Virus record (IMG/VR): IMGVR_UViG_3300031702_000025
Coordinates: 1-34,439 of that record
DNA from: a virus
DNA: 34,439 nucleotides
Strand: one strand, 5' to 3'
The notes beneath the pieces were generated by a model. It made no database searches, was not told where the DNA came from, and worked only from the letters and a program-made list of their open reading frames with translations. How positions within the stretch are numbered: position 1 is the first letter of the stretch; every line of letters begins with the position of its first letter. A program made the translations under genes and the position numbers. Shown here piece by piece: positions 1 through 34,439 of this stretch.

Positions 1-2
1 TA

Positions 3-785
3 CAAAGGTTGGCTTATGGAACTTCCTCAGCAAAAACAACTACTGTTTCTTTTTATGTAAAAGGTACTGCTAAAACATACATGTGCGAACTACATGACGC
101 TGAAAACACTAGACTTGTTCAACAGCAGTTTAATGTTACAACATCTTGGACACGGGTTAGTTTAACATTTGCTGGTAATACAAGCGGTACAATCGCAGAT
201 TCTTCTGCATTGGGGTTGTATTTGAATTTCTGGTTACACGCAGGGTCTACTTACACAAGCGGAACTTATAATGCCAACGCATGGAAATCGCAGGTTAATG
301 CTGACAGAGCAGTAGGAATTGGTTCATTTTTCTCAAGTACCTCTAATGAATTATTTATAACAGGCATTCAATTTGAAACAGGCTCAGTAGCCACAGACTT
401 TGAACACCGCAGATATGGTGAAGAATTACTTACTTGCCAACGCTATTATGAAATCATTGCTGATGGTGGTTATGATGTTGACCACATGTTTGGAATAGGA
501 CACGGAGTTAAGTCTGACCAAATAAATTGGTTCTATGATTTTAAAGCAGTAAAACGTGCAGCGTTCACATTGATAGTTGCCAGTGTGTCAGGTGGATACC
601 ACGCCAAAAATCACAGCGTCTATAAGCATCCCTCAAACACCTCCTTGGGGATGACTGCCACTGTGCAAAGTTTACACAGTATAAGTGCCTATATGACAAG
701 CATTACGGGTGTAACTGAGCAGTCTGCATGGACTATGCAATTAAATGGAGCAGCATGCCACATTGCTGTTAGTGCGGAGCTTTAA
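3..785 (+). CDS. Tail fibre / adhesin with carbohydrate-binding-like module, 5' truncated by window edge
   Basis: The reading frame is open to the left edge (codons CAA AGG precede the first TTG), so only the C-terminal part of a longer protein is seen, about 260 residues. The first ~130 residues look like a jelly-roll carbohydrate-binding module: alternating beta strands such as TTVSFYVKG, then WTRVSLTF, and a segment reading ITGIQFETGS. It is followed by the motif DFEHRRYGEELLTCQRYYE, which is typical of the C-terminal part of phage tail fibres and tailspikes. Role by family: a distal fibre that binds surface glycans. The next gene starts two bases after the stop and may be its partner. The exact family was not verified. 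Confidence 0.75.
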   Translation, partial: QRLAYGTSSAKTTTVSFYVKGTAKTYMCELHDAENTRLVQQQFNVTTSWTRVSLTFAGNTSGTIADSSALGLYLNFWLHAGSTYTSGTYNANAWKSQVNADRAVGIGSFFSSTSNELFITGIQFETGSVATDFEHRRYGEELLTCQRYYEIIADGGYDVDHMFGIGHGVKSDQINWFYDFKAVKRAAFTLIVASVSGGYHAKNHSVYKHPSNTSLGMTATVQSLHSISAYMTSITGVTEQSAWTMQLNGAACHIAVSAEL

Positions 786-787
786 AT

Positions 788-1096
788 ATGAATATAGAAA
801 CAGTAAAAATGGAAAGCGATTGCTTTAGAGTTAATGGAACTATGATTGTCCCTCCCTCTACAGACAATGCCGATTACGTTTTTGTACAAGAATGGATTGC
901 AGCAGGTAACACTCCTACTCCTCAGTACACAGACGAAGAGATAGCATTTAATACTCAAGCAGAAACTAACTATGCAAGTCGGGCATATCTTGCAAGTACT
1001 GATTGGTACATTAGTCGTAAGGCAGAAACAGCAGAAGCAGTGCCATCAGATGTGACTACAGCTAGAGCAGCTGCTAGAGCAGCAATTGTTGAATAA
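788..1096 (+). CDS. Small tail fibre assembly-type protein (102 aa)
   Basis: Starts two bases after the preceding fibre gene. The C-terminal third (about residues 70-100) reads TDWYISRKAETAEAVPSDV and then an alanine/arginine-rich helix. This DWY..R......(A/I)P pattern is the signature I associate with phage tail fibre assembly chaperones. The same pattern recurs in the 208-residue protein at 12994, which also follows a large adhesin. Inferred role: a chaperone or cap for the fibre encoded upstream. No signal peptide or membrane segment. Function rests on motif and position only. Confidence 0.6.
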   Translation: MNIETVKMESDCFRVNGTMIVPPSTDNADYVFVQEWIAAGNTPTPQYTDEEIAFNTQAETNYASRAYLASTDWYISRKAETAEAVPSDVTTARAAARAAIVE

Positions 1097-1112
1097 CCAC
1101 TACACAATCAGA

Positions 1113-1120
1113 CTAAATAG
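1113..1120 (+). promoter_or_regulatory. Candidate late promoter, CTAAATAG variant
   Basis: CTAAATAG lies 28 bases before the ATG at 1148 and is followed by TATGAAAAATAAAGG. The promoter and leader closely resemble the one at 24300-24330 (TATAAATAG, then TATGAAAAATAAGG), which supports a real regulatory cassette. The first base departs from the T4 late consensus TATAAATA. Confidence 0.4.
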
Positions 1121-1147
1121 TATTATGAAAAATAAAGGTAGACAACT

Positions 1148-1789
1148 ATGAGTTATATAGGTAACGAACCCTCGTATGGTGTGTTCGACAGACAGGTTCT
1201 TGCGGGCAATGGGTCAACTACACAATACAGCTTAGATTTTTTGGTTTCACAACCTACTTCTTTACTTGTCTCTATTGATGGTGTAGTACAAGAACCAGAA
1301 CATTCTTATACTATAGGACAATCTGGTGGTGTGGGGCATATCAACTTCTCTGAAGCACCAGACAACGCGGCAAGAATATTTCTCATTTACATGGGAAGAC
1401 AACTTCTTACTGCACAAGCATCGACTGCCATATCACAAACACGTTTAGATGAATTTAACGGAAATGCTTCTACGACTGCATTTGTATTATCAACCACACC
1501 AGTATCAAGTGCTGCTGTAAATTTTATGATTTATGTAGACAATGTATATCAAAGAGGTGGGAATGGACTTGCTTTTACAGTATCAGGTTCCACAGTAAAC
1601 TTTACATCTGCACCAGCATCAGGCACAAAGAACATTCAAGTATATCAATTGAATGGTGTGAACACACTAAATACTGTCGCTGATGGTGCAATAACAACAG
1701 CGAAACTTGGCAACGGATCGGTAACTGTAGGCAAGTTGAATTTCAGCCCAGAAGATGACGCAACTGCTCTTGCGATTGCTTTAGGATAA
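1148..1789 (+). CDS. Tail fibre protein with two beta-sandwich repeat modules
   Basis: 213 residues. Two copies of a ~65-residue module are visible. The first, about residues 18-85, reads NGSTTQYSLDF, then VSIDGVVQEP, then INFSEAPD. The second, about 103-170, reads NGNASTTAFVL, then MIYVDNVYQ, then VNFTSAPASG. The C-terminus has the short fibre repeat ADGAITTAKLGNGSVTVGKL. The same module occurs once in the protein at 2147 and once inside the tail sheath at 15813. Likely a virion fibre or a fibre anchor. The start has a possible AAGG ribosome site and sits behind a late-type promoter. Confidence 0.7.
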   Translation: MSYIGNEPSYGVFDRQVLAGNGSTTQYSLDFLVSQPTSLLVSIDGVVQEPEHSYTIGQSGGVGHINFSEAPDNAARIFLIYMGRQLLTAQASTAISQTRLDEFNGNASTTAFVLSTTPVSSAAVNFMIYVDNVYQRGGNGLAFTVSGSTVNFTSAPASGTKNIQVYQLNGVNTLNTVADGAITTAKLGNGSVTVGKLNFSPEDDATALAIALG

Positions 1790-1802
1790 CAAGGAAAATA
1801 AA

Positions 1803-2135
1803 ATGGCGAACACATTTAAAAATGCAGCATTAGCAAACGTAAACCACAGTGCATATGCTACACTGTATACTGCTCCTTCTGCAACACAGGTGGTAATTCT
1901 AGGACTTGCAATTGCGAACAAAGCAACAACATCAGTCACAGTTAAAGTACAATTTACAGACAGTTCTGCTTCTACAACTCACCAGTTGTTGGAAGACGTA
2001 ACTATCCCTGCAAAGACTACATTAGAAACTTTGGCTGGACAAAAATATATCTTAGAGGCAACAGATATACTCAAAGTACAAGCAGGAACTGCCACATCTT
2101 TGGATGTCGTTCTTGGATTGATGGAAAAGACATAG
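1803..2135 (+). CDS. Small virion-type protein of the fibre cluster (110 aa), function unknown
   Basis: Starts 14 bases after the previous stop with AAGGAAA just ahead of it. The protein is beta-rich and rich in Thr and Ala: a ~100-residue domain of alternating strands (VVILGLAIAN, then VTVKVQFTDS) with no catalytic motif, signal peptide or membrane segment. Proteins with this look (a start like FKNAALANV and a final strand) are common next to fibre genes in marine T4-like phages, but no function is known to me. Its position after a fibre gene suggests a structural partner or decoration protein. Confidence 0.6.
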   Translation: MANTFKNAALANVNHSAYATLYTAPSATQVVILGLAIANKATTSVTVKVQFTDSSASTTHQLLEDVTIPAKTTLETLAGQKYILEATDILKVQAGTATSLDVVLGLMEKT

Positions 2136-2146
2136 GGGATTGATAC

Positions 2147-2926
2147 ATGCCATTTTTAGGTAACACGCCAGCACAGGGGTTTGCAGAATCCATAACTAAG
2201 GATAGTTTCACTCCAAATGGTTCTACGACTGCATTCACACTAAGTAAAACTGCAGCCACAAATAGTATATCAGTCTTTGTAGGTAATGTTCGACAAGAAC
2301 CTACGTCTTCTTATTCTGTTTCGGGAACAACTCTTAATATGACAGAAGCTCCCTCGACAGGGACTAGCTTCTATGTACTGCATTCACAGGGAACTATTGA
2401 GAGCACTACTGTTCTTCCAGCTGGAAGTGTGGTTACTAACTCTTTAGCCAGTTCTATAGACTTGAGTGGTAAGACAGTTACTTATGGATTGGTAAATACG
2501 GATATGCCCACAGGGGCAGTGTTGCAAGTGGTTCAAGGGGTTAATGCAACTCAACTAGCACTAACCACAACAAGTTACACAGACTCAGGTTTAAGTGCCT
2601 CTATTACCCCTTCATCTACATCAAACAAAATATTAGTTATGTGGAATACTCAGGGCGCGTTAACAAATGCTTCAACTAGAGGATGGGGTTCCCGTATATT
2701 ACGAAACTCTGCTATAGCATTTACAGACACAACAAATTATAGGACTTATGGGGATGGAAATACGGGAGACATAAGACTAACAATATCTCAGTCACATTTA
2801 GACTCTCCTTCTACAACTTCTGCTATTACATATAAAGTTCAAGTATCTCCACACAATACTTCTAGTACTACATTTAACCAAGGTAATGTCCAGACGCAAA
2901 TAACATTAATGGAGATCAAAGGCTAA
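2147..2926 (+). CDS. Tail fibre protein with N-terminal repeat module and beta-rich C-terminal domain
   Basis: 259 residues. It begins MPFLGNTPAQGF, parallel to the MSYIGNEPSYGVF start of the gene at 1148, so the two share an N-terminal attachment segment. Residues ~22-83 hold one copy of the NGSTTAFTL/VFVGNVRQEP/NMTEAPSTG module. The C-terminal ~130 residues form a separate beta-rich domain (LQVVQGVNATQ, then ITPSSTSNKILVMW) of the kind seen at phage fibre tips. The stop overlaps the next start by one base (TAATG), which implies translational coupling to the gene at 2926. Confidence 0.7.
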   Translation: MPFLGNTPAQGFAESITKDSFTPNGSTTAFTLSKTAATNSISVFVGNVRQEPTSSYSVSGTTLNMTEAPSTGTSFYVLHSQGTIESTTVLPAGSVVTNSLASSIDLSGKTVTYGLVNTDMPTGAVLQVVQGVNATQLALTTTSYTDSGLSASITPSSTSNKILVMWNTQGALTNASTRGWGSRILRNSAIAFTDTTNYRTYGDGNTGDIRLTISQSHLDSPSTTSAITYKVQVSPHNTSSTTFNQGNVQTQITLMEIKG

Positions 2927-3843
2927 TGGCTATATCAAAAATTAATACATCAAGTCTAACAGACAATTCTGTAACAGCAGGGAAGATTGTTGCTGGTGCG
3001 GTTGATGCAGACATTGCAGCAGGTTCAATTGACACGGCACAACTTGCTAATGATGCAGTAACGGCAGACAAACTCGCCAACGCAATCAATACAACTATTG
3101 CTGCCAAGGCTACTAACACTGCCGTTGCTCTCAAGGCTCCCATTGCTAGCCCTAGTTTTACTGCAAAAGCTACAATAAGCATTGCATCAGCGAATGGAGA
3201 TATTCTTGATTTTAGATCAAATGGCTCTGACGTAGGTACGATTGGTACGTTAGGTGGCGCAACTTATTTCGGCAGTGAAGACAGCGGAATAATGTTTAAT
3301 GGTGTCAATCAAAACCCAACTAGCGGTGGCTCAACGAGAGTTGATAATACCAACGATCTAGGCGCTGCAAGCTATCGGTATAAGAACATTTATCTAGGTG
3401 GTGGTGCTTTTATAGGTGGCACTGGTACAGCTAATAAGCTGGATGATTATGAAACTGGTTCGTGGACACCCGTCTATCAAGGTGCTGGCGGTACATCTGG
3501 TGGTGCATATGGCACTCGAAGTGGGACATATACAAAAATTGGTCAGCTTGTACACCTACAAGCATATGTACAAGCTACGAACAAAGGAACTTTAGCAGGT
3601 TCGTTAAAAATAGGAGGGTTTCCGTTTACTGTTAACCCAACTAACCAATCAGCAGGGGCTATAGGATACCAAATTGGTTATAACTTAGGGTCTAGTCATA
3701 ATTTAGCATTATGGGCATACTCTGGTGATTTTGCATATTTGTATCAAGCGGGTGGATCAAGTAACTCTGCTGGATTAACAACAGGCGATTGCGATACTGC
3801 AATTATTACGGCATTTTCAATCACATATCATACAAACCAATAA
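2926..3843 (+). CDS. Tail fibre protein with KLAN-type N-terminal repeats and fibre C-terminal domain
   Basis: 305 residues. The N-terminal ~75 residues are short repeats of the type NSVTAGKI, GSIDTAQL, DAVTADKLANAINTTIAA. Nearly the same block opens the proteins at 7150 and 8905. A middle part reads VDNTNDLGAASYRYKNIYLGG, minus a few residues, which is a hinge common in phage fibres, and then LDDYETGSWTPVY and YTKIGQLVHL, typical of fibre tip domains. No C-terminal intramolecular chaperone is evident. It is coupled to the preceding gene by a TAATG overlap. Likely a receptor-binding fibre. Confidence 0.72.
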   Translation: MAISKINTSSLTDNSVTAGKIVAGAVDADIAAGSIDTAQLANDAVTADKLANAINTTIAAKATNTAVALKAPIASPSFTAKATISIASANGDILDFRSNGSDVGTIGTLGGATYFGSEDSGIMFNGVNQNPTSGGSTRVDNTNDLGAASYRYKNIYLGGGAFIGGTGTANKLDDYETGSWTPVYQGAGGTSGGAYGTRSGTYTKIGQLVHLQAYVQATNKGTLAGSLKIGGFPFTVNPTNQSAGAIGYQIGYNLGSSHNLALWAYSGDFAYLYQAGGSSNSAGLTTGDCDTAIITAFSITYHTNQ

Positions 3844-3880
3844 GCAATATCTAGCGTGGATGCGCTAGTGGAGAAATAAC

Positions 3881-4144
3881 ATGGCACTAACCAAAGTAAT
3901 TACACAAGACAAGATTGAAATCGTAGGCGAGTTTAAGCACGTTCAAGTTCGCACTTGCACTAAAGTATTAGAGGATGGTGTTGAACTATCTTCTGGCTTC
4001 TTCAGACACGTTATAAATGCAGGTGATGACTACTCAGCAGAGAGCGCAGAAGTACAAGCAATCTGTTCAGCAGTTCATACCTCTGCTGTAGTAACAGCTT
4101 GGGCAGCAGAACACGCAGAACAAGCAGCAGCAAGTCCAGAATAG
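3881..4144 (+). CDS. Small conserved-looking protein following the fibre genes (87 aa)
   Basis: The start has GGAGAAAT upstream at a normal distance. The protein is one small domain beginning MALTKVITQDKIEIV and ends in an alanine- and glutamate-rich helix. No catalytic motif or membrane segment. Small proteins with this beginning recur near fibre genes in marine T4-like phages, and I know of no function. By position it is a candidate partner of the fibre ending at 3843. A gap of 128 bases with late-promoter motifs follows. Confidence 0.55.
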   Translation: MALTKVITQDKIEIVGEFKHVQVRTCTKVLEDGVELSSGFFRHVINAGDDYSAESAEVQAICSAVHTSAVVTAWAAEHAEQAAASPE

Positions 4145-4193
4145 GAGAGTGCGTAAATTATTTAATTATGACGTATTAAATAACCGCATACCG

Positions 4194-4215
4194 CATAAAT
4201 AAAAACTCTATTTAT
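4194..4215. promoter_or_regulatory. Palindrome built from two opposed ATAAATA motifs
   Basis: ATAAATA at 4195-4201 and TATTTAT at 4209-4215 form a perfect 7-bp inverted repeat with a 7-base spacer. Each arm is a late-promoter-like ATAAATA, one per strand. It could be a weak bidirectional late promoter or an AT-rich hairpin. The rest of the 4145-4272 gap holds only the TATAAATA at 4242 and a repeat of GGAGAGTG (4144 and 4260). Confidence 0.35.
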
Positions 4216-4241
4216 TGGCAGAACATCTAACTCACATTCAT

Positions 4242-4249
4242 TATAAATA
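4242..4249 (+). promoter_or_regulatory. Late promoter TATAAATA
   Basis: Exact match to the T4 late promoter octamer, followed by G, 24 bases before the ATG at 4273. AAGGAGA lies between as the ribosome site. Predicted start about six bases after the last A. It would drive the gene at 4273 and the neck genes gp13-gp15. Confidence 0.75.
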
Positions 4250-4272
4250 GAACAAGAAGGAGAGTGTGTTAG

Positions 4273-4611
4273 ATGACAATAATTTCAAATATATATATTA
4301 ACCAAGGTGCTGACTTCAGCAATACGGTCACTGTTTTAGATAGTGCAGGGGCAGCACTTGACCTTACAGGTTATACTGCTTTGGCTCAAATTCGTAAAAC
4401 TTACGAGTCAACAACTGCTGTTGCATTTGCAACTGCCTTTAATGCATCTCGCACAACAGGTAAAATCACAATCTCACTTACTGATACTCAGACTCAAGCT
4501 CTTGAATCTGGAAGGTATGTCTATGATCTTCTCATAACAGCTTCTGGTGGACTCAAGTCAAGGCCTGTCGAGGGTATTGCAGCAGTTAATCCAAGCGTAT
4601 CTAGGAGTTAG
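4273..4611 (+). CDS. Small baseplate/fibre-type structural protein (112 aa)
   Basis: Preceded by a late promoter and a strong AAGGAGAG ribosome site. The protein is a single beta-sandwich: an N-terminal NIYINQGADFSNTVTV, a central LDLTGYTALAQIRKTY, and ITISLTDTQTQALESGRYVYDL. This pattern resembles the N-terminal domain of phage baseplate upper (BppU-like) proteins and related small myovirus virion proteins. It opens the neck operon, ending eight bases before gp13. Structural role is likely; exact position in the virion is not determined. Confidence 0.6.
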   Translation: MTIISNIYINQGADFSNTVTVLDSAGAALDLTGYTALAQIRKTYESTTAVAFATAFNASRTTGKITISLTDTQTQALESGRYVYDLLITASGGLKSRPVEGIAAVNPSVSRS

Positions 4612-4618
4612 ATAGAAT

Positions 4619-5431
4619 ATGGCATTACCAACTACAAGGGCTACATTTAAAGAATACTGTCTAAGATCATTAGGTAAACCTGTGATCGAAATAAATGTTG
4701 ACCCAGATCAAGTAGAAGACAGAATCGACCAAGCATTACAATACTTCTCGCAATATCATTATGATGGTATTGAAAGGGTGTATCTGAAGTATCAGGTTTC
4801 TGCCGCAGATATCACTAGGGCAAGGTCAGATAATTCATTATCATCCGTCACAGATGTTGATGGTAGTACTTCAGCAGTCTGGAAAGAACAGAAGAATTAC
4901 ATTCCTGTTCCTTCTTCAATCATGTCTATAGTAAAGGTGTTCCCCTTGAACCAAGGAAGGACTACCATGTTTGATGTTAAGTATCAAATGAGATTGAACG
5001 ATTTGCATAATTTCAGTTCTACATCAATGATTAACTATGAAATGAGTATGCAACACCTAGATTTTCTAGATCATATACTTACAGGCGACACTGCTATTCG
5101 TCACAACCAACATCAAAATAGATTGTACTTGGATATGGATTGGCAGTCAGATGTTGTTGCTGATGACTATATTGTTATTGAGTGTTATCGTAAATTAGAC
5201 CCAGAAAGCTTTGGTGATGTGTATAATGACATATTCTTAAAGAAGTATGCAGCACAATTAATTAAACTTCAGTGGGGCGCAAACCTTTCTAAGTTTCAAG
5301 GTATTCAGATGTTGGGTGGAGTTGCACTAAATGGTGAACAGATATACACTCAAGCACAAGAAGAGATTAATAAACTAGAAGAACAGATACAACTTGCGTA
5401 TGAGTTGCCACCAATGCATATGATAGGGTAA
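4619..5431 (+). CDS. 13: Neck protein gp13
   Basis: 270 residues, somewhat shorter than T4 gp13 (309). The start TTRATFKEYCLRSLGKPVIE, with nearby DRIDQALQYFSQYHYDGIE, is the hallmark of gp13 in T4-like marine phages. In T4, gp13 and gp14 form the neck that seals the filled head and joins it to the tail. It is followed five bases later by gp14 and then gp15, the T4 order, which supports the call. The ribosome site is CTAGGAG, about 11 bases before the ATG. Confidence 0.88.
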   Translation: MALPTTRATFKEYCLRSLGKPVIEINVDPDQVEDRIDQALQYFSQYHYDGIERVYLKYQVSAADITRARSDNSLSSVTDVDGSTSAVWKEQKNYIPVPSSIMSIVKVFPLNQGRTTMFDVKYQMRLNDLHNFSSTSMINYEMSMQHLDFLDHILTGDTAIRHNQHQNRLYLDMDWQSDVVADDYIVIECYRKLDPESFGDVYNDIFLKKYAAQLIKLQWGANLSKFQGIQMLGGVALNGEQIYTQAQEEINKLEEQIQLAYELPPMHMIG

Positions 5432-5435
5432 CACA

Positions 5436-6296
5436 ATGCCAACTAATGTTTATTTTGATACAGGAACAAGACCAGAACAACATCTCTATGAAGATTTAAT
5501 CATAGAGCAGTTGCGTATCTATGGTCAGGATGTTCATTACATTCCTCGAAACTTGGTATCAGAAGATACTTTATTTGGCGAAGACAGTCTTTCTAAATTT
5601 GAAGATGCATATCTTATTGAGATGTATGTTGATAATGTAGACGGATATGAAGGTGAAAAAGAACTTATGTCTAAGTTTGGTTTAGACATACAGGACGATG
5701 CAACATTCACAGTAGCTAGAAGACGATGGGAACAGTTCGTATCAGTTGATAATAATGTTATTGTTAATCTACGTCCGAATGAAGGAGACTTAATATACTG
5801 GCCCAAGGGTAACAAGTTATTTGAGATTACCTTTGTTGACCATGATGATCCATTTTATCAAGTTAACAATCTACCTACATATAAGTTGAAGTGTAAAACA
5901 TTCGAATATGGTTCTGAACAGATTGACACTGGTATTGCTGCGATAGATTCTATTGAAGCTGATAATAGTTTAGATCAACTTGCACACCAGATGACTCTTG
6001 AACAATCAGGAATATTCAATGAGAATGTCAGTCTAGAAGACGGCACTCTATTAATGCAAGAAGATGGTTCCACAGGTGCTGGACTAGGTGATAACATACT
6101 TGGCGAAGATGACACACACAGTGGTTCTATACAGATTGAAAATACAGTACAGGGTGCAGCTGCATCATATATAATACAAGAAACTTATAAAGTTGACACT
6201 ATTGACGAAAACGCTATGAACGATTTCTTCGATACCGCTGAAGACTCAATATTGGACTTCTCCGAATCTAATCCATTCGGAGATGCAGGGAAATAA
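5436..6296 (+). CDS. 14: Neck protein gp14
   Basis: 286 residues (T4 gp14 is 256). The N-terminus reads NVYFDTGTRPEQHLYEDLI and then EQLRIYGQDVHYIPR, which is diagnostic for gp14 of the T4-like group. A further RRRWEQFV and GDLIYWP match the conserved core. The C-terminal ~90 residues are acidic and less conserved (short repeats around LMQEDGSTGAG). It forms the neck with gp13, attaches whiskers in T4, and is required for head-tail joining. It lies between gp13 and gp15 with spacings of only 3-4 bases, so it is co-transcribed. Confidence 0.88.
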   Translation: MPTNVYFDTGTRPEQHLYEDLIIEQLRIYGQDVHYIPRNLVSEDTLFGEDSLSKFEDAYLIEMYVDNVDGYEGEKELMSKFGLDIQDDATFTVARRRWEQFVSVDNNVIVNLRPNEGDLIYWPKGNKLFEITFVDHDDPFYQVNNLPTYKLKCKTFEYGSEQIDTGIAAIDSIEADNSLDQLAHQMTLEQSGIFNENVSLEDGTLLMQEDGSTGAGLGDNILGEDDTHSGSIQIENTVQGAAASYIIQETYKVDTIDENAMNDFFDTAEDSILDFSESNPFGDAGK

Positions 6297-6299
6297 ATT

Positions 6300-7121
6300 A
6301 TGATTGGAAATTACTTTTATAACAATTCAACACGAAATGTCGTAGTTGGATTTGGTTCGATTTTTAACGACATCCAACTCGCTAAGAAAGATAATGCCGG
6401 CAACATTGCACAAACAATGAAAGTGCCTCTTGCATATGGGCCCAAGGCGAAATGGTTGGCACGATTAAGGGAAGACCCTGCTCTCAATAAAAAGGTTGCA
6501 GTAACACTACCTCGTATTGGTTTTGAGATCAGTGGATTAACTTATGATTCCTCAAGGAAACTAAACAAGTCTATTAAAGTTAAGAAGGCTTCTAATGGTA
6601 CAGATGACAAACAGCTTAAGTCTGGATTCATGCCTGTACCTTACAACGTAGACTTTGAACTTTTCATTATGAGTAAGAACTCAGATGATGCACTACAAAT
6701 TGTAGAACAGATTTTACCATATTTTCAACCAGAGTATACAGTTACATTAAAGGAATCTGTTGAACTAGACATAATCAGAGATATTCCTGTTGTACTAAAC
6801 TCTATTGACTATGAAGATGATTACGAGGGTGACTTTGGAACTCGTAGGGCAATTATCTATACACTGAATTTTACTGCAAAGTATTACTTGTATGGGCCTG
6901 TCACTTCAGCTGGAATTATTCGTTCTGTTCAAGTCGATCAGTATACGGATGTTCAGATTAATGCACCAAAGAGAGAACAGAGATATTCTGCTACACCAAA
7001 ACCATCTGACGTTTCTCCTTCTAATTGGGACGCAGATGATGGTGATTTTGGATTTAACGAAACCTCATCTTTCTTCGAAGATGCGAAAACCTATAACCCG
7101 ACCACTGGTCAGGACGAATAA
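6300..7121 (+). CDS. 15: Tail completion / sheath stabiliser gp15
   Basis: 273 residues, nearly the T4 length (272). It begins MIGNYFYNNSTRNVVVGFGS and continues IFNDIQLAKK, then VPLAYGPKAKWLARL, all typical of gp15. In T4 a gp15 hexamer caps the tail and holds the last sheath ring, giving the surface that binds the neck. In T4 genes 16 and 17 follow directly. Here two extra genes (a polyglycine adhesin and a small partner) separate it from gene 16. The stop codon overlaps an ATAAATAG motif that may drive the next gene. Confidence 0.88.
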   Translation: MIGNYFYNNSTRNVVVGFGSIFNDIQLAKKDNAGNIAQTMKVPLAYGPKAKWLARLREDPALNKKVAVTLPRIGFEISGLTYDSSRKLNKSIKVKKASNGTDDKQLKSGFMPVPYNVDFELFIMSKNSDDALQIVEQILPYFQPEYTVTLKESVELDIIRDIPVVLNSIDYEDDYEGDFGTRRAIIYTLNFTAKYYLYGPVTSAGIIRSVQVDQYTDVQINAPKREQRYSATPKPSDVSPSNWDADDGDFGFNETSSFFEDAKTYNPTTGQDE

Positions 7122-7124
7122 ATA
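7117..7124 (+). promoter_or_regulatory. Possible late promoter, AATAAATA variant
   Basis: AATAAATA followed by G overlaps the gp15 stop codon and lies about 25 bases before the ATG at 7150. The first base departs from TATAAATA. The position is right for driving the inserted adhesin gene; evidence is motif and distance only. Confidence 0.35.
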
Positions 7125-7149
7125 GTCCAAAGAATTTAAGGAACAACCC

Positions 7150-8145
7150 ATGGCAGTAAGAAAAATAATATCAAGAAGTATTGCAGATGATGCTGTATTA
7201 GTAGACGATCTTGCTAACTCAATCAATACATCTATTGCAGCTAAGGCAAACTTAGTCACAGCTAGTTCAGCACCCTCAAGTCCTGCTGCTGGAGATCAGT
7301 GGTTTGATACTACTTCTGGCGTTACTGCTATGAAGGTTTATACTGGATCTGTTTGGGATTTTATGAGTACAGGGTTTTCTGCAACTGGAGGAACAATCAC
7401 TACTTCGGGAATTTACACCATTCACACCTTTACTGGCAGTGGCACATTTACACCAAACAAAAGTGGCAGTGTTGATTATCTTGTTATTGGTGGCGGCGCA
7501 GGCGGCGGTGGTTCAAGGGGTGCTGGTGGAGGCGCCGGCGGTTTTAGAGAAGGTTCATCTTTTCCTGTCCTTGCAACTGGACTAACTGTGACCATAGGCG
7601 CTGGTGGTGCTGGTGGTGCTGCCTCTGGTGCGCGAGGTGTCAATGGCGTTAATAGTGTATTTAGTAGTATTATTGCTACAGGTGGTGGTAATGGTGGTGC
7701 TGCTGGTGCTGATACAGGTGGAACAGGTGGTTCTGGTGGCGGTACTGCTAATGGCAACACCACAGGTGTTAGGACAGACAGCCCTGTTCAAGGACAGAAT
7801 GGCGGTAATTCCTCTTCAACTGGTTTTCGTACAGGTGGTGGAGGTGGTGCTGGTGCTGTAGGTGGCAGTGCTACTGGAAGTGCTGCTGGTGCTGGTGGTG
7901 CTGGTTTAGCATCATCAATTACTGGTTCGTCTGTTGTTAGAGCAGGTGGTGGCGGTGGTGGATCTAACAGTAGTTCTCATGCGCCAGGCGCTGGTGGTAA
8001 TGGTGGTGGTGGAGCAGGTGGTGCGACAGCCGTTGCTGGAACAGCTAATACAGGTGGCGGCGGCGGTGGTGGTCAAAATGTTGGCGGTGCTAAGGCTGGT
8101 GCTGCTGGTGGTTCTGGCATAGTAATTATTCGATACTTAACATAG
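7150..8145 (+). CDS. Polyglycine-rich adhesin (gp38-like architecture)
   Basis: 331 residues. Residues 1-35 carry the attachment repeat (SIADDAVLVDDLANSINTSI) shared with the proteins at 2926 and 8905. Residues ~36-75 are a small fibre domain (SSPAAGDQWFDTTSGVTAMKVY). From about 95, after IHTFTGSGTFT, come roughly twelve glycine runs such as GGGAGGGGS alternating with variable segments, ending GSGIVIIRY. This alternation of glycine motifs and variable loops is the layout of T4-type gp38 adhesins, where stacked polyglycine II helices hold receptor-binding loops. Inferred: host range determinant. It sits between gp15 and gp16, a non-standard place. Confidence 0.75.
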   Translation: MAVRKIISRSIADDAVLVDDLANSINTSIAAKANLVTASSAPSSPAAGDQWFDTTSGVTAMKVYTGSVWDFMSTGFSATGGTITTSGIYTIHTFTGSGTFTPNKSGSVDYLVIGGGAGGGGSRGAGGGAGGFREGSSFPVLATGLTVTIGAGGAGGAASGARGVNGVNSVFSSIIATGGGNGGAAGADTGGTGGSGGGTANGNTTGVRTDSPVQGQNGGNSSSTGFRTGGGGGAGAVGGSATGSAAGAGGAGLASSITGSSVVRAGGGGGGSNSSSHAPGAGGNGGGGAGGATAVAGTANTGGGGGGGQNVGGAKAGAAGGSGIVIIRYLT

Positions 8146-8154
8146 GAAATTGGC

Positions 8155-8475
8155 ATGGCACATTTTGCAAAGATTGATAGTAATAACATAGTCACAGAAA
8201 TCATTGTTTCAGAGCAAGACTTTATTAACTCGGGCGTAGTCGGTGATTCATTCCTATGGGTTCAAACTTCATACAATGGTTCATTTAGAAAGAACTATGC
8301 TTCTGTAGGTGGAACATACGATAAATCAAAAGATGCTTTCATAGCACTAAAACCTTACCCCTCATGGACATTAGTAGAAGACACTTGTCAATGGGCTCCA
8401 GCAACGGCTATGCCAATTGATGGTAAGGGATACGAGTGGGATGAATCAACAACATCTTGGGTAGAAGTAGAATGA
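8155..8475 (+). CDS. Small protein following the polyglycine adhesin (106 aa)
   Basis: Starts nine bases after the adhesin stop, with AGGAAA as ribosome site. One small domain: MAHFAKIDSNNIVTEIIVSEQDFI, shortened here, then VGDSFLWVQTSYN and a C-terminal WDESTTSWVEVE. Proteins beginning AHFAKID are frequent in marine myophages beside fibre genes; their function is unknown to me. The N-terminal third resembles the start of fibre-tip-associated domains. Likely a virion component or partner of the adhesin. No membrane or catalytic signature. Confidence 0.6.
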   Translation: MAHFAKIDSNNIVTEIIVSEQDFINSGVVGDSFLWVQTSYNGSFRKNYASVGGTYDKSKDAFIALKPYPSWTLVEDTCQWAPATAMPIDGKGYEWDESTTSWVEVE

Positions 8476-8489
8476 GATATGTAAATTAA

Positions 8490-8903
8490 ATGTCAACTCA
8501 AACTGAAATCTTAGATAATGTACTCGGTGTAACCGATGTTATTGGAACAACTACTAGAGAGGTAACAATACCTCGACCCGTTCTTGTTCCAAAAACAGAT
8601 GAACAGGACGTTGACAATGATTATAAATATCAGAGAGAAAACTTCTATCAATTGGTAGAAAGAGGACAGGATGCTATTGAAGGTATCCTAGACCTTGCAA
8701 AAGAAGGTGAACATCCTCGCGCATACGAAGTTGCTGGTAACTTGATTAAACAAATTGCTGATGTCACTGAGAAACTTGGGGACTTGCAGATAAAAATGAA
8801 GAAGACAAAAGAAGTACCTAATCAGGGCCCCAAGAGTGTAACGAATGCATTGTTTGTTGGTTCAACCGCTGAATTACAAAAGATGTTAAAAGGAAAAGAT
8901 TAA
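8490..8903 (+). CDS. 16: Small terminase subunit gp16
   Basis: 137 residues (T4 gp16 is 164). A central helical region (about residues 45-105: YKYQRENFYQLVERGQDAI, then IADVTEKLGDLQIKMKK) is the conserved oligomerisation part of T4-type small terminases. The C-terminus reads ALFVGSTAELQKMLKG, also conserved. It binds concatemeric DNA and stimulates the large terminase gp17 during packaging. Unlike T4, gp16 and gp17 are separated here by three genes (8905-13620). No strong ribosome site is seen before the ATG. Confidence 0.82.
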   Translation: MSTQTEILDNVLGVTDVIGTTTREVTIPRPVLVPKTDEQDVDNDYKYQRENFYQLVERGQDAIEGILDLAKEGEHPRAYEVAGNLIKQIADVTEKLGDLQIKMKKTKEVPNQGPKSVTNALFVGSTAELQKMLKGKD

Positions 8904-8904
8904 T

Positions 8905-9501
8905 ATGCCATTAACGAGAATAACAGTAAAATCGTCAACTATTTTAGACGCCTCTATTGCAACTGCTGATATCGCTAACGATGCAGTGACAGCAGACAAG
9001 CTTGCTAACTCAATCAATACAGCAATAGCAGCCAACACAACTACAGCTGGTGCCGCTCTACCGAAAGCTGGCGGTGCTATGACAGGAGCAATAACCACTA
9101 ACTCAACATTCGATGGAGTGGATATTGCAACAAGAGATGGAACATCAGCACATAAGAACGCAGCACAAACATTTACGGCAGGACAACGTGGTGAAATCAC
9201 TGCATTGACTGATGCGTCAAGTATTGCTACAAACTTAGCACTATCAAATAACTTCTCAGTAACCTTGGGAGGCAGTAGAACTCTCGCTAACCCCACTAAC
9301 ATTGTGGCTGGACAGAGTGGTTCATTTTTTATTACACAAGACGGCACAGGTTCACGCACATTAGCGTATGGTGGATACTTCAAGTTTGTGGGTGGAACTG
9401 CACCTACATTATCAACTGGCGCAGCTTCTGTCGATAGGATAGATTATATTGCCAAGAGTACGACTATAATTCACGCAGTGGCTTCATTGGATGTAAAGTA
9501 A
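8905..9501 (+). CDS. Tail fibre protein with KLAN-type attachment repeats (198 aa)
   Basis: Starts two bases after gp16. The first ~45 residues (TILDASIATADIANDAVTAD, then KLANSINTAIAA) match the attachment block in the proteins at 2926 and 7150. Then comes a fibre-shaft segment, LPKAGGAMTGAITTNSTFDG, the very common phage fibre collar repeat, and a C-terminal beta domain (about 90-198). It ends one base before the next ATG region, so it is probably an adaptor or short fibre that works with the 1153-residue adhesin downstream. Confidence 0.7.
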   Translation: MPLTRITVKSSTILDASIATADIANDAVTADKLANSINTAIAANTTTAGAALPKAGGAMTGAITTNSTFDGVDIATRDGTSAHKNAAQTFTAGQRGEITALTDASSIATNLALSNNFSVTLGGSRTLANPTNIVAGQSGSFFITQDGTGSRTLAYGGYFKFVGGTAPTLSTGAASVDRIDYIAKSTTIIHAVASLDVK

Positions 9502-9502
9502 C

Positions 9503-12500
9503 ATGAGCGTACTTAACGAGAATCAATTACTAGGAGCCAGTGCTGGCGGTGACTATGAGATTGAGCAGAGTCTAAGGTTTAATGGTGTTGATTCCCCCCT
9601 TGCTCGCACATTTCCTTCAGCGGGAAATTTAAAAACTTGGACTTGGAGTGCTTGGGTTAAACGAGGAAAGTTAGGTGGACAACAGATGCTATTTGCACCC
9701 ACTACTAATAGTAATGGCATCTATTTTGAAAGTAGTGGTATTTTGACATTTGAATTTAATAGCCCTAACAATTACAAACAGACAACAGCAGTATTTCGTG
9801 ACCTATCTGCTTGGTATCATATAGTTGCGGTGTGGAATACTGCCTCTGGAACTGCTGAAGATAGAATTCAAATCTACATTAATGGTGAGAGAGTTACATC
9901 ATTTTCTGGTTCATCTCTTCCTTCTCAAAATAGAGATAGTATCATCAACTCAGCACAGACCCACAATATAGGCGACAGAGCATCAGACCAAGGTACAGGT
10001 TTTGACGGGTACATAGGCGAAGTAAATTTCATTGACGGGCAAGCTTTAACCGCAGATTCATTCGGGACGACAGGAAAATACGGAGAGTGGATTCCCACTA
10101 AATTCGCTGGAACGTATGGAACCAATGGCTTCTATTTGCCGTTCAAGCAAGACTATTCGGTAGAAGGTTTTTCTACAGTTGTATATGAGGGTGCTTCTAC
10201 AGATTTATATGTAGGTGGAACAGGCTTTCAGCCAGATTTTGTGTGGATTAAAAAAAGAAATGCAACTACTGGGCATACTTTAACCGATGCCGTTAGAGGT
10301 ATATCAAAGTCTTTGTTTTCAGATGGAACAGATGCGGAAGATGGTGGTGGCAACTTAAATTCTTTTGCTCCAGACGGATTTGTTGTTGATGCTGGAAGTT
10401 CAAGAGCAGGTAACAATGGCGATTCTTATGTAGCATGGAACTGGGACATGGGCAGCACGACAGCCTCTAATACGTCTGGTAGTATAAACTCTAGCGTAAG
10501 AGCTAGTCAAACCTATGGGCAATCTATAGTCAGCTATACGGGAAATGGTACGTCTGGCGCTACAGTAGGTCATGGTTTGGCATCTGCGCCTACAATGGTA
10601 ATTGCCAAGGTACGAAATAATGGAGACTATAACTGGAACGTGTATCACTCAAGTTTAGGAAATGTACAAAAAGTATTACACCTAGATTTAGATGAGGAAG
10701 CGACTGTAGAAGTTAACAAATTTAACGGCACTGCTCCCTCAAGTACTTTACTCACACTCGGAAATCACGGAACAAATGTCAACACCAAAGGACATATAGC
10801 GTATTGTTTTCACGATGTCGCAGGCTACAGCAAGTTTTCTACCTATGAAGGAACAGGCGGCACACACGCAATAACGCTTGGTTTTTCTCCAGCTTTTGTG
10901 ATGATTAAAAATGCTGATGCAGATGCAAACTGGACGATGTGGGATAACACCCGTAATCCTAATAATCCTGTTACGCAAATGTTGAGAGCAAACACAAGCG
11001 GTGCAGAGGAAACTAAGACAGATCGAGAGCCGTCATTCACAGCAACAGGATTCACAATCGGTGATAATGATGCCGACACTAATAACTCTGGTAAAACTTA
11101 CGTTTACATGGCGTTTGCAGACACACGCGAATACGCCTACTGGTTAGATCAATCGGGTAACAACAATGATTGGACTAGCACAGGTAGCCTGACTGAATCA
11201 GACATAATGCCTGATACCCCGACTAACAATTTTTGTACTTGGAATCCAATTGACAGTTTTGGTACACCTGTATTATCAGAGGGTAATTTAAAAATTCAGT
11301 TAAACACCGCACGATGCAGAGGCACGCAAGCTTCTCAAGCTGATGGTAAAATTTACTTTGAAATATACAACCCCACTTTAGTATCAAATACTAATGTACA
11401 TCACATGGGTTTAGCATCCATAGGATTAGACATCCACACCGCAAGTAATATGGAAACTGCGGCTGGCGGTGGTGCAGTAGTGTGGACGTATGCTAATGCT
11501 AATGGGCGCAGTATTACAGCAAGACAGAATGGTAGCACTATAGCTACTGTGACTCTGCCAAACCAATTTGCGGCTGGCGACATAATTGCTTTTGCTTCTG
11601 ATTCTTCTACTGGCAAGGTTTGGATGTCGCAAAATAATTCATGGTTAAAGGCTAATGGCTCGTTTGACGGGTCTAACGCGTTATCTTCCTCAAACTATTT
11701 ATTTCAACTTGCAACGGGGCATGAATTAACTCCAATGACTATGCCTTTAGGTTCAACACCATCTACTATTGGGGTGTTAAACTGCGGCCAAGATTCAAGT
11801 TTTGCTGGAGCAAAAGCCCCACAAGGAAACCAAGATAGCAACGGCATTGGGGACTTTTTTTATCAGCCCCCTTCTGGCTTCTTAGCGTTATGTACGGCTA
11901 ACTTACCATTGGCTGATGTGATTCCTAGTGAAAACTTTAATACTGTTCTTTATACAGGAACAGGTTCGCCTGCTACCCACACTTTAGGATTTAGACCTAA
12001 TTTAGTTTGGGGTAAGAGGCGAAGCGCAGATCAAAATCATTGGTTAATTAATGATGTTGGAAATATAAATAAAAGATTAGCGTCAGATACTGATGAGTCA
12101 GAACAACCAGAAGCAAATGGAACGACTTTTAACGCAACGTCTTTTACCACCGCTAACAACGATTTATTTATTAACAACAACAGCACTTACGTTGTCTGGA
12201 GCTGGAAAGGTAATGGTACAGGAACGGCAGTATCCAACACCAACGGAGCTATCACTTCCAGTGTGTCTGCAAACCCTAGTGCTGGCTTTAGTATTGTTAC
12301 CTATTCTGGTGCATCAAATGCTACCTCAGACTCATCTAATAATAGTGGTGCTTATTGGACTATCGGGCATGGTCTGTCAAAAGCACCAGAAGTAGTGTTA
12401 GTTAAAACAAGAAGTTCACAGGCTGCTTGGTATATGGGGCATCAAGATCTTAGTGCAACACCTTGGGCTAGTGGCTCTCATGTTAAGATAAACACTTCTG

Positions 12501-12964
12501 AAGCAAGTGCAAATGAGTCTAATATTCTTTGGGGTAATGCAGCGCCCACTTCTACAGTGTTTAAAGTCGGTGGTTGGAATGTCGTGAATAGAGCGAACAG
12601 TACATACCTAGCATATTGTTTTCATTCAGTTGACGGCTACTCCAAGGTCGGTAAATATGTTGGTAACGCGGGCGCATTTAAATTTGTATACTGTGGATTT
12701 GCTCCTGCCGTTATAATTACCAAAAGCATAGGCGGTACTGGATGGCGAATTATTGACAATAAAAGAACTACATTTAACCCATCAAAAGCTTCTTTATATC
12801 CAGATAGTAATAGCCAAGAATATAACGGCTCTGGGCATGAAACTGATTTCCTATCAAATGGGTTTAGGATGATGAACTCAAATAGTCGATTAAACACAAA
12901 CAATCAGACTTACATCTTTATAGCATTTGCAGAAAATCCATTTAAACACACAAACGCTCGCTAA
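9503..12964 (+). CDS. Giant LamG-containing adhesin with duplicated repeat halves
   Basis: 1153 residues. Domain order from the sequence: a concanavalin A/LamG-like domain (about 22-195; SLRFNGVDSPLARTF, WTWSAWVKRG, HIVAVWNT, IQIYINGE, FDGYIGEV); a first half of three ~110-residue repeats ending in SYVAWNW (about 309), HIAYCFHDVAGYSK (about 432) and YVYMAFAD (about 534); a SPRY-like beta domain (about 590-790; GKIYFEIYNP, GDIIAFASDSSTGKVW); and a second half with the same three repeats ending TYVVWSW (896), YLAYCFHSVDGYSK (1036) and YIFIAFAEN (1138). The two halves are paralogous, so the gene grew by duplication. Likely role: sugar-binding adhesin on the virion. No catalytic motif. Confidence 0.75.
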   Translation: MSVLNENQLLGASAGGDYEIEQSLRFNGVDSPLARTFPSAGNLKTWTWSAWVKRGKLGGQQMLFAPTTNSNGIYFESSGILTFEFNSPNNYKQTTAVFRDLSAWYHIVAVWNTASGTAEDRIQIYINGERVTSFSGSSLPSQNRDSIINSAQTHNIGDRASDQGTGFDGYIGEVNFIDGQALTADSFGTTGKYGEWIPTKFAGTYGTNGFYLPFKQDYSVEGFSTVVYEGASTDLYVGGTGFQPDFVWIKKRNATTGHTLTDAVRGISKSLFSDGTDAEDGGGNLNSFAPDGFVVDAGSSRAGNNGDSYVAWNWDMGSTTASNTSGSINSSVRASQTYGQSIVSYTGNGTSGATVGHGLASAPTMVIAKVRNNGDYNWNVYHSSLGNVQKVLHLDLDEEATVEVNKFNGTAPSSTLLTLGNHGTNVNTKGHIAYCFHDVAGYSKFSTYEGTGGTHAITLGFSPAFVMIKNADADANWTMWDNTRNPNNPVTQMLRANTSGAEETKTDREPSFTATGFTIGDNDADTNNSGKTYVYMAFADTREYAYWLDQSGNNNDWTSTGSLTESDIMPDTPTNNFCTWNPIDSFGTPVLSEGNLKIQLNTARCRGTQASQADGKIYFEIYNPTLVSNTNVHHMGLASIGLDIHTASNMETAAGGGAVVWTYANANGRSITARQNGSTIATVTLPNQFAAGDIIAFASDSSTGKVWMSQNNSWLKANGSFDGSNALSSSNYLFQLATGHELTPMTMPLGSTPSTIGVLNCGQDSSFAGAKAPQGNQDSNGIGDFFYQPPSGFLALCTANLPLADVIPSENFNTVLYTGTGSPATHTLGFRPNLVWGKRRSADQNHWLINDVGNINKRLASDTDESEQPEANGTTFNATSFTTANNDLFINNNSTYVVWSWKGNGTGTAVSNTNGAITSSVSANPSAGFSIVTYSGASNATSDSSNNSGAYWTIGHGLSKAPEVVLVKTRSSQAAWYMGHQDLSATPWASGSHVKINTSEASANESNILWGNAAPTSTVFKVGGWNVVNRANSTYLAYCFHSVDGYSKVGKYVGNAGAFKFVYCGFAPAVIITKSIGGTGWRIIDNKRTTFNPSKASLYPDSNSQEYNGSGHETDFLSNGFRMMNSNSRLNTNNQTYIFIAFAENPFKHTNAR

Positions 12965-12993
12965 CAGGGCAATCACAATTTAGGAGAAACACT

Positions 12994-13620
12994 ATGTGGT
13001 TCGTTGGAAATACAGAAATAGGTTTTATAGTAAACAGGGCCAGAGGGTTAACTATTGCAGGGATTCAATATCCTCGCAACATTTTTACGATATGGTCAAA
13101 AGAAGAACTTGCTGCAATTGGCGTAAAACCATACAGTGAGGTTCGTCTAGATTCACGCTACTACTCTGATGGTGCATTGACTCGCGCCGAAGTTGATGGA
13201 ACTATAGTTGGTACTTACGCTGGAGTAGCAAAGGATGTTGCTCAGTTAAAATCAGAAATGATGGATTCAGTTAAATCTCAAGTCTCTTCACTACAGGGTG
13301 ATGTTGATTGGTATTGGAGTAGAGCTTCAAAGGGTGGAACTGCTGTTCCAGATAGAATTCGTTATCACGCTGCAGCAATCTACACAGAGATGGAATCAAA
13401 AGAATCTGCTATTAGTGCATTGACAACTTTAGATGGAATCATTGCATATCAGAATCATCCAATGATTGAAACTAGTAAAGTGAAACACACATCAGCTGAA
13501 GGTGTTGTGACTTATGGCCCGCAAACAACTACATCTAATGTGGAAATTAACAAAGTTACTCATGGATGGTCATCTTTAAACCCAGTAGACCCATCTTTTG
13601 TTAGTTTGGTAGATGCATAA
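12994..13620 (+). CDS. Candidate assembly partner of the giant adhesin (208 aa)
   Basis: The start has TTAGGAGAA about 9 bases upstream. The N-terminal ~60 residues form a small domain (MWFVGNTEIGFIVNRARG, shortened). Residues ~75-105 are helical. Residues 105-130 read DWYWSRASKGGTAVPDRI and then an Ala/Tyr helix, matching the DWYISR......AVP region of the 102-residue protein at 788. That region is typical of tail fibre assembly proteins. With its place right after the 1153-residue adhesin, the likely role is chaperone or assembly factor of that adhesin. The C-terminal 70 residues are unassigned. Confidence 0.55.
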   Translation: MWFVGNTEIGFIVNRARGLTIAGIQYPRNIFTIWSKEELAAIGVKPYSEVRLDSRYYSDGALTRAEVDGTIVGTYAGVAKDVAQLKSEMMDSVKSQVSSLQGDVDWYWSRASKGGTAVPDRIRYHAAAIYTEMESKESAISALTTLDGIIAYQNHPMIETSKVKHTSAEGVVTYGPQTTTSNVEINKVTHGWSSLNPVDPSFVSLVDA

Positions 13621-13623
13621 ATA
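13616..13623 (+). promoter_or_regulatory. Candidate late promoter CATAAATA before gp17
   Basis: CATAAATA followed by G overlaps the stop codon of the 208-residue gene and lies about 100 bases upstream of the gp17 ATG. One base differs from the T4 octamer. The long leader it would give contains the minus-strand promoter at 13671-13699. Confidence 0.42.
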
Positions 13624-13670
13624 GTTTAAAGATTGAATAGATAAAACTGTTCTTTCTAAGGTACATACCT

Positions 13671-13699
13671 ATTATAACAAGGATGTTTTGTTCTGTCAA
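13671..13699 (-). promoter_or_regulatory. Perfect consensus sigma70-type promoter on the minus strand, antisense
   Basis: Read on the minus strand: TTGACA (13699-13694), 17-base spacer, TATAAT (13676-13671), with TG one base upstream of the -10 (extended -10). It points left into the 3' ends of the adhesin partner and giant adhesin genes, where no minus-strand gene is seen. It shares the 16-nt block ATCCTTGTTATAATAG with the minus promoter at 27378-27406. Confidence 0.75.
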
Positions 13700-13723
13700 G
13701 ACATTTTAGGAACTTATTACATT

Positions 13724-15370
13724 ATGACTGACTTCGAACACTACCTCGGAAACCCCTTACTCAAGAAATCAAATGTTCCTGTTAATTGGGAGAAGGGGCA
13801 GATTCTTGAGTATCAGAAGTGTATGGAAGACCCCATATACTTTATCAAGAATTACATTAAGATTGTATCACTTGATTTAGGCCTTGTTCCTTTTGAACTG
13901 TACGACTTCCAAGAAGACATTGTAAACACAATACACGAAAACCGATTTACTATCTGTAAGTTGCCAAGACAGTCTGGTAAATCTACCACACTTGTCTCTT
14001 ATGTACTCCACTACATTCTATTTAATTCAAACATGAATGTTGCAATCCTTGCTAACAAAGCTGCAACCGCGAGAGATATTCTTGGTAGACTTCAACTTGC
14101 ATACGAGAACCTACCTAAGTGGTTACAACAAGGAGTTGTCTCTTGGAACAAGGGTTCTGTGGACTTAGAGAACGGCTCTAGAGTTGTTGCTTCGTCTACA
14201 TCATCCAGTGCAGTTCGTGGTGGTTCATACAACATGCTATTCTTAGATGAGTTTGCATTCGTTCCACAGAACGTAGCAGAAGACTTCTTTAGTTCTGTAT
14301 ACCCTACAATATCATCTGGTACTTCTACTAAAGTTGTTATCGTATCAACTCCCAATGGCATGAACATGTTCTATAAGTTGTGGACTGACGCAGAGAACAA
14401 AAGAAACTCCTATAATATCATAGATGTTCACTGGAGTCAAATACCCAACAGGGACGCAAAGTGGCGTGACGAAACAATTGCAAACACATCCCTAGAACAA
14501 TTTCAACGAGAGTTTGAGTGTGAGTTCTTAGGTTCTGCAAACACTCTTATCCACCCTGCCAAGATTAAGACAATGGCATTCCACAATCCTATTACATCAA
14601 ATGCTGGGTTGGATATGCATGAACGTCCAGTACCCAATGGAACCTACGTTCTTATTGCTGACGTGGCTCGAGGAACAAAGAATGATTACTCTGCATTTAT
14701 TGTCTTTGATGTTTCAACAGTCCCCTATAAGATTGTTGCTAAGTATCGTAACAATGAGATTAAACCATTACTATATCCAAACATTATTAGTGATGTTGCA
14801 CTCGCATATAACAATGCATACGTCTTAGTTGAAGTAAATGACATTGGCGAACAAGTTGCGACTGCTCTACAGTTTGACTTGGAGTACGAGAACCTTATCA
14901 TGGCAAGTATGCGTGGTCGTGCAGGTCAGGTGCTTGGTGGAGGGTTTTCGGGGGGCAAAGCGCAGTTGGGTGTACGAACAACCAAAGCAGTTAAAAAGAT
15001 GGGTTGTTCCAATATTAAACAAGTTATTGAATCAGACAAGTTAATTATCAATGACTATGAACTAATTAAAGAGTTATCTACCTTTATCCTTAAAGGCTCT
15101 TCTTATGAAGCAGAAGAGGGACATTCAGATGACTTGGCAATGTGTTGTGTATTGTTCGGGTGGATGATACAACAAACATATTTCAAAGAGTTAACAGACG
15201 ATGACATTCGTGCTAGAATGTATTCAGACCAACAGAATCAACTAGAGCAAGATATGGCCCCATTTGGATTCTTGGACGATGGTGTACAGTCTCCTTATGA
15301 GGATAACATTGTTGATGAATACGGACAAAGATGGAGTCCAGTAGTACGAAGTTATGAATCTGATTGGTAG
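13724..15370 (+). CDS. 17: Large terminase subunit gp17
   Basis: 548 residues from the ATG at 13724. An in-frame TTG at 13688 lies inside a minus-strand promoter and would add 12 unrelated residues, so the ATG (with TTTAGGA upstream) is preferred. Walker A is PRQSGKST (about 81-88), Walker B MLFLDE (about 171-176). The C-terminal RNase H-like nuclease shows an aspartate in LIADVARG (about 313), EVNDIGEQ (about 373) and GHSDDLAM (about 469). This is the packaging motor that translocates DNA through portal gp20 and cuts it at headful. It lacks its usual neighbour: gp16 is 4.8 kb upstream. Confidence 0.95.
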   Translation: MTDFEHYLGNPLLKKSNVPVNWEKGQILEYQKCMEDPIYFIKNYIKIVSLDLGLVPFELYDFQEDIVNTIHENRFTICKLPRQSGKSTTLVSYVLHYILFNSNMNVAILANKAATARDILGRLQLAYENLPKWLQQGVVSWNKGSVDLENGSRVVASSTSSSAVRGGSYNMLFLDEFAFVPQNVAEDFFSSVYPTISSGTSTKVVIVSTPNGMNMFYKLWTDAENKRNSYNIIDVHWSQIPNRDAKWRDETIANTSLEQFQREFECEFLGSANTLIHPAKIKTMAFHNPITSNAGLDMHERPVPNGTYVLIADVARGTKNDYSAFIVFDVSTVPYKIVAKYRNNEIKPLLYPNIISDVALAYNNAYVLVEVNDIGEQVATALQFDLEYENLIMASMRGRAGQVLGGGFSGGKAQLGVRTTKAVKKMGCSNIKQVIESDKLIINDYELIKELSTFILKGSSYEAEEGHSDDLAMCCVLFGWMIQQTYFKELTDDDIRARMYSDQQNQLEQDMAPFGFLDDGVQSPYEDNIVDEYGQRWSPVVRSYESDW

Positions 15371-15391
15371 AGTTTTATAGAACCCTACATA

Positions 15392-15691
15392 CTACATAAT
15401 ATCAATAATATCGTTTACTAGTTTTAAATGACAGTTTGAACACACGACTTTACAAACACTGATTAGTTGATTAACTTCAGTTCTTGATTCTTCGTTCAAC
15501 CCTTTTCTTTTAGTTAGTTTTCGAATATCCTTTTCGTGAGGATAGAACTGGAGACAGGCGGTTTCAGATTCACCACAGTAATGACAGGACTTTTCGCCAA
15601 GATATTCATTAACCCATATCTTGCGAGCCCTGTAATTTCTCTGTGATACCCTCTTAATGGTATCTTTATATTTCTGATAGTGTTCCGACAT
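15392..15691 (-). CDS. HNH-type endonuclease (possible homing endonuclease)
   Basis: 99 residues and the only convincing minus-strand gene here, placed between gp17 and gp18. It has a basic N-terminus, C36-H-Y-C39-G, then LQFYPHEKD (H52), and C84-S-N-C87-H88. The two CxxC pairs form the zinc site usual in small HNH nucleases. The usual F-H-H catalytic pair is replaced by F-Y-P-H, so activity is uncertain. Free-standing HNH genes in T4-like phages are often selfish mobile genes. Its ATG sits five bases after a minus-strand CATAAATA. Confidence 0.72.
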   Translation of the reverse strand: MSEHYQKYKDTIKRVSQRNYRARKIWVNEYLGEKSCHYCGESETACLQFYPHEKDIRKLTKRKGLNEESRTEVNQLISVCKVVCSNCHLKLVNDIIDIM

Positions 15692-15696
15692 AGTAT

Positions 15697-15704
15697 TATT
15701 TATG
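15697..15704 (-). promoter_or_regulatory. Candidate late promoter CATAAATA for the HNH gene (leaderless)
   Basis: On the minus strand CATAAATA ends at 15697 and the HNH ATG begins at 15691. If initiation lies about six bases beyond the octamer, as at T4 late promoters, the transcript would start at the A of the ATG. No ribosome site is visible upstream, consistent with a leaderless or poorly translated message. Confidence 0.4.
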
Positions 15705-15747
15705 TGCCGTAAAACCTATAAAAAATAAAAGTGTAGACTTAGTTTTT

Positions 15748-15755
15748 TATAAATA
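15748..15755 (+). promoter_or_regulatory. Late promoter TATAAATA before gp18
   Basis: Exact TATAAATA octamer preceded by a T-run, 57 bases before the gp18 ATG, with a strong AAGGAG just before the start. It sits in the 121-base gap between the divergent HNH gene and gp18, which holds nothing else recognisable. Confidence 0.82.
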
Positions 15756-15812
15756 TCAATGTAAGTTTGAAAATAACTAAATTATTGAACAATCCACAAA
15801 GGAGAATAACCA

Positions 15813-17978
15813 ATGGCATTTCAAGTATCACCAGGCGTCCTCACAAAAGAGGTTGATCTAACTAATGTGGTTCCTGCTCTTGCTACTTCAATTGGCGGTT
15901 TGGCAGGGGTCTTCTCAAGAGGCCCAATGGACCAAATCATACCAATTGGTAATGAGAAGGAATTAGTACAGACCTTCGGCAAACCCGATTCAAGTAACTT
16001 TGAAACTTGGTTTACTGCCGCTAACTTTTTAGAATATGGCAATGCACTTCGTGTAGTTCGTGCGAACAACGGAGCTCGTAACGCTGTAGCAAACGGCGGG
16101 GCAACAATCGGAACCTTTACTGGTAACGCATCTACAACAGTATTCACAATGTCTACCGCTGTATCAGATGCATCCCTATTAGAAGTGACTATTGCAGGCA
16201 CCAAAACAACAGCATTCACAGTTAATGGAACAACTAGTATTACATTTACTGATGCTCCAGCATCTGGTTCTAATAATACTATTGTTAAATTAGGAATCAG
16301 AATAACTAACGACCAGTTTTATGAAGACAACTTCGCAGATGGTTCTGGTAGTGTAGGTTCTTTTTCATCTAAGTACCCAGGCTTATGGGGTAACTCAATC
16401 GGTGTCGCCACTTGTGGTTCTGCTGAAGCATATGAATTCACCTTGCCAGCTGACAACAAAGTAAACATGGCAGGTAATGCGGCTGTTGGTGTAACTGCTA
16501 TCACAGTAGATGATGGTGCAGAGTTTTCTGTTGGAGATATCGTATTCTTCCAAGAAGCTTCTGGACAACAGTACTCAGTAGTATCTATCTCAACACACGT
16601 TCTTACTATCCGTCAATTGGATAATCCGAATGGTGGTGGACTAACAAGTATCGTTCTTAACGACACTGTAATTCGCAGACGTTGGAGATTTTACGACTTA
16701 TTTGATTCAGCGCCAGGCACATCTGCTTGGGCCAAGGGTCAAGGTTTACCAATTGCTGAAGACGAATTGCATATTGTAGTATATGACCAAGATGGTGGCC
16801 TTACTGGTTACGATGTTGATGTTGCTGGTAATCGTGGTAGTGGTGTTATCGAAACTCACGCTCACCTTTCCAAGCATCCAAATGCAAAAACACCTCAAGG
16901 TGGAACTGCATACTATCCAACTGTTTTAAATAGATCATCTACTCATGTTTGGTGGATGGATCATCCTGCCTCTGGTGCTGCTGATTGGGGTACTAACCTT
17001 ACATCTGCTGGTACTGATAAGGTATTTGATGCTGCACATCTTCCTTTAGTTGACCTTTTAACTATCGGACAAGATGACACAACTGCTACTGTAGCTGAAT
17101 TAACTGCTGCATATAATTATTTCTCTGACGCTGATACAGTTGATGTTAACTTAATTATGGCTGGTACTTCACCTGCTTCAACAGATGGTACTGCACACGC
17201 AGCAGCAATGATTGCCCTTGCAGAAGCAAGAAGAGATATGGTTGTGTTTATATCTCCTCGTAGAGCAGATGTAGTGGGTGTCACTTCTAGTGCTACTCAA
17301 ACCACTAACGTAAAGACGTTCTTTGATGGACTTGCAAGTTCTTCGTATGCAGTATTCGATTCTGGATACAAGTATATGTACGACAAGTATTCAGACGTAT
17401 TCCGTTATGTTCCTTTGAATGGTGATATTGCTGGTTTATGTGCTAACACTGACAATGTTTCAGACCCTTGGTTCTCGCCAGGCGGTTACAACAGAGGACA
17501 GATTCGTGGTTCAGTTAAACTTGCGTTTAACCCAACTAAGACACAACGAGACATCCTATATCCTGCTCGTGTAAACCCAGTTGTTACATTCCCAGGCCAA
17601 GGTACAGTTCTATTCGGTGACAAGACTGCTTTAACTCGTCCAAGTTCATTCGATAGAATTAACGTCCGTAGATTGTTCCTTACATTGGAAAAAGCAATCG
17701 CTACTGCTGCAAGGTTTCAGTTGTTTGAATACAACGATACTTTCACTCAGGCTCAGTTCAAAAATATGGTTGAACCATTCTTGAGAGATGTGCAAGGAAG
17801 ACGAGGCATTACAGACTTTAAAGTAGTTTGTGATGGAACCAATAACACAGGTGAAATTATTGATAGAAATGAGTTTGTTGCAGATATCTACATCAAACCT
17901 GCTCGTTCAATTAACTTCATTACACTAAGTTTTGTCGCTGTTAGAACAGGCGTAGCATTTAGTGAGGTAGGAGGCTAA
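15813..17978 (+). CDS. 18: Tail sheath protein gp18
   Basis: 721 residues (T4 gp18 is 659). The start FQVSPGVLTKEVDLTNVVPA and GGLAGVFSRGPMDQ are diagnostic of the contractile sheath. The C-terminal core includes SFDRINVRRLFLTLEKAI and FVADIYIKPARSINFITLSF, the conserved sheath-ring region. Odd feature: residues ~100-155 hold a module (NASTTVFTM, AFTVNGTTSITFTDAPASG) matching the beta-sandwich repeats of the fibres at 1148 and 2147. A second insert near 225-270 reads AVGVTAITVDDGAEFSVGD. These are probably surface-exposed domains. The stop is one base before the gp19 ATG. Confidence 0.95.
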   Translation: MAFQVSPGVLTKEVDLTNVVPALATSIGGLAGVFSRGPMDQIIPIGNEKELVQTFGKPDSSNFETWFTAANFLEYGNALRVVRANNGARNAVANGGATIGTFTGNASTTVFTMSTAVSDASLLEVTIAGTKTTAFTVNGTTSITFTDAPASGSNNTIVKLGIRITNDQFYEDNFADGSGSVGSFSSKYPGLWGNSIGVATCGSAEAYEFTLPADNKVNMAGNAAVGVTAITVDDGAEFSVGDIVFFQEASGQQYSVVSISTHVLTIRQLDNPNGGGLTSIVLNDTVIRRRWRFYDLFDSAPGTSAWAKGQGLPIAEDELHIVVYDQDGGLTGYDVDVAGNRGSGVIETHAHLSKHPNAKTPQGGTAYYPTVLNRSSTHVWWMDHPASGAADWGTNLTSAGTDKVFDAAHLPLVDLLTIGQDDTTATVAELTAAYNYFSDADTVDVNLIMAGTSPASTDGTAHAAAMIALAEARRDMVVFISPRRADVVGVTSSATQTTNVKTFFDGLASSSYAVFDSGYKYMYDKYSDVFRYVPLNGDIAGLCANTDNVSDPWFSPGGYNRGQIRGSVKLAFNPTKTQRDILYPARVNPVVTFPGQGTVLFGDKTALTRPSSFDRINVRRLFLTLEKAIATAARFQLFEYNDTFTQAQFKNMVEPFLRDVQGRRGITDFKVVCDGTNNTGEIIDRNEFVADIYIKPARSINFITLSFVAVRTGVAFSEVGG

Positions 17979-17979
17979 T

Positions 17980-18510
17980 ATGAGTACTGCAAATATTAAT
18001 GCGTTTAAAGCCAATATCGCTGGTGGTGGTGCAAGAGCAAACCAATTCAAAGTAGTACTTGCCGCACCGGCAGGTATTGTTACTGGATTGGATGCTGCAA
18101 ATGCCAGTTTTATGATTAAGGCAACAAGCTTGCCAGGCCAAACAATTACAGAAGTTCCTGTTCCTTTTAGGGGCAGAACACTGTATCTTGCTGGCGACCG
18201 TGAGTTTGAAACTTGGACAACCACATGTATCAACGAGACTACTTTTGCTCTCAGAGATGCAATGGAAAAGTGGATGTCTGGTATCAACGATTTAGAAACG
18301 AGTCAAGGTGTTACTAATCCAGCTGACTATTATGCACAAATGGAAGTGCATCAGCTAGATAGAAACAACAATGTTCTGAAGGCATATGTGCTCAAGAACT
18401 GTTGGCCTACTATTGTTGCTCCAATTGATTTGAACTTCGATACTGTAAGTGAAGTTGAAACTTTTGATGTAACTTGGAGATATACTGACTTTACTAGTGT
18501 CGGTGTATAA
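17980..18510 (+). CDS. 19: Tail tube protein gp19
   Basis: 176 residues (T4 gp19 is 163). GARANQFKVVLAAP, MIKATSLPGQTI, VPVPFRGRTLYLAGDREFE and VETFDVTWRYTDF form the conserved tube fold. Hexamer rings stack inside the sheath as the DNA channel. It starts directly behind gp18 with AGGAGG overlapping the gp18 end, so the two are co-translated. This fits the T4 order 18-19-20. Confidence 0.93.
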   Translation: MSTANINAFKANIAGGGARANQFKVVLAAPAGIVTGLDAANASFMIKATSLPGQTITEVPVPFRGRTLYLAGDREFETWTTTCINETTFALRDAMEKWMSGINDLETSQGVTNPADYYAQMEVHQLDRNNNVLKAYVLKNCWPTIVAPIDLNFDTVSEVETFDVTWRYTDFTSVGV

Positions 18511-18527
18511 TCCTGCTTTTTATACTT

Positions 18528-18535
18528 ACTAAATA
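18528..18535 (+). promoter_or_regulatory. Candidate late promoter ACTAAATA before gp20
   Basis: ACTAAATA followed by G, 27 bases before the gp20 ATG, lies in the loop side of a CTTACT/AGTAAG inverted repeat (18525-18540). It departs from TATAAATA at two positions but matches the variant at 1113. AGGAGAG precedes the ATG. Confidence 0.4.
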
Positions 18536-18562
18536 GTAAGGTAAAATTAGGAGAGTTATAGT

Positions 18563-20053
18563 ATGGCGGAACTATTCGGTTTCAAAATAACAAAATCAGG
18601 TAAGGAAGGGGGGAATGATGGATTCACTCCCCCTGCTTCTGATGATGGAACCCTTGATGTAGTATCAGGCGGTGGACATTATGCATCTGTTCTAGATATG
18701 GACGGACAAGAAAAAACTGAGATTGCGTTAATAAAAAGGTATCGTGACATTGCACAACAACCAGAGTGTGATAGTGCGATAGAAGATATTACAAATGAAG
18801 CAATCGTTTCTGATGAAAGGGATATGTCAGTATCTATTTTGTTGGATCGTTTGCCTGTCTCCCCAAAAATTAAAACTAAAATTCGTGAGGAATTCCATGA
18901 GGTTCTTCACTTATTAGATTTTAATGCTAAAGGACACGACATTTTCAGACGATGGTATGTTGATGGTAGACTTTACTATCATAAAATTATCGACCCTAAA
19001 AACCCTCGCAAGGGTATTAAGGAAGTTCGATATGTTGACCCTCGTAAGATTAAAAAAGTACGAGAAACTAATAAAGAAAGAGACCAAGCAACTGGTATGG
19101 ATGTGGTAACTAAAGTTACTCCATATTATCTATACAATCCAGCTGGTTGGAGTGAAGCTGGTGGAGCAACACAAGGTGTAAAGATTACTGATGATTCTAT
19201 TACCTATGCACCATCTGGACTTGTTGATATGTCTAAAGGTGCTGTTCTTTCACATTTAAACAAGGCAATCAAACCTGTCAATCAGTTGCGTATGATTGAG
19301 GACTCGTTAGTTATCTATCGTATCTCTCGCGCACCAGAAAGACGTATATTTTATATTGATGTGGGTAATCTACCAAAGATGAAAGCAGAATCATATCTAA
19401 AAGATGTGATGAATCGTTATCGAAACAAGATGGTTTACGATGCGAAAACTGGTGAAATTAGAGATGATAGAAACCACATGTCAATGCTGGAAGACTTCTG
19501 GCTACCTCGTAGAGAAGGTGGTAGGGGTACTGAGATTACAACTTTGCCAGGCGGTTCAAACCTTGGTGAGATTGATGATATCACATACTTCCAAAAGAAA
19601 CTGTATCGTTCACTAAATGTTCCAGTGTCTAGACTTGCAGAAGAGTCTGGATTCCAGATTGGACGTTCTGATAACATTACAAGGGATGAACTTAAATTTA
19701 CCAAGTTTGTCGGAAGACTTCGCAAGAAGTTCTCAGTTGTTTTTTCAGATATGCTTAGGACACAACTACTACTCAAAGGTGTTATTGCACTTGATGAGTG
19801 GGATAAGTTAAAAGAACATATCCAGTTTGACTTTTTGCAAGATGGACACTTTACAGAACTCAAGAATGCTGAGATTCTTAGAGAAAGGCTAGATATGCTT
19901 GGTCAAATCGAATCGTATGTTGGTACATACTTCTCACAGGAATATGTTAAGAAGAAAATTCTTCGAATGACTGATGAAGAAATTAGTGAAATTGATTCTC
20001 AGAATAAGTCTGAGATGGATTCAGATGATACTGAATTAGAAGATGATGAATAA
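18563..20053 (+). CDS. 20: Portal vertex protein gp20
   Basis: 496 residues (T4 gp20 is 524). Conserved stretches include IALIKRYRDIAQQPECDSAI, EDITNEAIVSD, DVMNRYRNKMVYDAKTGEI and the LPRREGGRGTEITTLPGG region with NLGEIDDI and FQKKLYRSLNVPVSRL, all standard in T4-like portals and used in gp20 diversity surveys. It forms a dodecamer at one capsid vertex, starts prohead assembly and is the DNA channel for gp17. It has a very acidic C-terminus. A late promoter follows immediately. Confidence 0.96.
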   Translation: MAELFGFKITKSGKEGGNDGFTPPASDDGTLDVVSGGGHYASVLDMDGQEKTEIALIKRYRDIAQQPECDSAIEDITNEAIVSDERDMSVSILLDRLPVSPKIKTKIREEFHEVLHLLDFNAKGHDIFRRWYVDGRLYYHKIIDPKNPRKGIKEVRYVDPRKIKKVRETNKERDQATGMDVVTKVTPYYLYNPAGWSEAGGATQGVKITDDSITYAPSGLVDMSKGAVLSHLNKAIKPVNQLRMIEDSLVIYRISRAPERRIFYIDVGNLPKMKAESYLKDVMNRYRNKMVYDAKTGEIRDDRNHMSMLEDFWLPRREGGRGTEITTLPGGSNLGEIDDITYFQKKLYRSLNVPVSRLAEESGFQIGRSDNITRDELKFTKFVGRLRKKFSVVFSDMLRTQLLLKGVIALDEWDKLKEHIQFDFLQDGHFTELKNAEILRERLDMLGQIESYVGTYFSQEYVKKKILRMTDEEISEIDSQNKSEMDSDDTELEDDE

Positions 20054-20060
20054 TAGAGGA

Positions 20061-20068
20061 TATAAATA
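20061..20068 (+). promoter_or_regulatory. Late promoter TATAAATA placed between ribosome site and ATG
   Basis: Exact TATAAATA plus G, ending one base before the ATG at 20070. A transcript started here would begin a few bases inside that ORF. It could serve the GTG gene at 20239 and genes downstream; the 58-residue ORF itself would need read-through from upstream. Confidence 0.65.
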
Positions 20069-20069
20069 G

Positions 20070-20246
20070 ATGGATAATGTACAAGATTTCGTGAATTCTA
20101 TTGCAACAGGTGACAACCTTGCAGCAGAAACACATTTTAACACAGCACTTGCTTCTAAAGTTGGTGATGCATTAGAAAAAAGAAGAGTAGATGTTGCACA
20201 AACTTTTGTGACACATCACATTCCAGAGGTAGAAGATAGTGAGTAA
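20070..20246 (+). CDS. Small prohead core-type protein (58 aa, gp67-like)
   Basis: Short ORF: starts MDNVQDFVNSIATGDNL and ends HHIPEVEDSE. Small acidic/helical proteins beginning D.VQDF(V/I)..IA.GDN lie between gp20 and gp21 in marine T4-like phages and are treated as equivalents of T4 prohead core gp67. Position and helical, acidic character agree. AGGA lies about 10 bases before the ATG, with the TATAAATA promoter in between. The end overlaps the next gene by 8 bases. Confidence 0.65.
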   Translation: MDNVQDFVNSIATGDNLAAETHFNTALASKVGDALEKRRVDVAQTFVTHHIPEVEDSE

Positions 20247-20487
20247 AACTCTCTCCCAGTTCATACAGAACTTACCAGAGAATGACGAGCACAAAGCATC
20301 TAAGGAGTATAAGAAATTATCTCCGCAGATGAAGAAGGCTGTTGACGCTATTTTCAAGGAAATGGATTCTAAACCTACAGATTTCCTAAATACCTTTGAG
20401 AAAACAATAAATAGTGTTTCTAAGAATTTCAAAGTACCTACCAAGGCACTTATGGACTATTTCGAAAAAGAAATGCTTACAATTTAG
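20239..20487 (+). CDS. Small helical protein of the prohead core region (82 aa)
   Basis: Starts at GTG, overlapping the end of the preceding ORF by 8 bases, which suggests coupled translation. It is highly charged and helical (SKTLSQFIQNLPENDEHKAS, shortened, then KKAVDAIFKEMDSK and FEKTINSVSKNF). In T4 the core gene 68 occupies this position, but I see no clear sequence match, so only a prohead core or assembly role is suggested from location. The next gene follows 11 bases later. Confidence 0.6.
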   Translation: MSKTLSQFIQNLPENDEHKASKEYKKLSPQMKKAVDAIFKEMDSKPTDFLNTFEKTINSVSKNFKVPTKALMDYFEKEMLTI

Positions 20488-20498
20488 GAAATACTGAT

Positions 20499-20993
20499 AT
20501 GATTTTAAAAGGAGCCGCCGCTGCCATAACAGGCGCGTCTACAATAGGTAGAGCAACAAGAGTTAGAGTCAATGCGACTAACGCTGGAACAGTTACTGTT
20601 GCCGCGCCACTTGGTACATTTAACGCAGCTTCTGCTGTTGCTGGTGCTGCAATTACAATTTCAAGTCATGGTTTTATTACAGGAGATGAAGTTCAGTATT
20701 CTGCTGGTAGTGGAACTGTTATTGCTGAGTTAGCAGGTGTTGGATTGTTTTTTGTGAGGAAGGTAGATGCAAATACAGTTAGTCTTGCAACTACATTTGA
20801 AAATGCACAAAATAACGTAGTATTAAGTTTGACTGATGGTAGTTCACAGAACCATACGATTACTTGTACAAAGACATATGCTGGAACAGTGGTATTGGTC
20901 GCAAACCAAGTAATTTTTATAGACAAAAGATCAAGCGATACTATTGCATGTTCTGCTGCAATGAGTTGTACAGCCGTTGGTAGTCAGCCTTAA
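20499..20993 (+). CDS. Beta-rich virion-type protein inserted before the prohead protease (164 aa)
   Basis: 164 residues, rich in Ala, Thr, Val and Gly, with no charged clusters, unlike its acidic core neighbours. Residues ~48-90 read AITISSHGFITGDEVQYSAG and then LFFVRKVDANTVSLATT, a module found in fibre and surface proteins of phages. No T4 gene sits here. Possible roles are capsid decoration or another surface protein made with the capsid; this is inference from fold type and position. Six cysteine- or serine-rich residues near the C-terminus are not explained. Confidence 0.55.
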   Translation: MILKGAAAAITGASTIGRATRVRVNATNAGTVTVAAPLGTFNAASAVAGAAITISSHGFITGDEVQYSAGSGTVIAELAGVGLFFVRKVDANTVSLATTFENAQNNVVLSLTDGSSQNHTITCTKTYAGTVVLVANQVIFIDKRSSDTIACSAAMSCTAVGSQP

Positions 20994-21005
20994 AGGGGAA
21001 TTGAA

Positions 21006-21653
21006 ATGAAACTCATTGCAGAAACTATACAAGACGTAGAATACATCACCGAAGAAAAGGAAGGTGGTGGTAAAGATATGAAGATTCGTGGAATCTTTAT
21101 GCAGGCAGACATGAAAAACCGAAATGGTCGTGTCTACCCAATGGATGTGCTATCTAAAGAAGTAGCACGTTATAACAAAGAATTTGTTGCTGAAGGTCGT
21201 GCGTTTGGAGAACTGGGTCATCCAGAAGGCCCTACTGTCAATCTTGACAGAGTATCGCACATGATCACAAAACTGGAAGCGGATGGAAAGAACTTTGTCG
21301 GTGAAGCAAAATTGCTCTCAACTCCGATGGGGGAAATTGCGAAAGCACTAATCAAAGATGGTGGTAAACTTGGTGTCTCTTCAAGAGGTATGGGGTCTAT
21401 CGAATCTAAGGGCGGTGCATCTTATGTGAAAAATGATTTTTATCTTGCCACTGCGGCAGATATTGTTGCAGACCCTTCTGCCCCACAAGCCTTCGTTGAA
21501 GGTATTATGGAAGGTAAGGAGTGGATTTGGAACAACGGCATTCTACGAGAAGTAGATGTTAATGAAATCAAACAGGACATAAATGAAGGTGTACGAAAGG
21601 GACTGTCAAATGTTTCCGCACTCGCCTTCGCTAAATTTATGTCGAAACTTTAA
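21006..21653 (+). CDS. 21: Prohead core protease gp21
   Basis: 215 residues (T4 gp21 is 212). Contains GRVYPMDVL, GELGHPEGPTVNLDRVSH with the catalytic histidine near 72, and KLGVSSRGMG with the nucleophile serine near 125-126, the pattern of T4-type prohead proteases. It cleaves core and shell proteins at (L/I)-x-E sites after prohead assembly. Such a site, LSE|A, is visible in gp23 at residue 52. AAGGGGAA precedes the start. It overlaps nothing and is followed by the gp22 late promoter. Confidence 0.95.
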   Translation: MKLIAETIQDVEYITEEKEGGGKDMKIRGIFMQADMKNRNGRVYPMDVLSKEVARYNKEFVAEGRAFGELGHPEGPTVNLDRVSHMITKLEADGKNFVGEAKLLSTPMGEIAKALIKDGGKLGVSSRGMGSIESKGGASYVKNDFYLATAADIVADPSAPQAFVEGIMEGKEWIWNNGILREVDVNEIKQDINEGVRKGLSNVSALAFAKFMSKL

Positions 21654-21657
21654 TTAT

Positions 21658-21665
21658 TATAAATA
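21658..21665 (+). promoter_or_regulatory. Late promoter TATAAATA before gp22
   Basis: Exact TATAAATA, 37 bases before the gp22 ATG and just after the gp21 stop. AAGGAGA stands before the ATG. Its presence argues against a gp22 start upstream in the same frame (21583), which would lie inside gp21. Confidence 0.82.
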
Positions 21666-21702
21666 TGATTATGATAAGACAAAACAACTCAAGGAGATCC
21701 GA

Positions 21703-22869
21703 ATGTCAGAACTAGACAAGACAATCGCAGAACTGGAAGCACAGGTAAGTTTGGAGCTTGAAGAAGCAAAAAAAGTTACCGATGGTGCTGGTAAAGGGGA
21801 TTCGATGGAAAAGCCAGAGGGTGAAGTAGAAGATTTGGGTAAAGCTGTAGTTGAACCAGATTCAACAGACAGTATAGGTAAGAAGGCATCTGCAAAGTCT
21901 AAAAAGGCAGCGGCCCCTAAGCAAACCAAAGAAGACTCTGAACTCAATCACGAAGGTGATGAACTGGATGAAGGCAAGAATATGACTAAAGCAGAAATGT
22001 TGAAAGCAATGTATTCCAAGATGGAAGGCATGAAAGCAGCTGAACTGAAAGCGTCATACGAAGCAATGAACAACGATGAAGATGAAGACGAAGATGACAC
22101 AGAAGAGGTAGATGAAGCTACTTTGGAAGATCGTTTATCAACTGTAGATGTTTCTGAAGATGTAACTGCACTTGTACAAGGTGAAGACCTTTCTGAAGAA
22201 TTTAAAGAAAAAGCATCAACAATCTTTGAAGCTGCTGTAAAATCAAAACTTCGTTCCGAAATAGTTAGAATTGAACAAGCTAAGACGCAAGAGATTGCTG
22301 AAGAAGTTGAATCTATTCAAACTGAATTGACTGAAAAAGTCGATGCATACATGAACTACGTTGTAGAAGAGTGGATGAAAGAGAATGAAATTGCTATTGA
22401 ACGTGGACTGAAGGGTGAAATCGCAGAAGACTTTATTTCTGGTTTGAAATCACTATTTGAAGAACACTATATAGATGTACCAGACGAGAAGTATGACATT
22501 TTAGGTCAACAGTCTACACAGATTGGTGAGCTAGAAGATAAATTGAATGAACAAATCGCTAAGTCCGCTTCATTGAAAAGTGAAAAAGACGTATTGGTTC
22601 GTGAATCTGTCTTTTCGCAAATTTCATCTGACCTCGCTGACACTGAAGCTGAAAAGTTTAAGTCCCTCGCAGAAGATGTAGATTTTACAACGGAAGAAAG
22701 TTTCGCTGCAAAATTAGAAACGCTAAAGGAAAGTTATTTTCCTAAGGCAACAACTGTCGCTGAATCAGTAGATGATGTTGAAGAGCATCTAGAATCTTTT
22801 GATACCACTGGTGCTATGAGTGCTTATATGAGTGCGATTACCAAAAATGTAAAGCGAGTTAACGACTAA
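21703..22869 (+). CDS. 22: Prohead scaffold protein gp22
   Basis: 388 residues, longer than T4 gp22 (269). The ATG at 21703 is chosen because it follows AAGGAG and a late promoter; the longer frame from 21583 overlaps gp21. It is very acidic, rich in Glu, Asp, Lys and Ala, and largely helical or coiled-coil, with an N-terminal low-complexity part (about 20-90) and a conserved C-terminal half (SLFEEHYIDVPDEKYDIL, then AYMSAITKN at the end). It forms the transient core around which gp23 assembles and is later degraded by gp21. Confidence 0.88.
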   Translation: MSELDKTIAELEAQVSLELEEAKKVTDGAGKGDSMEKPEGEVEDLGKAVVEPDSTDSIGKKASAKSKKAAAPKQTKEDSELNHEGDELDEGKNMTKAEMLKAMYSKMEGMKAAELKASYEAMNNDEDEDEDDTEEVDEATLEDRLSTVDVSEDVTALVQGEDLSEEFKEKASTIFEAAVKSKLRSEIVRIEQAKTQEIAEEVESIQTELTEKVDAYMNYVVEEWMKENEIAIERGLKGEIAEDFISGLKSLFEEHYIDVPDEKYDILGQQSTQIGELEDKLNEQIAKSASLKSEKDVLVRESVFSQISSDLADTEAEKFKSLAEDVDFTTEESFAAKLETLKESYFPKATTVAESVDDVEEHLESFDTTGAMSAYMSAITKNVKRVND

Positions 22870-22889
22870 ACGATGAAAGATTCGTTTTT

Positions 22890-22897
22890 TATAAATA
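22890..22897 (+). promoter_or_regulatory. Late promoter TATAAATA before gp23
   Basis: Exact TATAAATA after a run of T, 31 bases before the gp23 ATG, with CAAGGAGA as ribosome site. Dedicated strong late promoter for the most abundant virion protein. Confidence 0.85.
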
Positions 22898-22928
22898 ATA
22901 TTACAATCTCAAACAAGGAGAACTAAAA

Positions 22929-24245
22929 ATGTTCCAGACAGAACATCTACAGGAAAAGTGGCAGCCAGTCCTAGAACACACAGATTTACCAAAAATCGGT
23001 GATGCTTACAAAAGGGCAGTAACCACTGTTATCTTAGAAAACCAAGAAAAATCAATGCGTGAAGACGGAGCCTTCTTATCAGAAGCTGCGCCTGCAAACA
23101 ACTCATCAGGTTCAGCTAACTGGGATCCAATTATGATCTCACTAGTTCGCCGCGCCATGCCAAACCTTATCGCTTATGATATTGCTGGTGTGCAACCAAT
23201 GACAGGACCAACTGGTCTTATCTTTGCAATGCGTTCACGCTTCAAGAGCAAAACTGGCGCAGAGTCAATGTACGCTGAACCAGAATCTGCTTTCTCTGCA
23301 AACGATGCTGATAGCAACATTCCAGGCAGTGCAGGTACTTCATCTAACAGTGAAACTAACCCTGCTGTATTAAACGATGGTTCGCCAGGCGCTTATACTG
23401 CTGATGCTGGTGCTAGTCTTGCTTTCGGTGAAGCATTAGGTGATGCAGCTAACAATGCATTCGCTGAGATGTCTTTCTCAATCGAAAAGCAGACTGTAAC
23501 TGCTACAACCCGAGCTCTTAAAGCTGAATACACAATGGAACTTGCACAAGACCTTAAAGCGATTCATGGTTTGGACGCTGAGACAGAACTTGCAAACATC
23601 CTTTCTACTGAACTTCTCGCAGAAATCAACCGCGAAGTTGTTCGTACAGTGTATGTAGTTGCAAAGCCTGGCGCACAAGTTGATACCGCAGCTGGTGGTA
23701 TCTTCGATATGGACGTTGATTCTAACGGCCGTTGGAGTGTTGAGAAGTTTAAGGGACTAATGTTCCAAGTAGAACGTGAAGCTAACGTAATCGCACAACA
23801 GACTCGTAGAGGAAAGGGTAACATGATTATCTGTTCTTCTGATGTTGCATCTGCCTTGCAGATGGCTGGACAGTTGGACTATGCTCCTGCCCTAAGCAAC
23901 AACTTGAATGTTGATGATTCTGGTAACACATTTGCTGGTGTTCTAAACGGACGCTTCAAAGTGTATATCGACCCCTACGCTGCTAACGGAGCTGCAAAAC
24001 AGTTCTTCGTAGTTGGCTACAAAGGTACTTCACCTTACGATGCTGGTATGTTCTACTGCCCATACGTTCCTCTTCAGATGGTTCGTGCGGTTGGTGAGTC
24101 TAACTTCCAACCTAAGATTGGTTTCAAGACCCGTTATGGTATGACAGCAAATCCATTTGCTGGCGGTGCAACTGTTCGTAGTGGTGCAATGACTGCTAAC
24201 GACAACGTATACTACAGACGAGTACAAGTAACCAACATCATGTAA
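22929..24245 (+). CDS. 23: Major capsid protein gp23
   Basis: 438 residues (T4 gp23 is 521). QEKWQPVLEH, SLVRRAMPNLIAYDIAGVQ, MTGPTGLIFAMRSRF, and the C-terminal FKTRYGMTANPF are the conserved blocks used as gp23 markers. The segment FLSEAAPA has the prohead protease consensus LSE|A with cleavage after Glu52, so the mature protein should begin at Ala53, as T4 gp23 is trimmed after residue 65. It forms the shell hexamers. It ends just before a strong terminator. No separate vertex gene 24 is seen in this window. Confidence 0.97.
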   Translation: MFQTEHLQEKWQPVLEHTDLPKIGDAYKRAVTTVILENQEKSMREDGAFLSEAAPANNSSGSANWDPIMISLVRRAMPNLIAYDIAGVQPMTGPTGLIFAMRSRFKSKTGAESMYAEPESAFSANDADSNIPGSAGTSSNSETNPAVLNDGSPGAYTADAGASLAFGEALGDAANNAFAEMSFSIEKQTVTATTRALKAEYTMELAQDLKAIHGLDAETELANILSTELLAEINREVVRTVYVVAKPGAQVDTAAGGIFDMDVDSNGRWSVEKFKGLMFQVEREANVIAQQTRRGKGNMIICSSDVASALQMAGQLDYAPALSNNLNVDDSGNTFAGVLNGRFKVYIDPYAANGAAKQFFVVGYKGTSPYDAGMFYCPYVPLQMVRAVGESNFQPKIGFKTRYGMTANPFAGGATVRSGAMTANDNVYYRRVQVTNIM

Positions 24246-24263
24246 ACTTCGGTTTATTGATAT

Positions 24264-24295
24264 AAAGGGAGAACTTTCGAGTTCTCCTTTTTTTT
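24264..24295 (+). terminator. Strong intrinsic terminator after gp23
   Basis: Stem GGAGAACT (24268-24275), loop TTCG, stem AGTTCTCC (24280-24287), then eight T residues. The flanking AAA and TTT can extend the stem. The UUCG tetraloop is exceptionally stable (its closing pair here is T-A). It separates the capsid operon from the genes beginning at 24335. Confidence 0.92.
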
Positions 24296-24299
24296 GTCT

Positions 24300-24307
24300 T
24301 ATAAATA
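24300..24307 (+). promoter_or_regulatory. Late promoter TATAAATA after the gp23 terminator
   Basis: Exact TATAAATA plus G, 28 bases before the ATG at 24335 and only five bases after the T-run of the terminator. It restarts late transcription. Its leader TATGAAAAATAAGG resembles the leader at 1125-1137. Confidence 0.8.
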
Positions 24308-24334
24308 GTTGTATGAAAAATAAGGAAAATACCA

Positions 24335-24904
24335 ATGGCAACTGTTAATAAAAATCCATTAAATAGACAACCCACTAACTATGATATGGCTCGTCCAACT
24401 CAGTTTAAGTTCTCTATTTTAAAGATACCTAATACAGAGTACTTCATCACTGAAGCAAACTTGCCAGGCATTGCATTTTCTGGTGACGCAGTATTAAACA
24501 CTAGATTCACCTCTCTTCCTATGATGGGCGACACTATTAATTATGAACCCATTGAGTTGTCATTTAATGTACAAGAGGACTTATCCAATTGGCGTGAAAT
24601 ACATGATTGGATGGTAGGTATTGGTTTTCCAGAAAGTACTGAACAGTTTGATAATGCTATTACAGACGCATCATCTATAAGAACTTCTGTACCATCTGTC
24701 AATGCAAGCTTGGCGTCACTAGCAAGTGATGCAACCTTAACCATTATGTCTAACAAGAATAATCCTGTCATAAAAATTACCTTTAAGAATGCATATCCAA
24801 CATCTCTTGCTGGTATGAATTTTGACACCAAGGACGTAGAAGCACAAAATTTAACTTCTACAATAACTATGAATTATGATACTTATTCAGTTGAGGTTCT
24901 TTAA
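24335..24904 (+). CDS. T4 tail tube-fold protein (gp3/gp19/gp54 class)
   Basis: 189 residues. NPLNRQPTNYDMARPTQFKF, NTEYFITEANLPGI, SLPMMGDTINYEPIELSF, and WREIHDWMVGIGFPES form a recognised tail tube-related family: the FSI...EANLPGI and GDT..YEP..L.F pattern parallels gp19 at 17980. In cyanophages a tail protein, often labelled gp3 (tail completion), lies at this place between gp23 and uvsY. The exact T4 equivalent (gp3, gp54 or a tube paralogue) cannot be fixed from sequence alone. It has its own late promoter. Confidence 0.68.
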   Translation: MATVNKNPLNRQPTNYDMARPTQFKFSILKIPNTEYFITEANLPGIAFSGDAVLNTRFTSLPMMGDTINYEPIELSFNVQEDLSNWREIHDWMVGIGFPESTEQFDNAITDASSIRTSVPSVNASLASLASDATLTIMSNKNNPVIKITFKNAYPTSLAGMNFDTKDVEAQNLTSTITMNYDTYSVEVL

Positions 24905-24923
24905 ATCCAAAGTATTAAATCAT

Positions 24924-24931
24924 TATAAATA
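24924..24931 (+). promoter_or_regulatory. Late promoter TATAAATA before uvsY
   Basis: Exact TATAAATA located 115 bases before the uvsY ATG. The expected start, about six bases on, is G24937, the first base of the 10-bp stem described next. Confidence 0.78.
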
Positions 24932-24936
24932 AGATA

Positions 24937-25024
24937 GTGAACAGGGGATTTTGACTTAGACACCCGTAGTTGCTTCTCTGAGAAGAGAATATTTAGAACA
25001 GTAAGTTCGATTGACCCTGTTCAC
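24937..25024 (+). ncRNA. Candidate structured RNA or structured 5' leader of uvsY
   Basis: GTGAACAGGG (24937-24946) pairs perfectly with CCCTGTTCAC (25015-25024), enclosing 68 bases. Inside lies a hairpin TTCTCT-GAGA-AGAGAA (24974-24989) with a GNRA loop, and GGG/CCC pairing around 24945-24965 is possible. The element begins at the predicted start of the late promoter. It is 88 nt long, near tRNA size and has a TTCGATT, but T- and D-stems do not form, so it is not called a tRNA. The gap 24905-25045 has no other gene. Confidence 0.5.
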
Positions 25025-25045
25025 ACTCTATAACATGGAAATATT

Positions 25046-25474
25046 ATGACACTAGATGATTTGCAGGCATCAGCCGCACACGACTTGAAGATGGACAACT
25101 TAGAACTCGGTGATGAGTCTATGAAGTCTGCATCACTTCACCAAAAATACCTAACCATATACAACAACTTCAGACAACTAGTTCTCTTAAAACAGGGCGA
25201 GTATCATGTGCTCTATAGAAATAAATGGGAGTACTATGGAGGTAAGTCTGACGCTTCAGTTTATCGTGACAACCCATTCGATCATAAAATACTTAAAGCA
25301 GACTTGCACATATATCTGGATTCTGATATTGACTTGATCAAAGCAAAACAAAAAGTAGAATACTTCAAGGTATGTCAAGATACTTGTGAACGTATTCTGA
25401 AACAAGTCGGCACTCGTAATTGGGAAATCAAAAACGCAATAGAGTGGCGTAAATTTGTAGATGGTGTTGTATAA
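25046..25474 (+). CDS. uvsY: Recombination mediator UvsY
   Basis: 142 residues (T4 UvsY is 137). It is mostly helical, with HQKYLTIYNNFRQLVLLKQG, shortened here, and YRNKWEYYGGKSDASVY, the conserved single-strand-binding core. The LHIYLDSDIDLIKAKQKVEY stretch matches the oligomerisation region of UvsY. It loads recombinase UvsX on gp32-coated single-stranded DNA. The stop is immediately followed by the GTG start of uvsW, the same pairing as in T4. No UvsX gene is present in this window. Confidence 0.88.
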   Translation: MTLDDLQASAAHDLKMDNLELGDESMKSASLHQKYLTIYNNFRQLVLLKQGEYHVLYRNKWEYYGGKSDASVYRDNPFDHKILKADLHIYLDSDIDLIKAKQKVEYFKVCQDTCERILKQVGTRNWEIKNAIEWRKFVDGVV

Positions 25475-26950
25475 GTGACAAAAGTTACAAAGAAGAATGA
25501 GGTGTACTTAGAAGTATCAGCTGAACCCTCTACTGCTCGTTCGTTATCAGACCATTTCACATTCGAAGTGCCTGGCGCTAAGTTTATGCCGGCATATCGC
25601 AATCGGATATGGGATGGAAAAATAAGACTATATTCTCCACAAACGGGAGAACTTTACCTTGGACTTCTAGGATACCTAGAGAAATGGTTAGAGGATTGGG
25701 AAGAACCATATGAAATTAGCAAGGAGTTAAAAGATGAAAAACAACTGGATAGAGAAATACTCAATGGGTTCATCACTGGACTTAAGCTTAAAGCTAGAGG
25801 AAACCCTATTGTGCCACGCGACTACCAAGTGGATGCCGTGGATTTTGCCATTAGAAAACATCGTGCTTTGTTGCTTAGTCCTACTGCTTCGGGTAAGTCA
25901 CTCATAATCTATATTCTTGTCAGGTACTATAAGTTACTGATGAGAGAACAGCCACAGGACAGGACACTAATACTTGTTCCTACAACATCATTAGTCGAAC
26001 AGATGTACTCAGACTTTGTTGATTATGGCTGGAGTGAAGGTAACATGCAGAAGGTGTATAGTGGACATGACAGAGAGGTTACACATCCTGTAGTTATATC
26101 CACATGGCAATCACTGTATAAAATGCCCAAGTCATACTTTGACTGTTTTGGATTGGTTATCGGTGATGAAGCTCATCTATTTAAAGCAAAGTCTTTGACT
26201 TCTATCTTGACTAACCTAGATCAGTGTAAGTATCGTTTTGGTTTGACAGGTACACTTGATGGTATGCAAACACATCGTTTAGTTTTAGAAGGACTGTTTG
26301 GTTCTCTGAAGAAAGTTATAACCACAAAGAAGTTGATTGATTCAAAGACACTTGCTTCATTTAAGATTAAAGCTTTGGTTATGACTTACTCTGATGAAGA
26401 GTGTAAGATTGTTAAGGGTATGAACTATCAAGATGAGATGGATTACATAGTAACACACGCAAAGAGAAATAAGTTCATAAAAGACTTGACACTTACTCTA
26501 AAAGGTAATACACTAGTATTGTTCCAATTCGTAGAGAAACATGGAAACATCTTACATGAGATGATTCGATCGGCTACCACTAGAAGGGTATTCTACGTTT
26601 ATGGTGGGACAGACACTAAGACTAGGGAAGACATTCGTGCGATTACAGAGAACGAGAAGGATGCTATCATTGTTGCATCTTATGGTACTTTCTCTACTGG
26701 TATTAACATTCGTAATCTACACAATATTATCTTCTCTAGTCCTAGTAAATCTAGAGTTCGTACTCTACAAAGTATCGGTAGGGGATTGCGTAAGAGTGAG
26801 ACTAAGGATAGTGCTACTCTTTTTGATATTGCAGATGACTTCTCACACAAGTCTAAACGCAACTTCACAATAAATCATTTTCAAGAACGTATAAATATAT
26901 ATGCAGAGGAAGAGTTTGACTACGAAATTACAAGGATAAAAGTAAAATGA
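25475..26950 (+). CDS. uvsW: Superfamily 2 helicase UvsW
   Basis: 491 residues, close to T4 UvsW. Walker A SPTASGKS (135-142), motif II DEAH (231-234), motif III FGLTGT (255-260), and motif VI QSIGRGLRKS (about 431-440). An N-terminal ~90-residue domain with RNRIWDGKIRLYSPQTGELY, shortened, is the substrate-binding domain typical of UvsW. It unwinds R-loops and branched recombination intermediates and in T4 ends origin-dependent replication. The start is GTG, directly after the uvsY stop. Its end overlaps the next ATG by four bases. Confidence 0.93.
   Translation: MTKVTKKNEVYLEVSAEPSTARSLSDHFTFEVPGAKFMPAYRNRIWDGKIRLYSPQTGELYLGLLGYLEKWLEDWEEPYEISKELKDEKQLDREILNGFITGLKLKARGNPIVPRDYQVDAVDFAIRKHRALLLSPTASGKSLIIYILVRYYKLLMREQPQDRTLILVPTTSLVEQMYSDFVDYGWSEGNMQKVYSGHDREVTHPVVISTWQSLYKMPKSYFDCFGLVIGDEAHLFKAKSLTSILTNLDQCKYRFGLTGTLDGMQTHRLVLEGLFGSLKKVITTKKLIDSKTLASFKIKALVMTYSDEECKIVKGMNYQDEMDYIVTHAKRNKFIKDLTLTLKGNTLVLFQFVEKHGNILHEMIRSATTRRVFYVYGGTDTKTREDIRAITENEKDAIIVASYGTFSTGINIRNLHNIIFSSPSKSRVRTLQSIGRGLRKSETKDSATLFDIADDFSHKSKRNFTINHFQERINIYAEEEFDYEITRIKVK
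26890..26897 (+). promoter_or_regulatory. Possible late promoter TATAAATA inside the end of uvsW
   Basis: Exact TATAAATA followed by TATATG, 50 bases before the ATG at 26947. It lies inside coding sequence, so it may be chance, but the distance suits the LSm-like gene. Confidence 0.35.
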
Positions 26951-27348
26951 TTGCAGAGAATATAATTTTAAAGTTAAATAGTGGCGAAGAGATAGTGTGT
27001 AAGGTTACTAGTGCAGAAGAGTCTGTGATATACGAAATAGAGAATCCATTACTAGTTATTTCAGAGCCTGTGTACACACGACATGGTGTTGAAGAATCTA
27101 TATCATTCAAGAGATGGATACACTTCTCTGAGGAATCAGTATTCCGTATTAATAAGAATAGTGTTATGTTAATGTGTGGTGCGTCTGAAGGACTATCTAA
27201 GTTCTACGAGTATTGTGTTACAAAGATGCAGAATGAGTTTGATGAGGATTCTATCTGGATGGAAGCAACTAATGATGATCTAGATGAGATTGCAATGGAA
27301 GAAGCATTGGAACAGTTTGATACTCCAATGTCTAAAACAGTACATTAG
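26947..27348 (+). CDS. Small protein with LSm-like N-terminal fold (133 aa)
   Basis: Overlaps the uvsW end by four bases (ATGA), so translation is coupled. Residues 5-65 (IILKLNSGEEIVCKVTSAEE, then YEIENPLLVISEP) show the five-strand pattern of Sm/LSm-type barrels common in small proteins of marine T4-like phages. The C-terminal ~40 residues are strongly acidic (NDDLDEIAMEEALEQFD). Possible RNA- or protein-binding role; no function known. The late transcription coactivator gp33 was considered because gp55 is next, but no sequence support was seen. Confidence 0.55.
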   Translation: MIAENIILKLNSGEEIVCKVTSAEESVIYEIENPLLVISEPVYTRHGVEESISFKRWIHFSEESVFRINKNSVMLMCGASEGLSKFYEYCVTKMQNEFDEDSIWMEATNDDLDEIAMEEALEQFDTPMSKTVH

Positions 27349-27377
27349 ATTTAAACTACTTTCTCTCTAACACAGCT

Positions 27378-27406
27378 ATTATAACAAGGATTCTAAACTC
27401 TGTCAA
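27378..27406 (-). promoter_or_regulatory. Perfect consensus sigma70-type promoter on the minus strand
   Basis: On the minus strand: TTGACA (27406-27401), 17-base spacer, TATAAT (27383-27378), with an extended -10 TG. It points left, antisense to the LSm-like gene and uvsW. Its -35 region, TGTCAATAG on the plus strand, is an inverted copy of CTATTGACA at the plus promoter 27443, making a divergent pair. No minus-strand gene lies downstream. Confidence 0.75.
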
Positions 27407-27442
27407 TAGGTTTTGCAAAATAAAGTTAAATAAATTAATCTA

Positions 27443-27471
27443 TTGACAAACCTGTGTAATTAAAGTATAAT
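27443..27471 (+). promoter_or_regulatory. Perfect consensus sigma70-type promoter for gp55
   Basis: TTGACA (27443-27448), 17-base spacer, TATAAT (27466-27471). The expected start near 27478 lies past an in-frame ATG at 27474, which excludes that ATG as the gp55 start. It drives sigma factor 55 and probably genes 47 and 46, before late transcription begins. The gap 27349-27515 otherwise holds only the opposing promoter. Confidence 0.9.
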
Positions 27472-27515
27472 ATATGAATAGTTGCAAAATACAAGCAACG
27501 GAATGTGGAGTTATA

Positions 27516-28079
27516 ATGACTAAAAAGAAAAAGGGTGTTCACTACGTCAACAATGCAGACTTTCTTGCCGCAATGGCAGAGTGGAAAGACAAATGCAAAG
27601 ACGCTGAAGAACTAGGCGACCCACAACCGCCAGTTACCAACTACATAGGTGAGTGTTTTTTAAAGATTGCAAATCATCTATCGTATCGGCCAAACTTCAT
27701 CAACTATACCTATAGAGATGAAATGATTTCAGATGGAATAGAGAACTGTTTACAATACTGTAGTAACTTCAATCCAGAGAAATCCAAAAACCCTTTTGCA
27801 TATTTTACTCAAATTATTTACTATGCATTTCTTAGAAGGATTGCAAAAGAGAAAAAGCAACAACATGTAAAACACCAAATCATTTCTAATATGAATATTG
27901 ATGTGATGATGGATGGTGATTCAGCAGCTGCTGGATATGTAGAGTATCTACAGAAGAACTTCTTACCCGATGAAGCGGTATATAAACCAAAGAAGAAAGT
28001 GAAGAAAGAACCGAAAGGTCTTGAGAATTTTTATGATGATAAGGATGTACAAATAAATGAAGATAGCACTAATAACTGA
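27516..28079 (+). CDS. 55: Late transcription sigma factor gp55
   Basis: 187 residues (T4 gp55 is 185). The ATG at 27516 has TGGAG five bases upstream; an in-frame ATG at 27474 overlaps the promoter and is rejected. Conserved blocks are YRDEMISDGIENCLQYCSNF and NPFAYFTQIIYYAFLRRIAKEK, the sigma region 2-like core that recognises TATAAATA. The late promoters in this window fit its activity. Near the C-terminus GLENFYDD resembles a short hydrophobic-acidic clamp-binding epitope, but 13 further residues follow. The end overlaps gene 47 by 23 bases. Confidence 0.93.
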   Translation: MTKKKKGVHYVNNADFLAAMAEWKDKCKDAEELGDPQPPVTNYIGECFLKIANHLSYRPNFINYTYRDEMISDGIENCLQYCSNFNPEKSKNPFAYFTQIIYYAFLRRIAKEKKQQHVKHQIISNMNIDVMMDGDSAAAGYVEYLQKNFLPDEAVYKPKKKVKKEPKGLENFYDDKDVQINEDSTNN

Positions 28080-29121
28080 TACCCATTTTGGAGCTAGAAA
28101 TGACAATCTCTTTTTTAATGACTACTTCTACAAATTTTGGGAAGAAACGTATTTCCCATACCTAGAAAAGTCTGGCATAGACACAGTTATTCATGGTGGT
28201 GATGTTATGGACAGACGTAAGTTTGTCTCCTATAAGATTGCCAAAGACTTTCGTGAAAGGTTCCTACAAAAACATGAGGACTTAGGTATTACCCTCCACA
28301 TGTTGGTTGGTAATCACGATACCTTCTATAAGAACACCAATGAAGTTAACTCCCTAGAAGAGTTGATTAATGGTAAATTCACCAACATCCACACATATCC
28401 ATCAGCTGCTACAGTAGAGTTTGATGGAACTCCCATATGTTTTATTCCTTGGATTTGTCCAGAGAATTATGCAGAAACAATGGAACATATCAAAAATACC
28501 CCAGCACAAGTTGCACTTGGACATTTAGAGATTAATGGTTTCGAGATGCATTCTGGTATCAAAGCAGAAGGTGGGTATGATAAAGGATTCCTAAAGAAAT
28601 TCGATACAGTATTCAGTGGACACTTCCACAAGAAGTCTGATGATGGACAAGTATTTTACTTAGGTAATACTTACCAAATGACTTGGGCCGACTATGGTTG
28701 CCCTAAAGGATTCCATGTATTTGATACTACCACTAGGGATTTAGAACGTATAATCAACCCTTACACAATCTTCGAAAAAGTATACTACGATGATACAATA
28801 ACAGATTTTTCTGACTTCAATGTCTTGACATTACGGGATAAGTATGTTAGAATAGTAGTTGTTAATAAAAAAGACATCTATCAGTTCGATAGATTTGTCG
28901 ATAGAGTGTTGTCGGATGCAGGCGCCCATGAGGTGAAGATTGTTGAAGACTTCTCTGAATTGGATGCATCTAATGTAGATGATGCTATTGTTGAAAATGC
29001 AGAAGACACTATGACAGTGTTGGAGCGATATATTGATGAGTTGGATGTGGACTTGAATAAAGTCAGATTGACTTCAATGATGAAATCGTTATACTTAGAA
29101 GCGAGTGACTTAGAACTTTGA
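28057..29121 (+). CDS. 47: Recombination nuclease subunit gp47 (Mre11-type)
   Basis: 354 residues (T4 gp47 is 339). Metallophosphoesterase motifs: DTHFG (D8, H10), HGGDVMDRR (D49), VGNHDTF (N86, H87), GHLEING and SGHFHKK. With gp46 it makes an Mre11/Rad50-like complex that resects double-strand ends and makes the 3' tails used by UvsX/UvsY. It starts inside the end of gp55 (23-base overlap) and overlaps gp46 by four bases, so all three are tightly coupled. Confidence 0.95.
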   Translation: MKIALITDTHFGARNDNLFFNDYFYKFWEETYFPYLEKSGIDTVIHGGDVMDRRKFVSYKIAKDFRERFLQKHEDLGITLHMLVGNHDTFYKNTNEVNSLEELINGKFTNIHTYPSAATVEFDGTPICFIPWICPENYAETMEHIKNTPAQVALGHLEINGFEMHSGIKAEGGYDKGFLKKFDTVFSGHFHKKSDDGQVFYLGNTYQMTWADYGCPKGFHVFDTTTRDLERIINPYTIFEKVYYDDTITDFSDFNVLTLRDKYVRIVVVNKKDIYQFDRFVDRVLSDAGAHEVKIVEDFSELDASNVDDAIVENAEDTMTVLERYIDELDVDLNKVRLTSMMKSLYLEASDLEL

Positions 29122-30827
29122 TTACTTTTAAATATGTACGCTGGAAGAATTTACTTTCGACTGGCAATAATATGACTGAAATACAGCTGGACAGAACTTC
29201 GTCCACTTTGATTATTGGAGAGAATGGTGCTGGAAAGTCTACCATTCTTGATGCTCTGTGTTTTGGACTCTTTAATAAACCCTTCAGAAATATATCCAAG
29301 AAACAACTTGTCAACACTGTGAATAATGGTGCTGCTGTTGTTGAGGTTGAATTCAATGTAGGTGGTAAAGAGGTTAAGGTTATTCGGGGTATTAAACCGA
29401 ATATATTTGAGGTTTGGGTTAATGGTAAAATGATTAACCAAGACGCAAACGCCAGAGACTATCAGAAGTATCTAGAACAACAGATTATGGGATTGAACTA
29501 TCGTTCTTTCACACAGGTTGTTATACTAGGTTCCTCTACCTTTGTACCATTCATGCAACTTACAACAAAGGCCCGCCGTGAGGTTGTAGAGGATATCCTA
29601 GACATTAAGATTTTCTCATTGATGAACTTCCTATTGAAGAGTCAAACAAAAGAACTTAACGAGGATATTCGGAACACTGAACAGACATATGAACTTACAA
29701 GAGAGAAGGCATCACTGCAAGAAAGATTCATTAAGGATGTTATAGAGAACAAATCTTCAATCATTGAAGAGAGTAAATCTAAGGTTTCCTCAAATGATTC
29801 TTCCATCCAAACCAAACAAGGACAAATTGTATCTTTGGATAATGCGAAAGAGGCGTTATCGTTTGATAGTGAACAGAAGATTAGGTTAGAAGAAAAGATT
29901 AGAAAACTCAGTAGAACAGAAGCTGCATTGTCTAATAAACGAGGCGAACATGAACGTCAAATTAACTTTTTCCAGAGTAATGCAGAGTGTCCAACATGCG
30001 AACAGGATATCACTGATGCAACAAAACAGACGCAGATTAATGCAAGGAACTCTAAAGTTGAAGAACTTGATAATGCGATTGCTGATGCTAATAGAATGGA
30101 GAATGACGAACAAGAACGACTGAATGTAATTAAGGACAATCTTACTACACTTCGCAGACATGATGTAGAGATTGCAAAGATACGTTCTTCTATCAGCGAG
30201 TTGGAGAAGTTCAATGTTAAGTTAGAGAAGGATATCGAAACCTATACACAAGGTTCTGTGTCTGATGATGATAAGAACAAGTTGGCTGAACTGAAGGGTA
30301 AGATTTCCCTTATTGAAGAACGGAAGTCTAAGTTAAACGAAGACAAGTTCTATGTAGATGTTGCTCGTAATCTACTACAGGATAGTGGTATCAAGACTAA
30401 GATAGTGAAACAGTACTTGCCAATTATGAACAAGTTAGTGAATACCTATCTCAGTTCGATGGACTTCTATGTACAGTTTAACCTAGATGAGAACTTCAAC
30501 GAAACAATCAAGTCACGATTCCGTGATGAGTTTTCCTATGCATCATTCTCTGAAGGTGAGAAGATGCGTATTGACTTGGCTCTACTATTCACATGGCGTG
30601 CCATTGCCAAGATGAAGAACTCTACCAACACAAACCTACTAATCCTAGATGAAATCTTTGATTCTTCTTTGGATGGTTCTGGTACAGATGACTTCCTTAA
30701 AATCCTAGATACGTTCTCAGACCAGAACGTGTTTGTTATATCACATAAACAGGACATGCTGTTTGATAAGTTTAGAAGTGTTGTCCAGTTCAAGAAAGAA
30801 AAGAATTTCTCACATTTGGTGACATAA
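29118..30827 (+). CDS. 46: Recombination ATPase subunit gp46 (Rad50-type)
   Basis: 569 residues (T4 gp46 is 560). Walker A GENGAGKS (34-41), a long coiled coil (about 185-395) interrupted by the zinc hook C291-P-T-C294, the ABC signature SFSEGEKMR (about 478) and Walker B LLILDEIFDS (about 508-517). The start is TTG in a TTGA overlap with the gp47 stop; the next in-frame ATG would remove the conserved N-terminal strand ITFKYVRWKNLLS, so TTG is chosen. ABC ATPase partner of gp47 in end resection. Confidence 0.95.
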   Translation: MITFKYVRWKNLLSTGNNMTEIQLDRTSSTLIIGENGAGKSTILDALCFGLFNKPFRNISKKQLVNTVNNGAAVVEVEFNVGGKEVKVIRGIKPNIFEVWVNGKMINQDANARDYQKYLEQQIMGLNYRSFTQVVILGSSTFVPFMQLTTKARREVVEDILDIKIFSLMNFLLKSQTKELNEDIRNTEQTYELTREKASLQERFIKDVIENKSSIIEESKSKVSSNDSSIQTKQGQIVSLDNAKEALSFDSEQKIRLEEKIRKLSRTEAALSNKRGEHERQINFFQSNAECPTCEQDITDATKQTQINARNSKVEELDNAIADANRMENDEQERLNVIKDNLTTLRRHDVEIAKIRSSISELEKFNVKLEKDIETYTQGSVSDDDKNKLAELKGKISLIEERKSKLNEDKFYVDVARNLLQDSGIKTKIVKQYLPIMNKLVNTYLSSMDFYVQFNLDENFNETIKSRFRDEFSYASFSEGEKMRIDLALLFTWRAIAKMKNSTNTNLLILDEIFDSSLDGSGTDDFLKILDTFSDQNVFVISHKQDMLFDKFRSVVQFKKEKNFSHLVT

Positions 30828-30837
30828 AGTTTAAACA

Positions 30838-30960
30838 ATGAAAATTAAAATAGAAGTAGAAATAGACACAGAAAACGAAAAAGATTTAAGTACTGTCGAA
30901 GAAATTATATACAAGTTAAAAGACTTGCTAGAAACTCAAGGAGAAGATGAAGATGACTAG
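30838..30960 (+). CDS. Small acidic protein (40 aa), unknown
   Basis: Short ORF beginning ten bases after gp46: MKIKIEVEIDTENEKDLS, ending GEDEDD. A short strand, then one helix, then an acidic tail, a common form for small phage accessory proteins. It overlaps the next ORF by eight bases, which supports real coupled translation. No known family recognised. Confidence 0.45.
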   Translation: MKIKIEVEIDTENEKDLSTVEEIIYKLKDLLETQGEDEDD

Positions 30961-31105
30961 AGAAGTTAATACACCAGAAGAATTAATTCAAGAATTTCTT
31001 GATAAGGGTGGAGTGATTGAACAATGCGAACCAATGGTGCGTACTGATCCTTCAGATATTACACATTTAGTTCGTGTGCGTTCAGCTGATGTGGGGGCTC
31101 AATAA
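30953..31105 (+). CDS. Small protein (50 aa), unknown
   Basis: Overlaps the 40-residue ORF by eight bases, with AAGGAGAAG just upstream of its ATG, a strong ribosome site. Sequence runs MTREVNTPEELIQEFLDKGG to VRSADVGAQ. One N-terminal helix, then a strand (THLVRVRS). No family recognised. It ends just before the tandem promoters at 31128 and 31223, so it closes the gp55-46 transcription unit. Confidence 0.5.
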   Translation: MTREVNTPEELIQEFLDKGGVIEQCEPMVRTDPSDITHLVRVRSADVGAQ

Positions 31106-31112
31106 CTAAAAA

Positions 31113-31161
31113 AGTTTTGAAAACATCTTGACTTGTTGTAAAAACAATGGTATAATGGTTA
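31113..31161 (+). promoter_or_regulatory. First of two tandem host-type promoters
   Basis: TTGACT (31128-31133), 17-base spacer, TATAAT (31151-31156). The 20 bases up to and including TTGAC (31113-31132) are repeated exactly at 31208-31227, and TATAATGGTTA also recurs. A 13-codon ORF (31168-31209) lies between the two promoters. Confidence 0.8.
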
Positions 31162-31207
31162 CATAAGATGAAAAGAACGAAGTGGACAGTATATAAAAGT
31201 CTAATTT

Positions 31208-31256
31208 AGTTTTGAAAACATCTTGACAATTGTTGTCAAAACATGTATAATGGTTA
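31208..31256 (+). promoter_or_regulatory. Second tandem promoter with palindromic operator over the -35
   Basis: TTGACA (31223-31228), 17-base spacer, TATAAT (31246-31251). TTGACAA-TTG-TTGTCAA (31223-31239) is a perfect inverted repeat covering the -35, a good operator shape. The copy 95 bases upstream keeps the -35 but has an incomplete palindrome. Confidence 0.85.
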
Positions 31257-31287
31257 TACTAAAGTAAAAAACAAACGGGAAAATATT

Positions 31288-32244
31288 ATGTCACACGAAA
31301 TAGAAATGATTGCAGGACAAGCTCAAATGGCCTATGTTGGGGAACTTCCTTGGCATGGACTAGGAACTAAAGTAGAACAGGAGTTGACTCCTGACCAGTT
31401 TCAAAAGGTAGCAGGACTTGATTGGAGTGTTGAAAAGCAACCACTTGTCACTGCACAAGGTGTTCCAATTAAAAACAAACAGGCGTTAGTTCGCACTTCA
31501 GACAACTCAGTATTAGATGTTGTCGGTACAGGTTGGAATCCAGTACAAAACTCAGAAGCATTTGAATTCTTCCATGAGTATGTAATGGCAGGTGATATGG
31601 AAATGCACACTGCTGGTTCACTCAAAGATGGACAAATGGTTTGGGCACTTGCCAAGACTAAAGAGTCTTTTGAATTGTTTAAGGGTGATGTTACTGAAAA
31701 CTACTTCTTATTTACAAACCCACATCAATTCGGTAAGGCACTTAACATTCGTATGACACCAATTCGTGTTGTATGTAATAACACTCTTACTCTTTCTCTA
31801 TCACAAAATTCAGATAAGATGGTAACTGTAAACCACCGCAAGGCGTTTGATGCTTCTGAAGTTAAAGATCAGATGGGTATTGCTCGTGAGAAGATGCAAC
31901 AATACAAGTCAATGGCTGCATTTCTTGGTGGAAAACGATACACCGCAGAGAATGTAACTCAGTACTTTAATGAAGTATTTGGTGCTCCTGCTAAGGTTGA
32001 GAATGGTAAGGTTCCTTTCACTTCTCGTAATGCAAAACTTGCCTTTGAAAACTTAGATGTTCAGCCTGGCGCAGAGTTCGCCCAAGGTTCTTGGTGGACT
32101 GCATTCAACTCAGTCACAAACATGACTGACCACCTACAAGGTCGTTCTAATGACGGACGTTTACAGTCTGCATGGTATGGACGTAACCGCAAGGTTAAGT
32201 TAACTGCTTTAGATAAAGCAATTGAGTATGCTGAGACTGCATAA
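31288..32244 (+). CDS. DUF932 / TIGR03299-type phage-plasmid protein
   Basis: 318 residues from the ATG at 31288; the earlier in-frame ATG at 31243 overlaps the -10 box and is rejected. The family signature is clear: PWHGLGTKV near 24-32, LVGTGWNPVQN-like GTGWNPVQNSEAF, FLFTNPHQFGKA and IRVVCNNTLTLSL. DUF932 proteins are common on plasmids and phages, sometimes discussed near anti-restriction genes, but their biochemical role is not established. It is transcribed from two strong host-type promoters, so it is likely needed early. A terminator-like hairpin follows. Confidence 0.85.
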   Translation: MSHEIEMIAGQAQMAYVGELPWHGLGTKVEQELTPDQFQKVAGLDWSVEKQPLVTAQGVPIKNKQALVRTSDNSVLDVVGTGWNPVQNSEAFEFFHEYVMAGDMEMHTAGSLKDGQMVWALAKTKESFELFKGDVTENYFLFTNPHQFGKALNIRMTPIRVVCNNTLTLSLSQNSDKMVTVNHRKAFDASEVKDQMGIAREKMQQYKSMAAFLGGKRYTAENVTQYFNEVFGAPAKVENGKVPFTSRNAKLAFENLDVQPGAEFAQGSWWTAFNSVTNMTDHLQGRSNDGRLQSAWYGRNRKVKLTALDKAIEYAETA

Positions 32245-32257
32245 CAAATAAATTATG

Positions 32258-32280
32258 AAGAGGTTGAAAAACCTCTTTCT
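32258..32280 (+). terminator. Intrinsic terminator-like hairpin after the DUF932 gene
   Basis: AAGAGGTT (32258-32265), loop GAAA, AACCTCTT (32270-32277), then TCTAGTTCTT. Perfect 8-bp stem with a GNRA loop, but the T-run is interrupted, so termination may be partial. It separates the early DUF932 unit from the late hsp20 gene. Confidence 0.7.
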
Positions 32281-32286
32281 AGTTCT

Positions 32287-32294
32287 TATAAATA
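32287..32294 (+). promoter_or_regulatory. Late promoter TATAAATA before hsp20
   Basis: Exact TATAAATA plus G, 61 bases before the ATG at 32355, just downstream of the hairpin. It argues that the chaperone is made late, with the virion proteins. Confidence 0.8.
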
Positions 32295-32354
32295 GTGTTG
32301 ATATGCCGTTTTACGGGTATCGTAACAATAATCTTGCTTAATAGGAGAAATCAA

Positions 32355-32792
32355 ATGCAAAAGCAAATAATGTCTGGTCTAGACCCTTCTAGAATCAACA
32401 CTTACTCTATCGGTTTTGATAGAATGTTCGACAGTTTAACCGCACCATCACTTTTTGAACCACAACCAAAGTATCCACCATACAATGTTATTAAGGTATC
32501 TGATACCGAATACATTATTGAACTTGCTGTGGCTGGTTTTAAAAAGGACGATATTGAAATTCGAATGGTAGAAGATAAGTTATCAATCGAATCAATTGAT
32601 CTCAAAACATCAGAAGTCTCTGAGAAAGAATATCTACACAAAGGTATCTCAGCACGACACTTCAGGCGTGGATTCACACTATCCGAAGATATGTTAGTTA
32701 AAGATGCATCTATGGCAGATGGTATGTTAACTATACATATGGAAAGAATTGTCCCAGAAGACAAGAAGCCTCGCACCATCAAAATTAAATAA
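32355..32792 (+). CDS. Small heat shock protein, Hsp20/IbpA-like
   Basis: 145 residues from the ATG at 32355, which follows AGGAGA; the longer frame from 32295 has no ribosome site and overlaps the promoter start. An alpha-crystallin domain spans about 38-130 (YNVIKVSDTEYIIELAVAGF, then DIEIRMVEDKLSIE, and HKGISARHFRRGFTLSE). It ends RTIKIK, holding the I-x-I motif used for oligomer packing. Hsp20 genes are a known feature of T4-like cyanophages and relatives. It holds unfolded proteins in a refoldable state; a late promoter suggests help with virion assembly. Confidence 0.9.
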   Translation: MQKQIMSGLDPSRINTYSIGFDRMFDSLTAPSLFEPQPKYPPYNVIKVSDTEYIIELAVAGFKKDDIEIRMVEDKLSIESIDLKTSEVSEKEYLHKGISARHFRRGFTLSEDMLVKDASMADGMLTIHMERIVPEDKKPRTIKIK

Positions 32793-32806
32793 TGCAATAA
32801 AGTGAT

Positions 32807-32834
32807 GAACGCCTCTTGACAGGGGCGTTCTTTT
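32807..32834 (+). terminator. Intrinsic terminator after hsp20 with promoter -35 in its loop
   Basis: GAACGCCTC (32807-32815) pairs with GGGGCGTTC (32822-32830; one G-T pair), loop TTGACA, then TTTT. The loop is exactly the -35 hexamer of the promoter at 32816-32844. It should stop late hsp20 transcripts while the same DNA starts a host-type transcript. Confidence 0.88.
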
Positions 32835-32844
32835 ATGTTATAAT
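32816..32844 (+). promoter_or_regulatory. Perfect consensus promoter for DUF3310 gene and gp45/gp44
   Basis: TTGACA (32816-32821), 17-base spacer, TATAAT (32839-32844) with extended -10 TG. The spacer is the 3' arm and T-run of the hsp20 terminator. It drives the replication genes that follow. Predicted start near 32851, before the ATG at 32867. Confidence 0.9.
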
Positions 32845-32866
32845 ATGTGTACCAATTGAATATAGG

Positions 32867-33172
32867 ATGAATGATTTGAAAATATACCCAATTAAAACTA
32901 CTGAATACAAATATTCAGAAGATAAAATACTTCTGGATATCGCAGAGTACATAGATAAAACTTACGACTCCCACTACTCCCACAACAAATTTCAAGCCAC
33001 AGAATTTATAATAGATTCTGGACATGGCGAAGGATTTTGTATCGGTAACATACTCAAGTATGCACAACGATACGGAAAGAAAGAAGGCAAGAACAGAAAT
33101 GACTTGCTAAAGGTGATCCATTATGGTATAATGGCACTACATAATCACGACACAACGGAGAATAAATTATGA
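32867..33172 (+). CDS. DUF3310 (SaV-like) small protein (101 aa)
   Basis: The ATG at 32867 lies about 16 bases into the predicted transcript with AGG directly before it, which is too close; a TTG at 32876, eight bases from AGGA, is an alternative start. The C-terminal half (FQATEFIIDSGHGEGFCIGN, then ILKYAQRYGKKEGKN and DLLKVIHYGIMALH) matches DUF3310, a small helical family found in many phages near nucleotide and replication genes, function unproven. The stop overlaps the gp45 start by four bases (ATGA). Confidence 0.8.
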   Translation: MNDLKIYPIKTTEYKYSEDKILLDIAEYIDKTYDSHYSHNKFQATEFIIDSGHGEGFCIGNILKYAQRYGKKEGKNRNDLLKVIHYGIMALHNHDTTENKL

Positions 33173-33834
33173 TGCAGTTAAGCAGTGAAACACGGGACGT
33201 TCTAAAGAACTTTTCAACCATTAACCAAAACCTTCTAGTGAAATCTGGTAACACGATTAACACTATGTCTGCAATGAGAAACATTGTGGCTAAGGCAACT
33301 ATTCCAGATACTTTTTCAGATGAATTTGCAATCTATGACTTGAATGAATTCTTGTCTGCACTTTCATTATTCAAAAGTCCAACACTGGATTTCGCAGCAC
33401 AGTCTGTAAAATTGAATGAAGAGGGTGGTGGTAGTTCATTGAATTACTTCTTCAGTGACCCATCTGTTGTAACAACACCAAAAACTGAAATCCAAATGCC
33501 ATCTGTTGATGTGGAGTTTGTCTTTACACAAGATACCTTCAATCAAATCCAAAAGGCATCTGCTGTACTTGGTGTACCTGATGTAGTATTAAAGGGTGTT
33601 GCTGGTGGTGATATCAATCTAACTGTAACAGATCGTAAGAATGAAACTTCAAACGACTTTGCAATTAAGGTTGGTGAGAACTCACCTGCTGCTGATTTTA
33701 CTCACTACTTTAAGGTAGAGAATCTTAAACTACTTTCTGGTGATTACAAAGTCGAAGTTTCTTCGAAAGGTATATCACGTTTCACTAACATGACAAAACC
33801 GATTGAATACTTTATTGCTCTAGAAGCTTCCTAA
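33169..33834 (+). CDS. 45: Sliding clamp gp45
   Basis: 221 residues (T4 gp45 is 228). LSSETRDVLKNFSTINQNLL, shortened, DLNEFLSALSLF, and the C-terminal KVEVSSKGISRFTNMTKPIEYFIALE, shortened, are conserved clamp blocks. A trimeric ring tethers the polymerase and, with gp55, activates late promoters. Two ATG codons lie in tandem (33169 and 33172); the first overlaps the preceding stop as ATGA, with CGGAGAA upstream. gp44 follows 21 bases later, as in other T4-like phages. Confidence 0.93.
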   Translation: MMQLSSETRDVLKNFSTINQNLLVKSGNTINTMSAMRNIVAKATIPDTFSDEFAIYDLNEFLSALSLFKSPTLDFAAQSVKLNEEGGGSSLNYFFSDPSVVTTPKTEIQMPSVDVEFVFTQDTFNQIQKASAVLGVPDVVLKGVAGGDINLTVTDRKNETSNDFAIKVGENSPAADFTHYFKVENLKLLSGDYKVEVSSKGISRFTNMTKPIEYFIALEAS

Positions 33835-33855
33835 ACTGAATAGGTATATTATATA

Positions 33856-34439
33856 ATGAATGATGTGAATCTATGGGTGGAGAAATACCGCCCGAAAACA
33901 ATCAGTGAGTGTGTTCTTACTGAAGACTTGAAGAAAACCTTCCAACAGTTTGTAGATAATAAACAGATTCCAAATCTACTACTGTCTGGTGGGGCTGGTG
34001 TCGGTAAGACAACTGTTGCAAAAGCAATGCTTGAAGAAATCGGTGCAACCTATATGTTGATTAATGGTTCTGAAGAATCAGGCATTGATGTATTGCGAAA
34101 CAAGATTAAGAACTTTGCAAGTACTGTCTCTATGGATGGTAATCGTAAGTTTGTAATTCTTGATGAGGCAGACTATCTCAATCCACAATCCACACAACCA
34201 GCATTGCGTGGGTTTATTGAGGAGTTCCACAACAACTGTGGATTCATCCTTACTTGTAACTTCAAGAACCGAATTATCGAACCTTTGCATAGTCGGTGTT
34301 CTGGTGTGGTATTTAAGATACCCAAGTCAGACAAACCTAAACTTGCTGGAGAGTTCTACAAACGTGTGCAAAACATTCTTGCAGAACAGAACATTGAGTA
34401 TCAGCCTAAGGTTGTACAACAACTGGTGATGACACATTT
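33856..34439 (+). CDS. 44: Clamp loader large subunit gp44, 3' truncated by window edge
   Basis: 194 codons are visible of a protein that is 319 residues in T4; the frame is open to the end of the window. MNDVNLWVEKYRPKTISECV, shortened, opens the protein. Walker A GGAGVGKTT (45-53), Walker B ILDEAD (101-106) and the SRC arginine-finger motif (146-148) are all intact. It is the AAA+ ATPase that, with gp62, opens and loads the gp45 clamp. Start ATG at 33856 with only a weak AGG upstream; it is probably co-transcribed with gp45. Confidence 0.95.
   Translation, partial: MNDVNLWVEKYRPKTISECVLTEDLKKTFQQFVDNKQIPNLLLSGGAGVGKTTVAKAMLEEIGATYMLINGSEESGIDVLRNKIKNFASTVSMDGNRKFVILDEADYLNPQSTQPALRGFIEEFHNNCGFILTCNFKNRIIEPLHSRCSGVVFKIPKSDKPKLAGEFYKRVQNILAEQNIEYQPKVVQQLVMTH

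Follow-up and report, generated by a model that had tools for sequence, protein, structure and literature searches.

Genomic context of the antisense promoters

The analyzed stretch of DNA (34,439 bp; hereafter, the window) comes from a T4-like marine phage and covers only part of its genome, whose full length, by analogy with Methylophilales phage Melnitz, is ~141 kb. Melnitz is also the closest annotated relative over uvsW-LSm-gp55, with 72.6% nucleotide identity across the whole 2.6 kb, and the gp17 sequences of the two phages are 78.7% identical. Genes follow the order tail/neck genes, gp17, sheath, tube, portal, protease, capsid, uvsY, uvsW, LSm, gp55, gp47, gp46 ... gp45, some middle genes being named by position against Melnitz. 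The plus strand encodes the terminase large subunit gp17 (13724–15370; phrog_2, E 1e-70), uvsY (25046–25474; phrog_231), the helicase uvsW (25475–26950; phrog_16, E 9e-109), an Sm-like (LSm) protein (26947–27348; PF16243 Sm_like, above cut-off) and the late sigma factor gp55 (ORF 27474–28079; phrog_234, E 9e-62), whose conserved start is, from alignment, probably the ATG at 27516. Late promoters of the sequence TATAAATA are located upstream of uvsY (24924–24931, plus strand) and 57 nt upstream of LSm (26890–26897, plus strand), and gp17 is associated with a late-promoter-like CATAAATA (13616–13623, plus strand). Neither Rfam nor tRNA scanning gave a match in the window. Directly 3′ of gp17, the minus strand contains an HNH endonuclease-like ORF (15392–15691), at the place where Melnitz has a minus-strand ORF of unknown function.

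Two minus-strand promoters share a 16-nt block

The TTGACA-17-TATAAT elements of T4 and cyanophage early promoters are used by host σ70 RNA polymerase (PMC2988021, PMC2984593). Perfect TTGACA-N17-TATAAT sites occurred five times in the window, compared to 0.05 expected from Markov shuffles. Three of these are early promoters in sense orientation (27443, upstream of gp55; 31223; 32816) and two are antisense (27406–27378 and 13699–13671). The former of the antisense sites lies in the LSm/gp55 gap (27378–27406, minus strand), matches the hexamers at 12 of 12 positions with a spacer of 17 bp (16–18 bp being the range for host-σ70 early promoters), and diverges from the equally perfect σ70 promoter of gp55 (27443–27471, plus strand), the –35 boxes of the two being separated by 36 bp. 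As the initial annotation had stated, it points into LSm, the first gene in its path, and uvsW. The second antisense promoter (13671–13699, minus strand) maps between the ORF at 12994–13620 and gp17 and is found in close relatives only. No plausible minus-strand gene follows either promoter within thousands of bases, in agreement with their description as promoters with no gene behind them. As a separate observation, an early promoter segment upstream of the phrog_1221 gene (window 31113–31250) is duplicated, with GTTTTGAAAACATCTTGAC at both 31114 and 31209, 95 bp apart.

The 16-nt block that had drawn attention to the pair, ATCCTTGTTATAATAG, comprises the end of the spacer and the –10 element and is exact at 13669–13684 and 27376–27391 (both minus strand). 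A search of both strands of the window recovered these two copies and nothing else, even at 3 mismatches. The same two copies, and no more, are present on a 50.9-kb contig from the species of the window; as the window is a fragment, more copies in the same genome are possible. The two copies resemble each other beyond the block (TTGACAGA, TTAGA.AGAA), with a local score of 69 (shuffle 95% point, 52; maximum, 73), so that a wider homology is suggestive at best. A plain 16-mer scan of viral contigs returned 41 stretches, 12 of which had a –35 box, all from the species of the window or near siblings; the remaining stretches look like chance matches. A scan for TTGACA-N10-ATCCTTGTTATAAT gave no match among viral contigs, in a search that may omit very near records. 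The block itself thus appears minor, being found inside a promoter context only in the window's species and its nearest siblings. Its proposed role as the defining site, bound in the spacer/–10 region, was not supported: the spacers of relatives are quite different, and the extra feature seen among them is instead a dyad at the predicted start site (see below).

The promoter upstream of gp55 is conserved across marine T4-like phages

An antisense σ70-type promoter in the LSm/gp55 gap, divergent from the gp55 promoter, was present in every reference marine T4-like phage examined. Mosig, HTVC008M, S-PM2, P-SSM2, P-SSM4 and Syn1 carry it with 0–2 mismatches, while Melnitz retains a second TTGACA, a –10 element and the leader, its first –35 box being degenerate. 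According to simple ORF calls made for this analysis, the gp55-side site is the sole intergenic antisense promoter at ≤1 mismatch in S-PM2 and Syn1, and one of two in both Mosig and HTVC008M. A minus-strand promoter that diverges from that of gp55 was likewise found at this position in most of 80 IMG/VR loci, which had been picked by gp55 protein similarity rather than by promoter. Counting distinct 150-bp gaps, 98.7% of 79 cyanophage loci harbored a minus-strand promoter upstream of gp55 at ≤2 mismatches (shuffles, 4%). For 59 distinct window-like loci the value was 81% at ≤2 mismatches (shuffles, 15%) and 100% at ≤3 (shuffles, 60%); about one fifth of them, including Melnitz, sit at three mismatches because the first –35 box is degenerate. 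When the 200-bp upstream region was considered, all 86 cyanophage-type loci matched at ≤2 mismatches, a few with a different site as the best match. The sequences counted are related and hence non-independent, in a set that spans cyanophages, pelagiphages and methylophages.

Most relatives keep a spacing of 17 bp. Cyanophage spacers read CCTCAGAAACTCAG, quite unlike those of window-like phages, in which the promoter typically reads TTGACAAGCCCTTGACAACTTGGTATAACAGCTATGCTGGGTTTGAGAATGA and contains a tandem TTGACA, its two TTGAC boxes being spaced by 11 bp. Matches to this tandem were mainly antisense at gp55, down to a gp55 identity of ~45–50%, with some sense copies elsewhere. We also considered the tandem, which gives TGTCA repeats on the plus strand, as a Pho box and rejected this as the main idea, since in cyanophages and pelagiphages the promoter is present but the tandem is not. 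A perfect promoter also occurs upstream of gp55 in Sinorhizobium phage phiM12. Neither T2 (within 200 bp of gp55) nor Ps15, where the genes nearly abut, has such a promoter at gp55. The phiM12 promoter (NC_027204.1, locus L431) is of the same class, carries the dyad CAGGAATGTCCTG and faces an annotated 50-aa minus-strand ORF at 346–498. Upstream of Melnitz gp55, a 32-aa minus-strand ORF is annotated over the divergent promoter region (MZ577096.1, 132367–132462) and is probably a spurious call.

Short AT-rich intergenic regions do give rise to promoter-like matches, as the ~15% of shuffled window-like gaps passing at ≤2 mismatches illustrate, and consensus-like promoters might therefore accumulate by chance or drift without any function. 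Given the near-universal conservation across divergent phages, the covariation of the dyad and the 17-bp spacing kept in most relatives, we regard this explanation as very improbable overall; it is strongly disfavored for the gp55 copy and possible for the gp17 copy. Taken together, the gp55-side site represents in the window a conserved, predicted σ70-type promoter, back to back with that of gp55 and facing LSm-uvsW-uvsY with no gene behind it.

Anchored on the –10 element, conservation extends from the –35 box to ~18 nt past the –10 (~+12) and then falls, so the body of the RNA is not conserved. This pattern bears on two alternatives. Under the first, the region between gp55 and LSm would encode a small regulatory RNA or a very short peptide, expressed from this promoter. 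In window-like phages the first 20–30 nt are conserved (GGGTTTGAGAATGA), the neighboring gene encodes an Sm-like protein, and in phiM12 the promoter faces an annotated ORF. However, no consistent ORF, no consistent minus-strand terminator and, in the window, no Rfam match was found, and the cyanophage RNA is not conserved past ~+12, which makes this alternative quite unlikely. A short peptide starting at the leader ATG was rejected, as stops break the frame in relatives.

According to the second alternative, the site is a divergent partner of the gp55 promoter that sets gp55 dose and timing at the DNA level, via polymerase competition or supercoiling, the antisense RNA being a by-product. The end of conservation near +12 would fit, as would the gp55 sense promoter adjoining the antisense promoter in the loci listed; in S-PM2 the two –35 boxes are just 5 bp apart, so that two polymerases could hardly bind together. 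The gap between the –35 boxes is variable, though (5 bp in S-PM2, 36 bp in the window), the dyad was noted on the antisense side, and the gp17 copy lacks a divergent sense σ70 promoter. We consider such a partnership unlikely, albeit worth keeping in mind.

A dyad centered on the predicted start site

Six to seven bases past the –10 element, relatives contain a dyad centered on the predicted transcription start, whose arms differ by clade yet remain complementary (AACTCT/AGGGTT, AACCTT/GAGGTT, AACAGT/GCTGTT, AACGG/CCGTT, AGGCA/TGCCT, GGGTA/TACCC and GCGA/TCGC). Across 34 representatives, one of which (L009) is a mis-picked site, the mean dyad score was 4.69, about ten standard deviations above shuffles (3.04 ± 0.17). 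Promoter-like sites of the same genomes (n = 128) showed no excess as a set (2.79 vs. 2.72 shuffled). The dyad is strong in relatives and perfect in the gp17 copy of the window (AGGTATGTACCT; 13659–13670, minus strand, centered on the predicted start near 13664), but weak in the gp55 copy (score 2.5; AGCTGTGTTAG; 27367–27377, minus strand, predicted start near 27371). The present promoter has the same elements as T4 and cyanophage early promoters; it differs from them in being antisense and gene-less and, as a class, in this dyad, absent from promoter-like sites as a set. From these comparisons, the dyad rather than the spacer appears to be the extra feature of what looks like a small promoter class, to which the gp55-side promoter, despite its weak dyad in the window, would belong. 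A covarying dyad on a start site is an uncommon promoter feature.

Non-Watson–Crick arm positions comprised 20 G–T on the minus strand, no A–C and 20 other mismatches, the G–T count including shared ancestry. The occurrence of G–T without A–C is easier to reconcile with structure in the minus single strand than with a duplex operator. It also speaks against a hairpin in a plus-strand RNA at the 3′ end of LSm, a reading that was rejected because the wobble-type positions are G–T on the minus strand and never A–C. The antisense RNA itself is unlikely to form such a hairpin, since its predicted start lies downstream of the left arm.

Single-strand structure of this kind would also suit an R-loop replication origin. 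At T4 oriF (uvsY), a promoter-initiated R-loop leaves the non-template strand exposed (PMC3016281); by analogy, the antisense transcript might prime leading-strand synthesis, with the dyad structuring the displaced non-template strand. The gene-less early promoter adjoins uvsY/uvsW, and its transcript, like that of oriF, could act other than as mRNA; the T4 promoter, however, is MotA-dependent (PMC3016281). There was no GC skew switch at the gp55 site, an uninformative test for an origin because nearly all genes are on one strand. As the class also has sense copies in front of ordinary genes and the wobble count in part reflects shared ancestry, an origin seems improbable.

PeSL mobile cassettes of T4-type phages reportedly also combine a strong σ70 promoter with a hairpin, in intergenic gaps and at several places, the hairpins being described as terminators. 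The dyad described here is short, centered on the start and devoid of a U tract, and no terminator-like site was detected at either window promoter.

Antisense and sense copies differ in associated late motifs

The two copies in the window differ in status. The gp17 copy was seen only where gp17 identity is at least 95%, Melnitz and others being without it, and on this distribution it is a recent, lineage-specific addition, the gp55 copy being old and widespread. Its 16-nt identity with the latter suggests copying or conversion within the lineage, although similarity outside the block is marginal. As the gp17 copy is situated between CATAAATA (13616) and gp17, its transcript would cross that late promoter ~45 bp past its own start.

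A scan with the cyanophage signature gave 119 matches, 97 of which were antisense at gp55; five of the 22 others lie before homologues of GC49/649. S-PM2 (162772) and Syn1 (16542) each possess one sense copy of the class, located downstream of the gene for base plate lysozyme and ahead of the hypothetical genes T4-GC 49/649. In counts that ignore relatedness, the late motif NATAAATA occurred ≤45 nt from the start in 11 of 19 distinct non-gp55 (sense) copies versus none of 85 antisense copies, and it was also missing just downstream of either antisense copy in the window. Overlapping early plus late promoters are known for cyanophage middle genes (PMC2984593). The sense copies resemble these and look like early-plus-late promoters; the antisense copies do not and look early only.

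With sense copies in existence, the class is not exclusively antisense. The initial annotation, which proposed a regulated antisense class, had staked this on other copies not all preceding sense genes and on the block recurring elsewhere or in relatives. This check goes half against the proposal: some copies of the wider class do precede sense genes, but most cyanophage-pattern matches are antisense at gp55. What stands of the proposal is a gp55-side promoter that is special, conserved in position and part of a class with an element that ordinary early promoters lack.

A proposed early antisense transcript against a late unit

As it is kept in nearly every relative checked, this promoter with no gene behind it probably serves a function, and the likeliest one is the production of an early antisense RNA against late genes. 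Specifically, we tentatively favor, at somewhat less than an even chance, an antisense promoter that is active only early and counteracts the late uvsY-uvsW-LSm unit. Host σ70 RNA polymerase would use it immediately after infection and transcribe antisense through LSm and uvsW, and this antisense or convergent transcription would keep the late unit silent until late transcription, which depends on gp55, sets in. The UvsW protein of T4 is expressed from a late promoter and unwinds the R-loops at origins (PMC3016281). Its absence early on would therefore make sense, as UvsW produced too soon would remove R-loops on which origin replication depends. Lacking the late motif, antisense copies should switch off once late transcription starts. 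The start-site dyad would probably modulate initiation, either as a non-template-strand hairpin or as the site of a regulator, and the gp17 copy might be the same device, recently placed a further time and directed at a second late gene. Because late promoters already need gp55, silencing early in infection may be redundant. The fuller version, a cis-regulatory switch of marine T4-like phages in which an early-only antisense promoter, its initiation modulated by a non-template-strand hairpin, holds the uvsW recombination unit (or an adjacent R-loop origin) until gp55 takes over and is transferable to further late genes, gp17 among them, is conceivable but doubtful.

The closest precedent is the CfrI antisense RNA of cyanophage S-PM2 (~225 nt, at psbA and a homing endonuclease gene), whose expression was shown (PMC2984593, PMC5931967). 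Both it and the present RNA, here predicted from orientation, run against phage genes and are encoded by marine T4-like phages; the putative promoter described here differs in its location at gp55/uvsW and in its conservation in many phages. For Melnitz, 31 early and 15 late promoters have been listed in a paper whose main text does not use the word "antisense" (PMC9004378). No earlier description of the gp55 antisense promoter was found in the papers searched, so that an earlier notice elsewhere is possible. A gene-less promoter kept across cyanophages, pelagiphages and methylophages, located next to gp55 and directed at the gene for the helicase by which T4 terminates origin replication, offers a concrete place to study early/late timing in marine T4-like phages, which lack MotA/AsiA.

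Two further observations concern Melnitz promoters. Three perfect TTGACA-17-TATAAT minus-strand promoters, ~75 bp apart, lie over tiny plus-strand ORFs at 72.85–73.07 kb (MZ577096.1; L005 22850–23070) and possibly drive small RNAs. In addition, early promoters of this phage (e.g. at 3952, 6198, 33499, 38992, 66590 and 67247) share a recurring conserved spacer, TTTGTT....AACATG, and similar spacers are present in the window at 31128 and 31223.
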